This document shows positions 1 through 64,000 of a stretch of 64,000 nt of DNA, piece by piece. Each line of letters starts with the position of its first letter. Position 1 is the stretch's first letter. This stretch comes from Chitinophagales bacterium (GTDB lineage: Bacteria; Bacteroidota; Bacteroidia; Chitinophagales; UBA10324). The notes under the pieces are model-generated. The model saw only the letters and a list, made by a program, of their open reading frames with translations. It searched no databases and was not told where the DNA came from. The position numbers were made by a program, and so were the translations under genes. Where the stretch lies: assembly GCA_019694975.1 (NCBI GenBank), contig JAIBAY010000001.1, positions 378,732 through 442,731 on the forward strand, read 5' to 3'.

Positions 1-66
1 TCGATGGGTTATGCACCGAAAACAGGCAGCGCCACCGACAAAACGGATAAAGACATTAAAAAGTAA
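1..66 (+). CDS. C-terminal end of an upstream gene (partial)
   Basis: Frame 1 is open from the window edge to TAA at 64-66 and encodes a 21-residue polar, Lys/Asp/Thr-rich tail ending DKDIKK. The gene starts outside the window. In Bacteroidota the OmpH-type gene that follows is often preceded by a second OmpH/Skp paralogue and bamA, so this may be the end of a paralogue, but the visible tail alone cannot prove that. Confidence 0.55.
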   Translation, partial: SMGYAPKTGSATDKTDKDIKK

Positions 67-74
67 AAAATTGA

Positions 75-82
75 TACTTTTG
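75..82 (+). promoter_or_regulatory. Candidate -7 promoter box TACTTTTG
   Basis: An exact match to the Bacteroidota -7 consensus TAnnTTTG lies 89 bp before the OmpH-type ATG. I see no convincing -33 TTTG at the right distance, so the call rests on the -7 box and its position only. Confidence 0.4.
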
Positions 83-170
83 CCCACCTAAAATAATGCC
101 GCCGATCCATTCAGGTAACAAAAGAAAAAAGAGCGGCAGACAAATTCGCACCTAAAAAACCAAAACAACA

Positions 171-680
171 ATGAAGTTTCTCTCTTACCTGGCAGTTGTG
201 TTGCTGCTGTTGACGGCTGTATCTACACAGGCACAGTCACTTAAATTCGGACATATCAATTCTGCTGACCTGCTTGCCATGATGCCGGAAATAAAAAAGG
301 CCGACTCCGTACTGCAGGCTTATCAGAAATCACTGGAAGATGCCAACACCTCGATGCTCACCGACTATCAGAAGAAAATACAGGATTTCCAAAGCCTACC
401 GGCAACCACCACTGATGCCGTAAAAGAAATCAAGCAACAGGAAATCAAAGACCTGGAGAACCGTATTCAGCAATTTCAAGGCGGCGCACAGGATAAACTG
501 CAAAACAAAAAAGAAGAAGTGTACTCTCCTATTCTCAAGAAAGCCGAGGATGCCATCAAAGAAGTGGCCAAGGCAAATAACTATGCCTATGTGTTTGATA
601 CGAGTGCCGGTGCTGTGGTGTATGCGCAGGAATCCGACAACCTGATGGAATTGGTGAAGAAGAAGCTAATGTTAAAATAG
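171..680 (+). CDS. OmpH/Skp family periplasmic chaperone
   Basis: The 169-residue protein begins with a signal peptide (about residues 1-21, hydrophobic core LAVVLLLLTAVS, ending TQAQS) followed by the OmpH-type opening LKFGHINSADLLAMMPE and a long helical, Lys/Gln/Glu-rich coiled coil (about 45-125), ending with VVYAQESDNLMELV and a short basic tail. Family members hold unfolded outer-membrane proteins in the periplasm for the BAM complex. Length and layout are normal for the family. It is followed by murI 45 bp downstream, an arrangement common in Bacteroidota, so co-transcription is likely. The exact client range cannot be read from sequence. Confidence 0.9.
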   Translation: MKFLSYLAVVLLLLTAVSTQAQSLKFGHINSADLLAMMPEIKKADSVLQAYQKSLEDANTSMLTDYQKKIQDFQSLPATTTDAVKEIKQQEIKDLENRIQQFQGGAQDKLQNKKEEVYSPILKKAEDAIKEVAKANNYAYVFDTSAGAVVYAQESDNLMELVKKKLMLK

Positions 681-725
681 ACGAAGTACCAACTCACTCC
701 ACACTACTCGCTACTCACTAATCTT

Positions 726-1544
726 TTGACTCCACAAAACCCAATTGGAATTTTTGATTCCGGCATTGGCGGCTTAACGGTCGCCAATGCTGTTTCTAAG
801 CTGCTGCCCGAAGAAGAACTCATCTACTTTGGCGACACAGCGCATCTGCCTTACGGCGATAAATCAGCGGAAGCGATTCAACACTACTCCATCCGCATCG
901 CTGATTTTTTGCTCGATAAAAATTGCAAGCTGCTGTTGATAGCCTGCAACACTGCCTCTGCGGCCGCATTCGATGTGGTGAAAGCGCACGTTGCACAAAA
1001 AACCAATGATACCGTACCGGTGGTTAACGTAATTGATCCGGTGGTGGAACGGGTGGCAGCCGATACGACCATTCACAAGATCGGTATCATCGGAACCAAA
1101 GGCACCATCAAATCAGGCACGTATGAACATAAGCTCAAGGCGTTACGGCCCGACCTGGAAACCGTTGGACTTGCCACAGCCCTGCTTGCTTCCATGATTG
1201 AAGCAGGCTTCTACAACAACAGTGTCAGCCAGGCTGTCATCAACTCTTACCTAGCCTATCCCGACTTCAGCGACATACAGGGAATGATATTGGCCTGCAC
1301 CCATTATCCGCTGATTGAAAAAGAAGTAGCCGCCTACTTCAATCATCGCATAAAAATATTCGACTCCACCAATATTGTTGCCGGGCAGGTAAAAGACACC
1401 CTCGAATCAAAAAAACTACTCAACAACAAGCGCCGCAATCCGCATCACTTCTATGTTTCCGACTTCACTGATTCCTTCGAGCAAACCACCAAAATCTTCT
1501 TCGATGAAAAGATTCATTTGGAGCAGAGCGGGATTTGGGAGTGA
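726..1544 (+). CDS. murI: Glutamate racemase MurI
   Basis: Cytoplasmic enzyme converting L- to D-glutamate for peptidoglycan. The 272-residue protein has the family's Asp-Ser pair in GIFDSGIGG (D11, S12), GDTAHLPYG (36-44), the first catalytic Cys in LLIACNTAS (C74) and the second in ILACTHYP (C191, H193). Length is typical. The start is TTG at 726: no ATG lies between the upstream stop and the conserved GIFDSGIGG motif, so a non-ATG start is needed. It sits 45 bp after the OmpH-type gene on the same strand. Confidence 0.96.
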   Translation: MTPQNPIGIFDSGIGGLTVANAVSKLLPEEELIYFGDTAHLPYGDKSAEAIQHYSIRIADFLLDKNCKLLLIACNTASAAAFDVVKAHVAQKTNDTVPVVNVIDPVVERVAADTTIHKIGIIGTKGTIKSGTYEHKLKALRPDLETVGLATALLASMIEAGFYNNSVSQAVINSYLAYPDFSDIQGMILACTHYPLIEKEVAAYFNHRIKIFDSTNIVAGQVKDTLESKKLLNNKRRNPHHFYVSDFTDSFEQTTKIFFDEKIHLEQSGIWE

Positions 1545-1690
1545 AGATGAAGGGAGCTATTTAACTGAAACAATTCACTTGCTCCATAGTCGTAAGCCTT
1601 GCATTGCGCTGTCTGCTTTTTTGATTCACGCTTATGAAATAGGATCTGAGAAACTATTGTTAGGCTTTCCAATGAATCATACTGGAACTA

Positions 1691-1710
1691 CTGCTTAGCA
1701 TTTTAAGCAG
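1691..1710. repeat. Inverted repeat in the murI/glycosyltransferase convergent gap
   Basis: CTGCTTA (1691-1697) and TAAGCAG (1704-1710) form a perfect 7-bp stem with a 6-nt loop between two convergent genes. There is no T-run after it on either strand, so it is only a weak candidate for a bidirectional terminator. The rest of the 268-bp gap holds no gene I can support. Confidence 0.3.
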
Positions 1711-1812
1711 CATTGTGATTCAATCATTCACAGAGGTAGTTCACAGATTGATGCAACGTGCATTGCAGTAACTAAATCTGATCACTGCAACAAGTTCTCC
1801 TCCAGCCACACT

Positions 1813-2928
1813 TTATGCTTCAATCCTTTCCAGCCATTCTCTTACATGCTCCTTCCATGCAACACTGCCGGAAGCAGTGAAACCATGGTAGTTTCCGGAT
1901 TCGCTGACTGCCGTTTGCAGATCAAACAACTCCTGTGTTGCAGAGTAGCAGATGCCACGCTGCATGAGATTGTTCGACAGGTATTCCTGTTCCGTTTGCC
2001 CGGGCGTGGGAATGAAGATGGCTTTGCCGCCAATGGCTGCAAGGTCCATAATCGTAGTGTAACCCGGCCGTGCAATGATGAGGCCGGCTGAAAGTATCGC
2101 CGAATTGAGTTCCCGGGTGAGCAGGTAATCCACCTTCGTGAAATTTTCCGACAGGCTTACGGGCACATCCGTTCCTTCCATCACACCCCTGACCAGCAGC
2201 ACCTTCAAGCGCGCACGCGAACCGGATGGATGAACAGTTTTTTCATACTGCATGAACTGACCTGTTAGTTTAGTTTCCAGCAGGGTGCGCTGCGGCTCCG
2301 GGCCGGAAAGCAAAATGAGGATATCATATTTCCTGCTTTCTTCCCGGCTGTTAAAACGTGAGAGTGGCCCGATAAAAACCACCTTCCCGGTTGCAGGTAA
2401 CCCTTTCGACAAATCACCGGACCAATTGCCCGGGCCTTCTGCATCGGCAATCCAGCAATTGTCAAATTTTGAAATAAAGAAATGATTAACAACGTTCACG
2501 ATAGTTGCCATCCATTGCAGTGTAACCGGTAGCCTTATGGTTGCCTGATGCGTAATGAAGACCGACGGGATATTGCGGGCAAATAAACCATACCGGTTGT
2601 CAGCAATCACCGCATCAATTTTTTCTGCAGCAATTATTTTTTTTAACTGCCTGTGTTCCGCTATTACAGCAGTCAGCAGTTTCGGCAGTTGCAGCATCAG
2701 CCGCAGGGCAAGGCTTCCTTTTTCCTGGTAGCGGACAACAGTGCCCGGCATGTGAATCCATTTTAGGGCGGGAAACTCTTTGCGCAGCAAGGCGAGTGCA
2801 GCTCCGTCGGCTCCAATGATTACCTCGGCGCCGAGATGTTGCATTTCACTGATGAGCGGAATGCAGCGGGCGGCATGACCGAGTCCCCAGTTCAGCGGAG
2901 CGACGAGGATTTTTTTGCCTTGCTTCAT
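1813..2928 (-). CDS. GT-B glycosyltransferase (MurG-like fold), Bacteroidota family
   Basis: The 371-residue protein opens with ILVAPLNWGLGHAARCIPL (about 6-24), the glycine-rich N-terminal loop of GT-B/family 28-like transferases, and has a C-terminal nucleotide-sugar half with IIARPGYTTIMDLAAIGGKAIFIPTPGQTEQEYL (about 283-316 region), including the acidic/Gln-rich sugar-nucleotide motif. No signal peptide or membrane helix is obvious, so it is probably cytoplasmic or membrane-associated. Acceptor and donor are unknown. It is transcribed alone and convergent to murI. It is distinct from true MurG, which normally sits in the mur operon. Confidence 0.8.
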   Translation of the reverse strand: MKQGKKILVAPLNWGLGHAARCIPLISEMQHLGAEVIIGADGAALALLRKEFPALKWIHMPGTVVRYQEKGSLALRLMLQLPKLLTAVIAEHRQLKKIIAAEKIDAVIADNRYGLFARNIPSVFITHQATIRLPVTLQWMATIVNVVNHFFISKFDNCWIADAEGPGNWSGDLSKGLPATGKVVFIGPLSRFNSREESRKYDILILLSGPEPQRTLLETKLTGQFMQYEKTVHPSGSRARLKVLLVRGVMEGTDVPVSLSENFTKVDYLLTRELNSAILSAGLIIARPGYTTIMDLAAIGGKAIFIPTPGQTEQEYLSNNLMQRGICYSATQELFDLQTAVSESGNYHGFTASGSVAWKEHVREWLERIEA

Positions 2929-3092
2929 AGCTGATAAAAATAGAACACGGATGATAATGAAGCGGAAGAATTTGCAACAGCAGCAGCGTATCCTTTAGTA
3001 ATATCGCGGCACTGCAAGCGTACAGCAATTATGTTGCAGAAAAAACAGGCTGTTGTCAGCGGCCATTTCAGCCTAAATCCGATATTTACCGC

Positions 3093-3278
3093 ATGAAGAT
3101 CAACCAAACATCCACCCTCCTTTTCATGCTGCTGTTGGCAGCCTGTCTGTTCAGCAGTTGCATCTTCAGGAAAAAATGCCAGACCTGCCCTTCCTTCTCC
3201 CGCGCGGATAAAAAAGTTCCTGCTGCTTCCATCGTAACGATGCCGTTAAACGGTGTTATCATTTGTGCTTCCCGATAG
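3093..3278 (+). CDS. Small lipoprotein, unknown function
   Basis: A 61-residue ORF with a hydrophobic N-terminal segment (LLFMLLLAACLFSSC) and a lipobox LFSSC whose Cys is near residue 23, followed by a basic CxxC-containing stretch (KKCQTCPSF). Short Bacteroidota lipoproteins with a Cys-rich KxCxxCP-type tail are common, but no role is known to me. It lies between a divergent glycosyltransferase and feoA. The lipobox and clean stop make it plausible; its small size keeps confidence moderate. Confidence 0.5.
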   Translation: MKINQTSTLLFMLLLAACLFSSCIFRKKCQTCPSFSRADKKVPAASIVTMPLNGVIICASR

Positions 3279-3474
3279 GATGGATAACCGGGCGAACAGC
3301 CACCTATAAACTCTTAATAAAGGTTTTGCATCCGGATAACCGCGGAAGTTTCCGCAGTCAACAGGTTGTCATGAGCTCATCGTTCTGAAATCTTTTAACA
3401 TGCTGAGCAAGATCATTTTCACCTCTGTGAGAAATTGCTAACTTGCGCTATTTAAATTCAATCTAAATAAGCGG

Positions 3475-3729
3475 GTGACTCAGTATCGTGCAGTAATGCC
3501 ACTTGGCAAAATGAAAGAAGGCGATTCCGGCGTGATCGTGGAACTGGAACGGGGTGATCTTTCCCTGAAACTGATGGAGATGGGATTTCTTCCCGGAGAA
3601 AAAATATCCATCGATAAAGTAGCGCCACTTGGTGATCCGATATCCGTTAAAATCGGAACCTACCTCCTCAGCCTGCGCAAAGAGGAAGCAAATGCCGTAT
3701 TGGTGCAATCTGCCACCGTGGCAGGGTGA
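3475..3729 (+). CDS. feoA: Ferrous iron transport protein FeoA
   Basis: An 84-residue SH3-like FeoA domain covers the whole protein: LGKMKEGDSGVIVEL at the start, LKLMEMGFLPGEKISIDKVAPLGDPISVKI in the middle and LSLRKEEANAVLV at the end, matching the family layout. FeoA is a small cytoplasmic partner of the FeoB transporter. The start is GTG at 3475; there is no ATG before the conserved LGKMKEG region except an internal one. feoB follows after 99 bp on the same strand, so the two are probably one transcription unit. I found no clear Fur box upstream. Confidence 0.92.
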   Translation: MTQYRAVMPLGKMKEGDSGVIVELERGDLSLKLMEMGFLPGEKISIDKVAPLGDPISVKIGTYLLSLRKEEANAVLVQSATVAG

Positions 3730-3828
3730 TAATTTCTATGCCTGTTTTGCTGCATGTGCGCCATTTAGTATGGAACATAAGAAAGGAACAAGCCGGCTCA
3801 AGCGAATAATTAACCCGTTGAGTGACGC

Positions 3829-5946
3829 ATGAAGAAGAATCTGAAAATCGGACTGGTCGGCAACCCCAACTGCGGAAAATCTTCGCTGTTTAATGCATTG
3901 ACGGGTCTGCGGCAGAAGGTCGGCAACTTTGCAGGCGTTACCGTGGATAAAAAAACAGGTTACCTGCCATTGTCGAAAGATCTTTCCGCCAACCTGATTG
4001 ACCTTCCGGGCACTTACAGCCTCTATCCGCGCCGCATTGATGAGTTCATCACCTTCGACGTTTTGCTGAACCCTGATAATGATTCGCATCCCGACCTATT
4101 GGTGATTGTAGCAGATGCCTCCAACCTGAAACGCAATCTGCTGTTTTGTTCACAGATCATAGACCTGAAGATTCCCACCATCATTGCCCTCAACATGATG
4201 GATGTGGCGCGTAAAAACGGCCTTGCCATTGATACGCAACAGCTGGCGGTAGAGCTTGGCGTAAAAGTGATACCCATCAATGCGCGCGAAGGAAAAGGCA
4301 TCAACGATCTTAAACGGGCGATACAAACCACCATACCGGTTCCTGATAAGAATTTTGTGGAAGTGAAGCCGCTTTGCCCGGAGGTGATTGATGGAGTGAA
4401 AGAAATCACCGGCGTGAAGAGCGATTATACCGCCTTCCAGATTGCCTGTCACTATATCAATATTTTCTGTTTTAACGTGGAACAGAAAGGCCGCATCAAA
4501 CGCCTGCTGGAGCAACACCATTTTACCATGGCCAAACTGCAAGGCGAAGAAATCCTGAAACGGTACGATAAAATCAATCCAATACTCACCCGGTGCACTT
4601 CGCAGGACAGAAGCAGGCAGCAGGCGCTTGATACAACGGCAGGCATTGATGCCGTGTTACTGCATCCTGTTTACGGGTACCTGATTTTTTTGCTGATATT
4701 CTATTTCGTGTTCCAGGCCATTTTTTCATGGGCTACTTATCCCATGGAAGCGATCAGCAATGCATTCAGTTACCTGCAGGCTACACTGAACCAATCATTA
4801 CCGCAGAACATTGTAACGGATCTGTTAGTGGAAGGCGTGCTGGCCGGTATTGGCGGCATTGTGGTCTTTATACCACAGATCATGCTACTCTTCGGATTTA
4901 TCTCAATACTGGAGGATACAGGATATATGACGCGCGTGAGTTTCCTGATGGACAGGCTGATGCGGAAAGTGGGTATGAGCGGTAAGTCAACCTTGCCATT
5001 GGTGAGCGGGATGGCTTGTGCTGTGCCGGCCATCCTCTCCACACGCGGCATTGAAAACTGGAAAGACAGGATCATCACCATCATGGTAACACCGTTGATG
5101 AGCTGTTCGGCCCGATTGCCCGTATATGCACTGCTGATCAGCTTTATTGTGCCGGATGAAAAGCTATTCGGTTTCATGAACCTGAAAGGCCTTGCCATGC
5201 TTGGTTTATACCTGCTCGGCTGGCTTATGGCATTGCTGGCAGCGCTGGTGATGAAGCTTATTATCAGGGCAAAAGAAAAAAGCTATTACCTGATGGAGTT
5301 ACCTATCTACCGCTGGCCACGTTGGGGAAATGTAGGCATCACCATGTTGGAAAAGGCGAAGGTATTCGTGATGGATGCCGGAAAAGTCATCATCACCATT
5401 TCCATTATCCTGTGGCTGCTCGCATCCTTTGGCCCCGGAAATTCTTTACAGGCCATAGAGGAAAAATTCGCACAGCTGCACCCTACAGAGATGGTAACAC
5501 AAACCGAACTGAATAACCGGCTGCAGGCAGAAAAACTCGGCGCATCCTATGCAGGCCAGATAGGCCATTTTATTGAGCCGGTGATAAGGCCACTTGGTTT
5601 CGACTGGAAAATCGGTATTGCCCTGATCACCTCATTTGCCGCGAGAGAAGTTTTTGTTGGAACGATGTCAACCATCTATAGCATTGGTTCGGCGGATGAT
5701 GCCGACTTTGAAGCTATCCGCGACAAGATGCGCAATGAAGTTGATCCTTTAACGGGCATGCATGTCTATAGCAGTGCCACCGCTTTCTCGCTGATGATAT
5801 TCTTCGCATTTGCCATGCAGTGTATGAGTACTGTTGCAGTGGTAAGACGGGAGACAAAATCATGGAAATGGCCATTGCTGCAGATTGCCTACATGACGGG
5901 GCTTGCCTACCTGTCGAGTCTGCTGGTTTATCAATTGATGCGTTAG
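3829..5946 (+). CDS. feoB: Ferrous iron transporter FeoB
   Basis: The 705-residue protein has an N-terminal G domain: G1 GNPNCGKS (11-18), G2 Thr in FAGVTVD (T38), G3 DLPG (58-61) and G4 NMMD (122-125). It continues with a helical spacer and a polytopic membrane region from about residue 280 containing the Gate motifs (GMACAVPAI near 400 and the later TSFAAREVFVGTM near 605). It imports Fe2+ across the inner membrane in a GTP-dependent way. Length is typical of Bacteroidota FeoB with FeoA encoded separately. No frameshift or missing G-motif is seen. Confidence 0.97.
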   Translation: MKKNLKIGLVGNPNCGKSSLFNALTGLRQKVGNFAGVTVDKKTGYLPLSKDLSANLIDLPGTYSLYPRRIDEFITFDVLLNPDNDSHPDLLVIVADASNLKRNLLFCSQIIDLKIPTIIALNMMDVARKNGLAIDTQQLAVELGVKVIPINAREGKGINDLKRAIQTTIPVPDKNFVEVKPLCPEVIDGVKEITGVKSDYTAFQIACHYINIFCFNVEQKGRIKRLLEQHHFTMAKLQGEEILKRYDKINPILTRCTSQDRSRQQALDTTAGIDAVLLHPVYGYLIFLLIFYFVFQAIFSWATYPMEAISNAFSYLQATLNQSLPQNIVTDLLVEGVLAGIGGIVVFIPQIMLLFGFISILEDTGYMTRVSFLMDRLMRKVGMSGKSTLPLVSGMACAVPAILSTRGIENWKDRIITIMVTPLMSCSARLPVYALLISFIVPDEKLFGFMNLKGLAMLGLYLLGWLMALLAALVMKLIIRAKEKSYYLMELPIYRWPRWGNVGITMLEKAKVFVMDAGKVIITISIILWLLASFGPGNSLQAIEEKFAQLHPTEMVTQTELNNRLQAEKLGASYAGQIGHFIEPVIRPLGFDWKIGIALITSFAAREVFVGTMSTIYSIGSADDADFEAIRDKMRNEVDPLTGMHVYSSATAFSLMIFFAFAMQCMSTVAVVRRETKSWKWPLLQIAYMTGLAYLSSLLVYQLMR

Positions 5947-6041
5947 TCACATCCTCAGCTGTTGCATGCTGCTTTCCTGTCACAGCATGTCGTTAGGAAA
6001 GTAAATGCTGTTGATTAATTTTCGGAAAATAAATCCATACC

Positions 6042-6392
6042 ATGGCAGCCCGTCAATTTCAGACCATCAGGGAATTTTACCCCTACTATCTTTCGGAACA
6101 CCGGCGTCCTTTCACCCGGCTGATGCATTTCAGCGGCACCGCGCTGTTGCTTGCGTGTTTTGTTTATGCTGTTTTCACACAACAGTGGAATTTACTTTTT
6201 CTTGTTCCTGTGTTGGGATATGGATTTGCATGGGTTGCGCATGCCTTTATAGAAAAAAACAAACCGGCAACTTTTACCTATCCGCTATTCAGCCTTCAAT
6301 CAGACTTTATTATGTTCTGGCATATGCTCACCGGAAAAATTGGTGAAAAGATGGCTGAAGCGGAAAGAATATATCCGGGAGACCGGGCTTAG
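6042..6392 (+). CDS. DUF962 / Mpo1-like membrane protein
   Basis: The 116-residue protein matches the Mpo1-like (DUF962) layout: a polar N-terminus with FYPYYLSEHRRPFTRLMHFSGT, two hydrophobic segments (about 31-47 and 50-66), then WVAHAFIEKNKPATFTYPLFSLQSDFIMFW with the conserved His and Asn-Lys-Pro-Ala block. The yeast homologue Mpo1 is an iron-dependent dioxygenase acting on 2-hydroxy fatty acids; whether the bacterial protein does the same is inference. It stands alone after feoB. An overlapping longer frame at 6005-6346 lacks this conservation. Confidence 0.85.
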   Translation: MAARQFQTIREFYPYYLSEHRRPFTRLMHFSGTALLLACFVYAVFTQQWNLLFLVPVLGYGFAWVAHAFIEKNKPATFTYPLFSLQSDFIMFWHMLTGKIGEKMAEAERIYPGDRA

Positions 6393-6579
6393 ACCTATGC
6401 TGGCTTTTGCCGGTGAATGAATTCAACGGCAATGGATAACCGAATGACAGAAATCATTGGATTCGCGCTTCGAACTAATATAGCAGTACCGAACTGTTAT
6501 TCCCTTATTCAATGCCGCCGGTTTCAAGCAGTGGCAATATTCAACGGCAAGCCATGTTTAAAGATCATTTACCTGTATT

Positions 6580-6587
6580 TATATTTG
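6580..6587 (+). promoter_or_regulatory. Candidate -7 promoter box TATATTTG
   Basis: Exact TAnnTTTG match 27 bp upstream of the amidotransferase ATG at 6615, a good distance for a short leader. No clear -33 TTTG. Confidence 0.45.
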
Positions 6588-6614
6588 CCGATCTGATTTA
6601 AAAAATATTTTGCC

Positions 6615-7382
6615 ATGTGCAGGATGATTGCGAAGGTAAGTCCCGGACCAAGTTCAATTCTTGATGAAATGCTCTTATGCCCGGTATCATTAAAATACCT
6701 GTCGAAGAACGGGCGTCAACTGCTTGATGCATCGAAGAGAGGTGAGCACAATGACGGATGTGGCATGGCATTTTTGCATGATGGACGGATTGAGATCCAT
6801 AAGCGTGATCAGGCTTCTTCCTGGGACGAAAGTTATCAGGCGCTGATCAGGGAGGCTAGGTCGAGCTTTTTTATTGCTCACAACAGGCGGGCATCACAGG
6901 GCCTCAATGCCTCCATCGACGGTGCACATCCATTTTACCATGAGCAGGATGATACCCCGTTTGCATTCAGCCATAACGGTACCGTATTTTCTTATCATGA
7001 AGAAGCGAAAGCTGCCGGCACTTCCGATTCGAAAATTTTCCTGCAGCATATCATTGATGAAAAAGCCCGGTATCCACAGAAGAGTACTGAATCTATCGTG
7101 ACAGCAATCGCCAGGGAAAAGTCGTATGACTCACTTTGTGCCTTTTTATTATCTCCGCAAAAGCTGCAGGCCTGGCGTATCTACCAAGATTCCGACCCGG
7201 AAACAGTAAATCTGTATGAACCTTATTACACACTCTACCTTAGCCTGCGCAACGGCAATGCGATTATATCATCTGAACCTCTGGATGATGGCAACTGGCA
7301 ATTGCTGCCCAATAAAAGTTTTTTGACTTTACAGACAACGGATGGAAAGCTGCAGATTGATTATACGCAGCTCGCTGTTTAG
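6615..7382 (+). CDS. Class II glutamine amidotransferase-like protein
   Basis: The 255-residue protein starts MCRMIA, exposing Cys2 as the N-terminal nucleophile after Met removal, and has the class II (Ntn) landmarks HNRRASQG (about 93-100), GAHPF (about 107-111) and FSHNGTV (about 122-128). These are the glutamine-binding residues of the YafJ/EgtC-like GAT_4 group. It therefore probably hydrolyses an amide in the cytoplasm, but no synthase domain is fused and no pathway partner is adjacent, so the substrate is unknown. Confidence 0.85.
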   Translation: MCRMIAKVSPGPSSILDEMLLCPVSLKYLSKNGRQLLDASKRGEHNDGCGMAFLHDGRIEIHKRDQASSWDESYQALIREARSSFFIAHNRRASQGLNASIDGAHPFYHEQDDTPFAFSHNGTVFSYHEEAKAAGTSDSKIFLQHIIDEKARYPQKSTESIVTAIAREKSYDSLCAFLLSPQKLQAWRIYQDSDPETVNLYEPYYTLYLSLRNGNAIISSEPLDDGNWQLLPNKSFLTLQTTDGKLQIDYTQLAV

Positions 7383-7408
7383 CAGGTTCTTCTTACTGCA
7401 ACCTGCTA
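7380..7408. terminator. Perfect stem-loop between convergent genes
   Basis: TAGCAGGTT (7380-7388) pairs perfectly with AACCTGCTA (7400-7408) across an 11-nt loop; the stem begins at the stop codon of the amidotransferase. It sits between convergent genes and may end transcription from both sides, although neither side has a strong T-run. Confidence 0.4.
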
Positions 7409-7428
7409 TTACAATTCATCACCAGCAT

Positions 7429-8199
7429 TTACGGCTGCTTCGCAGGCATGCTGCGGAAAAAGCCGTCTTCCGCATTGCTGTAACCGCTTTTTCCGGGCGC
7501 CATGCCATCCAGAGCCTTATCGGAAATCATGAAGCCACAGGAGATATACATCAGCTGGCTTGATTGTGCATAATCCGGAATGTTCTTCAGGTAAGGTGCA
7601 GTAGGAATCTGTATTGTCAATCCGCCAGACTGATACTTGAGAAAATCGTTGAGGTAATATTTATAGCGGATATAGAATCCCTGCCTGAATTTGATTTCCG
7701 CAAGCAGTGAAGGGTTAAAGATATTCACGTTATCGGAAAACCACTGCAGCTCTTTCGTCTTAGTGAAATTCGGTACAATGACCTTTCTTTTCCAGGCAAA
7801 CATCATCTCCAGCTCGCCGCCGATACCGATGTTCATGTTTTTGCTGAAATCACCAATCTTGATGACGATTGGAAGCCCAAGGCCATAAGCTCTTTCCTTT
7901 ATCTTATATCCTTCTGCGGTATGGGAAATCAGACCAACGTTACGCAGGTCAAGCCCTGTATAAAAACCGAGCGCATTGTTGAAATCAACATTCACCTGTG
8001 TCCCGAAATTAAAGACCGGCGAAAAACGAACTATATTATTGATGTTTTCATCACCGGCTTCTACTTTGCCCCAGGAAAACATGGTTTCACCGGACGATGA
8101 GAGGTAAACATTAGTGCCGGAAGTTTCGGACTGTGACTTAACCGAAGTCGCAGTGAAAATCAACACAACGAAAAACAGTAAAGAGCTGGAAATACGCAT
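7429..8199 (-). CDS. Outer-membrane beta-barrel protein (porin-like)
   Basis: A 256-residue exported protein with a signal peptide (about 1-22, ISSSLLFFVVLIFTATSVKSQS) and alternating amphipathic strands typical of small Bacteroidota outer-membrane barrels: FSPVFNFGTQVNVDFNNALGFYTGLDLRNVGLI, LGLPIVIKIGDF, MNIGIGGELEMMFAW, GFYIRYKYYLNDFL. No catalytic motif is visible. The cargo or role is unknown. It is monocistronic and convergent with the amidotransferase gene. Confidence 0.75.
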   Translation of the reverse strand: MRISSSLLFFVVLIFTATSVKSQSETSGTNVYLSSSGETMFSWGKVEAGDENINNIVRFSPVFNFGTQVNVDFNNALGFYTGLDLRNVGLISHTAEGYKIKERAYGLGLPIVIKIGDFSKNMNIGIGGELEMMFAWKRKVIVPNFTKTKELQWFSDNVNIFNPSLLAEIKFRQGFYIRYKYYLNDFLKYQSGGLTIQIPTAPYLKNIPDYAQSSQLMYISCGFMISDKALDGMAPGKSGYSNAEDGFFRSMPAKQP

Positions 8200-8330
8200 G
8201 ATTATTTTTTTTCGAAAGATATAGAATAACCGGAAAACAAACAGCCTTTTTATAAACGACTGACTGTGTTTTGAGAAAAGCAGGATCCACCTTTATTTTC
8301 AGCAACACAACCTGCAGGTGGCGCTACCTT

Positions 8331-8879
8331 TTATTTCCGGCTCCAGGCCGGACGGTGCTTCATGGTTTTTTTATAAACAGGGCAACTTTCAATATGAGCG
8401 CCCTGCAGGTAACCAATACTCATGAGAAATTCATTTACAATTTCTCCGCCTGTAAATCTGAAATTCTGTTTAAAAATTTTCACCCACTCATCCTTTGTTT
8501 TCGGATGATGATGGTCGAGCCAGTTTTTAAAAGATCCGAATTCTTTACGAATAATCTTCAGCCTTTTTGCATTCTCAATGGCTGCCGCGATTTTCAGCCT
8601 GTTGCGGATAATACCTGCATCATTCAACAGCCGTTGAATATCCCTTTGCCTGTAACCAGCCACCTTATCAATATCAAAACCATGGTAGGCACGGTGAAAA
8701 TTTTCTTTCTTGTTGAGAATCGTTGTCCATGAAAGTCCGGCCTGGTTAATTTCCAGTATTAACCGCTCAAACAGCGCATGATCATCGGCAATAGGATAAC
8801 CATATTCGGTATCATGGTATTTCCTGTGCACATTGCCGGCATCCATTTTTTCCACTGCTTCACAATAGGAGGAGGCCAT
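8331..8879 (-). CDS. tag: DNA-3-methyladenine glycosylase I
   Basis: The 182-residue protein removes 3-methyladenine from alkylated DNA. It carries the Tag signature: zinc ligands C6, H22 (in YHDTEYG), H162 and C166 (in HIESCPVYK), plus the base-pocket block EINQAGLSWTTIL (E43, W51) and NDAGIIRNRLKI with the helix-hairpin-helix-like region. Length matches the family. It is transcribed alone from a good -7 box just upstream. Confidence 0.95.
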   Translation of the reverse strand: MASSYCEAVEKMDAGNVHRKYHDTEYGYPIADDHALFERLILEINQAGLSWTTILNKKENFHRAYHGFDIDKVAGYRQRDIQRLLNDAGIIRNRLKIAAAIENAKRLKIIRKEFGSFKNWLDHHHPKTKDEWVKIFKQNFRFTGGEIVNEFLMSIGYLQGAHIESCPVYKKTMKHRPAWSRK

Positions 8880-8904
8880 CTGCTTAAAATTTTTCTTTGA
8901 ACAA

Positions 8905-8912
8905 CAAAAATA
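8905..8912 (-). promoter_or_regulatory. Candidate -7 promoter box for tag
   Basis: The minus strand reads TATTTTTG here, an exact TAnnTTTG match 25 bp upstream of the tag ATG. Confidence 0.45.
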
Positions 8913-9011
8913 ACAGGTTATGATTGCTTACCGCATAAAAAATTGATGCAATCATATCGAATGAATTGCAAATGCAATTGTGTATTTTGTTCCTGTTAAA
9001 AATAACCCGAT

Positions 9012-9446
9012 ATGAACAACGATCAGCTTTTCAGCGCTGTAAGCATGATGGCACTCTGCAGCTGGCTCATGCTGTTGATCCTGCCAGACTGGAAGTATAC
9101 AGAGAAGGTTGTTTTTGGCGGAGTCATCACCATATTAGCAGCGCTGTATGCTTACCTGATTGCAGCGCACATCGGTGAAACACCTGAGGGCGGTTTCAGC
9201 TCGTTAACAGAAGTAGCAAACCTGTTTCAAAACCAATCATTGCTGCTTGCAGGCTGGATTCATTACCTCGCATTCGACCTGCTGACCGGTTTATTCATAG
9301 TGCACAATGCGCGGTTACATAAAATCAACCGATGGGTGCTTGTCCCCTGTCTTTTGCTGACTTTTATGTTCGGTCCTGCCGGACTTCTGCTTTACATCAT
9401 CATCCGTTTGTTCAGGACAAGGCAATACTTTACAACAAACTATTAA
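9012..9446 (+). CDS. ABA4-like (DUF4281) membrane protein
   Basis: The 144-residue protein has four hydrophobic helices (about 8-26, 34-52, 76-97, 106-131) and the family landmarks LILPDWK, GWIHYLAFDLLTGLFI and the FGPAGLLLYIIIR near the end. Plant ABA4 is needed for neoxanthin formation; bacterial members have no established role and I do not infer carotenoid chemistry here. The stop is followed after 3 bp by the next membrane-protein gene, so the two are almost certainly co-translated. Confidence 0.85.
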   Translation: MNNDQLFSAVSMMALCSWLMLLILPDWKYTEKVVFGGVITILAALYAYLIAAHIGETPEGGFSSLTEVANLFQNQSLLLAGWIHYLAFDLLTGLFIVHNARLHKINRWVLVPCLLLTFMFGPAGLLLYIIIRLFRTRQYFTTNY

Positions 9447-9449
9447 TTT

Positions 9450-10232
9450 ATGCTGAAGTCGTTTTATAATGAATTACTCCGCCGTAACCGGCTGCTCGCC
9501 CTTTTTGGCCTGCTTGATTTTGCCGCTGCCGCGCTGATGCTGGTTTTAATGCAATCGGACAGCCACGAAATCCTTGGCATCAACAGGTGGATTAAGCCAT
9601 TCAAGTTCTTTGCTTCTGTTGGTATCTGGAGCTGGTCAATGGCATGGTACCTTGTGTATCTGAAAAATCAACGTGCTGTAACGATCTATAACCGGATGTT
9701 TGTCATTTTGATGACACTGGAATTGTCAGCTATTGCCGGTCAGGCGGCACGAGGTGTGCCGTCACATTTTAATATTGCCACTCCATTTGACGGGATGATC
9801 TATTCGCTGATGGGAATCGTGATACTGACCGTTACGCTTTGGACATTGTACATGAATGTTCTCTTTTTCCGACAAAAAGAATTTACCATTCCCATGAGTT
9901 ATGTATGGGGCATCCGGCTGGGGCTGGTATTATTTATTGTAGCCTGCTTTGAAGGCGGCTATATGTCCGGCAGGTTTTCACATTCGGTTGGTGGTGAAGA
10001 CGGCGGCCCCGGTTTGCCGTTGCTGAACTGGAGCACGCAGTTCGGCGACCTGAGGGTTGCGCATTTTATCGGCTTGCATGCATTGCAACTGTTGCCTTTA
10101 TTTGGTTACTGGATTTCAAAAAGAAATCCGGCCGGCAGTGTGCGATTTACACAGTCGTTTGCGGTGGCATATTTCCTCGCATTTCTGATACTGCTGCTAC
10201 AAGCGCTGCAGTCGGTGCCGCTGATTGGATGA
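9450..10232 (+). CDS. Conserved 7-TM membrane protein, unknown function
   Basis: A 260-residue polytopic protein with about seven hydrophobic helices. It has a short conserved-looking loop GGEDGGPGLPLLNWST followed by GDLRVAHFIGLHALQLLPLF, which contains a His-x5-His pair inside a predicted helix. I have no function for the family. Start ATG at 9450 lies 3 bp after the ABA4-like stop, so the genes form a tight pair. The paired His residues could bind metal or haem, but this is speculation. Confidence 0.75.
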   Translation: MLKSFYNELLRRNRLLALFGLLDFAAAALMLVLMQSDSHEILGINRWIKPFKFFASVGIWSWSMAWYLVYLKNQRAVTIYNRMFVILMTLELSAIAGQAARGVPSHFNIATPFDGMIYSLMGIVILTVTLWTLYMNVLFFRQKEFTIPMSYVWGIRLGLVLFIVACFEGGYMSGRFSHSVGGEDGGPGLPLLNWSTQFGDLRVAHFIGLHALQLLPLFGYWISKRNPAGSVRFTQSFAVAYFLAFLILLLQALQSVPLIG

Positions 10233-10281
10233 CCGCAGCTTATACAGGCAAAAATTGGTTTATATATTTTGTCCCGGAATA

Positions 10282-10662
10282 TTACGAAGCATGCTGCTGA
10301 TTGATTTTGAACAACATCAACGATGCAATATTTCGCGCTCTCACGATGGCTTCATCCGCAATTTTTCCGTTGAACAACTCCTTAACAGTTTCTTCCCATA
10401 GCAGGAGCCACCGGTTAAAATGCTCCCGGTCCAGCTTCACTTTTTTGTCAAGTTCCAGGTGCTTCACCATAGGATTGCCGCTATAACCACCACTGCCTAA
10501 CAAAGTGTTGCTCCAGAAAGCGTACATGACGGGCATATGTTGTTCCCAATTTATGCTGACAGCTTTAGTAAAAATAAAACCTATCACAGGATCTGCTAAT
10601 ACTTTCCGGTAAAAAGCATCTACCAGTGTTTTTACATCGGTCTCAGATTCAATATCATGCAT
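10282..10662 (-). CDS. Group III truncated haemoglobin
   Basis: The 126-residue globin matches group III (trHbP) layout, as in Campylobacter Ctb: VDAFYRKVLADPVIGFIF at helix A/B, FWSNTLLGSGGYSGNPMVKHLEL with proximal His H68, then HFNRWLLLWEETV. It is a cytoplasmic haem protein; group III members are linked to NO or peroxide chemistry and oxygen handling, with no single agreed role. It begins 10 bp after the cupin gene on the same strand, so both probably share one transcript. Confidence 0.93.
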   Translation of the reverse strand: MHDIESETDVKTLVDAFYRKVLADPVIGFIFTKAVSINWEQHMPVMYAFWSNTLLGSGGYSGNPMVKHLELDKKVKLDREHFNRWLLLWEETVKELFNGKIADEAIVRARNIASLMLFKINQQHAS

Positions 10663-10672
10663 GGTGATGTTT

Positions 10673-10969
10673 TTATCCTTGTGTCAGCAAACATACACTG
10701 TCTTCCAGTGCGGTTACCGAATGTGTTTTGTTAACAGGAATTTCCATTTCATCATATTGTCCCATTGCAGCATTAGTATCCGCATCTATGTAAATCACTT
10801 TGCCTTCCAGCACAATCAGTTTCGAAGGATGATGCGCCTGGTGCTCCTTCAGCGCCATTCCTTTCCTGAACCCAATTGCCAGCACTTTGAAATGATCATT
10901 CTTATGCAAAGCTTTTGCGACAGGATTGGTTGCAGTCATCAGTTGTAACTTAATTTCGTGTATGGTCAT
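10673..10969 (-). CDS. Small cupin-like protein
   Basis: A 98-residue single-domain cupin: a first motif region with ALKEHQAHHPSKLIVLEGKVIY (about 36-57, two to three His residues positioned to bind metal) and a second with VNKTHSVTALEDSVCLL (about 79-95, one His). No catalytic role can be named. It directly precedes the truncated haemoglobin gene, which suggests a joint function in respiratory-gas or redox stress; this is inferred from position only. Confidence 0.8.
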   Translation of the reverse strand: MTIHEIKLQLMTATNPVAKALHKNDHFKVLAIGFRKGMALKEHQAHHPSKLIVLEGKVIYIDADTNAAMGQYDEMEIPVNKTHSVTALEDSVCLLTQG

Positions 10970-11021
10970 CTGATCGGATTTGATTTAAAAAAAAATTGAC
11001 CTGCGCTTATTGCCGCCATTC

Positions 11022-11029
11022 CAAAGATA
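11022..11029 (-). promoter_or_regulatory. Candidate -7 promoter box for cupin-haemoglobin
   Basis: The minus strand reads TATCTTTG, an exact TAnnTTTG match 52 bp upstream of the cupin ATG. No clear FNR/Crp-type palindrome is seen nearby. Confidence 0.4.
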
Positions 11030-11253
11030 GTGAGATTAAAGTCCTGACCTTAAGTCCAATCAGGCCATCACTACGGTGTGTTTTGAAAGTGAAAAACAGC
11101 AAGGGAAGGTCTGTAGCGTTTCGCTGAATCAAAGACTCATGCCACTGCTTATGCAGCATTTATTCATACGTAATCCTTCACCTGGTATGCCTGTTTTTAC
11201 AATAATGTATTGTTCACTGTTACATTAATAGCAGGCTATCCGTATCTTTAACC

Positions 11254-12312
11254 ATGACAGAGCAGACATTCTTACTGTATGGCGCGAATGGTTATACCGG
11301 GGAATTAATAGCCCGCTACAGCCAACAATATCAGTTACAACCCATCCTGGCAGGCAGGAATGAAGCTGCCATCGCCGCGTTGGCTGCAAAACTCCACCTT
11401 CCTTACCGGATATTTGAATTGGAGAACACCTCAGCATTGCTGCAGTCCCTTCGCGAAGTGAAAGCAGTGGTGAATGCCGCAGGCCCTTTCACCCGTACGG
11501 CAAAAAAAATGGTTGATGCCTGCCTGCAGACCGGCACACACTATCTTGATATCAATGGCGATATCACTGTTTTTGAATTGTTGAAGATGGCAGATGACGA
11601 TGCTAAAAAAGCGGGTATCATGGTGTTACCCGGTGTTGGCTTTGATGTGGTTCCGACAGACTGCCTATCGTTATTCCTGAAAAATTCGCTGCCCGATGCA
11701 TTAAGTATTCAACTCGCTTTTGCCACAGCCGGTGGTGGTATCTCACATGGTACAGCTATCAGCATGCTCTCGAAGCTGGGAAAGGGAGGTGCGGTACGAA
11801 AGAACGGAATGATCGTCAATGTGCCGTTGGGTCATAAGCAAATGCATGTTGATTTTGGAGAAAGGAAATTTCTTACCATGTGTATTCCCTGGGGTGATAT
11901 CTCCACAGCATATTTTACTACCGGCATTTCCGACATTGAAACATACACAGGAACGAAGCCATATATCAGCAACCTGTTGAAATTTCAATCGATGTACAAT
12001 TGGTTACTTCGCACTTCCGTTATCAGGCAATTGATCGAGAGAAAAATTAACCGGCGGCCTGCCGGACCATCAGATATTCAGCGCAGTAAAGCTACTGCTT
12101 ACATCTGGGGACAGGTAAAGAATGCTGCGGGTAAAACCATTACAGCAACTATGCGCTGCCCTGAAGGATATACACTCACTGCTATGGCGGCTTTGCTCAT
12201 CACTCAAAAAGTGTTACAGGGAAATTTTAAAACAGGTTATCAGACACCGGCTTCCGCCTATGGTGCTGATCTTGTGCTGGAGGTGCCGGGCGTAAAACGT
12301 GCAGCCGGATAG
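11254..12312 (+). CDS. Saccharopine dehydrogenase-like NAD(P)-binding reductase
   Basis: The 352-residue protein begins with a Rossmann fold (LLYGANGYTGELIARY, 7-22) and continues with VVNAAGPFTRTAKKMVDACLQTGTHYLDINGD and VLPGVGFDVVPTDCL, the pattern of the saccharopine-dehydrogenase/trans-acting enoyl reductase family. It lacks neighbouring lysine-pathway genes, so lysine metabolism is unlikely; the substrate is unknown. Length is shorter than mycobacterial enoyl reductases (about 410). It is followed after about 45 bp by the GlcD-like gene, which has its own -7 box. Confidence 0.8.
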   Translation: MTEQTFLLYGANGYTGELIARYSQQYQLQPILAGRNEAAIAALAAKLHLPYRIFELENTSALLQSLREVKAVVNAAGPFTRTAKKMVDACLQTGTHYLDINGDITVFELLKMADDDAKKAGIMVLPGVGFDVVPTDCLSLFLKNSLPDALSIQLAFATAGGGISHGTAISMLSKLGKGGAVRKNGMIVNVPLGHKQMHVDFGERKFLTMCIPWGDISTAYFTTGISDIETYTGTKPYISNLLKFQSMYNWLLRTSVIRQLIERKINRRPAGPSDIQRSKATAYIWGQVKNAAGKTITATMRCPEGYTLTAMAALLITQKVLQGNFKTGYQTPASAYGADLVLEVPGVKRAAG

Positions 12313-12340
12313 CGGATTATTAAGCAATGGGAATTCAGTT

Positions 12341-12348
12341 TATTTTTG
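12341..12348 (+). promoter_or_regulatory. Candidate -7 promoter box TATTTTTG
   Basis: Exact TAnnTTTG match whose TTG at 12346 could be mistaken for a start codon. If it is a promoter, transcription begins near 12354 and translation at ATG 12358 or 12367 with almost no leader. Confidence 0.45.
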
Positions 12349-12357
12349 TTGTATAAA

Positions 12358-13773
12358 ATGAAGCCGATGGCTTTCAGGAAGATTACACCAGGAGATGTGC
12401 TTTATTTTCAATCCGTGTGCGGTGCTGCGCAGGTGATAACTGATGAAAATATACTGTCTCACTACGGACATGATGAAACGGAAGATTTAAAATTCCCGCC
12501 TGAAATTGTTGTGAGGCCATCCTCAGCCGAAGAAATCAGTCTTGTATTACGCTATTGCCATGAACAGCTTATACCTGTTACACCACGTGCCGCAGGAACC
12601 GGTTTAAGTGGCGGCGCCTTACCTGTTTACGGTGGCGTTCTGTTGTCGGTTGAAAGGTTAAACAGGATATTATTTATTGATGAAAGAAATCACCAGGTAA
12701 CAGTTGAGCCGGGCGTCATCACACAGGTGTTACAAGAAGCGGTAAAAGAAAAAGGATTGTTCTATCCTCCTGACCCGGCCAGCCGCGGATCTTGTTTCAT
12801 TGGTGGAAATATCGCTGAAAATTCCGGCGGCCCGAAAGCCGTGAAGTACGGCGTGGTGAAAGATTATGTACTGAATCTTGAGATGGTGTTGCCTTCCGGC
12901 GAGGTCATCATGACCGGCGCCAATGTATTAAAGAATGCCACGGGTTATAACCTCACACAGCTAATTGTCGGCAGTGAAGGCACACTTGGTATAGTCACCA
13001 AAATAGTGCTGCGACTGATTCCGCATCCGCAACATGACTTACTGATGCTCGTTCCATACCGCAAAGCAGTGGAGGCCTGTGAAAGTGTGAATGCGATATT
13101 TATGGCAGGCATTACGCCGTCTGCCATGGAATTTATGGAGCGAGATGCCATTGACTGGACGATCCGATTCACGCATATTCCTTCATTTCACATAGCGAAT
13201 GATGTGGCAGCACACCTTTTGTTAGAGGTGGATGGCAATGATCCTGATCAGTTATTCAGAGAAATGGAAAAGATAACGGCCATTGTTTCCCGATATGACG
13301 TGGGCGAAATATTGTTTGCGGAATCGGCACAGCAAAAAGCTGATCTCTGGAAGATGCGCAGAAGCGTGGCGGAAGCCGTTAAATCAAATGCTGTATACAA
13401 GGAAGAAGACACGGTGGTGCCACGTGCCGAGCTGCCTGCTTTGCTGCTAGGCGTGAAAGCCATTGGATTAAAGTATGGTTTTAAGTCCGTTTGCTATGGT
13501 CACGCCGGTGATGGCAACCTGCATGTAAATATCATTAAAGATGATATGGATGAATCAGCCTGGACGGTTAAACTGCCGCAAGGCATCCGGGAAATCTTTC
13601 AGCTATGCGTCAAACTTGGCGGCACCTTGTCGGGCGAACATGGCATCGGCTGGGTTCAGAAACCCTATATGGATATTGCATTTAATGCCACGCAGACAGG
13701 CCTTATGCGGCAGATCAAAGCCGTATTCGATCCGCATGGCATCATGAATCCCGGGAAAATCTTTGCCGATTAG
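12358..13773 (+). CDS. FAD-linked oxidase, GlcD/D-lactate dehydrogenase type
   Basis: A flavoprotein of the FAD_binding_4/GlcD family, about 471 residues from the ATG at 12358. The PP-loop for FAD binding is PRAAGTGLSGGALPVYGG (near 80), followed by ATGYNLTQLIVGSEGTLGIVT (near 200), and the C-terminal oxidase domain ends with GHAGDGNLHVNI and SGEHGIGW. It oxidises a 2-hydroxy acid such as glycolate or D-lactate; which one is not readable. I prefer ATG 12358 (or 12367) to the upstream TTG at 12346 because that TTG is part of a -7 promoter box. Confidence 0.92.
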   Translation: MKPMAFRKITPGDVLYFQSVCGAAQVITDENILSHYGHDETEDLKFPPEIVVRPSSAEEISLVLRYCHEQLIPVTPRAAGTGLSGGALPVYGGVLLSVERLNRILFIDERNHQVTVEPGVITQVLQEAVKEKGLFYPPDPASRGSCFIGGNIAENSGGPKAVKYGVVKDYVLNLEMVLPSGEVIMTGANVLKNATGYNLTQLIVGSEGTLGIVTKIVLRLIPHPQHDLLMLVPYRKAVEACESVNAIFMAGITPSAMEFMERDAIDWTIRFTHIPSFHIANDVAAHLLLEVDGNDPDQLFREMEKITAIVSRYDVGEILFAESAQQKADLWKMRRSVAEAVKSNAVYKEEDTVVPRAELPALLLGVKAIGLKYGFKSVCYGHAGDGNLHVNIIKDDMDESAWTVKLPQGIREIFQLCVKLGGTLSGEHGIGWVQKPYMDIAFNATQTGLMRQIKAVFDPHGIMNPGKIFAD

Positions 13774-13779
13774 TTTATT

Positions 13780-13787
13780 TACTTTTG
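13780..13787 (+). promoter_or_regulatory. Candidate -7 promoter box TACTTTTG
   Basis: Exact TAnnTTTG match 24 bp before ATG 13811; it overlaps the region between the GlcD-like stop and the barrel gene and argues against any start upstream of it. Confidence 0.45.
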
Positions 13788-13810
13788 TATCATTAAATCT
13801 ATATACGGCC

Positions 13811-14377
13811 ATGATGAAAACCCTGCACCTCAGCCTGGTTACATTTTTAGTTTTTGCCCTCAGTGATATCACGCTGGCACAGAATGCAGCAAATATGGGC
13901 AGCCCCAAAGTGCCATTCAAGGATCGCATATTTGTTGGCGGCAATTTCGGACTCACTTTCGGAACGATTACCAATATCGAAATAGCGCCTACATTCGGCT
14001 ATATGCTGAAGCCTAACTGGTCAGCCGGAGTGGGCTTGCGATATTCGTATTACCAGGATAATTACTATACCCCTCCATACAAAACCAATATTTACGGCGG
14101 ATTATTATTCAGCAGGTTTGTGGTTTACAAAGGATTATTCCTGGAAGCAAATTTTGAAGGCAACAATTTTGACGTGTACAAGTTCGATCCGCTGACAGAA
14201 CTCTATTATCCTGAACGTGACTGGATTCCATCCTTGCTTTTAGGTGGTGGTTATTCACAGCCTATGGGTGCCAATTCGGCTTTTTTCATCAGTGTGCTGT
14301 ATGATGTTTTGCAGAATTCCTACAGTCCTTATTATGGCGTTCCCATCATACGCGCCGGATTTGGAATCGGTTTGTAA
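13811..14377 (+). CDS. Outer-membrane beta-barrel protein
   Basis: From ATG 13811 the protein has a signal peptide (MMKTLHLSLVTFLVFALSDI, cleaved near LAQN) and about 165 mature residues of barrel-like strands: RIFVGGNFGLTFGTITNIEIAPTFGYML, WSAGVGLRYSYYQD, NIYGGLLFSRFVVYKGLFLEANFEG, and a closing IIRAGFGIGL. This is the small 8-10 strand barrel type common in Bacteroidota. A longer frame back to 13763 would place 16 unlikely residues before the signal peptide and upstream of the promoter box. Role unknown. Confidence 0.8.
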   Translation: MMKTLHLSLVTFLVFALSDITLAQNAANMGSPKVPFKDRIFVGGNFGLTFGTITNIEIAPTFGYMLKPNWSAGVGLRYSYYQDNYYTPPYKTNIYGGLLFSRFVVYKGLFLEANFEGNNFDVYKFDPLTELYYPERDWIPSLLLGGGYSQPMGANSAFFISVLYDVLQNSYSPYYGVPIIRAGFGIGL

Positions 14378-14780
14378 TTACTCCATGGCCGAAGTCCGGT
14401 AATCATTTGTTTCCTTTTACGTTGATGACTTTGTTTCAGTCAACCTGTTGTCTGTCGGCTCTCAGGATTTATTAAGTCGTAATGTGTATTTCTAAACCGG
14501 TTATATCCGGCCTCCTCAAAGCCATATAAAAGAAAGGAGAGCCGTATTCCATATCTACAGCAATGCGTAGCGATGCTGCAAATGCGGATCGAAAGCCCTT
14601 TTAATTTCCCTGCCGATCTATGCGGGAAGCAATTCGCCTGCAGATAATCACAACGGTTAATTCAGCGTGTTACGTTTCAAAAGGATGAAGTCATGCTTCA
14701 TATGATATACCGTCCGTCAGCACAGCCCCGCAACAATTTTCAAACTTTTATCTATTTTCATTGCAACAATACCGAGGCAC
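14378..14780. other. 403-bp gene-free stretch
   Basis: No ORF with family features, tRNA, or strong terminator is visible on either strand. It separates the barrel gene from the acyl-CoA synthetase gene. Confidence 0.5.
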
Positions 14781-16547
14781 ATGATCGACTTCACCCGTAT
14801 TTTCGATGTTATTACCTATCAGCAGAAAAACTTTGCCCGTGAAGACTGTCTTGCCGGAAAAGTGAACGGCGAATGGGTGCGTTACAATACCCACACTGTG
14901 GTGGACTATATGAACACCGTCAGTATGGCGCTTGCCGGCTCGGGAATAAAAAAAGGAGATGCGATTTCCATCGTCGGGAATAACCGGCCTGAATGGAATT
15001 TTATCGACCTGGGTATCATGCAGATCGGCGGTGTTACCGTTCCGATTTATCCGACCATCAGCGATGAAGATTATGTCTACATAATGAACAACGCAGAAGT
15101 CAGGCTACTGTTTGTTTCCTCGCAGGAGCTTTATGAAAAGATGGTTAAGATCAAAAGCAGGATTCCTTCGCTACAGGAAATTTTCACATTTGACCTGGTG
15201 GAAGGCGCGGTGCACTGGAAAGAATTCCTGAAACGTGCTGTACACTGCGATATACGTGAAGTGGAAGCTATCCGTAAAACGATCGATCAGCATGATATCG
15301 CCTGCATGATTTACACCTCCGGCACCACGGGATTTCCGAAAGGAGTGATGCTTTCCCATTATAATGTGGTGGAGAACATGAAATCGGTTTTTGATGTGCT
15401 TCCAATCAATGAAACGCACACGGCACTCAGCTTCCTGCCGTTGAACCATGTATTTGAAAAGCTGGTGATTTATTGCTATTTCATGAAAGGCGTGTCAGTG
15501 TATTATGCAGAGAGCATGGAGACGATCGGTGAGAATCTGCGTGAGGTTAAACCGCATTTCTTCACCTGTGTTCCGCGCCTCCTCGAAAAAGTATATGAAA
15601 GAATTGTCAACAAGGGACTGGAGCTGAAAGGCGCCAAAAAAGCATTGTTCTTCTGGGCATTGCGGTTGGGAGAACGGTGGGACGGGCAGCGGCAACAGGG
15701 ACTTTTGCTTAACCTTCAGCTGAAGCTGGCGAGGAAACTTATCTTCAGCAAATGGAAAGAAGCACTGGGAGGGAATATTTTTGCGCTGTGTTCGGGTTCC
15801 GCACCACTCAATGTGAAGATAGGAAGAGTGTTTTCTGCAGCTGGCATTGTGGTGATGGAAGGATATGGATTAACGGAAACGTCACCGGTTGTTTCCGTAA
15901 ACCGATATGACCGTGAAGGCAATATGCTTGGCACCGTCGGTCCTGTGGTTCCCGGCGTAACGGTTAAGATTGCAGAAGATGGTGAAATACTGTGTAAGGG
16001 CCCGAATATCATGGTAGGATATTATAAGCTGCCTGATAAAACCACAGAAGCCATTGACAAAGACGGATGGTTCCACACTGGCGATATCGGCGAATTTGTG
16101 AATGGAAAATTTTTAAAAATCACCGACCGCAAAAAAGAGCTCTATAAAACTTCCGGCGGCAAATATGTGGCGCCGCAACCCCTCGAGAATAAATTCAAAG
16201 AGTCATTTTTCATTGAGCAGATGATGGTGATCGGCGACGGACGAAAATTTGTGTCAGCGCTAATAGTGCCGTCTTTTGCCAATCTGAAATCATGGTGTGA
16301 AAAAAACGGGCTGGCGTGGAGTTCCAATGAATCTATAATTGCCAATCAGAAAGTGCAGGAGAAATATCAGCAGGTAATTGATGAAAAGAACAAGGAATTC
16401 GGACATACTGATCAGATAAAAAAATTCCGCCTGTTAGCGGAAGAGTGGACGGTTCCCGGCGGGCAGCTTACACCAACCATGAAACTGAAGCGAAAAGTAA
16501 TCATTGAGCAATACAAGGACCTTATTGAAGAGATGTATATTGATTGA
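14781..16547 (+). CDS. Long-chain acyl-CoA synthetase (AMP-forming)
   Basis: The 588-residue adenylate-forming enzyme activates fatty acids to acyl-CoA. The P-loop is YTSGTTGFPKGVMLSHYN (from Y178), the A5 core is GYGLTETSPV (from about 362), A7/A8 follow with GWFHTGDIGEF and KITDRKKELYKTSGGKYVAPQPLENKF, and the catalytic Lys region near the end is LTPTMKLKRK. This is the FadD15-like soluble/peripheral type, of normal length. It probably feeds the beta-oxidation genes located 8 kb downstream. Confidence 0.94.
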   Translation: MIDFTRIFDVITYQQKNFAREDCLAGKVNGEWVRYNTHTVVDYMNTVSMALAGSGIKKGDAISIVGNNRPEWNFIDLGIMQIGGVTVPIYPTISDEDYVYIMNNAEVRLLFVSSQELYEKMVKIKSRIPSLQEIFTFDLVEGAVHWKEFLKRAVHCDIREVEAIRKTIDQHDIACMIYTSGTTGFPKGVMLSHYNVVENMKSVFDVLPINETHTALSFLPLNHVFEKLVIYCYFMKGVSVYYAESMETIGENLREVKPHFFTCVPRLLEKVYERIVNKGLELKGAKKALFFWALRLGERWDGQRQQGLLLNLQLKLARKLIFSKWKEALGGNIFALCSGSAPLNVKIGRVFSAAGIVVMEGYGLTETSPVVSVNRYDREGNMLGTVGPVVPGVTVKIAEDGEILCKGPNIMVGYYKLPDKTTEAIDKDGWFHTGDIGEFVNGKFLKITDRKKELYKTSGGKYVAPQPLENKFKESFFIEQMMVIGDGRKFVSALIVPSFANLKSWCEKNGLAWSSNESIIANQKVQEKYQQVIDEKNKEFGHTDQIKKFRLLAEEWTVPGGQLTPTMKLKRKVIIEQYKDLIEEMYID

Positions 16548-16709
16548 TACTTTAATCTGAATGGATCTACTGCTTAGCGTACGTGCCGCTTCTTGTATTA
16601 AACCGCTACAATTCACTACCTGGTATTTTTCATTGATTTAAGGCAACAACTTCCCGCCTTTATGTACAAACCTTTCAGACTACCGGTTAACAATAAAATA
16701 TTTTAGTGG

Positions 16710-18020
16710 ATGGAGCAGCCGACTTTCAGAGCAGCATTAAAATTCTGGATAAACCTTGGGTTTATCAGTTTTGGCGGACCTGCCGGACAAATTGCTATCA
16801 TGCACGAGTTTTTAGTAGACAAAAAAAAATGGATCAGCGACAGTAAATTTCTGCACGCATTGAATTACTGTATGATTTTGCCTGGACCGGAAGCACAACA
16901 GCTGGCAACATATACAGGCTGGATGCTTCACGGTACTATAGGCGGACTTGCAGCAGGCATATTGTTCGTGCTTCCTTCCATGTTCATTCTTCTCGGACTA
17001 AGTGCTGTCTACGTTTCGTTTGGAAACCTTCCCTGGGTATTTGCAATATTCAGCGGACTAAAGCCTGCCGTAATTGCCATTGTTATTCTTGCACTAATTA
17101 AGATCGGTAAAAAATCTCTGCTAAGCACGTTCCACTATTTCGTTGCGTTTGCGGCATTTGTTTGCATTTTCTTTTTCAATGTTCCGTTTCCGTTAATTAT
17201 TGTCGGTGCAATTGTTACCGCCACCATTTCCCGGCGGTTTTTTCCCATATTCTTTGAATCTAATAACAAAAAGACAATTCAAAATGAAGAAAGCGAAAAG
17301 GAATATTATATAAACAAGCATACCATATCACCAAACACCGGCTTTAACCCCTTGCGATTGCTGAAACAGTTAAGCATGGGTATTTTGCTTTGGTTAACTC
17401 CTTTAGTTGCATTTTACTTTCTCACCAGTGACTTTGCATTTTGGAAAAAACTTTCCCTGTTTTTTACGCAAGCTGCATTTGTAACATTTGGCGGCGCTTA
17501 TGCGGTATTGCCTTACGTAGCACAGGTAAGTGTCGGGCAATTCAAATGGTTAACCAATTTACAAATGATTGACGGACTTGCACTTGGCGAAACAACACCG
17601 GGACCTTTAATTATGGTGCTTGTTTTTGTTGGATTCATGGCAGGTTATAATCATTTTGGCAGTTCACTGTTAATGGGAACACTTGGACTCCTAACGACAA
17701 CGTTCTATACCTTTCTTCCTTGCTTTCTTTTCATATTGGCCGGCGCACCAATCATTGAACGGACACAAGAGAACAAACAAATAAAGCAAATACTTGCACT
17801 TGTAACTGCGGCGGTGGTTGGTGTTATTCTCAACCTGACAATATATTTAGCCAGAGCAGTAATATTTCCGACAAATATTTCCCTTGCAGGGCTGGACCTT
17901 ATCACACTTGGCTGGACAATTATTTCATTCATTGCAATGTATCGCTTCAAGATTGGAATGATAACCTGGATCGGCGTTAGTGCAGTTTTCGGACTTGTAT
18001 ATTATCTGGCTGCGCATTAA
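16710..18020 (+). CDS. chrA: Chromate transporter, two-domain ChrA
   Basis: A 436-residue long-chain CHR protein with two homologous halves. Half one carries FISFGGPAGQIAIMHEF (about 17-33) and LPGPEAQQLATYTGW (about 56-70); half two carries AFVTFGGAYAVLPYVAQ (about 257-273) and ETTPGPLIMVLVFVGF (about 293-308). About 10-12 membrane helices are expected. The family exports chromate, probably by proton-coupled exchange. A hydrophilic linker (about 188-208) joins the halves. It stands alone with no regulator beside it. The second half keeps PGP but has TTPGP in place of LPGPEAQ, as is usual. Confidence 0.93.
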   Translation: MEQPTFRAALKFWINLGFISFGGPAGQIAIMHEFLVDKKKWISDSKFLHALNYCMILPGPEAQQLATYTGWMLHGTIGGLAAGILFVLPSMFILLGLSAVYVSFGNLPWVFAIFSGLKPAVIAIVILALIKIGKKSLLSTFHYFVAFAAFVCIFFFNVPFPLIIVGAIVTATISRRFFPIFFESNNKKTIQNEESEKEYYINKHTISPNTGFNPLRLLKQLSMGILLWLTPLVAFYFLTSDFAFWKKLSLFFTQAAFVTFGGAYAVLPYVAQVSVGQFKWLTNLQMIDGLALGETTPGPLIMVLVFVGFMAGYNHFGSSLLMGTLGLLTTTFYTFLPCFLFILAGAPIIERTQENKQIKQILALVTAAVVGVILNLTIYLARAVIFPTNISLAGLDLITLGWTIISFIAMYRFKIGMITWIGVSAVFGLVYYLAAH

Positions 18021-18477
18021 TAAATGAAAAGCAACGCAGCATTTGAAAGTGATATGACAAAAGTGCCGGTTCATTGTTCGGAAAACAGTTTCGCGGATAA
18101 TGCAACATTACCTCTCCTCATCAACCTTTGCGGGAAAAATCGCCAGCTTAGTCAAAGTGCAAACCATTGTACCATATCTCTTAAGCAAGGTAATTTCTTG
18201 CCGTCCGGCCATGATATTTCAGGCATATTTGCCAACCAATATTACCGATTCAGGCAAGCTATTTTTTCATTCCCGCTCATGGTGCATTTCATCATCTCAA
18301 AGATTAGACTATCTTTGCGCGCATTATAGAGATGGACTTTGTCCTGACGACTAAAAAGATTTCAGATCTTCTCGCAGTTTACTTTCTCCCTCTCCTCCAT
18401 TCGCAGCAAAGCATAATTGCTCACGGGCAAGGATGAATGGCTTTGCGCATTCACGATTAAAAGATTAACACATTAAC
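18021..18477. other. 457-bp gene-free stretch with a candidate 5' leader
   Basis: No supportable gene. A 101-codon frame at 18024-18329 has no family features. The right part holds a -7 box at 18310-18317 that would give the helicase gene a leader of about 155 nt. Confidence 0.5.
18310..18317 (+). promoter_or_regulatory. Candidate -7 promoter box TATCTTTG
   Basis: Exact TAnnTTTG match 160 bp upstream of the DEAD-box helicase ATG at 18478. Confidence 0.4.
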
Positions 18478-19698
18478 ATGTCATTTGAAGCATTGAATCT
18501 TTCCGCGCCTATCTTATCGGCGTTGAAATCAAAAGGGTATGTACAACCCACTCTTGTACAGAAACAAGCTATACCGGTTATCATGGAAGGCCGCGATATT
18601 TTCGGCAGCGCACAAACCGGATCCGGGAAAACTGCAGCTTTCGCATTGCCATTGCTGCAATTGATGAGTACAAAACCAGTCACACATCGCGGCGTACGCA
18701 CCCTCGTTTTGGCTCCTACGAGGGAACTTGCATTGCAGATCGCGGACAGTTTCCGCGACTATGGCAAGCACCTCGGGTTAAAACATGTTACCATCTTCGG
18801 CGGCGTGTCGCAACATGCGCAAACCACTGCATTGCGCAATGGCGTTTCCATTATTGTAGCTACACCAGGCAGGTTGCTTGACCTCATGGACCAGGGATTT
18901 GTTAAACTGAACGATGTGGAATTCCTGGTGCTGGATGAAGCAGATAAAATGTTTGATATGGGTTTCATAAAAGACATTAAAAAGATCATCGCAAAAGTGC
19001 CGGCTCAACGGCAGACCTTGTTTTTCTCGGCTACCCTGCCGTCTGAAATCAAACAACTGGCTGCTGCCATACTGCGTCAGCCAGTTACAGTGGAAGTGAT
19101 ACCTGCAGCAGGTGCAGCCGTCCAGGTGGAACAGAAACTTTATTACGTAGATAAAATCAATAAAACCGCGCTGCTCTGTGATTTGCTGAAAGAAGAAAAA
19201 ATTCACCAGGCACTGGTCTTCACGCGCACGAAGCATGGAGCAGACAAACTGGTAAAGGCTTTGGGCCGCAATGGAATAAAAGCAGCAGCCATTCATGGCA
19301 ATAAAGCGCAAAATGCCCGTCAGCGTGCACTGGACGATTTTAAAACCAAACGGATATCCATCCTGGTGGCAACAGATGTGGCTTCGCGTGGCATTGATGT
19401 GAAAGAATTGCCTTATGTATTCAACTATGACCTGCCGGACCAGGCTGATTCATATACACACCGGATAGGTCGTACCGGCCGTGCAGGTGCAAGCGGGTTT
19501 GCCTTCTCATTCTGCAGCGCAGATGAACGCATGCTGTTGAAAGATGTGCAGAAAGCAACAGGCAAGCAAATTCCCGTAGCGGAACATGCTTACAAGATGC
19601 AGGTGAATGAAACTGCTCCGCGACCGGTTGCCGCTCAAGGCCAACCACATCATCAGGCACGTTCCTTTAACAGGCGCAGGAGATTTTCGAAACAATAG
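18478..19698 (+). CDS. DEAD-box RNA helicase, RhlE-like
   Basis: The 406-residue protein has the full set of helicase motifs: Q motif around YVQPTLVQKQ (21-30), Walker A AQTGSGKT (45-52), PTRELA, DEAD (153-156), SAT (184-186), the Ia/IV/V blocks and HRIGRTGRAG (from H328). A short basic tail after residue 375 (SFNRRRRFSKQ) fits RNA binding. RhlE-type helicases act in ribosome assembly and RNA decay, often in the cold. It is monocistronic and followed by a strong terminator. Confidence 0.95.
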   Translation: MSFEALNLSAPILSALKSKGYVQPTLVQKQAIPVIMEGRDIFGSAQTGSGKTAAFALPLLQLMSTKPVTHRGVRTLVLAPTRELALQIADSFRDYGKHLGLKHVTIFGGVSQHAQTTALRNGVSIIVATPGRLLDLMDQGFVKLNDVEFLVLDEADKMFDMGFIKDIKKIIAKVPAQRQTLFFSATLPSEIKQLAAAILRQPVTVEVIPAAGAAVQVEQKLYYVDKINKTALLCDLLKEEKIHQALVFTRTKHGADKLVKALGRNGIKAAAIHGNKAQNARQRALDDFKTKRISILVATDVASRGIDVKELPYVFNYDLPDQADSYTHRIGRTGRAGASGFAFSFCSADERMLLKDVQKATGKQIPVAEHAYKMQVNETAPRPVAAQGQPHHQARSFNRRRRFSKQ

Positions 19699-19718
19699 TA
19701 TTGTTATAGCGTACACTG

Positions 19719-19755
19719 AACCGCCATACAGGATAATCTGTGTGGCGGTTTTTTA
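19719..19755 (+). terminator. Rho-independent terminator of the helicase gene
   Basis: AACCGCCATACAG (19719-19731) pairs with CTGTGTGGCGGTT (19738-19750) through a 13-bp stem with one G-T pair and a 6-nt loop, followed by a run of T to 19754. It lies 20 bp after the helicase stop. Confidence 0.85.
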
Positions 19756-19785
19756 TAAACCGGAACAATACGGGACACCGTCGTA

Positions 19786-20280
19786 TCAAGCTCCATAATG
19801 TTTTTTCAATCCTTCCACTACTTCCGCTACAGCAGGGCATATCATGGTATTGTGATAGGTAATGCTTAATTTTTGTATGATTTTTCTTTGCTGCGTATGC
19901 GGATAGTCGCGGCAGGCTGCCGGCCGATCTTCATAAACAGAACAATACTTATCAGTTCCCAAGAAAGGGCAGGGCATCTTCTTAAATACATAATCATGGT
20001 CTTCATCAATGCGGAGGTATGCCAGCGTAAAATCTGCAGGCCGCATATTGAAATGCGCTGCCAATCTTTCAATGTCCTTGCGCAACAACAACGGACCTGT
20101 GGTGGCGCAACAGTTGGCACACTTGAGGCAATCAATGTGTTCAAAGGCGGCATCGTGGAGCTGATTGGTCACTAAATCAAGGTCAGCAGGTTTCATCTTT
20201 TTCAACCGGTCGAGGAATTTTTTATTTTCCTTCCGCCTGCCCATTGCATTTTCCAGTTGCTTACTATACGCTGCTTCCAT
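19786..20280 (-). CDS. YkgJ-type cysteine-cluster protein
   Basis: A 164-residue protein with the CxxxCxxCC-type cluster CLKCANCCAT (about 55-64) and the second cluster CPFL...CSVYEDRPAACRDYP (about 106-128), the zinc/iron-chelating pattern of the YkgJ (CxxCxxCC) family. The conserved YxxRPxxCRxYP block is intact. Biochemical role is unsettled; a metal cofactor is expected. It is encoded convergent to the helicase gene. Confidence 0.88.
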   Translation of the reverse strand: MEAAYSKQLENAMGRRKENKKFLDRLKKMKPADLDLVTNQLHDAAFEHIDCLKCANCCATTGPLLLRKDIERLAAHFNMRPADFTLAYLRIDEDHDYVFKKMPCPFLGTDKYCSVYEDRPAACRDYPHTQQRKIIQKLSITYHNTMICPAVAEVVEGLKKHYGA

Positions 20281-20423
20281 CGCATCTGTGGTTTTGAAGA
20301 AAATTTGTTACCGGTGAATAAAATGAATATAGTGTGATTTAAGCAGCAACTGTCCTAATCATATTGCAAGAGCACATGTTTTTTCCGGTTGAACAATCCA
20401 TACTATTCATCAGATTATTTCGG

Positions 20424-22103
20424 TCACTGAGCTGCTTCCTTTTTTCTTTTAAACACATAAACCTGCCGGTCTGAAGTTCCTTTAAAGTTTGCAATCTGTT
20501 CATTCCAGTAAAAGGTGCCTGCACGCAGATCATTCGGAATTTCCATAATCCCTACAGGATCATAGTATTGGTCGGAATAAGTTCTGATCCAGTCAAAAAT
20601 TTCCTGTGGCGATTCGTCACGCATCAGCCATGACTGCGGAATCCGGCAAAACACCATCCATTGCGGCTGCCCATTTTCAATCTCAGCTATCATCTCCTTT
20701 TGCATCTGCACATTGTAGGCTTGCTCTTCCATAAGACTGTATGTGTAAATGTATCCGGTAGCAGAGAGCCGGTCGGCATAAAACAGTATTTCCGGTTCTG
20801 ATCCGAGGATGGCAATCTTTTCCTCCGGCGCTGATTGGCTTTTAATATAACGTGCCATGGTTAATGCCTCCGGAAACGGGTTTCCGCCATATAAGCTTCT
20901 TGATACCGTAAACATATTTTGCTGAAACAGGTATGGAAATAACTGTACGATGCCGGCAAGGCAAGCTGCAAGAAAAATCAGTGAAGCTATCGTACGGCCA
21001 TACTTAAGCTGATACCGCTCTGTAAGCAGTGTACTCAAAAATGCGATGGCGATTCCTGCAAGGAGCGAAAAAGCAGGAATAAACAATACAAAATAATGCT
21101 GGCGGAAATACAATCCGGGAAACACGGCAAGTACCGAAACAATCGTGAGCGCCGTAACAAATGCACGTGTGGCGGATGGAAATTTTGCTGTCCATAATAC
21201 CAACAAGCCAACCGGAGCAAGCAGCCATAGAAAAATGAAATCATGCTGTAATCCATCGAGGTTTACTTGCAGGTTGGCCCATCCCCTGCTCCAGCTTTCC
21301 ACACTTGCGTACTGACTTCCATACTCCATCGTCCAAAACCAGAAACGGCTGAAGGTGCCGGCTGCGGACATCCACAAAAACAATCCGGCAACAGGCAATA
21401 CAACTCCGGCTGCCCAGACCATGCCTGAAAAGAACCATTGTGTGATGCTTGTTCTCTTAATGATTAGCTGATCATATAAAAAAACCATTCCGGCAAACAG
21501 GACAAAGAATACACCTGATTGCTTCATGAGAATACCCAGGCCGAATAAAAGACCAGAGAGAAATAAGTTAATGCGCCGTTGATTCTTTAAAGCTGCAAGC
21601 AAAAGACCTGTGCCGCCTGCTGCAAAAAAAACCACAAAATGTGTGGCATGTGCTGCACTACCCAAAACGGCAGGACTGATTGTGATCAAGCCATAGGTGG
21701 CTGCTGTTACTATGGCCACAAGGTTACCGAGGTATTTTCGCACAATGACGAACAGCAAGATAATCGTCATTGCATTCATGATGAGAAATCCGGCATGTAT
21801 CCCTTGCTGTGTTTCTCCAAAAAGCATCATGAAGAGCGCATACATTAACGAAGTGCCCGGGAATTTCATGTTATAGGCATTCTCAAACGGAGCAAAACCT
21901 TTCAACAAAAGCTGCCCGATAAAAGCGTATTCACCTTCATCACGCTCCAGAGATAATCCAAGCAACCGCAACCTGACAACGGCAACGAATAACAAGACCA
22001 CAACAAGCAGCCACCAAAAGATGGCATTACTGCCCGATTCATACTTGACAGGTTGCCGGGCTTCCTTTAAATGTATCACCGGTTGCTGTTTATTTCTGGC
22101 CAT
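20424..22103 (-). CDS. GT39-family membrane glycosyltransferase
   Basis: A 559-residue inner-membrane protein with an N-terminal helix (about 28-47), the lipid-sugar catalytic motif LERDEGEYAFIGQLLLKG (Asp-Glu pair near 55-56) and at least ten further hydrophobic segments, then a soluble C-terminal domain from about 400 with LGSEPEILFYADRL. This is the ArnT/PMT-like (PMT_2) layout: transfer of a polyprenyl-phosphate sugar to a periplasmic acceptor. Donor and acceptor are unknown. It is single and not in an LPS cluster. Confidence 0.85.
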   Translation of the reverse strand: MARNKQQPVIHLKEARQPVKYESGSNAIFWWLLVVVLLFVAVVRLRLLGLSLERDEGEYAFIGQLLLKGFAPFENAYNMKFPGTSLMYALFMMLFGETQQGIHAGFLIMNAMTIILLFVIVRKYLGNLVAIVTAATYGLITISPAVLGSAAHATHFVVFFAAGGTGLLLAALKNQRRINLFLSGLLFGLGILMKQSGVFFVLFAGMVFLYDQLIIKRTSITQWFFSGMVWAAGVVLPVAGLFLWMSAAGTFSRFWFWTMEYGSQYASVESWSRGWANLQVNLDGLQHDFIFLWLLAPVGLLVLWTAKFPSATRAFVTALTIVSVLAVFPGLYFRQHYFVLFIPAFSLLAGIAIAFLSTLLTERYQLKYGRTIASLIFLAACLAGIVQLFPYLFQQNMFTVSRSLYGGNPFPEALTMARYIKSQSAPEEKIAILGSEPEILFYADRLSATGYIYTYSLMEEQAYNVQMQKEMIAEIENGQPQWMVFCRIPQSWLMRDESPQEIFDWIRTYSDQYYDPVGIMEIPNDLRAGTFYWNEQIANFKGTSDRQVYVFKRKKEAAQ

Positions 22104-22234
22104 GTATAAAGATTGAAAACGACGAAGTTAGTACAGTTAACTTCCAAAAAAATAAGATGCCCGGCAATTCATGGCAGTTGCGGCAATATATTCAGCATGA
22201 CTAAATTATGTTGAACAGATCGGAAGTTCTTCCG

Positions 22235-22696
22235 TTACAGTTTCCCATCAAATATTTTATCCAGCAACCTGTTGAGCTGCTTCACTTCCTTCTCCGTAAG
22301 ATTGTACAGAACGCTTTCGATTTCATGATCGCGCTTTTTTATCTTTTCCAGCAACTCCATTCCTTTTCGTGTAATCGTGATGTCCACATGGCGCCGGTCA
22401 TCTTTATTGAGTCTTCGTTCCACCAGGTTCATTTTCCGCAACCGCTCCACGATGCGCGACACATCACTGTTCTTGTCGATCATCTTTTCTTTCAGCAGGT
22501 TGAGGTTGGCAGGCTGAGGATGCCGGATTTTTAAAATGCGCAGCGCATAAAACTGCTGCCAGGTTATGCCGAAGTGGCCAAGGTGCTGCTGGTAATAGTA
22601 TTCCATCCAGCGGCAGGTAAAAAAGATGCTGGCAATCGCCTTCTGGTATTCATTCCGGTAGGTGGTATTCCCCAGCGCTTTTTCAATATTGGCCAT
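22235..22696 (-). CDS. MarR-family transcriptional regulator
   Basis: The 153-residue protein has a winged-helix DNA-binding core: ITWQQFYALRIL, NLLKEKMIDKNSDVSRIVERLRKMNLVERRLNKDDRRHVDITITRKGMELL (about 67-118), with the recognition helix SDVSRIVERL and the wing DDRRHVDITIT. It is divergent from the FadN-like gene and, in Bacteroidota, MarR genes in this position accompany fatty-acid beta-oxidation operons. It probably represses both itself and the fad genes and responds to an acyl-CoA-type ligand; the last point is inference. Confidence 0.9.
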   Translation of the reverse strand: MANIEKALGNTTYRNEYQKAIASIFFTCRWMEYYYQQHLGHFGITWQQFYALRILKIRHPQPANLNLLKEKMIDKNSDVSRIVERLRKMNLVERRLNKDDRRHVDITITRKGMELLEKIKKRDHEIESVLYNLTEKEVKQLNRLLDKIFDGKL

Positions 22697-22716
22697 GCCT
22701 GTTGCAGCTTTGGAGG

Positions 22717-22724
22717 CAAATATA
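22717..22724 (-). promoter_or_regulatory. Candidate -7 promoter box for marR
   Basis: The minus strand reads TATATTTG, an exact TAnnTTTG match 20 bp upstream of the marR ATG. The palindrome at 22724-22735 directly abuts it on the upstream side. Confidence 0.5.
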
Positions 22725-22735
22725 TGTGATCACAT
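22724..22735. promoter_or_regulatory. Palindrome ATGTGATCACAT, candidate MarR operator
   Basis: A perfect 12-bp palindrome lies in the divergent gap, next to the marR -7 box and upstream of the fad -7 box. A second 10-bp palindrome, TGTTTAAACA, follows at 22740-22749, with centres 15 bp apart. The position is right for control of both promoters. Confidence 0.5.
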
Positions 22736-22757
22736 TAAATGTTTAAACAAATAATTT

Positions 22758-22765
22758 TATTTTTG
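22758..22765 (+). promoter_or_regulatory. Candidate -7 promoter box for the fad genes
   Basis: TATTTTTG matches TAnnTTTG exactly, giving a leader of roughly 80-105 nt before the two possible GTG starts of the FadN-like gene. Confidence 0.45.
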
Positions 22766-22874
22766 TTTCGCAAATGAACAACTATGTAATAACTTCGCCG
22801 CGCCTGCAGGTACCGTTTTACAACGGTATACAGCGGGGCATGGGGTGCCTTATTTATTCAAAAAAATATTCAAA

Positions 22875-25277
22875 GTGAGCCAACGTAAAATCAGGAAAGT
22901 CGCGATACTGGGATCAGGCGTAATGGGCAGCCGGATTGCCTGTCATTTCGCCAACATCGGCGTACAGGTGCTGCTGCTCGATATTGCACCTAAAGAACTC
23001 ACCGCTGAAGAACAGGTAAAAGGACTGACCCTGGAGCACTCCGTTGTAAAAAACAGGATCGTGCACAGCGCATTGCAGGCTACCCTCAAATCCAAACCGG
23101 CTCCTTTGTATTCCGCTTCCGCTGTGAAGCTGATCACCACCGGCAATTTTAGCGATAACATGCAGGATATTGCCGGGTGCGACTGGATCATGGAAGTGGT
23201 GGTGGAAAACCTGGCCATCAAAAAGTCTGTCTATGAACAGGTAGAAAAATTCAGAACGCCGGGAACACTTGTTTCCTCCAATACCTCCAGTATTCCGATT
23301 CACCTGATGGCAGAAGGACGCAGCGATGATTTTCAGAAAAATTTCTGCGGCACCCACTTTTTTAATCCACCCCGTTACCTCCGACTGCTGGAAATCATAC
23401 CGACACAAAATACAAGCGCGGAAGTAGTAGACTTCCTGCTGCATTTCGGTGATTTATACCTTGGTAAAGCAACGGTATTGTGCAAGGATACCCCGGCTTT
23501 CATCGCTAACCGGATTGGCGTATATGCCATCATGCACATCTTTCACCTGATGGAGCAGTTAGACATGACCGTGCAGGAAATTGATTCGCTGACAGGGCCA
23601 GCCATCGGGCGCCCGAAATCTGCCACCTTCAGGACAAGCGATGTGGTGGGGTTAGATACACTCGTGAAAGTGGCACAGTTTGTATATGATGCTTGTCCTG
23701 ATGATGAAGCAAAGGAGTTGTTCCGCATTCCTGCCTGGCTTGAACAGATGGTAAAAAATAACTGGCTGGGCGATAAAACGGGACAGGGATTTTTCAGGAA
23801 AGAAAAACAGGACGGCAAAACCGTTTATCCTTCACTCAATATCAAAACACTAACCTATGAGTTGACGCCGAAGACCAGGTTTGCCACTATTGAACAGCTG
23901 AAACAAAGCGACGACCTGCGGCAGAAAATGAAGATTGCCGTGCTGGGAAAAGATAAAGCCGGTGATTTCTACCGTCATTTTTTTTATGGACTGCTACAAT
24001 ATGTTTCCTGCCGCATTCCGGAAATAGCTGATGACATTTACAGGGTTGATGATGCCCTGAATGCGGGCTTTGGCTGGGAACTCGGACCATTTGCCACCTG
24101 GGATGCCATGGGTGTGGAAGCAACGGTGAAAGCCATGGAAGTCAGTGGCAATAAACCCGCCGCCTGGATTTACAACATGCTTGCGCAAGGCCATACTGCT
24201 TTTTACAAGACAGAAAACGGAAGCAAAAAATATTATGATCTGCGAACGGGAAGTTATAAAACCATTCCCGGAACAGATGCCTTTGTGATTTTGGAGCATT
24301 ATTCAAATAACATCATCTGGAAAAACAGCGGTGCCAGCCTTATCGATATCGGCGATGGCGTTTTGAATCTCGAATTCAAAACCAAGATGAATACAATCGG
24401 CGGTGAGGTTTTACAGGCCATCCCCAAGGCCATTGAGATGGCGGAACAGAATTTTGCCGGGCTTGTAATCGGCAACCAGGGAGAGAACTTCTCTGCGGGC
24501 GCCAATCTTGCCATGATGCTTATGCTGGCGGTTGAGCAGGACTTTGATGAACTGAGCATGGCTTGTAAAATGTTTCAGCAAACATCTATGCGTATCCGCT
24601 ATTCCTCCGTGCCGGTAGTGGTTGCACCACATCACCTCACACTTGGCGGAGGCTGCGAATTCTGCCTGCATGCCGACAGTGTGCAGGCCGCAGCCGAAAC
24701 GTATATCGGCCTTGTGGAATTCGGCGTCGGCATTATCCCTGCCGGTGCTGGCACCAAAGAAATGACGGTGCGTGCAAGCGATGCCTACCGGGAAGGAGAA
24801 ATTGAATTTCCAGAACTGCAGAAACGCTTCCTCAACATTGCAACGGCAAAAGTTGCCACAAGCGCTGCTGAAGCATTTACAATGGATATCTTCAGAACCG
24901 GAACAGATGATATCAGCATCAACGAAAAAAGAGTGATAGCAGATGCGAAGCAGAAAGTATTACAGCTGGCAAGAGAAGGTTATACCATGCCTGCTCCGCG
25001 TAATGATATCTATGTGCTCGGAAGAAGTGCATTAAGCGCATTCTATGCCGGAATAGTTGCCATGCAATATGGTAATTACGCTTCTGACCATGACAGGCTG
25101 ATAGCGGAAAAGCTGGCTTATGTGATGAGTGGTGGCGACCTTACGGCACCAGCTTATGTTAGTGAACAATACCTGCTCGACCTGGAAAGGGAAGCATTTC
25201 TCTCACTGGCCACCACAAAAAAATCAATGGAACGGATGCAGAGTATTCTGAATACAGGAAAGCCGCTGAGGAATTGA
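22875..25277 (+). CDS. 3-hydroxyacyl-CoA dehydrogenase / enoyl-CoA hydratase fusion (FadN-like)
   Basis: A bifunctional beta-oxidation enzyme of about 800 residues. The NAD-binding Rossmann motif ILGSGVMGSRIACHFA is at the N-terminus, followed by the dehydrogenase core (NTSSIPIHLMAEG, GTHFFNPPRYLRLLEIIP), a second dehydrogenase C-domain, and a C-terminal crotonase domain with LVIGNQGENFSAGANLAMM and APHHLTLGGGCEFCLHADSV. This order (dehydrogenase first) is that of FadN rather than FadB. I favour GTG 22875 because homologues begin shortly before the Rossmann motif; GTG 22845 would add ten residues. First gene of the marR-divergent set. Confidence 0.93.
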   Translation: MSQRKIRKVAILGSGVMGSRIACHFANIGVQVLLLDIAPKELTAEEQVKGLTLEHSVVKNRIVHSALQATLKSKPAPLYSASAVKLITTGNFSDNMQDIAGCDWIMEVVVENLAIKKSVYEQVEKFRTPGTLVSSNTSSIPIHLMAEGRSDDFQKNFCGTHFFNPPRYLRLLEIIPTQNTSAEVVDFLLHFGDLYLGKATVLCKDTPAFIANRIGVYAIMHIFHLMEQLDMTVQEIDSLTGPAIGRPKSATFRTSDVVGLDTLVKVAQFVYDACPDDEAKELFRIPAWLEQMVKNNWLGDKTGQGFFRKEKQDGKTVYPSLNIKTLTYELTPKTRFATIEQLKQSDDLRQKMKIAVLGKDKAGDFYRHFFYGLLQYVSCRIPEIADDIYRVDDALNAGFGWELGPFATWDAMGVEATVKAMEVSGNKPAAWIYNMLAQGHTAFYKTENGSKKYYDLRTGSYKTIPGTDAFVILEHYSNNIIWKNSGASLIDIGDGVLNLEFKTKMNTIGGEVLQAIPKAIEMAEQNFAGLVIGNQGENFSAGANLAMMLMLAVEQDFDELSMACKMFQQTSMRIRYSSVPVVVAPHHLTLGGGCEFCLHADSVQAAAETYIGLVEFGVGIIPAGAGTKEMTVRASDAYREGEIEFPELQKRFLNIATAKVATSAAEAFTMDIFRTGTDDISINEKRVIADAKQKVLQLAREGYTMPAPRNDIYVLGRSALSAFYAGIVAMQYGNYASDHDRLIAEKLAYVMSGGDLTAPAYVSEQYLLDLEREAFLSLATTKKSMERMQSILNTGKPLRN

Positions 25278-25448
25278 TTTAATGTCAGATTTAACCACCA
25301 TGAATGCGGCAGCTGAAATGGCGCAGGCGAATCGAAAAAGAATATGTGGTCATGAGCACTGCTGAAGAAATGGTAAAGAAAAACATGACTGCCTGAATAA
25401 ATACAGCGTAACCCAGGATCTACACTAACAGTTGATCAATCCATAAAA

Positions 25449-26630
25449 ATGTCAAACCAAGAAGCATACATTATTTCCGGTCTTCGCACTGCCGTTGGTA
25501 AAGCAAAAAAAGGCGGCTTCAGATTTATGCGGCCGGATGACCTTGCTGTTCAGGTAATAAAACGGTTGCTGTCAGACCTGCCGCAGCTTGATCCCGCAAG
25601 AGTAGATGACCTGATAGTGGGTAATGCTGTACCGGAAGCTGAACAGGGCTTGCAGATTGCGCGATGGATTGCCATTCAGGCTTTACCGGTAAGTGTTCCT
25701 GCCGTTACGATCAACCGGTATTGTGCCAGCGGCCTTGAGGCAATTGCCATGGCAACCGCTAAAATCAGGAGTGGCATGGCCGATTGCATCATTGCAGGCG
25801 GCACGGAATCTATGTCACTGGTGCCCACGATGGGATGGAAAACCGTTCCGAACTACAACGTTGCAAAAGAGCATGCTGAATACTTCATTGGCATGGGACT
25901 TACAGCAGAAGAAGTAGCCCGCGACTATCAAATTACACGTGAAGATGCTGACCTCTTTTCCTATCAGTCACATCAGAAAGCCGTTGCCGCCATCAGGGCC
26001 GGTAAATTCAAAGACGAAATTGTTCCTGTTACCGTGGAAGAGGTAACTGTTGAAAACGGAAAACGGAAAGTAAAGAACTGGATTGTTGATACGGATGAAG
26101 GGCCACGTGCCGATACTACGCCGGAAGCATTGGCAAAACTAAAACCCGCTTTCAAAATGGGCGGACAGGTTACAGCAGGCAATTCATCGCAGACATCAGA
26201 CGGTGCATCCTTCGTCATTGTAATGAGTGAAAAAATGATCAATGAGCTGGGATTAAAACCCATCGCACGTTTGGTAAGCTGTGCATCAGCCGGAGTCAAC
26301 CCGCGCATCATGGGTATCGGTCCGGTGGAAGCAATTCCCAAAGCATTGGTACAGGCAGGTTTGAAGTTGACCGACATTGCTGTAACAGAACTTAATGAAG
26401 CGTTTGCCACGCAATCCTTAGCCGTAATACGCGCATTGCAGATGGATCCTTCCACGGTCAATCCGAATGGCGGTGCTATTGCGCTTGGCCATCCTTTAGG
26501 TTGCAGCGGTACAAAACTGACCGTTCAGCTGATTCATGAACTGAAGCGCACCGGCAGGCAATACGGTATTGTTTCAGCCTGCGTTGGCGGCGGACAGGGA
26601 ATTGCCGGGGTGATAGAAGCAATAGCATGA
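25449..26630 (+). CDS. fadA: Acetyl-CoA acyltransferase (3-ketoacyl-CoA thiolase)
   Basis: A 393-residue thiolase completing the beta-oxidation cycle by cleaving 3-ketoacyl-CoA. The acylated Cys is in NRYCASGLEA (C92), with catalytic His in GHPLGCSG (H348) and the second Cys in SACVGGGQG (C378). Full length and no disruptions. It lies 171 bp after the FadN-like gene on the same strand; that gap contains only short frames without family features. Confidence 0.96.
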   Translation: MSNQEAYIISGLRTAVGKAKKGGFRFMRPDDLAVQVIKRLLSDLPQLDPARVDDLIVGNAVPEAEQGLQIARWIAIQALPVSVPAVTINRYCASGLEAIAMATAKIRSGMADCIIAGGTESMSLVPTMGWKTVPNYNVAKEHAEYFIGMGLTAEEVARDYQITREDADLFSYQSHQKAVAAIRAGKFKDEIVPVTVEEVTVENGKRKVKNWIVDTDEGPRADTTPEALAKLKPAFKMGGQVTAGNSSQTSDGASFVIVMSEKMINELGLKPIARLVSCASAGVNPRIMGIGPVEAIPKALVQAGLKLTDIAVTELNEAFATQSLAVIRALQMDPSTVNPNGGAIALGHPLGCSGTKLTVQLIHELKRTGRQYGIVSACVGGGQGIAGVIEAIA

Positions 26631-26697
26631 ATAAAAAAGTAAATCTTAAAGCGTAATATTTTTTTCAGGATTTTTCTAACCAAAACAGATTGTAAAA

Positions 26698-27351
26698 ATG
26701 ACCACAATGATTGAAGCTGATCAAACTCAGCAATTGAGATTCCCGATCGGAATGTTTGAATTCGGAAAGAGCTATTCGAAGGAAGACATTCAGCAAATGA
26801 CCCGCAAGATTGATGAGTTCCCGGGCAAATTAAAAAGGATCATCACCGGTTTGACGAAAGAGCAACTGGATGCAACGTACCGTGAGGATGGCTGGAACAT
26901 CAGGCAGGTGATCCATCATATTGCAGACAGCCATATGAACGCTTTCATCCGTTTCAAACTTGCACTGACGGAAGACATGCCCACCATTAAGCCTTATAAT
27001 CCGCAGGCATGGTCGGCACTCGAAGATGCTAAAAATGCAGCGCCTTCATTTTCATTCGACCTGCTGTTTAATCTTCACAAGCGCTGGGCAATTTTACTGC
27101 GATCGATGAATGACCAGGATTTTGAACGTGTGTTCTATCATCCGGAACATCAGATGAGTTATGATCTCAAGGAAATTCTCGCTTTGTATGTATGGCATGG
27201 TGAACATCACTACCATCATATCCTGAAAGCAAAAGAAAAATTGAGCGCGAACAGGGTAAAAACAAAAAAAGCTGTAGTAAAAAGTGCAGCCAAAAAGCCT
27301 GCCGTTAAAAAAGCAGACAAAGCGGAAGGGAAGAAAGAGATAAAGAAGTAA
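26698..27351 (+). CDS. DinB/YfiT-like putative metal-dependent hydrolase with basic tail
   Basis: The 217-residue protein is a four-helix DinB-superfamily member of the YfiT/BstA type: IRQVIHHIADSHMNAFIRFKLAL (His pair near 68-74) and YVWHGEHHYHHIL (His cluster near 163-169) give the three-His metal site. YfiT-like relatives include bacillithiol transferases; the thiol used here is unknown. From about residue 185 there is a Lys/Ala-rich tail (KKAVVKSAAKKPAVKK) not part of the domain and histone-H1-like in composition. It sits between fadA and the acyl-CoA dehydrogenase gene, in the same direction. Confidence 0.85.
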   Translation: MTTMIEADQTQQLRFPIGMFEFGKSYSKEDIQQMTRKIDEFPGKLKRIITGLTKEQLDATYREDGWNIRQVIHHIADSHMNAFIRFKLALTEDMPTIKPYNPQAWSALEDAKNAAPSFSFDLLFNLHKRWAILLRSMNDQDFERVFYHPEHQMSYDLKEILALYVWHGEHHYHHILKAKEKLSANRVKTKKAVVKSAAKKPAVKKADKAEGKKEIKK

Positions 27352-27490
27352 AAACAACCTTTTCGAAAATTCAATGAACGCAGCGAAACAGCGTGATTCC
27401 GTCAGCAGGTAATTGCTGCGTTCATTTTCAATTACCGTCGTCCGCGACGTTGCAGCCATTCAATCCATCAACCACCTAAAATAATTTTCC

Positions 27491-29275
27491 ATGTCAACCG
27501 CAACCATCATCCGGAATGTAACAAGAGGCGGCGAATTCCTGGTAAGGGAAACTTCCGCTGCCGACATTTTTGTGCCTGAAGAAATAAATGAAGAACAGAA
27601 GATGATGGTGCAGATGGCGCGTGATTTTGTGGAACAGCAACTCTTTCCCAATGATGCACGCATTGAAAAGCAGGAAGCCGGCATTGCTGTTGAAATGATC
27701 AGGAAAGCCGGTGACCTGGGTTTGCTGGGTGCATCCATCCCTGAAGAATATGGCGGCTTCGGAAAAGATTTTATCACTTCCACATTCCTGACGGTAGCAT
27801 TGGGTGATGCCGGTTCGCTCGGAGTTTCCCTCTCCGCCCACACAGGCATCGGCACTTTGCCGATCCTTTATTTCGGCACGGAAGCACAAAAGAAAAAATA
27901 TCTGCCCGGCCTTGCCTCCGGTGAACTGAAAGCGGCCTATTGCCTCACTGAACCAGGGTCGGGTTCCGATGCGCTGGCGGCAAAAACAACAGCTGTACTC
28001 AGTGATGATAAACAATCATGGATCATCAACGGGCAAAAGATGTGGATCACCAACGGTGGTTTTGCCGACTTGTTTATTGTATTCGCCAAAATTAACGGCG
28101 AACAGTTTACCGGATTCATTGTAGAAGGCAACGCGAAAGGCTTGTCACGGGGTGAAGAAGAGCAGAAGATGGGTATCAAAGGTTCCTCAACCCGACAGAT
28201 ATTTTTTCAGGATGTTAAGATTCCGGTTGAAAATTTATTGGGTGAAGCAGGCAAAGGCCATCTCATCGCCTTCAACATTCTCAATATCGGCAGGCTGAAA
28301 CTCGCGGCCGCCACCATTGGCGGTGGAAAGCGGATCAGCAATACCACCATTCAATATGCAACGCAACGTGAACAATTTAAAAAACCGATTGCATCATTCG
28401 GCGCAATACAATACAAGCTGGCTGAGCAGGCCATTCGTTTGTTCGCAGTAGAGTCAGCTATGTACAGAGCAGCGAGTGATATTGAAAATAAAAAATTGTC
28501 GTTGCTGGAAGAAGGAAAAAAGTACCATGAAGCGCTGATGGGAGCTGCTGAAGAATACGCTATTGAATGCGCATTGCTGAAAGTGATGGGATCCGAGATG
28601 ATTGATTACCTGGTTGACGAAGCCGTGCAGGTGCATGGCGGAATCGGCTTTTCCGAAGAATACCTGCCCGCTCGCGCCTATCGTGATGCCCGTATCAACC
28701 GCATCTTTGAAGGCACGAATGAGATCAACAGGCTTCTTTCCGTTGATATGTTGCTGAAACGTGCTTTAAAGGGAAAGATCGACCTGATGACGCCGGCTAT
28801 GGCAGTGCAAAAGGAATTAATGTCGATGCCGGATCTCACAGAACCGGAAGGCGATTATGGCTACGCAAAAAAACTGGTGAGCCAGATGAAGAAAACCACA
28901 CTCATGGCTGCAGGTGCAGCTGTTCAGAAACTGATGATGGCGCTGGAAAACGAACAGGAGATTCTCATGAATGTTTCAGACATGCTGTCTGACATCTACG
29001 CCTGTGAATCCATGGTGTTACGGATTGAAAAGCTGCAATCGACGGGTCATGATGTAGCGCTGCTGCAGGATATGCTGCAAGTCTTTTTGCATGATTCTGT
29101 TATCCGGCTGGAGACATCGGCCAGGAATGCAGTGGAGTCATTCGCGGAAGGTGATGAGCTTAAAATGATGCTGGTTGGATTGAAAAGATTTACACGGATG
29201 GAACCTTTCAACTGCAAAAATGCAAGGCGACGTATTGCCGGCAAGCTTATAGCTGAAAACAGGTACTGTTTCTGA
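27491..29275 (+). CDS. Acyl-CoA dehydrogenase with C-terminal extension
   Basis: A 594-residue FAD enzyme for the first step of beta-oxidation. Landmarks are AYCLTEPGSGSDA (near 151), WITNGGFADLFIVFAK, and VQVHGGIGFSEEYLPARAYRDARINRIFEGTNEI (near 380-412), which contains the flavin/CoA contacts. After about residue 420 there is an extra helical domain of about 170 residues, as in Bacteroidota and VLCAD-type long members. With FadN-like, FadA and the acyl-CoA synthetase it makes a complete degradation set. Confidence 0.94.
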   Translation: MSTATIIRNVTRGGEFLVRETSAADIFVPEEINEEQKMMVQMARDFVEQQLFPNDARIEKQEAGIAVEMIRKAGDLGLLGASIPEEYGGFGKDFITSTFLTVALGDAGSLGVSLSAHTGIGTLPILYFGTEAQKKKYLPGLASGELKAAYCLTEPGSGSDALAAKTTAVLSDDKQSWIINGQKMWITNGGFADLFIVFAKINGEQFTGFIVEGNAKGLSRGEEEQKMGIKGSSTRQIFFQDVKIPVENLLGEAGKGHLIAFNILNIGRLKLAAATIGGGKRISNTTIQYATQREQFKKPIASFGAIQYKLAEQAIRLFAVESAMYRAASDIENKKLSLLEEGKKYHEALMGAAEEYAIECALLKVMGSEMIDYLVDEAVQVHGGIGFSEEYLPARAYRDARINRIFEGTNEINRLLSVDMLLKRALKGKIDLMTPAMAVQKELMSMPDLTEPEGDYGYAKKLVSQMKKTTLMAAGAAVQKLMMALENEQEILMNVSDMLSDIYACESMVLRIEKLQSTGHDVALLQDMLQVFLHDSVIRLETSARNAVESFAEGDELKMMLVGLKRFTRMEPFNCKNARRRIAGKLIAENRYCF

Positions 29276-29300
29276 AGCCGTTCATATTTGCAACCAACTT

Positions 29301-29333
29301 AAAAAAGCGCCAACTATATCAGGCGCTTTTTTT
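29301..29333. terminator. Bidirectional terminator
   Basis: AAAAAAGCGCC (29301-29311) and GGCGCTTTTTT (29322-29332) form an 11-bp stem with a 10-nt loop. The A-run on the left and T-run on the right allow it to end both the acyl-CoA dehydrogenase transcript and the convergent TonB receptor transcript. Confidence 0.85.
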
Positions 29334-29353
29334 CTGTATATGGTGCGCGCAGT

Positions 29354-31810
29354 TTAAATTTTTACACCAAAGGAAATTGTAACCGCTCTCCCGTCTGATG
29401 GCCAGATTCCCGGGTCAGGATAAAATGTCGGGCGTTTGGTAAAATATGAACGGTCGGCAAGATTCGTGACATTGAGCTTCAGGTTGAAGTTCTTATAATA
29501 ACAGGCGAGATTCGCGTCCCAGATGTGATAGGAAGGCACGATACCCAATGTACCACTGGCATTAGGTTCTGCCGTATTGAGCGGATCGGTAAACACCTCG
29601 CTCACATAACTGTGCATCAGCGACGCGGCGATGTATTTATACCGGTACGAAATACCCGATCGTAAATTCCAGTCAGGTACGGTTTCCACTTTGTTGCCGG
29701 TAATATCCGTATTGATTCCGCTCACCACCACATTGCCCTTTGTATACCATGCATGCATATAAGCCGAAGATGTATACACTGAAAATCCTTTGAGCCATGG
29801 AGAAAAGTCACCGGTCATAAACGGGCTTACTTCCATGAAAACTTCTAATCCGTAATTCATGGAATTGCCAACGTTGGTTTTATAAAAGTAGGTGGCTCCG
29901 GTATCATCCACTTCCACCAGTGTTCCTATCCTGTCGTTGTATTGTACAGCAAACAGGCTGATATCATAACTTAACCAGGTGGAGATATCTCCCCTCACTC
30001 CCAGGTCCGCATTATAGCCGTTGGCATCTTTCAGATCCGGATCAATCTTATCGAAGCTGGTGGCGGGAACAATATCTTTGAGAATCATCGGGCGGTAGGC
30101 CTGCGACCAGCCAGCATACACATTGTTTTTGCCGTTAATCCGGTATTCACCACGTATGCCTGCCAGCAAATAGTTGTGATCAATTGTTTGCGGCAGATCG
30201 CTGTCGGAGATATAAACAATCTTCCCTTTAAGGTCAGATTGACCGAGCTCAAGGCGCAAACCGGGTGTCACCGAAAAGTTCCTGGTAAGCTGAAACAGAT
30301 TTTCTACATATAAACCATTAGTAACGGAAATATAGTTGATGTCGCGTTTGAACGGAGGATCGGATACCACAGTGAGATCATAGTCAAAACCTGTTGTGCC
30401 GGTGCCTTGTTGCAGGCGGTGCAGGTTATTGTGAATAAAATGATATCCGGCGCTCAACTTATTTTGTTGTGTGCCCAGATGATATTTATGGATCAGCCTG
30501 ATCTCTGCATTAAAGCTGTGAAAATGATCAATATCAACCTGCCGTGGGTTATAGGAACCAATCTTGGTATTGAAAGTATCAGGCGTTGTGGCAAGAGCGA
30601 GCCATTGCACGCTGTTGCGGTCTCCCAGCACCGCTGATGTAATCAGGTTTACCGAAGTCCTGGATTTGATATTCCACGATAAGTTCAGCGCGGGCACATA
30701 GATGTTGGGGTTGTAGTAGTTGCGGCTGCGAACAGATTGTCGCGGGTTTTCATAGAACATGGAATCATTTAATGCACCCGGCAGTTTGTTAAGATAATTC
30801 ATGTGGCTCACCTCCGCTTTTAACCACAGGTTATTCATCAGCGGATAATTCAGACCAATATGCCAGGCATCATAATAATAATTGGAGTTATCACGGTAGC
30901 CATCTGCCGACCTGTGATTGTAAAAACCATAATACGACAGCTTACCGGCTTTACCTCCGCCTTCCGTGAATGTACTGATGAAATTGAAAGACCCGCGCGA
31001 CACCTGCGTATGAAAAGAAAAAGGTTTTGTGGTATCAGCTTCATGCAACTTGTAATTTATCATGCCGCCAAACTGCGCTCCGTATTGCAGTGCCGCGGAG
31101 CCCCTGATCAGCTCCACTTTCTCCACCGCTTCCATCGGCGGATTGTAATGATTGGCAGGATAACCGTAGAGATCTGAATTGATCATAATATCATTCTGAC
31201 GAATATTGAATTCCCAGCTCCGGTGTGGATCCAATCCGCGCGTAGATACGTTGACAGCGTTACCTGATCCGTCATATTCATACACAAATACACCGGGCAC
31301 CTTGGCAAATACTGACCGCGCATAATTTTGCGCAACATTTAAATCTGTATTTTTAAGTGTAATCACCTCATTCTTGATACCGGCAACCAGGTAATTGCCA
31401 GCCACATCATCCAGCCGCTGCATGGTGATATTTTCCCTTGGCGCCTCCACCACAATATTGGAAAGTACAGTAGGATTCAGCACAAGCACAAAATCCAGCA
31501 CCACCGGTTTGCCTTCTGTTACTGCCACCTGCTTTGACACAGACTGATAACCTAATATGGAAGCCTTTACCTCATAACTGCCGGGCAACAGACTCTTAAG
31601 CTGATAGATGCCATTCTCATTCGTGTAAGCAGTTTTACTGTTATCAAGAATGCCAACCAGCACATTATACATTGGAGCGCCGCTTTCATCTTTCACGGTA
31701 CCGGTAATTCTGCCTGCAGTGTTCTGTGCGTTTAATGGATTACCAAAAGCCAGAAACAGAAGAACTGACACAGCGCATAGGATCCGTTTCATGCCGTTCA
31801 TAGATTTCAA
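29354..31810 (-). CDS. TonB-dependent outer-membrane receptor, FecA-like
   Basis: An 818-residue receptor with signal peptide (about 1-29), a carboxypeptidase-regulatory-like beta-sandwich (GRITGTVKDESGAPMYNVLVGI to about 110), a plug domain (VPGVFVYEYDGSGNAVNVSTRGLDPHRSWEF; MEAVEKVELIRGSAALQYGAQFGGMINY) and a 22-strand barrel ending in AVTISFGVKI. The plug resembles ferric-dicitrate-type receptors, suggesting a ferric siderophore or other metal chelate, but substrate is not readable. No SusD partner or anti-sigma gene is adjacent. Divergent from the barrel and haloperoxidase-like genes. Start could be at 31810 or at the internal Met six codons later. Confidence 0.92.
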   Translation of the reverse strand: MKSMNGMKRILCAVSVLLFLAFGNPLNAQNTAGRITGTVKDESGAPMYNVLVGILDNSKTAYTNENGIYQLKSLLPGSYEVKASILGYQSVSKQVAVTEGKPVVLDFVLVLNPTVLSNIVVEAPRENITMQRLDDVAGNYLVAGIKNEVITLKNTDLNVAQNYARSVFAKVPGVFVYEYDGSGNAVNVSTRGLDPHRSWEFNIRQNDIMINSDLYGYPANHYNPPMEAVEKVELIRGSAALQYGAQFGGMINYKLHEADTTKPFSFHTQVSRGSFNFISTFTEGGGKAGKLSYYGFYNHRSADGYRDNSNYYYDAWHIGLNYPLMNNLWLKAEVSHMNYLNKLPGALNDSMFYENPRQSVRSRNYYNPNIYVPALNLSWNIKSRTSVNLITSAVLGDRNSVQWLALATTPDTFNTKIGSYNPRQVDIDHFHSFNAEIRLIHKYHLGTQQNKLSAGYHFIHNNLHRLQQGTGTTGFDYDLTVVSDPPFKRDINYISVTNGLYVENLFQLTRNFSVTPGLRLELGQSDLKGKIVYISDSDLPQTIDHNYLLAGIRGEYRINGKNNVYAGWSQAYRPMILKDIVPATSFDKIDPDLKDANGYNADLGVRGDISTWLSYDISLFAVQYNDRIGTLVEVDDTGATYFYKTNVGNSMNYGLEVFMEVSPFMTGDFSPWLKGFSVYTSSAYMHAWYTKGNVVVSGINTDITGNKVETVPDWNLRSGISYRYKYIAASLMHSYVSEVFTDPLNTAEPNASGTLGIVPSYHIWDANLACYYKNFNLKLNVTNLADRSYFTKRPTFYPDPGIWPSDGRAVTISFGVKI

Positions 31811-31896
31811 TTTACTTTCAGTAAAGGTAAAAGACAGGTAAGCCTTCTAAGATGCCTGTATTAAACATTAAAGTATCATTAACAAAGCTTGAATCA

Positions 31897-31912
31897 TGTA
31901 ACGATAGTTACA
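31897..31912. promoter_or_regulatory. Palindrome TGTAAC-GATA-GTTACA
   Basis: Perfect 6-bp arms around a 4-bp spacer in a divergent intergenic region. The geometry suits a dimeric regulator such as a Crp/Fnr-type protein, but no regulator gene is adjacent, so the factor is unknown. Confidence 0.4.
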
Positions 31913-32047
31913 ATCCATGCTATTAATAATACATTTTATGCGCTGACGCCTGACGTTAAATCACCATGGATTATGACCTGCACTTAAACAAAATGTAAAA
32001 AATTGTTAATGACCTCACAACCCTGAATCATGGTATCGGTTCTAAAA

Positions 32048-32055
32048 TATCTTTG
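32048..32055 (+). promoter_or_regulatory. Candidate -7 promoter box TATCTTTG
   Basis: Exact TAnnTTTG match upstream of the barrel gene; it leaves 26 bp to ATG 32082 and 53 bp to the preferred ATG 32109. Confidence 0.45.
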
Positions 32056-32108
32056 CCGGATACCAATAAAAAAAACTGCAGATGATACTACAGAACACAC
32101 AAACTTTT

Positions 32109-33029
32109 ATGAACCGCATTTTATTGGCGGCGATACTTTTTGTTTGCTGTCAAAATGCGCATGCGCAGACACCAACAGATGCCGTGATGATGGATAAAGG
32201 CCTTATCTGTTTCGACTTGTCGTATAGTCACGACGCATGGCACGAATACTGGGAAGGCACGAAGAAAAGGGAAAATGGAAATATCGGCACACTGACCAGG
32301 CACACAATCTCCCCGATGTTTGACCTGGGCATCACCGACAGGATTAACGTGATGGGCGGCGTTGCTTATGTGCTCACCCGCCCTAGTGCAGGACAGATTG
32401 AAGGCACAGAAGGCTTTCAGAATTTGAACCTCGCCGTGAAAGTTTCCGCGCTGGAAACAGCACTGGGACCGGGACGAATCCATGCATTGGCAACCATTGG
32501 ATTCTCTACTCCGGTCAGCGATTATGTTCCCGACTATGCTTATAGCATTGGCCTCGGCTGCACAGAAGGTTCACTGCGGCCTATCCTGCAATATAAACTG
32601 AACAATGGCTTTTATGCGAGAATACAGGGTGCGTACAACCTCCGCGGTAATTGCACACTGCCGCGCGATTACTATTATACTACACAGGCATATTTCAGTA
32701 ATGAAGTGGATATGCCGGATGCCATTGACTATTCCGCCACTATTGGTTACGAAACGCATGATGAAACATTTAAGTCAGAGATCTTTTATGGCGGATTCAA
32801 CACACTCGATGGTTTCGATATCAGGGTGCAGGATATGGGATTTCCATCCAACGAAATGGATTATACCAACATAGGCGCTATAGCACATTACTATCCAACC
32901 TTTGTGAAAGGTTTAGGTGTACATGTATCCGGAAGCTATGTATTAACCGGGCGAAACGTAGGACAATCTACCAGCATTGGCGGTGGCGTAAGCTATTTCT
33001 TCGCACTATGGAACAAAGACAAAAATTAA
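32109..33029 (+). CDS. Outer-membrane barrel protein next to a haloperoxidase-like gene
   Basis: From ATG 32109 the protein (306 residues) has a signal peptide MNRILLAAILFVCCQNAHAQ and repeated beta-strands (ISPMFDLGITDRINVMGGVAYVL, GRIHALATIGFSTPVSDY, FYARIQGAYNLRG, GLGVHVSGSYVLTG) ending GGGVSYFFALW, resembling the outer-membrane transporter group found near phenol-pathway genes. The start at 32082 would put nine residues before the signal peptide. It precedes the PAP2/haloperoxidase-like lipoprotein by 40 bp, so the two are co-transcribed and probably work together at the outer membrane. Confidence 0.75.
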   Translation: MNRILLAAILFVCCQNAHAQTPTDAVMMDKGLICFDLSYSHDAWHEYWEGTKKRENGNIGTLTRHTISPMFDLGITDRINVMGGVAYVLTRPSAGQIEGTEGFQNLNLAVKVSALETALGPGRIHALATIGFSTPVSDYVPDYAYSIGLGCTEGSLRPILQYKLNNGFYARIQGAYNLRGNCTLPRDYYYTTQAYFSNEVDMPDAIDYSATIGYETHDETFKSEIFYGGFNTLDGFDIRVQDMGFPSNEMDYTNIGAIAHYYPTFVKGLGVHVSGSYVLTGRNVGQSTSIGGGVSYFFALWNKDKN

Positions 33030-33069
33030 TTCATCCTTACCACTAACAGGTATCATAAACTCAATCAAG

Positions 33070-34614
33070 ATGACCAGAAATTTCTTACCGATTATCATGC
33101 TTATCATATCCGTGGCGCTTTTTCTGCAGGCATGCAACACGGATATCCCTACAGGTATGAGCATTCAGCCATACACTTACAAATCGCTGGACGAAAATGG
33201 AGGCAACTGGAAACCGGTGTTGCTGAGCAGTGGAAGTGAACTGACAGTTGCCGCACCTGCTGATGTAACTTCAACTGGCTATCAGCAGGAGTTGTCAGAT
33301 CTGAAAACTTCTATCAGTCAGCTCACCGATGATCAGAAGGCCATTGTTGAATACTGGGGCACCAATTCACTCATCCGCTGGAATGAAATTGCCAGCGAAA
33401 TGGCGGCCAAATACAATTTGCCGCCAACGCCAAATCCTGATGGCACTTACTCTGCTGCGGATCCGGCTAATCCCGGCAAGTATCCCTATTTTCCGTTTGC
33501 TCATCCGCAGTATACCTGCCGGATGTTTGCTTACTGGGGTGCTGCACAGTTTGATGCCTTGATTTCAGTTTGGCATGAAAAATACACTTATAACAGAATG
33601 GCTCCCTACAAAGCAGATGCATCCATTCAAACATTGCTGCCCAAAAATGATTTGCCGTCATATCCTTCGGAAGATGCGGCAATAGCAGCCGTTTCTGAAG
33701 TGATTCTTTCCGCCATGTTCCCGCTTGAGAAGGACTATATTCTTTCAAAATCTGCGGAACTGAAAAACGCGCGCATCTGGGCGGGCATGAATGTGGCAAG
33801 CGACATTGCCGCAGGTGATTCACTCGGCCGCGCCGTTGCTGCCAAATTTGTTGATCGTGCCAAGACAGACGGGATGAAAAATGCGCAGACACCTAAACCT
33901 GTTTCTGACTCCATTAAGAATGCAGCGATCGCGAACTTCGGCTGGTCGTGGAAAAACCTGGAGACACCGGAACGGCCGGTTGGCCTGACTCCTTTGTTCA
34001 GCAAGGTGAAGCCATGGTTCATTCCCGGCGTGGAAGCAGTTCGCCCTCCGGCTCCACCCGCGCCCGGTTCTGCAGCATTTATTGCGGCAACAGATGAACT
34101 GAAAGGTTACATGAAAAATATCACCAAAGAAGAAGCAGATATCGCCTACTTCTGGGCAGACGGTCCGGGCACGTACACTCCACCGGGACACTGGAACAGG
34201 TTTGCCAAGGAATATATTGTACAGGACCAGTTGAATCCTTTGCGTACAGCCCGTGTTTATGCCTATCTCAACATGGCCATGGAAGATGCCGGCATCAGTT
34301 GCTGGGATGCTAAATATCATTATCACTATCCACGGCCTTCAGGTGCAGATGAGTCTATAAAAACCATCATCGGCATTCCGAGTTTCCCATCTTACACTTC
34401 CGGCCATTCCACCTTCTCCGGTGCAGGCTGCAGTGTGCTGACTTATTTTTTCCCTGAAGGATCTGCACAGTTTAAGCAATGGGCGGATGAAGCATCCAAT
34501 TCGCGGATTTACGCACGCATTCACTATCGCTTTGACTGTGAAGTTGGATTAACAACAGGGGTAACAATCGGCAACTATGCCGTTGAAGCTGCAAGGGCTG
34601 ATGGTGCTGATTAA
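33070..34614 (+). CDS. Lipoprotein of the vanadium haloperoxidase / PAP2 phosphatase family
   Basis: A 514-residue protein with lipobox LQAC (C22), so exported and lipid-anchored. All three vanadate/phosphate-binding signature parts are intact: K-x6-RP (K415, R422, P423), TSGH (443-446, usually PSGH) and SR-x5-H-x3-D (S478, R479, H485, D489). Both vanadium-dependent haloperoxidases and PAP2 acid phosphatases share this site, so halide oxidation and phosphate-ester cleavage are both possible. Length of about 500 residues and helical composition resemble bacterial haloperoxidase-like proteins. It follows the barrel gene in the same unit. Confidence 0.88.
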   Translation: MTRNFLPIIMLIISVALFLQACNTDIPTGMSIQPYTYKSLDENGGNWKPVLLSSGSELTVAAPADVTSTGYQQELSDLKTSISQLTDDQKAIVEYWGTNSLIRWNEIASEMAAKYNLPPTPNPDGTYSAADPANPGKYPYFPFAHPQYTCRMFAYWGAAQFDALISVWHEKYTYNRMAPYKADASIQTLLPKNDLPSYPSEDAAIAAVSEVILSAMFPLEKDYILSKSAELKNARIWAGMNVASDIAAGDSLGRAVAAKFVDRAKTDGMKNAQTPKPVSDSIKNAAIANFGWSWKNLETPERPVGLTPLFSKVKPWFIPGVEAVRPPAPPAPGSAAFIAATDELKGYMKNITKEEADIAYFWADGPGTYTPPGHWNRFAKEYIVQDQLNPLRTARVYAYLNMAMEDAGISCWDAKYHYHYPRPSGADESIKTIIGIPSFPSYTSGHSTFSGAGCSVLTYFFPEGSAQFKQWADEASNSRIYARIHYRFDCEVGLTTGVTIGNYAVEAARADGAD

Positions 34615-34642
34615 TGCGCAGAGGCAGGATAGACAATAACAG

Positions 34643-34674
34643 GCAGCGGGCGCATCAGTCCGCTGCTTTTTTTT
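34643..34674 (+). terminator. Rho-independent terminator after the haloperoxidase-like gene
   Basis: GCAGCGG (34643-34649) pairs with CCGCTGC (34660-34666) across a 10-nt loop, followed by eight T residues (34667-34674), 28 bp after the stop. Confidence 0.85.
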
Positions 34675-34719
34675 GCACGCATTTGTTTGTATCATGTCTT
34701 CACAATCCGATATTCAAAA

Positions 34720-35409
34720 ATGTATACTGCCGCTGAACCATTCTTTTCAGAAAAGGTGATTTCATTTTATCGCGCACTCCGGCTGCAACTTCCGGAACAC
34801 CTGCAAACCACTGTATTGAATCCCTATTGTGAACGCAACGTGATGGATTATGTGCAGCAGTTCTTCCGAAAATATTACAACAACCACCATACACGCACCT
34901 TTCTTTTCGGCATTAACCCGGGAAGGTTGGGTAGCGGAGCAACCGGCATTTCATTTACAGATCCTGTTGCCCTCCGGAAATACTGTGGCATCGAAAATGA
35001 CCTTGGCGATAAACGCGAGTTATCCAGCGAATTCATTTACCAGGTGATTGAAGCCTATGGCGGCGCTGAGAAATATTATAAACGGTTTTTCATGACTGCC
35101 ATTTGTCCGCTGGGCTTTTTAAAAGGGTTGAAAAACTATAACTACTACGATGACCAAAATCTGCTCAAAGCAGTTTTACCCTTTATCAAGGCCAAATGGA
35201 AAGAACAGATCAGCTTAGGGGCTAAACATAAAGTTGCCATCTGTATCGGTTCAGGCAAAAATAAAAAAATGATCACCACGCTCAATCAGGCATATCCATA
35301 CTTTGAAAAAATCATCTTCCTCGAGCATCCGCGGTTTATCATGCAATACCGTCGGAAACGAATGGCGGAGTATATTGATGCATACCTCGAAGCGATGGAG
35401 TCTGCATAA
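34720..35409 (+). CDS. SMUG2-type uracil-DNA glycosylase
   Basis: From ATG 34720 the 229-residue protein carries the DUF4918/SMUG2 signatures: FLFGINPGRLGSGATGISFTDP (catalytic loop with Asn-Pro-Gly) and IFLEHPRFIMQYRRK (His-Pro loop near the C-terminus). It removes uracil and related damaged bases from DNA. An upstream TTG at 34687 would add eleven residues with no support. Single gene, convergent with pyruvate carboxylase across a repeat-bearing gap. Confidence 0.88.
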   Translation: MYTAAEPFFSEKVISFYRALRLQLPEHLQTTVLNPYCERNVMDYVQQFFRKYYNNHHTRTFLFGINPGRLGSGATGISFTDPVALRKYCGIENDLGDKRELSSEFIYQVIEAYGGAEKYYKRFFMTAICPLGFLKGLKNYNYYDDQNLLKAVLPFIKAKWKEQISLGAKHKVAICIGSGKNKKMITTLNQAYPYFEKIIFLEHPRFIMQYRRKRMAEYIDAYLEAMESA

Positions 35410-35838
35410 TATGGTCGCAGATGCAATGACCCCGACGATCGGAGAAGATACAGAAGCTATCTCAATATATCCGGAGTCATCCGTCCCGATTGATTGAGAT
35501 CAGGATCTCTTCCATACATTGACAGATGCCGAAATAAATCCGGCATGACAGCATTAATTGCCTGTTTTGAGATAGCTTCTTTTTCCGGCAGCACTTCAGT
35601 GACAGCACACATACTATTTTCAGAACTTCTGCCCCGATTCCTATCACCTTTCCCTTTATCAGTTTTCATTTTTGTTAGGATCATCGACGGATAATCTTTC
35701 CATTCGAAAATTTTCCCACAGGAATTAATTACCTGACCGTGACCGGGATAGTTGCATCGAAAATGCAACTGTTTTCAGTGATGGCTCCATGATAAGACGG
35801 AGACTTCATCCTTCCGCATATTCAGTCGTCTGGCATGA
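35410..35838. other. 429-bp gap containing an inverted repeat element
   Basis: Between convergent genes. It carries one repeat copy related to the 52.7-53.4 kb element (35476-35546, opposite orientation). A 103-codon frame through it (35457-35768, minus) is repeat read-through, not a gene. Confidence 0.5.
35476..35546 (-). repeat. Single inverted copy of the double-hairpin intergenic repeat
   Basis: Read on the minus strand it begins with a hairpin, ATGCCGGA-TTTAT-TTCGGCAT (35526-35546, one mismatch in the arm), and continues with a diverged second arm region containing GATCCTGATCTC and ending GGATGAC. This follows the order of the element at 53021-53100, so the two loci share one repeat family. 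Confidence 0.65.
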
Positions 35839-38800
35839 TCAACTCAATTCCAGGACCAAATCATCCGCTTCCACCAGTGTCTTTTCATGCAACACGATTC
35901 TTTTTATCGTGCCGGCTTTGACGGCAGTAACAGAAGTTTCCATCTTCATTGCTTCAATCACAAACAGCGGTTGATTCTTTTTCACCTTCTCGCCTTCTTT
36001 CACAAACATCTTTGATAACATTCCCTGCAACGGAGCACCGATTTGGTTTTCACCGGCTGCCTTTTGATGCGTCTGTTTCTTGACCAGTGATTTCTTATCC
36101 AGCATTTCCACAGTACGTGTTTGCCCGTTCAACCGGAAGTACACCGTGCGATACCCGCTTTCATCCGCATCACCTACATATAATAAACGGATCATGAGTG
36201 TTTTACCCCGCCCGATTTCAACCAGGATTTCCTCATTACTCTTTAAGCCATAGAAGAATGCCGGCGTTGGAATGGAACTCACATCACCATATTGCCGCTG
36301 ATGATGATAATAATCTTCAAACACTTTTGGATAAAATTTGTAAGACAGGAAGTCAGGCATGGTTTGAGCAGTATCAAACTGTTGCTGAAAGGCACTGAAC
36401 TCCTTCTCTATTTCAATCGGTTTCAGGTGTGCATTGGGCAGGTCGGTGAATGGCACCTCATCCTTCAGCACCAACTGCTGCAGCACCTTCGGAAATCCAC
36501 CGTATGGCTGGCCTATTTCTCCTTTAAAAAAACCCTTTACCGATTCAGGAAATGAAAGCATTCCACCCTTCGACAACACATCTTCTTTGGTTAGTTTATT
36601 CGAGATCATGAACATGGCCATATCGCCCACCACTTTGGATGATGGCGTTACTTTCACGATATCGCCAAACAATTCATTTACATCCTCGTAAGCTTTCTTG
36701 ATTTCATCCATCCTGTCGGCCAGTCCCAGTCCGATAGCCTGTGGCTTCAGGTTGGAATATTGTCCGCCCGGTATTTCATGATGATACACTTCAGCTGTTC
36801 CGGCCATCAGCCCGCTTTCAAACGGATAATAATATTCACGCACATTCTCCCAGTAATTGGAAAACCTGTTAAGTGAATGAATATCCATCTTCAGTTCCCG
36901 TTCATGACCGCGCATCATCTCTGCAATAGAATTGAAGTTGGGCTGCGATGTAAGCCCCGACAATGAACTCAGCGCAACGTCAATTACATCCACGCCAGCT
37001 TCAATGGCCTTTAAGTAAGTGGCGGATTGTATACCTGACGTATCGTGTGTATGAAGGTGAATGGGAATGCTGACCGCTTCTTTTAAAGCGGTAATCAGTT
37101 GTGTGGCGGCAAATGGTTTGAGTAAACCGGTCATATCTTTAATACCCAGCAGGTGGGCACCCATGTCTTCGAGTTCACGGGCGAGATCGAGATAATATTG
37201 AAGCGTGTATTTTTTCCTGGCCGGATCAGCAATATCACCCGTGTAACAGATGCAGGCTTCGGCAAGTCCGCCGGTACGTTCACGCACGGCATTGATACTT
37301 ACCTTCATGCTCTTCGTCCAGTTGAGCGAATCAAAGATCCGGAAAATATCCACGCCGCTTTTCCACGATTCCTCAATGAACTTTTCAACCAGGTTATCCG
37401 GATAGGCGGAATAGCCAATCGCATTGTTTCCCCGGATAAGCATCTGGAAAAGAATATTCGGAATCGCTTCGCGAAGCAGCTGCAGCCGCTCCCACGGATT
37501 CTCATGCAGGAACCGCAAAGCGACATCAAACGTGGCACCGCCCCACACTTCCATCGAAAAAACCTCCGGGTGATGATGAGCAAAGCTCTCGGCAACAGCC
37601 AGCATATCACGTGTCCTCACGCGCGTGGCCAGCAGTGACTGATGTGCATCACGAAAAGTAGTATCCGTATAGTGTATCCGCTTCTCCGCTTTCAGCCATG
37701 CCGCAAATTTTTCAGGGCCAAGTTCTGTGAGCCGTTGTTTGGTGCCGGGTTGAATGGTTTCAAAATGATTGAAGTCGGGCACCTTTGGTTTTTGAAAGAC
37801 TTTTGAATGATCGGTTTGCTGCACATCAGGATTTCCGTTCACGACAATGTTGGCGAGATAGCGTAACACTTTTGTACCACGGTCCTGCTTTTGTGAAACT
37901 TTTACCAGGTCAGGAAACAACTCAATAAACTTCACCGTTGCCCTGCCTTCGATGAAAACAGGATGCATGATGACTTTCTCCAGAAACGGGATGTTGGTCT
38001 TTACACCGCGAATCCTGAATTCGGTTAGCGTGCGGTGCATGCGGGCCGCAGCAGCATTCAGCGTTCGGCCATGCGCCGTAATCTTGGCGAGCATGGAGTC
38101 GAAGAAGGGAGACACCTTCACACCCTGGTATGAGCTGCCTTCATCAATCCTGATCCCATGACCGCCGGCATTGCGATAGGCAATGATGGTACCGTAGTCG
38201 GGCTTAAAATTATTGGCCGGATCTTCAGTGGTGATGCGGCACTGAATGGCAAAGCCGTAGCAGTGAATCACCTCCTGCGAAGGGATATCAATCTCCGCGG
38301 AATGCAGTGCTTTGCCATCAGCAATCAACAGCTGACTGCGTACGATATCGATGCCTGTTACTTCCTCTGTAACCGTATGCTCCACCTGTATGCGTGGATT
38401 TACTTCGATGAAGAAGACATTTTCGTCTTTGTCAACCAGGAATTCCGCGGTGCCGGCATTGTTATAATTTACTTTGCGAGCCAGCTGTAAGGCGTAAGCG
38501 AATAATTTCTCACGTGTTTCCCGCCGCAGCGAAGTGGAAGGCGCCACTTCCACCACTTTCTGAAACCGGCGCTGCACGCTGCAATCGCGTTCAAAGAGGT
38601 GAACGATATTGCCATATTCGTCACCGAGCAGCTGCACTTCTATATGCTTGGGATCTTCTACGAATTTCTCGATGAAAATAGTGTCATTGCCGAAGGCATT
38701 GCCCGCCTCACGGCGAGCTTCACCAAATGCTTTCTCCAGTTCTTCTTCTTTAAACAAAACACGCATGCCTCTTCCGCCGCCGCCTGCACTTGCTTTCAGA

Positions 38801-39276
38801 ATCACCGGTAAGCCGATGCGCTTTGCTTCTTTCAGCGCTATCCTGGCATCCGTCAATGGCACTTTATTGTCTTCAATGACAGGCACACCACAGGAACGGG
38901 CTACCTGTTTGGAGGCCACCTTATCGCCAAGCTGCTCCATCACCTCCGGGCGCGGCCCTACGAAGATGATACCTTCTTCACCGCACCTCCTGGCAAAACT
39001 TACATTCTCCGACAGGAATCCATAGCCGGGATGAATGGCATCCGCTCCGTTCATCTTAGCAATGCGCAGTATCTCTTCAATGTCGAGGTAGGGCTTCAAC
39101 GGTTCATCATCTGCACCAATCTGATAGGCTTCATCCGCTTTATAACGATGCAATGAATAACGGTCTTCATAGGTGTACACCGCTATGGTACGGATGCCGA
39201 GTTCAGAAGCAGCACGCAATGCCCTGATTGCAATCTCACCGCGATTGGCTACGAGTAGTTTTTTTATTTTCTGCAT
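35839..39276 (-). CDS. pyc: Pyruvate carboxylase, single-chain
   Basis: A 1145-residue biotin enzyme forming oxaloacetate from pyruvate for anaplerosis. In order: biotin carboxylase (LLVANRGEIAIRAL at 7; ATP-grasp loop KASAGGGGRGMRVL near 160; EVNPRIQVEHTVTE near 290), carboxyltransferase (DTTFRDAHQSLLATRVRTRDML near 545; catalytic metal-site region GIKDMTGLLKP near 700), allosteric/PC linker and C-terminal biotinyl domain with EAMKMETSV, whose Lys carries biotin. All blocks are intact and length is typical. It is transcribed alone. Confidence 0.97.
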   Translation of the reverse strand: MQKIKKLLVANRGEIAIRALRAASELGIRTIAVYTYEDRYSLHRYKADEAYQIGADDEPLKPYLDIEEILRIAKMNGADAIHPGYGFLSENVSFARRCGEEGIIFVGPRPEVMEQLGDKVASKQVARSCGVPVIEDNKVPLTDARIALKEAKRIGLPVILKASAGGGGRGMRVLFKEEELEKAFGEARREAGNAFGNDTIFIEKFVEDPKHIEVQLLGDEYGNIVHLFERDCSVQRRFQKVVEVAPSTSLRRETREKLFAYALQLARKVNYNNAGTAEFLVDKDENVFFIEVNPRIQVEHTVTEEVTGIDIVRSQLLIADGKALHSAEIDIPSQEVIHCYGFAIQCRITTEDPANNFKPDYGTIIAYRNAGGHGIRIDEGSSYQGVKVSPFFDSMLAKITAHGRTLNAAAARMHRTLTEFRIRGVKTNIPFLEKVIMHPVFIEGRATVKFIELFPDLVKVSQKQDRGTKVLRYLANIVVNGNPDVQQTDHSKVFQKPKVPDFNHFETIQPGTKQRLTELGPEKFAAWLKAEKRIHYTDTTFRDAHQSLLATRVRTRDMLAVAESFAHHHPEVFSMEVWGGATFDVALRFLHENPWERLQLLREAIPNILFQMLIRGNNAIGYSAYPDNLVEKFIEESWKSGVDIFRIFDSLNWTKSMKVSINAVRERTGGLAEACICYTGDIADPARKKYTLQYYLDLARELEDMGAHLLGIKDMTGLLKPFAATQLITALKEAVSIPIHLHTHDTSGIQSATYLKAIEAGVDVIDVALSSLSGLTSQPNFNSIAEMMRGHERELKMDIHSLNRFSNYWENVREYYYPFESGLMAGTAEVYHHEIPGGQYSNLKPQAIGLGLADRMDEIKKAYEDVNELFGDIVKVTPSSKVVGDMAMFMISNKLTKEDVLSKGGMLSFPESVKGFFKGEIGQPYGGFPKVLQQLVLKDEVPFTDLPNAHLKPIEIEKEFSAFQQQFDTAQTMPDFLSYKFYPKVFEDYYHHQRQYGDVSSIPTPAFFYGLKSNEEILVEIGRGKTLMIRLLYVGDADESGYRTVYFRLNGQTRTVEMLDKKSLVKKQTHQKAAGENQIGAPLQGMLSKMFVKEGEKVKKNQPLFVIEAMKMETSVTAVKAGTIKRIVLHEKTLVEADDLVLELS

Positions 39277-39385
39277 GAAGAGGGAATGAAAAAGTGGAAT
39301 GAAAAAATGAAGTGAGCACTAAGTTACATGCCACCATCTGAATGAACAATGTACAAATCAAAGCTGTATACGGAATGAGAAGGTG

Positions 39386-40003
39386 TTAAGATTCCACTCT
39401 TTCGATTTCCGCCACCGGGCTAAACAAATATTGCTTTTTTGTCTTTACCTCTACACAGAGGTATCTCTTTCTCAGTTTAGCTCCCTTCCTGAACAACCTT
39501 CCGCCTCCATAGAGAAATAATCCATCCTGTTCCATGTCTTCCAAATGAAAGACGGGACGCCTGTTATACTTATTCAGCACTTTGGTCAGTACCGGATCTG
39601 CGCAATGTGTTGCCGAAGGATTGATGAAATACCGCTTTAAGGCCATGTGTGCATCCGGGGGAAAAATTCTGCGGCCGGCAAACTCATCCATCAATGCTTT
39701 GAATTCCTGCTTCCATTCCTTTCCGTGTGATGAAACGGTATGCCGGTACTTCTCCCATGTGGTAAGGTGTGCCACCTCATGCACGAATGTAACCAGGAAC
39801 GCATACTTATTGAGATCGCCGTTTACCGTGATACGGTGGCCTTTACCACCACGCGGCCACTGGTAATTGCCCAGTATGGAAGTACGCTTACGGGTGATCG
39901 TCAGAGAGATCCTGTACATAACAATCCATTCCACTGCAATATCCACCGCTTCCGCAGGCAGGTAAGGCGACAGATGCTTTGTAATGTTTTCCGGAGCAGC
40001 CAT
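39386..40003 (-). CDS. SprT-like metallopeptidase-domain protein
   Basis: The 205-residue protein has the zinc motif HEVAHLTTW (HExxH near 77-81) and a third ligand in SSHGKEWKQEF (His near 94), the SprT-like domain pattern. Eukaryotic relatives (Spartan) cut DNA-protein crosslinks; bacterial function is not established. The C-terminal half has a small beta-rich region with RYLCVEVKTKKQYLF. It has its own -7 box and is probably independent of the preceding AtpI-like gene. Confidence 0.85.
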   Translation of the reverse strand: MAAPENITKHLSPYLPAEAVDIAVEWIVMYRISLTITRKRTSILGNYQWPRGGKGHRITVNGDLNKYAFLVTFVHEVAHLTTWEKYRHTVSSHGKEWKQEFKALMDEFAGRRIFPPDAHMALKRYFINPSATHCADPVLTKVLNKYNRRPVFHLEDMEQDGLFLYGGGRLFRKGAKLRKRYLCVEVKTKKQYLFSPVAEIERVES

Positions 40004-40069
40004 TTTTCAGAACTGCATAAATGTCGCAACCATCATGAAGATGTCAAATTATTTCTTCGGCAGGAAGCA

Positions 40070-40077
40070 CAAATATA
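40070..40077 (-). promoter_or_regulatory. Candidate -7 promoter box for the SprT-like gene
   Basis: The minus strand reads TATATTTG, an exact TAnnTTTG match 66 bp upstream of the SprT-like ATG and downstream of the AtpI-like stop. Confidence 0.45.
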
Positions 40078-40102
40078 AGCCGGACTGCAGCCCAAACGCC
40101 TG

Positions 40103-40495
40103 TTATTTTTTGTGTTTCTTATGCTGATGCTGTGCTTTCAGCAATGCACGGACCTCAAATACAGTAAAGCAGATATAAAATGCAAAGAAAGGAAGAATGA
40201 ACATGGGATCTTTTGGCCTGGCTAAGAGCATATACACGATAATCAGTACTACACTGAGCATCAGTTTGAGCAGCACAATACCGTTTACACTGGCAACAAA
40301 TCCGTAGCTGCTTTTTCCAAGACCATTTAAACCGATATAGATTGTTACGGCCGTAACCAAAAAGAAGAATGCCATCGAGATCCAGGAAAAGGCTTGAAAT
40401 GGCAGCAAGGCAGGAATAAAAAAATTGGCAATTGCCGTAAGCACTGCAATGATCGCAGTGAAGATAACCAGTTTGATGAAGGCGGATCTGTACAT
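40103..40495 (-). CDS. AtpI-like four-helix membrane protein
   Basis: A 130-residue protein with four hydrophobic helices (about 9-28, 35-55, 65-88, 94-116) and a basic C-terminal tail (QHQHKKHKK). In Bacteroidota a protein like this normally lies between AtpZ and ATP synthase subunit a, where it is thought to help assemble the c-ring. Here no atp structural genes follow. It overlaps the AtpZ gene by one base, so they are translated together. Confidence 0.75.
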   Translation of the reverse strand: MYRSAFIKLVIFTAIIAVLTAIANFFIPALLPFQAFSWISMAFFFLVTAVTIYIGLNGLGKSSYGFVASVNGIVLLKLMLSVVLIIVYMLLARPKDPMFILPFFAFYICFTVFEVRALLKAQHQHKKHKK

Positions 40496-40677
40496 TATTT
40501 CTTATCGTTCATCAGCTCCTTGTAAATAATATAAAGCGCCAGCAATACGGATCCGAAAGAACATACCACTTTAAAAAGGGGAAATGAAAATGCTGTCCAT
40601 TTATCCAGGTAATAACCCGCAATAAATCCAAGTACCACGCAGGCAATGATCTGGTACGATAAGGAGATATATTTCAA
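40495..40677 (-). CDS. AtpZ/AtpI-family small membrane protein
   Basis: The 60-residue protein has two helices (about 7-23 and 33-50) separated by LDKWTAFSFPLF, the AtpZ layout with the glycine-rich first helix (LGFIAGYYLDKW). Members associate with the F0 sector and may carry Mg2+ or Ca2+ transport or assembly roles. It is 10 bp after the bactofilin stop and one base overlaps the next gene. Confidence 0.85.
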   Translation of the reverse strand: MKYISLSYQIIACVVLGFIAGYYLDKWTAFSFPLFKVVCSFGSVLLALYIIYKELMNDKK

Positions 40678-40686
40678 ATGAAGAAA

Positions 40687-41127
40687 TCAGACAGCTTTTG
40701 ATTCCTTCTGCATTTGTTGCGAAACTGGTTTTTCTGCCGGCTTCATCTCTTTAACGCCCATTTTGCAGCTACCGGTGAAACGTGCACCCGCTTCCACGAC
40801 CAGCTTTCCGGTTACTATATCGCCTTCGAGGTAACCGGTGGCTTTAAGAAACAGCAGGTCACTCACTTCAACCTTGCCAAAAACTTTTCCGGAAATATCA
40901 GCGTTTTCGCAAATCATGTCACCATCTACAATGCCGCTCGCGCCAATCACCACCTTTGCCTTGGAGGTCAGCGTGCCTTTCATTTTTCCGTCAACACGGA
41001 TGTCGTTGTCTGATTTAATTTCACCGTCTATCTGTGTTCCTGCACCAATAATATTAACTGCAGACTGATTGGGTGAAGGACTGGTGGTGATGGGCTTCGT
41101 CATGTGGTTTTCTTTCGTGTTGAACAT
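40687..41127 (-). CDS. Bactofilin (polymer-forming cytoskeletal protein)
   Basis: The 146-residue protein is a right-handed beta-helix bactofilin: repeated short strands such as NIIGAGTQIDGEIKSDNDIRVDGKMKGTLTSKAKVVIGASGIVDGDMICENADISGKVFGKVEVSD, with flexible ends. Bactofilins self-assemble without nucleotide and often act with M23 peptidases to shape the cell wall. Its neighbour upstream is exactly such an M23 peptidase, 36 bp away, which supports a shared envelope role. Confidence 0.92.
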   Translation of the reverse strand: MFNTKENHMTKPITTSPSPNQSAVNIIGAGTQIDGEIKSDNDIRVDGKMKGTLTSKAKVVIGASGIVDGDMICENADISGKVFGKVEVSDLLFLKATGYLEGDIVTGKLVVEAGARFTGSCKMGVKEMKPAEKPVSQQMQKESKAV

Positions 41128-41163
41128 GGCAATGAAATTTTAAAAAGTCAAAAAATTGAGTCG

Positions 41164-42060
41164 TTATTTAAAAACAAGGTAATCTTCCGGGTTCAATGGC
41201 AATCCTTTGTACCAAAGTTCAAAGTGAAGGTGCGGACCGCTGCTTAACTCACCCGTATTGCCGATAATGGCAATCACATCGCCCGCTTTTACGTAGTTTC
41301 CTTCTTCCTTTAACAGTACTGAATTGTGCTTGTACAAAGATATTAAATTATCATTATGCTGTATGGCCATTACATAGCCTGTTTCCGCCGTCCAGTTGGC
41401 AAAGATAACAATGCCGTCCAGTGTTGCTTTGATCGGTTCATTTTCAGGTGCCACGATGTCGACACCATAATGCTGTTCATTTCCATTAAAGGGTTCAGTA
41501 ACATAACCTTTAAGGGGAGTAAAGAAATGAAAACCCCTGATGGCTGTTGATTTGCCGGTGAGTGAGGAAGTTTTAGACACCGAAAAACGTTGTTCTTCCT
41601 CCAAATCCTTGCGTAGCTTACGCTCCGACGGTGAAACCTTATCAAGGTCGATGGAGTCGTAACTTGGAGGCTGTGCAGGCGATGACTCCTCATTTACCTG
41701 TTCTGCATCCAACTCTCCGCTTATCACCCGTTTAATATTCTGCAGAAACAGGTTGTTCGCTTCCAGCACCCTTTCCATCGAATCGCTCCTGAGTTTCAGC
41801 TCCATCACATCGCGCCGCATATTTACATCAGCATAACCCGGAATATATTCCCTCAACGGGGTGTACACTATGGCTGAAACAGTCACCAGCACAAGTATGA
41901 CAAGGATCGTACTCACCAGCACATATACATTCATCCTGGTAAGCTGAAAGGAGGATACTTCCTCAAAGGTCTCATCATTCAGCAAAACCAGCCGGTATTT
42001 GTCTGTAAGCCGTGCCATCCACGACTTCTTTTTCTTGATATCAACCGGTTCTTCCGACAT
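41164..42060 (-). CDS. M23-family peptidase with N-terminal membrane anchor
   Basis: From ATG 42060 the protein is 298 residues: a basic cytoplasmic start (KKKKSWMARL), one membrane helix (about 47-72), a coiled-coil periplasmic stretch, and a C-terminal LytM/M23 domain with HYGVDIVAP (first His and Asp), then GPHLHFELWY (HxH). All zinc ligands are present, so it is probably an active peptidoglycan endopeptidase. A longer frame to 42198 precedes the anchor by 46 unsupported residues. First gene of the run with bactofilin, AtpZ and AtpI-like. Confidence 0.9.
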   Translation of the reverse strand: MSEEPVDIKKKKSWMARLTDKYRLVLLNDETFEEVSSFQLTRMNVYVLVSTILVILVLVTVSAIVYTPLREYIPGYADVNMRRDVMELKLRSDSMERVLEANNLFLQNIKRVISGELDAEQVNEESSPAQPPSYDSIDLDKVSPSERKLRKDLEEEQRFSVSKTSSLTGKSTAIRGFHFFTPLKGYVTEPFNGNEQHYGVDIVAPENEPIKATLDGIVIFANWTAETGYVMAIQHNDNLISLYKHNSVLLKEEGNYVKAGDVIAIIGNTGELSSGPHLHFELWYKGLPLNPEDYLVFK

Positions 42061-42287
42061 AGAGAATTCAGCTGCAAAGATGACATAAACATAGTGTTTG
42101 AGGAAAATTTCTTTCGAACAGGATAAACAACTGTACCGCTGTTTTTCCGTCAGTTGGTTAAGTGACGCTTTCAAAAAAATATGCTCCGGGAAGATCAATC
42201 AATAAAATCACAGCGTACACTTTCCTGGCAGTATCACCTGTTGGCATGCCGCATAAAGTAACCACAATCACTTTGACGCTAACTCAT

Positions 42288-42295
42288 TATGTTTG
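42288..42295 (+). promoter_or_regulatory. Candidate -7 promoter box TATGTTTG
   Basis: Exact TAnnTTTG match 11 bp upstream of ATG 42306, implying an almost leaderless message and supporting that start for the DUF3179 gene. Confidence 0.4.
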
Positions 42296-42305
42296 CGCTT
42301 TCATT

Positions 42306-43553
42306 ATGCATAAACGGCTCAGTTCATTCTTATTCATCGGTGGCATCCTCCTGCTGATTGTTCCGGATGCTATCGTTTTTTACCTGATCATGCCGGTGCC
42401 CACGAGCCAGCATTCAGATCAGATCGCAGCAGGTCATTTTCTATATCAAACGCTATGGTATGCCAGGATCTTAGGTCTTTTATGCGTACTGCCGTTGATA
42501 ATTCGAACCTGGAAACGGGGCCGGCTTATTTCAATTGGCTTCACTACCGGAATACTGGCCATTGCCGTTGTGCTGGTTTACCTGTTAGGGTTTCGCTACA
42601 TGCCGGAAAATGTCTTTAAAGAACCCGAAACCCTGCTGTTTGCCCCTCCTTCCGGAAATACCATTCCCCTCAACAATTATGTATTGGGTATTGTCATGAA
42701 CGGCGAAGCCAAAGCATACCCGCTGAAATTTGTAGGATATCACCATAAAATACAGGACCTCGTTGGTGGCGCACCGGTTTTGGTTACTTATTGCACGATG
42801 TGCAGAACAGCCATGGCTTATGATCCTGTTATCAATGGTAAACGGGAAAAATTCAGGCTCGTAGGCGCAGCCTTTAACAATGCCGTGATCGAGGATGAAA
42901 CGACTAAATCATGGTGGTACCAGTCAACCGGCATTGCCGGCGCAGGACCCTTAAAAGGCACGGCCCTTAAAACAATTCCAGTTGAACAGATGACGCTTGC
43001 AACATGGATCAGCGAACATCCTAATACATTGATTATGCAAGCTGACCCGGCTTTCACCACGCAATATGCAAAGCTCAGGAACTACGACATCAACGTGCCT
43101 GCCGCCAATACAGATCCTTCCCGGAACAAATCCTTTTTGCCGAACAGTTGGGTGATTGGTGTAATAGCAGGTGACAGTTCAGCCGTCTTTCTCTGGAATG
43201 AACTAACTACAAAGAAAATCATCAATACTGTAGTCGACACGCAGCCCATTGTTATTGTGCTGCAGCAGGATGGATTTTCCTACCATGCCTTTAAGAGCAG
43301 CATGGATGGTGTTGCACTTACATTTACACAACTCAACGACAGCCTGATCACCGATCAGCAAACAAATTCTGCCTGGAGCCTTAAAGGTGAATGTTCCGGA
43401 GGACAATATGCCGGCAAAAAACTTGTGTCCATAGCAGCTTATCAAACTTATTATCATTCCTGGGAAAGGTTTTATGGAAATAAACACAAAAACGCACCCT
43501 ATTCAATAAGCAATAACAAATTCTTAAATGCACCATCTGCCGGCAAACATTAA
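42306..43553 (+). CDS. DUF3179 domain protein with N-terminal membrane segments
   Basis: From ATG 42306 the protein is 415 residues. Three hydrophobic segments (about 8-25, 46-65, 76-95) precede a soluble DUF3179 domain containing VTYCTMCRTAMAYDPVINGK, with a CxxC-type pair, and SWWYQSTGIAGAGPLKG. The family is widespread but has no assigned reaction; the Cys pair could bind metal or act in redox. Starts upstream at 42162 lie before the promoter box. Confidence 0.85.
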   Translation: MHKRLSSFLFIGGILLLIVPDAIVFYLIMPVPTSQHSDQIAAGHFLYQTLWYARILGLLCVLPLIIRTWKRGRLISIGFTTGILAIAVVLVYLLGFRYMPENVFKEPETLLFAPPSGNTIPLNNYVLGIVMNGEAKAYPLKFVGYHHKIQDLVGGAPVLVTYCTMCRTAMAYDPVINGKREKFRLVGAAFNNAVIEDETTKSWWYQSTGIAGAGPLKGTALKTIPVEQMTLATWISEHPNTLIMQADPAFTTQYAKLRNYDINVPAANTDPSRNKSFLPNSWVIGVIAGDSSAVFLWNELTTKKIINTVVDTQPIVIVLQQDGFSYHAFKSSMDGVALTFTQLNDSLITDQQTNSAWSLKGECSGGQYAGKKLVSIAAYQTYYHSWERFYGNKHKNAPYSISNNKFLNAPSAGKH

Positions 43554-43641
43554 GCAATGATGTCATCTTTTTTGTGCAGCATACAACGGGCTTAACCTTT
43601 ACACATTCACCAGTCCTGAACCGCCACCCCACCTGCGGGCT

Positions 43642-45204
43642 ATGAAGCTGATTTTAAACAATAAGTACTTGAAAACCGGTGTGCTGCTATCAGCTATCAT
43701 TGTTTGTTCCATGCCACTCTTTGTTAAACTCGGCACAGCACCGATTTACATGTGGGATGAAGCAACGTATGCCAACAATGCGCTTGATATGTACCTGGCA
43801 AATGATGCAATAGTAGTGCGCATGGAAGGCCAGCCCGACCTCTACAACACCAAGCCGCCTTTTGTATTATGGATGCAGACCATCAGCCTGCATCTTTTCG
43901 GATGGAATGAGTGGGCAATCAGGTTGCCTTCGGCGGTTTTTGCCCTCCTTACGATGTGCCTGTTGCTGTGGTTCAGCATGGTGGTGCTGGAAAACGCATT
44001 GATTGGCATTATGGCAATGTTTACGCTGGCCTCTGCGAATGGTTTCATAGCTGTTCATGTTGCCCGCAGCGGCGATCCCGATGCCACGCTTGTCTGGTGG
44101 ACGACCTTATACACTCTCGTATTCCTTAAGTTCCTCTTGAAACCCGGAAATCCGAAGTCGCATTTTCTACTCATAGCGCTTGGTCTGTCAGGCGCTTTTC
44201 TGACCAAAGGCATTGCCGGTTGGTTTTTGCTGCCGCTCATGGTGATCACCGCCCTGCTGCATGGAGATTTCTGGAAGCTGTTACGACTGAAGGAAACATA
44301 CATTGCCGGCTTGGCAGTACTGTTTGTCGCAGCCGGTTATTATCTGCTGCGCGAAAAAATGGCGCCCGGTTATTGGACCGTTGTTTATCACTCGGAAATT
44401 CTGCGGTTTAACAATACGGTGATGAGCTGGCATGTGCAACCATACTATTTCTACCTGCTGAATATGATACAGGGAAGGTTTACTCCCTTCTTCTATGTGT
44501 TACCCTTTACTTTATTGGCTTTCTGGATGGAACGTGACAGCGTCATCCGGCAATGCCTGATATACCTGTGGATATTATCACTTGGCTATTTGCTGCTCAT
44601 CTCTTATCCAGCTGATAAACTGGAATGGTATGATGCCCCCATGTATCCGCAGCTGAGCCTGCTGATAGCTATTTTTTGCAACAGCCTTATCAGAACGGTC
44701 ACCGAAGTCAGGATGAATAATAAATTAAACCGGCTTGTTCTCAGGGGGTTTCTGGCGACTTCCCTGTTTTTGCTTTTTGCTGTGCCTTATCAGCAGATGG
44801 TGCAAAGAGTTTTAGAGGAAGATGATATCACCTATGCCTGGGATCACAGCCAGCTGGATGAATTCCGGATAACAGGAGCATTCATGAAATTCCTGAAAGA
44901 AAAAAATCCAAACCTTAAAGAATACACTATCCTTAAATCACCACCGGCCGACCCGGAGCATTATGATCAGTTCTTATTTTACAAGCGGACGTATGAGTTA
45001 AAGGATCAATATGTAATCAATCTTAAAAACCACCCGAAGGATTTACAACGCGGGGAAAAGGTCTTGATCTGTGAAAAACCACTGATGGATTCGGTTCAGC
45101 GGTATTGGTCAACTACTCCTTTGCAGGTATGGAAAGACTGCCGCTTAGACAGCATTGAAGGGGTGATTAACAATGCTCTTGATGAACCAGCCAATATCCA
45201 ATAA
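43642..45204 (+). CDS. GT39-family membrane glycosyltransferase
   Basis: A 520-residue membrane enzyme with the PMT_2 motif YMWDEATYANNALDM (Asp-Glu near 38-39), NTKPPFVLWMQ in the first loop, a further RSGDPDATLVWW loop and around ten helices; the C-terminal 120 residues are soluble. Likely transfers a lipid-linked sugar in the periplasm. It is related in layout to the protein at 20.4-22.1 kb, although the two differ widely. Substrate unknown. Confidence 0.85.
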   Translation: MKLILNNKYLKTGVLLSAIIVCSMPLFVKLGTAPIYMWDEATYANNALDMYLANDAIVVRMEGQPDLYNTKPPFVLWMQTISLHLFGWNEWAIRLPSAVFALLTMCLLLWFSMVVLENALIGIMAMFTLASANGFIAVHVARSGDPDATLVWWTTLYTLVFLKFLLKPGNPKSHFLLIALGLSGAFLTKGIAGWFLLPLMVITALLHGDFWKLLRLKETYIAGLAVLFVAAGYYLLREKMAPGYWTVVYHSEILRFNNTVMSWHVQPYYFYLLNMIQGRFTPFFYVLPFTLLAFWMERDSVIRQCLIYLWILSLGYLLLISYPADKLEWYDAPMYPQLSLLIAIFCNSLIRTVTEVRMNNKLNRLVLRGFLATSLFLLFAVPYQQMVQRVLEEDDITYAWDHSQLDEFRITGAFMKFLKEKNPNLKEYTILKSPPADPEHYDQFLFYKRTYELKDQYVINLKNHPKDLQRGEKVLICEKPLMDSVQRYWSTTPLQVWKDCRLDSIEGVINNALDEPANIQ

Positions 45205-45321
45205 AAGGGCAGAGAATACGTTAGCATCCACCGTGGAACCGATTTCAATAATATTGCAGCAATTTGCCCCTTTTCGAATATTTTTACCGTTTAAGAATTA
45301 CCTTACTGATCTTCAAACCTG

Positions 45322-48117
45322 ATGCATTTGCGTAGTAAAACACGTTACCTTCTCCCGGCTTTCTTCACCGTTCTCCTTTTATCAGCCTGCTCTTCAGGCA
45401 AGAAAGGAGGACAGTCCTATTTCGGCAAGGTGTATCATAATACCAGTGCGCATTATAACGGGTACTATTATGCAAATTTGAAGATGACGGAAGCAGAGCA
45501 GCAGATGCGCATGGGCAAAAAAGACGACTACACCAGGCTGCTCCCCATTTATGACATAGGTAATACGGACGATCCTGCCGCAGGAAGTGAGATGGATTCG
45601 GTCATCAAGCGCCTTACCATCGTAGTGAAACTGCATCCGAAAAGCAAGTGGGCAGACGATTGTTACTTCAATATCGGCAAAGCCTATTTCTACAAGAAAG
45701 ACTATGAAGCGGCATTGTCAACTTTCCAATTCGTATCCTCAGAGTTCAAAGAAAAGGTACCATCCGCCGGCAGCAGCAGCAGCTCTTCAGTCAAGAAAAA
45801 GCGTAAAGGAAAGCCAATGACAAAGGCGCAACGTGATGCACAGCGCGCCAAGGAAGAAGCAAAGGCTTCATCGGAAAAGGAAGGGGGAGCACTAGATTTT
45901 TTAAAGCACAAGCCCATTCGTAATATCGACTTATTATGGATGGTGCGTTCCTATGCCAACCTGAAGAAGTATTCTGATGCCAATGCCATTATCGCCTACC
46001 TGGAAGAAGGCAATAAGTTTCCGAAAGATCTGGCGGAAGAACTGGCGCTCACGAAAGCGTACGTGGGTATACAACAGAAACAATACGATAAGGCCATTGA
46101 TCCGATGGCGAAGGCGGCAGCACTGGCCACCAATAAAAAAGATCAGACCCGTTATACCTACATTCTTGCACAATTGCATCAGCTGAATGGTGACTATAAA
46201 ATGGCCATTCAGAAGTACGGTGAGATCGCTGCCATGCGGCCTTCCTATGAAATGGAATTCAATGCAAAAATAAATGCGGGAAAAATATTTGTGCAGTCCG
46301 GTACAGGATCCTATAAAGAGGTGATGGCGCAACTGACAGAAATGTCGCGCGACGACCGCTATGAGGATTATTATGATCAGATCTATTACTATATGGCGCT
46401 GGTCAACCTGCGGCAGGACAAGGATGAAGAAGCAATCAGCAACCTCGAGGTATCCATAAAGAAAAGCTTCAGAGACATCAACCAGAAAGGGCTCTCTTTT
46501 CTTAAGTTAGGTGAACTAAGCTTTGCGGAAGAAGACTACCTGACAGCACAACCTAATTACGATAGCGCAGTTGCCTTCCTCGATCCTAAATTTGATACGC
46601 TAACACGCGTGAAAGAAATCAATACATTGCTCGATCGCATCGTGGAAGACATGAGAACCATTTTTGTGCAGGACAGCCTGCAAAAACTGGCGAAAATGAG
46701 CGAGAAAGAGCGGAATAAGATAATAGACAATGCCATCACCGCTGCTGAACGCCAGAAACAATATGCAGCGAAAGACACCATGCTGAGCCTGGAGACGCAA
46801 AAAATTCAGGAACTGCCAGGCAATCAGGCCGGAACATCCGGCAACTGGTATTTCTACAACACCTCCATGAAGGCCACGGGCTACAATGATTTCATCAAGA
46901 AATGGGGCAACCGGCCTCCTGAAGATAACTGGCGGCGCAGCAACAAAAAGTCGAACGACGTACAACTCGCAGATAATACTGAGCCAACACCCGATGCGGA
47001 CAAAGAAGGTGACCTCGCAGCCGGTGCTTCGGCAAGCGACCGAGAAAGAAAAGCCATGTATGAAAATCTTCCGCTGACAAGCGAGAAGCTGGCGGCTTCC
47101 AACAATATCATCTTTGATGCGTATTATGACCTGGCCACTATTTACAAGAGTGACCTGAATAATGCTCCGAAAGCCATAGAAATATTTGAAAAAATGGCTG
47201 CCCGGTTTCCGGATAATGAGAACATTTACTCCGTGTATTACAACCTCTATCTGCTATACAGTCAAACAGGAAACATTGCAAAAGCTGAGACATACAAGCA
47301 ACTTATACTGCAGAATCCTTCCAGTGTTTTTGCAATGGTCATAACTGATCCGGACTATCTGAATAAAAAAGAAGCGAAGAAGCATGAACTGAGCAACTAT
47401 TATGCATCTACCTATGACTATTATATCCAAGAAAATTATAAAGATGTAATGAAACGGATACGGGCAGCTGACAGCCTCTTCAGACCCAATCCGTTGCAGG
47501 CAAAATTCGAATTGCTGGAAGCTATGGTAACCGGTAAAACACTTGGGCGCCAGCAGTATATTGATGCCCTTGACTCCATCGTAAAAAAATATCCCGCAGG
47601 AGAAGTACACGACAAGGCAATTGAAATCCTGACCGCTTTAGGTGTGCAGCAGACCGTTGTGCCTGCCAACAAGCAGATAAACCCAATGAATAAAAGCAGC
47701 CAGAATGCAAAGGCTGCACCCTATCAGATGCATCCCGACAATCCGCATTACCTGGTGATCGTATTCCCGACTATATCGCCGAAAACAAAGGATGTTTCCA
47801 ATGGGTTGGTTGATTTTAATAAAGCCAAACATTCACTCGACAACTATAAGGTCGCCCCGCAATTGCTGGATACTAAAACGCAGATGATTGTTGTGAAGCA
47901 GATGAAAAACCGTACAGCTGCAATGACTTACTACAATGAAGTATCCGAAAGCGAGACACTCTTTGAAACGGTGGAAGATATCGGATACACCGTCTTTGTG
48001 ATAGACGATAAAAACTTCCCGCTTTTTTACCAGCGTAAAGATGTTGCGGAATATGCAGATTTCTTTTCCAGGAATTATGAAAATGAAGATGATGAAGGTG
48101 ATGAAGAAGGTGAATGA
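45322..48117 (+). CDS. porW: PorW/SprE-like type IX secretion TPR lipoprotein
   Basis: A 931-residue lipoprotein (lipobox LLSAC, C23) with the PorW/SprE pattern: YHNTSAHYNGYYYANLKMTEAEQQM near the N-terminus, then TPR-like helical repeats (WADDCYFNIGKAYFYKKDYEAALSTFQFV; QTRYTYILAQLHQLNGDYKMAIQKYG; a late FDAYYDLATIYKSDLNNAPKAIEIFEKMA) and a conserved C-terminal domain ending with DIGYTVFVIDDKNFPLFYQRKDVAEYADFF. PorW/SprE is needed for type IX secretion and gliding and connects the outer-membrane ring to the motor. An acidic tail (DEGDEEGE) closes the protein. PBP1A follows after 210 bp. Confidence 0.85.
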   Translation: MHLRSKTRYLLPAFFTVLLLSACSSGKKGGQSYFGKVYHNTSAHYNGYYYANLKMTEAEQQMRMGKKDDYTRLLPIYDIGNTDDPAAGSEMDSVIKRLTIVVKLHPKSKWADDCYFNIGKAYFYKKDYEAALSTFQFVSSEFKEKVPSAGSSSSSSVKKKRKGKPMTKAQRDAQRAKEEAKASSEKEGGALDFLKHKPIRNIDLLWMVRSYANLKKYSDANAIIAYLEEGNKFPKDLAEELALTKAYVGIQQKQYDKAIDPMAKAAALATNKKDQTRYTYILAQLHQLNGDYKMAIQKYGEIAAMRPSYEMEFNAKINAGKIFVQSGTGSYKEVMAQLTEMSRDDRYEDYYDQIYYYMALVNLRQDKDEEAISNLEVSIKKSFRDINQKGLSFLKLGELSFAEEDYLTAQPNYDSAVAFLDPKFDTLTRVKEINTLLDRIVEDMRTIFVQDSLQKLAKMSEKERNKIIDNAITAAERQKQYAAKDTMLSLETQKIQELPGNQAGTSGNWYFYNTSMKATGYNDFIKKWGNRPPEDNWRRSNKKSNDVQLADNTEPTPDADKEGDLAAGASASDRERKAMYENLPLTSEKLAASNNIIFDAYYDLATIYKSDLNNAPKAIEIFEKMAARFPDNENIYSVYYNLYLLYSQTGNIAKAETYKQLILQNPSSVFAMVITDPDYLNKKEAKKHELSNYYASTYDYYIQENYKDVMKRIRAADSLFRPNPLQAKFELLEAMVTGKTLGRQQYIDALDSIVKKYPAGEVHDKAIEILTALGVQQTVVPANKQINPMNKSSQNAKAAPYQMHPDNPHYLVIVFPTISPKTKDVSNGLVDFNKAKHSLDNYKVAPQLLDTKTQMIVVKQMKNRTAAMTYYNEVSESETLFETVEDIGYTVFVIDDKNFPLFYQRKDVAEYADFFSRNYENEDDEGDEEGE

Positions 48118-48327
48118 TTTCACTGCTATCTTCTTCGTAGCCAATGCCGCATCAGGGCCGTTGCAAAAAAATCTTTCCTTCATTGCATGATGATCAACCG
48201 GTATTGATAATCGGCAATATTGCAGCAACCGGTGTGGCACAGAAATGGTTTCACCTGATGAAAAGCAGGCATAACTTCACTTTATTTGCAAAACAAATTG
48301 CCCGACTGCAACTGATCCGTTTGCATC

Positions 48328-50547
48328 ATGCCCCAGCGTAAACAAGGAAAATCCTTTATCAGCTATTTCTGGTACTGTGTAACAGGCAGTGTTATCTTCT
48401 TTTTTGCTATGCTGTTGCTGGCGGCGGCAGGCGTCTTTGGTAAAATGCCATCCTTTGAAGAAATTGAAAACCCGCGCAGCTCGCTGGCTACAGAGGTGTA
48501 TTCGGCAGACGGTGTGTTACTTGGCAAATACTATTTTCAAAACCGCTCCACATCATCGTTTGAAGAGATACCGGTGATGATCCGCAACTGCCTCATCGCT
48601 ACTGAAGATGTTCGCTTTTACAGTCATTCCGGCATCGACTATTGGGGAACACTCAGGGCGGCATTGTCTACGTTGATTGGAGACCGCGAAGGCGCCAGTA
48701 CGATTACCCAACAGCTCGCTAAAAATCTGTTTCCTAGGCCTTCATCTAATATATTCGCAACATTACTTTCAAAATTTAAGGAATGGGTGATTGCCATCAA
48801 GCTGGAAAGACGTTATACGAAAGATGAAATCCTGAATCTATATCTCCAAACTGTCGCTTTCAGTGAGAATGCATATGGTATCAAATCAGCGGCAAGAACT
48901 TATTTCAACAAAACACCTGACTCATTGCGTGTGGAAGAGGCCGCGCTGCTCATCGGCATGTTGAATGGAAGCACCATTTACAACCCGCGCCGCCATCCTG
49001 ATTTTGCTTTTGCCCGCAGAAACGTGGTGATGTCGCAAATGAAAAAAAATGGCTTTCTGACGCAGCAGGTATATGATTCACTGAAACAGGTTCCTATTAA
49101 ATTAAACTACGTAAGCCCTGATCATAATGAAGGTGCCGCCACGTATTTCCGTGAATATCTGCGGCAGGACCTTACGCAATTCTGTAAAGATCACCTGAAG
49201 CCTGATGGTTCACAGTACAATATTTACAGGGACGGACTCCGGATTTATACCACCATTAACTATAAGATGCAGCGCTATGCAGAGGATGCCGTGCAAAAGC
49301 ATATGCGTGATTTGCAGAAGCAATTCAATGACAGCTATAAAGGCAGTGCCCCGTGGGGAAAGAGCGAGAAATATATTGAAGATGCAATGAAACGCAGTGA
49401 ACGCTGGTTAAAAATGAAATCGGCAGGTATGCCGGAAGATTCAATACGTCTTGCATTCCAAACTAAAATCCCGATGACCGTATTTTCATACCGTGGAGAA
49501 ATTGATACCACGATGTCACCTTATGACTCCATCCGGTATTATAAATTTTTCCTCCACTGCGGTTTCTTAGCCATGGATCCAACCAACGGAAATATTCTTG
49601 CCTGGGTAGGTGGTATCAATCATCATTATTTTCAATATGATCATGTAAACTCCAATGCGAAAAGGCAGGTTGGCTCCACCATAAAGCCCATACTTTACAC
49701 ACTGGCAATAGATAACGGATACTCTCCCTGCTTCCAGGTAGCAAATGAAAAAATAACATTTCCCGATTTTCAAAACTGGACACCTTCCAACTCTGATGGC
49801 AAGTATGGTGGCGTGGTTACCTTATACCAGGGACTCGAACAATCCATTAATACAGTAAGTGCTTTTCTTATGAAGCAACTCGGGCCTCAGCCCATGATTG
49901 ACCTGTCGCGCCGTATGGGCATTACCAGTGATATGCCTCCATATCCATCCATTTGCCTTGGCGTGCCTGACATTTCTGTTTATGAGATGACTGGAGCTTA
50001 TGGCACTTTCGCCAACCAGGGCATTTACACCAAGCCTCGTTACCTGCTGAGAATTGAAGATAACAAGGGAAGCGTGATACAGGACTTTACTTCCAAGCAG
50101 GTAGAAGTGATTTCAGACCAGGTTGCCTATGTGATGGTTAAAATGCTTGAAAATGTTGTTGATCACGGAACAGCAAGCCGTCTTCGCGGAAAGTTTCAGA
50201 TCAAAGGTGAGATGGGCGGGAAAACCGGCACCACACAGGATAATACCGATGGATGGTTTATGGGCATCACGCCACAGGTGGTGGGTGGCTGCTGGGTTGG
50301 CGGCGAAGACCGTATTATCCGCTTTAAATCCATGTTTTACGGGCAAGGTGCAAGCATGGCATTACCTGTCTGGGCTTACTTTATTAAAAGCTGTTATGCC
50401 GACAAATCACTGAGCATCTCTCCTGATGCGCATTTTGCAATGCCGGAAGGCGAGATGAGTATCGAAACAGATTGCTCGAAATATAATGAAGCAACAGGGC
50501 AACAAAACACGGATTTTATTTTTGGAACCGGCGAAAAGAACCAATAA
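48328..50547 (+). CDS. Class A penicillin-binding protein (PBP1A)
   Basis: The 739-residue bifunctional enzyme has a short cytoplasmic start, one membrane helix (about 13-36), a GT51 glycosyltransferase domain with the catalytic Glu in ATEDVRFYSHSGID (E93) and GASTITQQLAKNLF, and a transpeptidase domain with SxxK STIK (S449), SxN (SIN near 510) and KTG (K632). It polymerises and crosslinks peptidoglycan in the periplasm. Adjacent to the porW-like gene, a pairing also seen in other Bacteroidota as far as I know. Confidence 0.95.
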   Translation: MPQRKQGKSFISYFWYCVTGSVIFFFAMLLLAAAGVFGKMPSFEEIENPRSSLATEVYSADGVLLGKYYFQNRSTSSFEEIPVMIRNCLIATEDVRFYSHSGIDYWGTLRAALSTLIGDREGASTITQQLAKNLFPRPSSNIFATLLSKFKEWVIAIKLERRYTKDEILNLYLQTVAFSENAYGIKSAARTYFNKTPDSLRVEEAALLIGMLNGSTIYNPRRHPDFAFARRNVVMSQMKKNGFLTQQVYDSLKQVPIKLNYVSPDHNEGAATYFREYLRQDLTQFCKDHLKPDGSQYNIYRDGLRIYTTINYKMQRYAEDAVQKHMRDLQKQFNDSYKGSAPWGKSEKYIEDAMKRSERWLKMKSAGMPEDSIRLAFQTKIPMTVFSYRGEIDTTMSPYDSIRYYKFFLHCGFLAMDPTNGNILAWVGGINHHYFQYDHVNSNAKRQVGSTIKPILYTLAIDNGYSPCFQVANEKITFPDFQNWTPSNSDGKYGGVVTLYQGLEQSINTVSAFLMKQLGPQPMIDLSRRMGITSDMPPYPSICLGVPDISVYEMTGAYGTFANQGIYTKPRYLLRIEDNKGSVIQDFTSKQVEVISDQVAYVMVKMLENVVDHGTASRLRGKFQIKGEMGGKTGTTQDNTDGWFMGITPQVVGGCWVGGEDRIIRFKSMFYGQGASMALPVWAYFIKSCYADKSLSISPDAHFAMPEGEMSIETDCSKYNEATGQQNTDFIFGTGEKNQ

Positions 50548-50598
50548 AGATCTGTTCCTGGCATAGAATAACCGGCTGCCATTGGTAATTTTTATCAG

Positions 50599-51222
50599 AT
50601 GAATAATCTTGGGAACAAATACAACTATGCAGCGGCTATTGTCAACCTGTTGATTACTGCGTTCGGTGTATTGATCCTGCAATGGAGTGTACAGCCGGTT
50701 ATTTACCTGTTTTGGATGGAAATAATAATCATTGTGATTGTTGCCTGCATCAGGATGATGGGTGCAATGGATGGAAAACCATTTATACAAACCCTTCCCG
50801 GAAAAATTCCATTGCTTATTGCTGCTTTATTTACAGGTGCCATGATAATTTCACTTGCTGTTGCATTCACCATCGGTGTATTTGCCAATGGTACTGATTC
50901 AGAGAGTTTCAAAGGCATTGGAATAGCCGTTGCCATACTCTGGTGTAATTACCTCAGCGGGCTGATCATACAGTTTTTCCTGAGCGGACATTTCAGAGTT
51001 GCCGTGCCTTTCACTGAATTGATTTTCTCTTTTGTCTACCTGCTGATACTGCTCGCATTCATCATGGCTGTTACACAACACCTCATACCGGCACTTTCTT
51101 CCCGTCAGTCGCCAACGCTGACTGGCTTGTCGGTGATTGGCATTAAATTTATCATTGACTGTTTACGGGCTTATCTGACACCGTATGTGACACCAGGTAG
51201 TGAGGAGTCACCATCACCGTAA
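50599..51222 (+). CDS. DUF6498-type membrane protein
   Basis: A 207-residue protein with about six hydrophobic helices (for example 10-28, 31-52, 70-95, 110-131, 140-160) and the opening NYAAAIVNLLITAFGVLILQWSVQPVIYLFWMEIIIIVI, which resembles the DUF6498 family. No catalytic motif or known role. It follows PBP1A by 52 bp in the same direction and precedes the TIR-HAD gene by 208 bp, so no firm operon link can be drawn. Confidence 0.7.
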   Translation: MNNLGNKYNYAAAIVNLLITAFGVLILQWSVQPVIYLFWMEIIIIVIVACIRMMGAMDGKPFIQTLPGKIPLLIAALFTGAMIISLAVAFTIGVFANGTDSESFKGIGIAVAILWCNYLSGLIIQFFLSGHFRVAVPFTELIFSFVYLLILLAFIMAVTQHLIPALSSRQSPTLTGLSVIGIKFIIDCLRAYLTPYVTPGSEESPSP

Positions 51223-51430
51223 TATTGAATACCTGATCTACAGCGCAAAAACAGATGGGCGCTGCATTTCAATAGGAGACTGGCCCGGCCGGATTTTATT
51301 GGGAATCCTGATATTCAGTTAAGTGAACAGGCGATCATACTGCTGCATTACAGTAATTCACTTCAGGAAAAATGATGATTAAACTATCATGTAAATAATG
51401 AATATTTGCAAGTAGCAAAAATGAGATCAG

Positions 51431-52630
51431 ATGGAGAATAGCAAGTGGGATGTTTTTATTTGCCATGCGGGTGAAGACAAGAGTGATGTGGTGCAGCCGC
51501 TTACCATACATTTCAAGGAAGCGGGAATAACCTATTGGCTCGATGAAGGCGAGATTCTGTGGGGCGACAGCATCATCACGAAAATAAATGAAGGGCTCGT
51601 CAAATCCCGCTACGTGCTGGTGGTGCTGAGCGATGCATCCGTCAATAAAAACTGGCCGTTGTTTGAGCTGAATGCCATGATGAGCCAGGAAGCGGAAGAA
51701 GGCAATGTCAAAATTCTGCCACTGCTGAAAGGTACAGATGAAGTGATAAAAAGCATACGGTCGAAAATGATTTTGCTGAGAAACAAGTCATTCCTGAAGT
51801 GGAAAAACAATCCGGCTGAAATTGTTCATGCATTACAAAAAAGACTCGGCATCAATACTTCGCCTGCTCAGTCACAAATGCAGGATAACCTGGCCCTTCA
51901 GGCATCCGCCACGGAAGACGTAAACACACTTGTCGTCAGCAAAGCGGCAACCACACCGAAAGACTGGCTGAAATATAAATTAGTTGCCTTTGATCTTGAT
52001 GGTACTTTATTAAAGGGTTATACCTTTTCATGGACACTGATTTGGGAATATCTCAAGTATCCGCGGAAGCTGCAAAAGACCGGCATGCAACGTTACCGTG
52101 CCGGCAAAACTACCTATAAACAATGGTGCGACTGGGCAGTGAATCTGTTTATGGAAAAAAACCTGCGACGCGAAGATTTTTCTGCCATTACACAGCAGGT
52201 GACGCTCACCAAAAATTTTATGGATACCATAAAATTGCTGAAACAGGAAGGCATCATCCTGGCTATTATTTCAGGTGGCATTGATACGTTCCTGCATGAA
52301 AAGATTCCGGATGCAGAAAAACTCTTTGACTATATTTTCATCAATAAGTTGCAATTCGACGAAGATGGAAGGTTAAGCGGGGTTACAACAACCGACTATG
52401 ACTTTAAAGGCAAGGCCACAGCCCTGGAACTCATTTGCCGGGTGAATGGCATTGATATTTCAGAGTCTGTCTTTATAGGCGAAGGATTTAATGATGAAGA
52501 CATTGCCAGCGCCGCCGGATTATGCATTGCTTATCCGCCTTCCACCGCGCAAGGTGTAAGCCAGGTAGCTGATGAAGGCATTGAAGATGATGATCTTTCA
52601 AAAATTATTGAATTCATCATCGGCAAATAA
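51431..52630 (+). CDS. TIR domain fused to HAD-family phosphatase
   Basis: A 399-residue fusion. Residues about 6-140 form a TIR domain: WDVFICHAGEDKSDVVQPL, ITYWLDEGEILWGDSI, YVLVVLSDASVNKNWPLFE and KILPLL, with W75 and the candidate NADase Glu E79 in the W-x3-E arrangement of SARM1-type TIRs. After a 40-residue linker, residues about 183-395 are a HAD-IB (SerB-like) phosphatase with all motifs: DLDGT (D188, D190), ISGG (S281), K328 in DFKGKA, and GEGFNDED (350-357). No signal peptide. No defence gene is adjacent; the next feature is the nested repeat. The TIR part may make a nucleotide signal or destroy NAD; the HAD part may act on its product. Both are inference. Confidence 0.88.
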   Translation: MENSKWDVFICHAGEDKSDVVQPLTIHFKEAGITYWLDEGEILWGDSIITKINEGLVKSRYVLVVLSDASVNKNWPLFELNAMMSQEAEEGNVKILPLLKGTDEVIKSIRSKMILLRNKSFLKWKNNPAEIVHALQKRLGINTSPAQSQMQDNLALQASATEDVNTLVVSKAATTPKDWLKYKLVAFDLDGTLLKGYTFSWTLIWEYLKYPRKLQKTGMQRYRAGKTTYKQWCDWAVNLFMEKNLRREDFSAITQQVTLTKNFMDTIKLLKQEGIILAIISGGIDTFLHEKIPDAEKLFDYIFINKLQFDEDGRLSGVTTTDYDFKGKATALELICRVNGIDISESVFIGEGFNDEDIASAAGLCIAYPPSTAQGVSQVADEGIEDDDLSKIIEFIIGK

Positions 52631-52680
52631 TACGAACAGCGAATTGCATCATTGAGTGCGCCTTCAAAAAGCATCATACC

Positions 52681-52737
52681 GTCTAACTGACGCCATGCCA
52701 TTCAACCGACATCATATAACTCAACCGACGTCACACC
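52681..52737 (+). repeat. 19-bp tandem repeats, first block (3 units)
   Basis: Units at 52681-52699, 52700-52718 and 52719-52737, diverged versions of ATCCAACCGACGTCATGCA, in phase with the later arrays. Confidence 0.75.
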
Positions 52738-52837
52738 GAATTTATTTCGGCATCTCACGTTCAATGATATTGCTCCGCGAATTTTAAAGATCCTGAAACA
52801 AGTTCAGGATGACACATCGGTAATTGTACCTGATCAC
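52733..52837 (+). repeat. Double-hairpin element, copy A
   Basis: First copy of the hairpin block. Hairpin 1 is weakened (CACCGAA side, CCGAA/TTCGG still pair, 52733-52753); hairpin 2 is perfect, ATCCTGAA-ACAAG-TTCAGGAT at 52790-52810. Confidence 0.8.
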
Positions 52838-53025
52838 ATTGACCGAAGTCATTCGCTTCAACGACGACATGCACTTCAGCCAGCGCCATGCCTTTCAATC
52901 CAACTCATGCCATCCAACCGATGTCATACAATCCAACCGACGTCATGCTATCCAACCGACGTCATGCAATCCAGCCGAAGTCATACAATCCAACCGACGT
53001 CATGCAATCCAACCGACGTCATGCC
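52838..53025 (+). repeat. 19-bp tandem repeats, second block (10 units)
   Basis: Four older, diverged units (52838-52911, one of them 17 bp) followed by six well-kept units at 52912, 52931, 52950, 52969, 52988 and 53007. Consensus ATCCAACCGACGTCATGCA, with the palindrome GACGTC inside. Units touch directly, without spacers. Confidence 0.9.
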
Positions 53026-53125
53026 GAATTTATTTCGGCATCTTACGTTCAATGATATTGCTCCGCGAATTTTAAAGATCCTGAAACAAGTTCAGGATGA
53101 CACATCGGTAATTGTAACTGATCAC
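53021..53125 (+). repeat. Double-hairpin element, copy B
   Basis: Hairpin 1 is perfect, ATGCCGAA-TTTAT-TTCGGCAT at 53021-53041; hairpin 2 is perfect, ATCCTGAA-ACAAG-TTCAGGAT at 53078-53098. The last 19-bp unit flows into hairpin 1, so the satellite seems to derive from its left edge. Confidence 0.9.
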
Positions 53126-53313
53126 ATTGACCGAAGTCATTCGCTTCAACGACGGCCTGCACTTCAGCCAGCGCCATGCCTTTCAATCCAACTCATGCCA
53201 TCCAACCGATGTCATACAATTCAAGCGACGTCATCCAATCCAACCGAAGTCATGCAATCCAACCGAAGTCATACAATCCAGCCGACGTCATGCTATCCAG
53301 CCGACGTCATGCC
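53126..53313 (+). repeat. 19-bp tandem repeats, third block (10 units)
   Basis: Same organisation as the second block, shifted by 288 bp: diverged units to 53199, then six units from 53200 to 53313. Single-base changes relative to the second block are scattered. Confidence 0.88.
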
Positions 53314-53390
53314 GAATTTATTTCGGCATCTTGCCATCAAGAACAGAACTCCGGGAATACTAAAGATTGCTGAAAAAAGTTCAGGATGAC
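53309..53390 (+). repeat. Double-hairpin element, copy C (diverged)
   Basis: Hairpin 1 is perfect (53309-53329). The middle differs from copies A and B, and hairpin 2 is broken to TGAA-AAAAG-TTCA near 53370-53383, so this copy is older or of separate origin. Confidence 0.7.
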
Positions 53391-53476
53391 GCATCGGCCA
53401 GTGCAACCAATACAATGAATTAATCGCATGCCATGCTCATAGATCACCCATGAAAACCGGCATTCATTACCATACC

Positions 53477-54136
53477 TCATAGCTGATTCAGAAACATAAA
53501 CTTCGCCGAATCATATTTCCCGCTTTCTATCAATTCACGCAGCCTGACTGTTGATTCATAAGGCGCCTTCACGATAAACATATTCACCAGCCAATCCGGG
53601 ATGTTGCCACCAGGATCAAAACGCACCTGGTAGTTGATGCTGATCGCTCCGCCGGCAAGCGGAGTAATTTCATAACCACCAACAAAAACTGGCAGTCGTA
53701 CAAGACCTTCCTTAGCAGGAATATAATCGGCCACAGCCACTGAGGAAGTATACACTTTTTTAGTCTGAGCATCCTGCCATATTTTGAAATGTATGGCAAT
53801 ATCACGATCACTGAAAGGGTATGGCAAATCGTTTACCTGGTACTGATACTGCTCCGTTTCACTTATCTTATTAAGAACGGAAGAATACGTGCAGGAATAA
53901 ATCCATTCACTATACCGGTCGGCATCTGTAATAGCAGCTACAACAGCATTCATAGGCGCGTTAACGGTGACTTGTGTCCGCAGCTCATCTATCGCATACC
54001 CTTCCACATGTCGCGTATAAATCCTGATGCCATTCTGATCTCTTGAAAGTTTCCAGTTTTCGTCCTGGCCAATGACGGTTTGACTTGTGAATAGTGCCAC
54101 AGCCAGCAGTAACATATTTCCCGGTTTCATTTTCAT
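53477..54136 (-). CDS. START-domain (lipid-binding) exported protein
   Basis: From ATG 54136 the protein is 219 residues: signal peptide (MKMKPGNMLLLAVALFTSQTVIGQ) then a single START-like domain, with WKLSRDQNGIRIYTRHVEGYAIDELRTQVTVNAPMNAVVAAITDADRYSEWIYSC and later YPFSDRDIAIHFKIWQD. START domains bind lipid or other hydrophobic ligands; the ligand here is unknown. The frame extends to 54199 but that lies upstream of the -7 box, so 54136 (or 54130) is the better start. Confidence 0.85.
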   Translation of the reverse strand: MKMKPGNMLLLAVALFTSQTVIGQDENWKLSRDQNGIRIYTRHVEGYAIDELRTQVTVNAPMNAVVAAITDADRYSEWIYSCTYSSVLNKISETEQYQYQVNDLPYPFSDRDIAIHFKIWQDAQTKKVYTSSVAVADYIPAKEGLVRLPVFVGGYEITPLAGGAISINYQVRFDPGGNIPDWLVNMFIVKAPYESTVRLRELIESGKYDSAKFMFLNQL

Positions 54137-54164
54137 TTCTTGATAGTGCGGATGGTCAAAACTA

Positions 54165-54172
54165 CAAAAGTA
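54165..54172 (-). promoter_or_regulatory. Candidate -7 promoter box for the START gene
   Basis: The minus strand reads TACTTTTG, an exact TAnnTTTG match 28 bp upstream of ATG 54136. Confidence 0.45.
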
Positions 54173-54371
54173 TAAGGCAATGCCCTTCCAGTCCGGCATC
54201 CTGCGAAACGTATCTGTATCAAAAATATTTCCTGTTTATGTTCGATTGATTTGAAAACAATCGCTCACGAAGCATGAGCTCGCTGATGAGTATATAATGT
54301 AAAATGCTCTCAAAGGTTACAGTCGCCGTGCAAAGAATTTACCTTCAGCAGCGATAAAAAGACCAAACATA

Positions 54372-55070
54372 TTATTTCAATATCTGTTCAATATCCGGAT
54401 CACCTTCCAGCTGATACATTTGTTTCACAATCCATGGGTAACGTTTGGCAACCCAACGGCTTAATGGTTTAACTTTATAGACCTTTGGATTGGGCAGGCT
54501 GGCAGCAATCATGGCGGCTTCTGTTCTGGATAACTTTGCGGCAGGTTTACCGAAATACGTCTGTGCCGCGCTTTCAATCCCAAATACTCCGTCTCCCATC
54601 TCTGCCACATTCAGGTACAGATCCAGTATGCGCTGCTTGCTGTATAAGCACTCAATCATGAAAGTGAAATATACCTCCATCCCCTTTCTAAACCAGGTCC
54701 TTCCCTGCCAGAGAAATACGTTTTTCGCCACCTGCTGACTGATGGTGCTGGCCCCACGCACCCTGTTCGGATGCTTCTCATTGTACTTCATGGCCTTTTC
54801 AATGCTGGTAAAATCAAAACCGCTGTGATCCGGAAACAATTGATCTTCACTCGCTATTACTGCAAGCTTTGCATGGCGACTGATCTGGCTATAAGCCACA
54901 TAATCGCGCTTCATCCCATGGCCTTCAAACAAACTGACTAACTGTGTAACAGTTACCGGTGGGTTTACCCACTTCACCAAAAACAAATAAGCCAGCTGAA
55001 AAACAAACAACGCAAACAGCGTACGCAGGATGAATCGTCGTATTGTTGAAATCGATTGGGTGAGTTTCAT
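54372..55070 (-). CDS. mtgA: Monofunctional peptidoglycan glycosyltransferase MtgA
   Basis: From ATG 55070 a 232-residue GT51 enzyme with one N-terminal membrane helix (about 14-34) and the glycosyltransferase motifs VIASEDQLFPDHSGFD (catalytic Glu), RGASTISQQVAKNVFLW, KQRILDLYLNVAEMGDGVFGIE and EAAMIAASLPNP. No transpeptidase domain. It polymerises glycan strands at the inner membrane. The frame reaches 55118 but those codons lie before a -7 box. Confidence 0.95.
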   Translation of the reverse strand: MKLTQSISTIRRFILRTLFALFVFQLAYLFLVKWVNPPVTVTQLVSLFEGHGMKRDYVAYSQISRHAKLAVIASEDQLFPDHSGFDFTSIEKAMKYNEKHPNRVRGASTISQQVAKNVFLWQGRTWFRKGMEVYFTFMIECLYSKQRILDLYLNVAEMGDGVFGIESAAQTYFGKPAAKLSRTEAAMIAASLPNPKVYKVKPLSRWVAKRYPWIVKQMYQLEGDPDIEQILK

Positions 55071-55102
55071 GTTATCTGTCGCTTGCTGATACCCTATGAC
55101 GT

Positions 55103-55110
55103 CAAATATA
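55103..55110 (-). promoter_or_regulatory. Candidate -7 promoter box for mtgA
   Basis: The minus strand reads TATATTTG, an exact TAnnTTTG match 32 bp upstream of ATG 55070. Confidence 0.45.
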
Positions 55111-55382
55111 ATATTCATCGTGTAGCTTTCCAGATGCGGTTTAACAAGGCTGTCGTCAGGAATGTTTGCCTGCCAGGCAGAAAAGCCAGATGTTATTGCA
55201 TGATGATATCGTCAATAATAAATGCAGGCAGTACCGCAAATGTTCCTGCTTCGCCCACCGGATAGCAGGGCTATGGTTGCTAAATAAAAAAGGGGAGTAC
55301 TGTAAAGCAGTTTCTGCTTGCGCCTTAATACACGAATCACTAATTTGACCGCGATTCCAACACATAAATCAAGAGTCATTGC

Positions 55383-56036
55383 ATGAAGCCTCTTCAGCAT
55401 CTATTCGACAAGAACAAAGCATGGTCGGACCGCATATCTTCCACGCAACCTGACTTCTTTGCCAAATTGCTGCAGCAACAATCACCCGAGTATCTCTGGA
55501 TCGGTTGTTCAGACAGCCGTGTGCCGGCTAATGAAATTGTTGGATTGCTGCCCGGCGAATTGTTTGTGCACCGCAACGTTGCCAATGTAGTGGTACACAC
55601 AGATTTTAATTGCCTTTCGGTAATTGAATATGCGGTGGAAGTACTGCGCGTAAAACACATTATCGTGTGCGGTCATTACGGATGCGGTGGTGTGCAGGCA
55701 GCGTTAAAAGACAATCAACTGGGCTTAATCGACAATTGGCTTCGTCATATTAAGGAAGTGTGGAAAAAATATGAGAAAGAGATCAGCTTGATAGAAGATG
55801 AAAACCAAAAAGTTGACCGCCTTTGCGAGCTGAATGTCATTGAACAGGTGGTGAACGTCTGTAATACTACTATCATACAAAAGGCCTGGGAAAAAAAACA
55901 ACAGGTTACAGTGCATGGATGGATTTATAGTATCCGTGATGGAAAGCTGAGGGATTTGAATGTGCAACTCTCCAATTCAGACACCTTAAAAACATTTTAC
56001 CAGGCCGAAGGACCATCTTCACCGGGGCAAGAATGA
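55383..56036 (+). CDS. Beta-class carbonic anhydrase
   Basis: A 217-residue zinc enzyme interconverting CO2 and bicarbonate. Zinc ligands and the Asp-Arg dyad are C42, D44 and R46 (GCSDSRVPANE), H98 and C101 (GHYGCGG), the same numbering as E. coli Can. HRNVAN is also present. No signal peptide, so cytoplasmic. uvrC follows after 26 bp. It may supply bicarbonate to pyruvate carboxylase and fatty-acid synthesis. Confidence 0.96.
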   Translation: MKPLQHLFDKNKAWSDRISSTQPDFFAKLLQQQSPEYLWIGCSDSRVPANEIVGLLPGELFVHRNVANVVVHTDFNCLSVIEYAVEVLRVKHIIVCGHYGCGGVQAALKDNQLGLIDNWLRHIKEVWKKYEKEISLIEDENQKVDRLCELNVIEQVVNVCNTTIIQKAWEKKQQVTVHGWIYSIRDGKLRDLNVQLSNSDTLKTFYQAEGPSSPGQE

Positions 56037-56062
56037 AATTGCTTACTTAAGCGAACCGTAAT

Positions 56063-57901
56063 TTGACTACAGAAGATTTTAAGAATCTCTTTCCGCATCT
56101 CCCGGATGACCCGGGTGTATACCGCTTTATTGATGAAAACAATGTGATGATATATGTAGGGAAAGCCAAGAACCTTAAAAAACGCGTCACCAGCTACTTT
56201 GTAAAAAATCATGCGCAGTATAAAACCAGTGTTATGGTGCGCAACGCCAAACGCATCGAGTTTACCATTGTGGCCACCGAGCAGGATGCATTGCTGCTGG
56301 AAAACACACTGATAAAGAACTATCAGCCACGCTACAACATCAACCTGAAAGATGACAAGACTTATCCCTTCATCTGCATAAAAAAGGAAAATTTCCCACG
56401 CGTTTTTCTTACCAGGCATATTGAACGCGACGGTTCGGAATATTTCGGCCCTTATACTTCCGTAGCACGGGTAAGCAGCATTCTTGATTTTATCAGAAAG
56501 ATGTATCCGCTGCGTACCTGCAATCTTCAGCTCAGTGAAAAAAACATTACGGCGAAAAAATTCAAAGTATGCCTCGAGTTTCATATAGGCAATTGCAAAG
56601 GGCCTTGTGAAGGCAGGCAAACAATGCAGTCTTATGATCACAGCATTGCGCAAATCCGGCATATCCTGAAAGGCAACCTGGGCGAAGTGATTCAAAACCT
56701 GAAAAAGGATATGCAGGACCATGCCGATCATTACAGGTTTGAAGAAGCAGAAACGCTCAGAAAACAGCTGTTATCGTTGCAGGATTACCAGAGTAAATCA
56801 CTGGTAGTACATCCAACCATCACCAACGTCGACGTCTTTTCCTTTAAAGAGGATGAAAAGAATGCTTATGTAAACTGCATGCGCATTGTCAATGGATCCG
56901 TTATACAGACACGGACACTGGAAATCAACAAAAAGATAGAAGAACAAAAAGAGGAAATCCTGGTGTTCGTGATACATGAATTGCGCAATCAGCTGCAGAG
57001 CAACTCAAAGGAAATTATCGTACCCTTCAAACTGGATTTTCCTGAAAAGGACATTATGGTAACCGTCCCCTCGCGTGGTGACAAGAAAAAACTGCTCGAA
57101 CTTTCAGAAAAAAATCTTGCTTACTACCTGCTGGCGAAAATGAAAGAAAGCATTGACAACAAACGAGAGTCGCCTGCCATAAGAATACTATCTCAACTGC
57201 AAAAGGATTTCCGGCTTACGGAGTTGCCCGTACATATTGAATGTTTCGACAATTCAAATTTCCAGGGTGCGTACCCCGTTGCTTCGATGGTCGTATTCAG
57301 GAATGGAAAGCCCGCAAAAAAAGATTACCGTCATTACAATATAAAAACCGTTACGGGCCCCAATGATTTTGCCTCAATGGAAGAGATCGTATTTCGCCGT
57401 TATAAAAGATTACAGGATGAAAAGCAGTCGCTGCCGCAGCTTATTATGATTGATGGAGGTAAGGGACAGCTGAACGCTGCCATGAACAGCCTGGAAAAAT
57501 TAGGACTTACCGGCAGTGTTGCAATAGCAGGCATTGCGAAGCGATTGGAGGAAATTTATTTTCCGGGTGATCCGTTACCATTGTATGTCGATAAAAAATC
57601 ACCATCTCTAAGGCTCATTCAGCAGCTGCGCGATGAAGCGCATCGCTTTGCCATTACGTTCCATCGCCGGAAGAGAGATAATGCTACCTTACAATCGTCC
57701 TTACTTCATATCAAAGGTATCTCCGACAAGACCGCAGAAAAATTATTAAGACACTTTCATTCTGTTGAAAAAATCAAGTCAGCATCCTCTGAAGAACTGA
57801 ATGCTGTTATCGGAAAGCACCGGTCTGCTTTGATACAAGCTCATTTTCAGCATAGAAACACAGCTGAATCTTCATCACAACAGGAACAGGAACAGAATTA
57901 G
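56063..57901 (+). CDS. uvrC: Excinuclease ABC subunit UvrC
   Basis: A 612-residue nucleotide-excision repair nuclease. Domains in order: GIY-YIG (PGVYRFIDENNVMIYVGKAKNLKKRVTSYF, 15-45), Cys-rich region, UVR motif (FEEAETLRKQLLSLQ near 232), C-terminal RNase-H-like nuclease (HIECFDNSNFQGAYPVASMVVF near 393, with IDGGKGQLNAA) and helix-hairpin-helix pairs at the end. Start is TTG at 56063, because no ATG lies before the GIY motif. Probably co-transcribed with the carbonic anhydrase gene. Confidence 0.96.
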   Translation: MTTEDFKNLFPHLPDDPGVYRFIDENNVMIYVGKAKNLKKRVTSYFVKNHAQYKTSVMVRNAKRIEFTIVATEQDALLLENTLIKNYQPRYNINLKDDKTYPFICIKKENFPRVFLTRHIERDGSEYFGPYTSVARVSSILDFIRKMYPLRTCNLQLSEKNITAKKFKVCLEFHIGNCKGPCEGRQTMQSYDHSIAQIRHILKGNLGEVIQNLKKDMQDHADHYRFEEAETLRKQLLSLQDYQSKSLVVHPTITNVDVFSFKEDEKNAYVNCMRIVNGSVIQTRTLEINKKIEEQKEEILVFVIHELRNQLQSNSKEIIVPFKLDFPEKDIMVTVPSRGDKKKLLELSEKNLAYYLLAKMKESIDNKRESPAIRILSQLQKDFRLTELPVHIECFDNSNFQGAYPVASMVVFRNGKPAKKDYRHYNIKTVTGPNDFASMEEIVFRRYKRLQDEKQSLPQLIMIDGGKGQLNAAMNSLEKLGLTGSVAIAGIAKRLEEIYFPGDPLPLYVDKKSPSLRLIQQLRDEAHRFAITFHRRKRDNATLQSSLLHIKGISDKTAEKLLRHFHSVEKIKSASSEELNAVIGKHRSALIQAHFQHRNTAESSSQQEQEQN

Positions 57902-58010
57902 ATAATTACGATTGCACAGCCTGACAAAGTATCATCCGGTTATCCGCAGATTCATCTTGGTTCAATTTTCGCAGTGAATATGGATTGTTATTCACTTGAA
58001 TGCTCATACT

Positions 58011-60344
58011 ATGAAAGCGCGACTCCTTCCCCCAGCTTTTCTGTTCCTCACATGTATCCTGTTTCTTCCCGCCTTGCTTGCAGCACAGATAGATCCGTGG
58101 CCAAAAGTTATTGATAAAGACGAAGTAAAGATTACCATCTATCAGCCGCAACCCGAATCGCTGAATGGAAACCTGTTAAATGTGCGTGCTGCAATTTCTG
58201 CTAAAAATGCAGGCATGAAAGATCCTGTATTTGGTGTTATGTGGGCCGAAGTAAGATTAAATACTGACAGGGACAACAGGATGGCCACACTGGAAACCAT
58301 CAAGGTTATTGATTTGCGCCTTCCTGCTTATCCGGATTCTGCCAAGATAGATGCAATGGCAGGTATCATCGAAACTGATGCCCAGTCGTGGAACCTCGAA
58401 ATATCAATTGACAGGCTCCTGGTAACACTGGATGAAAACAAACAAGCAGACGAACTGGCGGCAGGCATAAAGAATACACCTCCGAAAATCATAGTTGCCG
58501 ACAAGCCTGCTGTGTTGGTATTGATAGATGGTGAACCGAAATTCGCCGACTTCCGTGAAACCGGTTTACAGCAGGTGGTTAATACACCCTTTTTAATACT
58601 ATATGAGCCAAATGAAAAGAAGTATTATTTAAATGGTGATGGCATATGGTATGCTTCATCATCTGTTATGAATGGCTGGGCACCTGCAGAAAATCTGCCG
58701 GCCACAATCAACCAGGCTTCACGCACGCTTGAAAAAGAAGGTAACATTCCATTACGTGATACGGTAAATCGTGAACCGGAACAGGAAATACTGGTATCTA
58801 CGGAACCTGCCGAGTTGATTCAATATGATGGCGAACCTGACTTTGCCTCTATTAAAGGGACTGATTTACTCTACCTTAGAAATTCGACGAATAATGTTTT
58901 TTTACATATGCAATCACAGGAGTATTTCATCTTGATTGCCGGCCGCTGGTATAAGGCGCCTGCACTGACGGGAAACTGGAGCTATGTGGCCAGTGATCAG
59001 TTGCCTGCTGATTTCAAAAATATTCCGGTGGGTTCTGAAAAAGATATTGTGCTGGCAAATGTAGCCGGAACGACACAGGCCAATGACGCATTGCGAGATG
59101 CACAGATTCCGCAAACGGCAGTGGTAGACAGGAAGTCGGCTTCCGCATCGGTAAGTTATGATGGTGACCCTCAATTTGAAAGAGTTGAAGGTACCGATGA
59201 CCTCTACTATTCCCCAAATACTGCAGCTATTGTGCTTCGTGAAGGCACCAAATATTACGCAGTTGACAATGGTGTTTGGTTCGAATCTTCTTCTCCCGGC
59301 GGACCCTGGCAGGTGGCCCTTGATCGTCCTGATGAAGTGGATCAGATTCCGCCTTCCAGCCCTGTTTACAATGTGAAGTATGTTTACGTTTATGATTATA
59401 CACCTGATGTTGTTTACGTAGGTTACACTCCCGGATATCTTGGCTCTTACATAGTTGGGCCTACGATTGTTTACGGTACCGGTTGGTACTACAATCCGTG
59501 GTATGGAAATTATTTTTACCCGAGGCCCTATACTTATGGATTTAATATGTTCTATAACCCATGGTCAGGGTGGAGCTTTGGGTTGTCATTCAATTTTGGC
59601 GGTTGGTTTTATCTGCCCTATGGCTACTATTTCAACTCCTGGTATGGCGGTTGGTGGGGACCGTCATACTATCATCCTCCGTATCATTACTGGTGCAACC
59701 ACTACTACGGTGATAAACCAGTGTACTCCTACAACAATTATTATTACGGGCCAAGAAATACCTATAGCAGCAACAGTAAACCTGATTACAAACCGGTGGA
59801 ACATATTGGACCGAATGAAGCAAATGGATCCGGAAATCTTTATATCAGCCGTCCCGGTATTTTTTCCGGAACAGTTAATACAGGCAATGGCTCGGGTAGT
59901 ATCGACCGGCCGGGCACTACAGGAGGAAAGGGAAATAACATTGACAAAGGAAATGCCTCCCGCACTGCCACTGCTGCAACTCCGGCAAACGGTACACGGA
60001 CAGGAACGGTTAAAAATGATGTTTACACCGATCAATATGGAAACATTTATAAAGGGCGTGATGATGCGTGGAAACAATATGATAGCAAGAGCAACAGATG
60101 GACAAAACCCTCGTCAGGAAAGATGACGCCATCGAAACCCGCGAGTCCGGTTGCTGACAAACCGCAGAAAAAAACAGGTACTTCGGTCAGCAATACATTT
60201 GACCGCACTCAGTTGCAAAAGCAACAACAACAAAGAGATCTGGGTCAGCAAAGAAATCAAAGCTTTAAACAATATCAGCAAGGCACACAACGGCAGCCGA
60301 AAACCAACAATGCCGTTTCAAGGCCGTCAACCAATCCAAAGTGA
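58011..60344 (+). CDS. Large exported protein with repeated YDGEP modules and aromatic-rich region
   Basis: From ATG 58011 a 777-residue exported protein (signal peptide MKARLLPPAFLFLTCILFLPALLAAQ). After an N-terminal domain (KITIYQPQPESLNGNLLNVRAAIS...) come three related modules opening VLIDGEPKFADF, LIQYDGEPDFASI and SVSYDGDPQFERV, each followed by a YYL/WY strand pattern. About 480-620 is a Tyr/Trp/Gly-rich stretch (for example YYNPWYGNYFYPRPYTYG), then a low-complexity Gln/Asn/Ser tail. Databases label similar proteins carbohydrate-binding family V/XII, but that link is weak. Role unknown; an adhesive or envelope role is possible. Confidence 0.75.
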   Translation: MKARLLPPAFLFLTCILFLPALLAAQIDPWPKVIDKDEVKITIYQPQPESLNGNLLNVRAAISAKNAGMKDPVFGVMWAEVRLNTDRDNRMATLETIKVIDLRLPAYPDSAKIDAMAGIIETDAQSWNLEISIDRLLVTLDENKQADELAAGIKNTPPKIIVADKPAVLVLIDGEPKFADFRETGLQQVVNTPFLILYEPNEKKYYLNGDGIWYASSSVMNGWAPAENLPATINQASRTLEKEGNIPLRDTVNREPEQEILVSTEPAELIQYDGEPDFASIKGTDLLYLRNSTNNVFLHMQSQEYFILIAGRWYKAPALTGNWSYVASDQLPADFKNIPVGSEKDIVLANVAGTTQANDALRDAQIPQTAVVDRKSASASVSYDGDPQFERVEGTDDLYYSPNTAAIVLREGTKYYAVDNGVWFESSSPGGPWQVALDRPDEVDQIPPSSPVYNVKYVYVYDYTPDVVYVGYTPGYLGSYIVGPTIVYGTGWYYNPWYGNYFYPRPYTYGFNMFYNPWSGWSFGLSFNFGGWFYLPYGYYFNSWYGGWWGPSYYHPPYHYWCNHYYGDKPVYSYNNYYYGPRNTYSSNSKPDYKPVEHIGPNEANGSGNLYISRPGIFSGTVNTGNGSGSIDRPGTTGGKGNNIDKGNASRTATAATPANGTRTGTVKNDVYTDQYGNIYKGRDDAWKQYDSKSNRWTKPSSGKMTPSKPASPVADKPQKKTGTSVSNTFDRTQLQKQQQQRDLGQQRNQSFKQYQQGTQRQPKTNNAVSRPSTNPK

Positions 60345-60667
60345 ATGCTGTGCAGGTCGAAAGCAAAACAGTAAAAAAGAAAGCAACAACTTCAACAGCC
60401 ACTTACTAAAAATCGATGACTTCAAACAAAAAATAATTATTGATAAAGGCTTTGGGCTAACCTGATGACTTCCCATTTTTTGAAAAAGGGATTTGCTCAA
60501 GTCTGATTGACTAAATGCATCCCCAGATAGTTATCGCTGTATATCTTGTATGAGTGCCTGCGCAGTGCGGAAAGCAATCTCATTACATTCATTAGAAATG
60601 AAGGCAGACAGGAGCAGATAAATGTCTTGCATATTTGAAATTACTTTTCTTAGTTTCACTTTCATTC
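60345..60667. other. 323-bp gap
   Basis: AT-rich stretch between the aromatic-rich protein and the TPR gene. No gene, tRNA or clear terminator seen; a frame at 60151-60465 is a shadow of the preceding gene. Confidence 0.45.
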
Positions 60668-62068
60668 ATGCACGATTACCATCATATCAACCGTCATTTG
60701 GATGAGCTCAAAAAATGCGCATCGGCAGATATAGCAACACATGCGGTGGCCTTTTTTGAATCTGCTATTTTATTAGAAAGGTCCAAACTGCTCGATTTGG
60801 CGGAGAGCCATTATAAATGGACAGAGCAGCATGCAAAGCACAAACAACTGAGGTTTGCTTATTCGAAACTGATCCTTGCATTCAGCCGGTTCTACAATGA
60901 GCAATATGAATTAGCGATGCCCATGCTTACGGAATTAACAGACCTATTTAATGGGCAGAATGATCGCAACGGCGCTGCAGTCTGCACTCTCCTGCAGGGA
61001 AGTATCTATCGCACACTTGGAAATTTTGATATGGCCCTCATGGCACTTTGGGAGGCACATGAGCAACTAAAAAAAACTGAATTATTCCGCCATTTCTATA
61101 TGGCATGTGGTGTCACGCTTGGCGGAACGCTCTTAGAGATGAAACAGTATGAAGCAGCGATCAGTCATTTCACCACGAGCCTGGAAAAGGCAGAGGCTAC
61201 AGGTTCATTTTACTGGAATATTTACGCTTTGCATGGCCTTGGAAAAGTTTATCTTATTAATCAAAATTATCCCGCAGCAAAACTATGCTTTGAAAAAGCG
61301 AAGACGGTTGCAGAAAAATATAATCATCCATTATCGCTTTGCAATTCAATCGGTGAACTGGGCAATTACTACTATGCTGTTCAGGATTTTGAAACAGCAG
61401 GGAAATTGCACCTCGAAGCCCTTACCATGAGAGAACAATATGGATTTACAGGCGGAGTCATAACAAGTTGTCTGCAGTTGGGAGAAACATATATAAAACA
61501 GCAACGGTGGAAGGATTCAGTTGATATTCTCGAAAAAGGATTGAAAATGGCCTTGCCACTCAAAGTGAAGCTCAAAATGTATCAGATGCACCTGCTGTTG
61601 TCGGATATATACGAACGAAGGGGCGATCTTACAAAGAGCCTGCAGCACTATAAAGATTTTCATCATCTCCGTGAGCAGGTGGAAGCAGAAGATAATGCCA
61701 GGAAATTAATAAATGCACGGATTATATTCGAAGCCGAGCAGACTAAAAAGGAAAACAGTATCATCAAAAAACAAAAACAGGAGATTGAAAAGAAGAACAT
61801 TGAACTGCAGGAAATCGTTGATGAACTGACGCGCGCCAAAATCGGAAGAAAAGCGAGGGCGATTACGCTTGTTATTGCCATCGCGCTATTTATACTGGAC
61901 GACACAATTTTACATTTTGCCTTATCTGTTGTTCCGGCAAACAATTATTTTATTTCATTGATCGTAAAAATGGTGATCATCTTTTCGTTGGGACCGATCA
62001 ATAAATCCATTGAGCATTTTCTATTGAAGAAAGTAATACATAAGGAGAACAAAGCAAAAGTGAGATAA
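60668..62068 (+). CDS. TPR protein with C-terminal membrane helices
   Basis: From ATG 60668 a 466-residue protein: about eight to nine tetratricopeptide repeats (for example AVCTLLQGSIYRTLGNFDMALMALWEAHEQL; AYHGLGKVYLINQNYPAAKLCFEKAKTV-type units), a charged coiled coil (about 355-400, KQKQEIEKKNIELQEIVDELTRAK) and two membrane helices at the end (about 407-424 and 430-453). It resembles the sensor part of Bacteroidota TPR histidine kinases or cyclases but has no kinase, cyclase or HTH domain. The TTG at 60635 would add unsupported residues. Role unknown. Confidence 0.75.
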   Translation: MHDYHHINRHLDELKKCASADIATHAVAFFESAILLERSKLLDLAESHYKWTEQHAKHKQLRFAYSKLILAFSRFYNEQYELAMPMLTELTDLFNGQNDRNGAAVCTLLQGSIYRTLGNFDMALMALWEAHEQLKKTELFRHFYMACGVTLGGTLLEMKQYEAAISHFTTSLEKAEATGSFYWNIYALHGLGKVYLINQNYPAAKLCFEKAKTVAEKYNHPLSLCNSIGELGNYYYAVQDFETAGKLHLEALTMREQYGFTGGVITSCLQLGETYIKQQRWKDSVDILEKGLKMALPLKVKLKMYQMHLLLSDIYERRGDLTKSLQHYKDFHHLREQVEAEDNARKLINARIIFEAEQTKKENSIIKKQKQEIEKKNIELQEIVDELTRAKIGRKARAITLVIAIALFILDDTILHFALSVVPANNYFISLIVKMVIIFSLGPINKSIEHFLLKKVIHKENKAKVR

Positions 62069-62244
62069 CGAAGGAGTCACAACTGCATGCCCGGCTTGTT
62101 GCAATACAGTGTCAGTTTGATGAACTCAACGTCTTTATGAAAATCGCCCCGGATAAAATTTGTTACACCATCAGGGAATTATTCCGGGCGGGCGGGCTGG
62201 TGTTCACAGAAAAAAATATACACCAGATTCTCTGCGAGCTTCGG

Positions 62245-63075
62245 TTAATACGACCACAGATTATGCTCGTACTCAAAAATTTCCTGCTTGATCCGGTCTG
62301 ACTCGCGCAAGGCATCCGTGCCGGTAGCATAGTCCTGTATCCTCCGGTCAAACACATTGGACTCTTTGTAGATGTAACTGCTGAACATCCGCATCTCAAA
62401 AAGATCATCCCATGATAATCTTATGGCATCATTACGGGCATTAAACACCTCCTGCTTTACCAGCACGTTTCGGGTGGTTGGATAATATGCCCAGAACATC
62501 GGAAGATCCAGCTGAATCTGATCATCATAATAAAGCGGTGCAATGGCAAGTATGCGAACCTGCATGCTGGAAGTCTCCTTATCAAAAAACCAATCTTCCT
62601 TTATACGGTATTTGCTGACCTTCGTGGGGTCAAACTCTCTTACGAGAACAGTATCTTTCACATAGTTACCATCAAGGTCTGAGAGTTGAATGGTATCATT
62701 GCCGGCGCCAATCTTGGCAACATCGGCGGGCAATTTCACCGTCTTGAAATTATCCTCCTGGTATACAGTGATTTCGCCCGAGATAGCAGCATCACGAAGG
62801 ATGAAAACGAGTGGTTTCAGGTCTTTCCAGTCGATGCCCTCATATTTAAACGGCAGGTTCATCTTTTCCCTGGAATCAATGATTCTCCAAACACGCTTTT
62901 GCCACAGAACATCCGCTTCACGGATATTATCGTAAGGAACAACTTCCCTTTCCACGGGGCTTACCTTGTCATAAAACAGATCCCTTGGCATAGTTTCATC
63001 AGCCTGCCCGAAAGCACTGAATGCCCCCGCAAGCATGATAACTGAAAAGACGGGAAGGATGCTCATTTTCTTCAT
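62245..63075 (-). CDS. gldN: Gliding motility / type IX secretion protein GldN
   Basis: A 276-residue exported protein with signal peptide (MKKMSILPVFSVIMLAGAFSAFGQ) and the GldN core: VVPYDNIREADVLWQKRVWRIIDSREKMNLPF, KYRIKEDWFFDKETSSMQVRILAIAPLYYD and WDDLFEMRMFSSYIYKESNVFDRRI. GldN forms the periplasmic ring with GldK, linked to the motor by GldM. It starts 26 bp after the gldM stop, in the usual gldKLMN order. Confidence 0.95.
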   Translation of the reverse strand: MKKMSILPVFSVIMLAGAFSAFGQADETMPRDLFYDKVSPVEREVVPYDNIREADVLWQKRVWRIIDSREKMNLPFKYEGIDWKDLKPLVFILRDAAISGEITVYQEDNFKTVKLPADVAKIGAGNDTIQLSDLDGNYVKDTVLVREFDPTKVSKYRIKEDWFFDKETSSMQVRILAIAPLYYDDQIQLDLPMFWAYYPTTRNVLVKQEVFNARNDAIRLSWDDLFEMRMFSSYIYKESNVFDRRIQDYATGTDALRESDRIKQEIFEYEHNLWSY

Positions 63076-63101
63076 AACAACTGATTTACGGATTGAATCC
63101 T

Positions 63102-64000
63102 TTATTTGATCTGAAGCGGAATACTATTAAGATTTCTAGGTGTTTTATCAGGACCTACTGCTCTTATCTTTCTGAAGATGATCTGATCTCCGGGTTTACA
63201 TCCCTGCACAAACTGCGCAACCTTTGCATTAAATTTTGCGCCGGAGTTTTGTTCTATCCGCGCATCTTGTCTCTTTGGAATATAAACACATTCAAACGAG
63301 GTTACATCAAAACGCACGCCCTGGAAGTAGAAGTCCTTCAGGATTGCACCGATACCGGGCACAGCCTTCAAAGTGCTTGTTGGGATATCACCTTCCGTAA
63401 TCGTACCATTGATGGCAGCAATTGGATCGGGTATTCTCTTAATAACAAATTCCTGCGAGCCAATCTGCCGGTTGCCCCCTTCCAGTGCCACGGATACATT
63501 CACAGTGACTTTCTGATTCACCAGTGAACCGGGCATATCAGCGGTATATTTGCCGGACCCTGATTTCGTAAAGCTTCCCTGGGTTGCGGAAGCACTCACT
63601 TTGTCGGCAGGAAATCCCGGAACTGAAACCGAGAAAGGATTCGGAATACCGGCATAAATGATATTCAGGTTCTCAGATGATACCACAACCGAACCTTTTG
63701 CTGTCTGGTATTCTGATTCAAAAGGATAATATCTTGGTTTGCCATCAGGGCCCTGCACCATTACAGCACCTGAATATTTCTGTATCCCTTCTCCACCGGC
63801 CACCGTTTCATACTTTCCCATTCCATCCACCACTTCTATTTTCTTGCCACCGCCGGAAACAGGATTCTCGGTCAGTTCTTTGAAGTTACCGTTTTCATCC
63901 TTCTGTGCAATACCATAATTCAAAGGTCCTACATATACTTCAGGGTTCACGGTTGAGCTGTATGCAGCCACAAAAATGTCGGCTTTGTATTGTTGTCCGG
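63102..64000 (-). CDS. gldM: Gliding motility protein GldM, C-terminal part (partial)
   Basis: The frame is open from the right edge; the visible ~299 residues begin GQQYKADIFVAAYSSTVNPEVYVG and hold the periplasmic beta-rich domains of GldM, ending with PGDQIIFRKIRAVGPDKTPRNLNSIPLQIK. GldM is the shaft that spans from the GldL motor to the GldKN ring. The apparent start codon GTG at 63971 is internal, not a true start; the N-terminal helix lies outside the window. Confidence 0.93.
   Translation of the reverse strand, partial: GQQYKADIFVAAYSSTVNPEVYVGPLNYGIAQKDENGNFKELTENPVSGGGKKIEVVDGMGKYETVAGGEGIQKYSGAVMVQGPDGKPRYYPFESEYQTAKGSVVVSSENLNIIYAGIPNPFSVSVPGFPADKVSASATQGSFTKSGSGKYTADMPGSLVNQKVTVNVSVALEGGNRQIGSQEFVIKRIPDPIAAINGTITEGDIPTSTLKAVPGIGAILKDFYFQGVRFDVTSFECVYIPKRQDARIEQNSGAKFNAKVAQFVQGCKPGDQIIFRKIRAVGPDKTPRNLNSIPLQIK

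Follow-up and report, generated by a model that had tools for sequence, protein, structure and literature searches.

A TIR domain fused to a HAD-IB domain in a Chitinophagales bacterium: a candidate single-gene NAD-cleaving effector

Which function could be served by a single protein in which a TIR domain is followed by a domain of the HAD-IB family? This question is raised by a gene of a Chitinophagales bacterium (GenBank assembly GCA_019694975.1, contig JAIBAY010000001.1), found in the stretch of 64,000 nucleotides that was analysed here and is referred to below as the window.

Architecture of the protein and its locus

The gene occupies exactly positions 51431-52630 and is an intact open reading frame with an ATG start and without an internal stop, encoding a 399-aa protein (labelled P0001; below, the TIR-HAD protein). 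As the initial annotation had proposed, the two domains lie in one frame. The Pfam families are matched above their curated cut-offs: TIR_2 (E = 1.5e-20) at residues 8-104, Hydrolase (HAD; E = 1.1e-12) at residues 182-363, and HAD (E = 9e-12). With Pfam and NCBIfam scores far beyond chance, the presence of TIR and HAD-IB in one protein is a real fusion. An assembly artefact was ruled out as its origin: the frame is single and open, and the assembly is 100% complete in 14 contigs. The TIR domain covers residues of about 1-142 and the HAD domain residues 181-399, with a low-confidence linker (about 143-180) between them. The features of the gene and of its surroundings are as follows.

50548..53476, no strand: accessory insertion of 2.9 kb (DUF6498 gene, TIR-HAD gene and repeat array) between PBP1A and the START-domain gene
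50599..51222, plus strand: DUF6498 hydrophobic protein (PF20108, E = 1.9e-11), with a 208-nt gap upstream of the TIR-HAD gene
51431..51856, plus strand: TIR domain of the NADase type (residues 1-142), by Pfam TIR_2, AlphaFold2 and the PDB match AbTIR
51665..51667, plus strand: codon of the putative catalytic Glu79, by invariance in TIR relatives and alignment with AbTIR, BtTir and PdTIR
51857..51970, plus strand: inter-domain linker (residues 143-180), with low pLDDT, no family match and G+C of about 0.56 vs 0.45 in the window
51971..52627, plus strand: HAD-IB domain (residues 181-399) of the PSP/5'-nucleotidase-type clade, by Pfam Hydrolase/HAD, TIGR01488, 1f5s and L238
51992..52000, plus strand: HAD motif I, D188-L-D190, aligned with D11/D13 of 1f5s
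52271..52273, plus strand: HAD motif II, Ser281, aligned with S99 of 1f5s
52412..52414, plus strand: HAD motif III, Lys328 (YDFKGKA), at the place of the motif III Lys in SerB relatives
52478..52495, plus strand: HAD motif IV, GEGFND (Glu351, Asp355); canonical form GDGxND, GNSLND in L238

In two congeners, the PBP1A and START genes are only about 40-60 bp apart and the insertion is absent, and PBP1A directly adjoins MtgA in a further two members of the family. The DUF6498 gene is missing from 20 relatives, being accessory like the fusion; its product may partner the TIR-HAD protein at the membrane. The codon usage and G+C content of the TIR-HAD gene are native, so by that measure the gain of the insertion is not recent, and a recent foreign gene was rejected on the codon usage. 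The tested neighbours comprise PBP1A, DUF6498, START, MtgA, carbonic anhydrase-like and UvrC-like genes, none of which gave a PADLOC match. The earlier statement that no other defence genes lie nearby thus holds for these neighbours (Pfam, PADLOC), and the suggestion that the system could be self-contained has become probable.

Downstream of the TIR-HAD gene, at 52703-53397, a nested repeat array is present (288-bp unit, 2.4 copies, 91% alike). The unit contains 19-bp tandem repeats and two hairpins, GCCGAATTTATTTCGGC and CCTGAAACAAGTTCAGG, the first of which is found again at 35528-35544.

The two halves and their relatives

The TIR half is predicted to be an intact NADase-type domain that would cleave NAD(P)+. 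W75 and E79 are both in place, giving a TIR fold with a glutamate in the WxxxE region; E79 is unchanged in the aligned TIR relatives (42/42) and corresponds in the alignment to a conserved Glu in AbTIR, BtTir and PdTIR. The AlphaFold2 model reaches a pLDDT >90 across most of the domain, and its best PDB match in Foldseek is AbTIR-3AD with a bound NAD analogue (7uxu; TM 0.89, rmsd 1.7). By this comparison, E79 would face the NAD pocket.

Among the best 80 loci of a TIR-pattern search of genome contigs, the nearest TIRs belong to one-gene TIR-first proteins and to RT-TIR proteins, the latter of the PADLOC RT-TIR_XII type. The one-gene TIRs L123-L129 of this set are 44-52% identical over the TIR domain. 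In L123-L128, the TIR is followed by a C-terminal module of about 160 aa that is other than HAD, and in L123, L124, L126 and L128 this module matches the PADLOC ThsB model PDLC00420. Type I HsdR adjoins L127, KAP NTPase/PDC-S20 adjoins L126, a gene with an Mrr-like domain adjoins L124, and PDC-S31 and PDC-S65 adjoin L123 and L125, respectively. In the TIR tree, whose deep branches are weak, the RT-TIRs cluster and the TIR-HAD protein falls among the TIR-first proteins. From the modules and defence-gene neighbours of these relatives, the TIR appears to represent a modular defence-associated subfamily with a swapped C-terminal part.

No ThsA was found among the tested neighbours of L123, L124, L126 and L128 (about 3941-4927), which are other, often defence-type, genes. 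The same genome has seven more TIR_2 matches, none of which (0/7) carries this HAD inside or adjoining. At C4:400896-402030 and C1:823792-824634 of G000, outside the window, a tandem TIR_2 gene pair and a 546-aa ORF with TIR_2 are located; this ORF also gives a sub-threshold DUF4062 match.

The HAD half is assigned to HAD-IB by its score (68 bits vs a cut-off of 45 for the NCBIfam subfamily TIGR01488) and by motifs I-III (D188, D190, S281 and K328), phosphatase activity not being assumed. Motif IV, which canonically has two aspartates (GDxxxD), reads GEGFND, with the first replaced by Glu351 and the second, D355, kept. Of the key residues that the initial annotation had considered complete, W75, E79, D188, D190, S281, K328 and N354/D355 are thus in place, but the first aspartate of motif IV is not. 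AlphaFold2 pLDDT is low over the HAD, modelled alone or with TIR homologues only in the alignment.

The nearest solved structure is the phosphoserine phosphatase of M. jannaschii (1f5s; E = 1e-18, about 30% identity), in which D11/D13 correspond to D188/D190 and S99 to S281. Residues E20 and R56 of this enzyme, which recognise phosphoserine through its amino and carboxyl groups, correspond to Y197 and A236. Because both recognition positions are changed and the serB equivalog cut-off is also missed (83 vs 144 bits), the HAD half is probably not a phosphoserine phosphatase, and a SerB identity was rejected on the same grounds. The earlier label 'SerB-like' can be kept loosely, for the HAD-IB family, but not for the serB score or the phosphoserine positions.

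The closest HAD among about 1,000 Bacteroidota genomes is that of the protein L238 (about 32-34% identity, E = 1.1e-24, against about 1e-14 for SerBs), and HAD-subfamily searches of about 1,000 Bacteroidota genomes returned only the TIR-HAD protein and L238. The latter has the architecture DUF4062-HTH-HAD (DUF4062, E = 1e-19) and is adjoined by a caspase-domain gene (Peptidase_C14, E = 7e-21), an arrangement which is apparently undescribed:

L238:2-1246 and 1408-2976, minus strand: L238 protein and caspase-like gene

DUF4062 is reported to be a TIR-like NADase of the antiphage system Swarozyc, in which an HTH-type auxiliary domain senses the phage portal (preprint, PMC13174449). The HAD is therefore joined to two different NADase families, TIR here and DUF4062 in L238. 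Both HADs carry the cap motif T-Y/H-K-Q/K-W-C and YDF(K/E)GKA, and in both the first aspartate of motif IV is replaced, by Asn in L238 (GNSLND) and by Glu in the TIR-HAD protein. The branches of the HAD tree are long, the grouping of the two being indicative only, and the argument is based on pairwise scores. In this tree, the SerB of L026, a genome of the same class, is nearly identical to the SerB of Parabacteroides distasonis (L308), in line with a placement of the present genome in Bacteroidota. L238 is the single supporting case. No other HAD partners of DUF4062 proteins were found in 99 genomes.

A profile built from these two HADs extends to cytosolic 5'-nucleotidase III (E about 1e-6), and each of them reaches the cut-off of Pfam UMPH-1 or slightly exceeds it, which hints that the HAD ligand could be nucleotide-like. 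Haloarcula HADs of metabolic operons carry the same cap motif; the broad HAD clade is thus not exclusively immune.

A second TIR-HAD protein was not found with the whole protein as a query in about 670 Bacteroidota genomes, nor in plasmids, phages or viral contigs, nor among the best 80 loci of the TIR-pattern search of genome contigs. No related protein emerged from scans of viral sequences by HAD query or pattern, the 16 matches of one scan being unrelated proteins. A description of a TIR-HAD system was not found in open-access papers, which agrees with the initial annotation. That annotation had regarded a one-off fusion with decayed residues as evidence against its proposal. The fusion is a one-off so far as these searches reach, but its catalytic residues are undecayed and the HAD is also joined to DUF4062. 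For recurrence of the pairing between an NADase domain and this HAD there are only two examples, the TIR-HAD protein and L238.

Possible functions of the fusion

The TIR-HAD protein is probably defence-related. Each half supports this separately, the TIR through its defence-associated relatives and the HAD through its closeness to L238, and the accessory locus adds to it. Against an immune role stand the lack of defence genes among the immediate neighbours and the native codon usage.

The reading preferred here, with somewhat less than an even chance of being correct, is that of an immune effector that cleaves NAD, is self-contained and uses its HAD as an input or gating module. When the cell is attacked by phage or otherwise stressed, the TIR domains would oligomerise and cleave NAD(P)+, leading to cell arrest or death by abortive infection, in the manner of related TIR and TIR-like NADases. 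In the nearest TIR relatives (among the best 80 loci), the variable module stands where this protein has its HAD. As the input, it could bind, and probably hydrolyse, a phosphorylated small molecule (nucleotide-like, not phosphoserine) that shifts on infection; alternatively, a phage factor could engage the HAD as a trigger. In either case, the state of the HAD would control TIR assembly. A gating role is favoured because the HAD stands where the relatives have their swapped module, because this one-gene system has no domain besides it and the TIR, and because motif IV shows drift in both NADase fusions. The HAD nucleophile, however, is kept in both fusions, as would be expected of an enzyme no less than of a sensor.

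Retention of the catalytic core in both fusions leads to the main and close rival of the gating reading, a rather unlikely proposal by itself, in which both halves would act as enzymes. The TIR would destroy NAD(P)+, and the HAD would dephosphorylate nucleotides or intermediates of NAD salvage (NMN, AMP, ADPR-PP), deepening the depletion or blocking NAD+ reconstitution by the phage. The matches to 5'-nucleotidase III and UMPH-1 agree with such substrates, and phages can use the products of NADases to regenerate NAD+ by way of ADPR-PP (PMC12774641). HAD phosphatases have also been reported as antiphage effectors: the CARF-HAD protein Chp of type III-A CRISPR is one (PMC12715507), and T7 is countered by a HAD-like hydrolase that acts together with a transmembrane protein (PMC9122126). 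The replaced first aspartate of motif IV (Glu, Asn) speaks against catalysis, as it may weaken metal binding, and a single-gene system would still need a sensor, for which the HAD is the sole candidate in the protein. It is far less probable, indeed hardly expected, that the TIR makes an ADP-ribose-type signal which the HAD trims or terminates, limiting self-toxicity. ThsB TIRs produce signal nucleotides, and ThsB models of PADLOC, including the C-terminal PDLC00420, are matched by the nearest TIR relatives (among the best 80 loci). Gene neighbourhoods have also led to the inference that some phosphatases are coupled with enzymes that process ADPR (PMC9503650). Yet no gene for a ThsA-like or other signal receptor was found beside the TIR-HAD gene, whose product ends in a HAD and not in a ThsB-type module, and neither ADPR nor its cyclic forms carry a terminal phosphate for a HAD-IB enzyme to remove.

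The fusion could also be idiosyncratic and serve housekeeping or no selected function at all, in which case the immune reading would be borrowed from its relatives. The failure to find a second copy in any of the searched collections, the neighbours and codon usage described above and the metabolic operons of Haloarcula all fit this explanation. It is nevertheless improbable, given the intact frame, the retained catalytic residues of both halves, the defence-associated TIR subfamily and the parallel DUF4062-HAD fusion.

A broader proposal would treat NADase-HAD proteins as a rare undescribed class of immune effectors, in which TIR and DUF4062 were independently paired with the same PSP/5'-nucleotidase-type HAD, needed as a metabolite-gated trigger or as a block of NAD+ resynthesis. 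We regard this as unlikely at present; with one TIR-HAD and one DUF4062-HAD protein, a new class would require more independent fusions. In view of the parallel DUF4062-HAD protein, it may be no accident that an NAD-cleaving domain is paired with a phosphatase fold. A HAD that responds to, or uses up, a phosphorylated metabolite would wire a TIR effector to central metabolism through one gene, and a phosphatase that blocks NAD+ resynthesis would directly answer the NAD+ reconstitution pathways of phages.

Comparison with known systems

The TIR of the type XII retron (RT-TIR) is about 42-45% identical over the whole domain, with the catalytic Glu conserved. RT-TIR proteins have a reverse transcriptase, whereas the TIR-HAD protein lacks it and has the TIR at the N-terminus followed by the HAD. 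The RT-TIR model NF042941 matches only the TIR part (130 vs 600 bits), and a retron was rejected, no RT being present in the protein or its tested neighbours. Thoeris was rejected as well, since no ThsA gene lies beside the TIR-HAD gene.

In the HAD half, HAD-IB membership and motifs are common with the M. jannaschii phosphoserine phosphatase (1f5s) and SerB, which differ at the phosphoserine positions (E20 and R56 against Y197 and A236) and in motif IV, where the TIR-HAD protein has Glu. The CARF-HAD protein Chp is similar in having a HAD phosphatase domain within a (candidate) immune effector (PMC12715507). It differs in its CARF sensor, its membrane helices, the HAD as the effector and the absence of a TIR; the likeness is one of architecture, and no CARF match was obtained in the TIR-HAD protein. 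Point mutants in the HAD motifs of CARF-HAD were still toxic, while deletion of the domain abolished toxicity (PMC12715507); D188 mutants of the TIR-HAD protein should accordingly be read with caution.

L238, with its DUF4062 domain related to Swarozyc NADases, has the closest HAD and the same order of an NADase domain followed by a HAD. Its NADase domain is DUF4062, an HTH stands between the two, a caspase-like gene is adjacent and motif IV is GNSLND, all of which set it apart from the TIR-HAD protein. The TIR-HAD protein matches TIR instead of DUF4062, the HAD alone being common with L238. The one-gene proteins L123-L129, some of which match PDLC00420 or PDC-S66, have the closest TIR sequences and the same TIR-first layout. 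Where the TIR-HAD protein has a HAD, they end in membrane helices or in an unrelated domain of about 160 aa. TIR effectors whose partner domain is swapped are a known kind of protein, to which the TIR-HAD protein adds a new domain combination.
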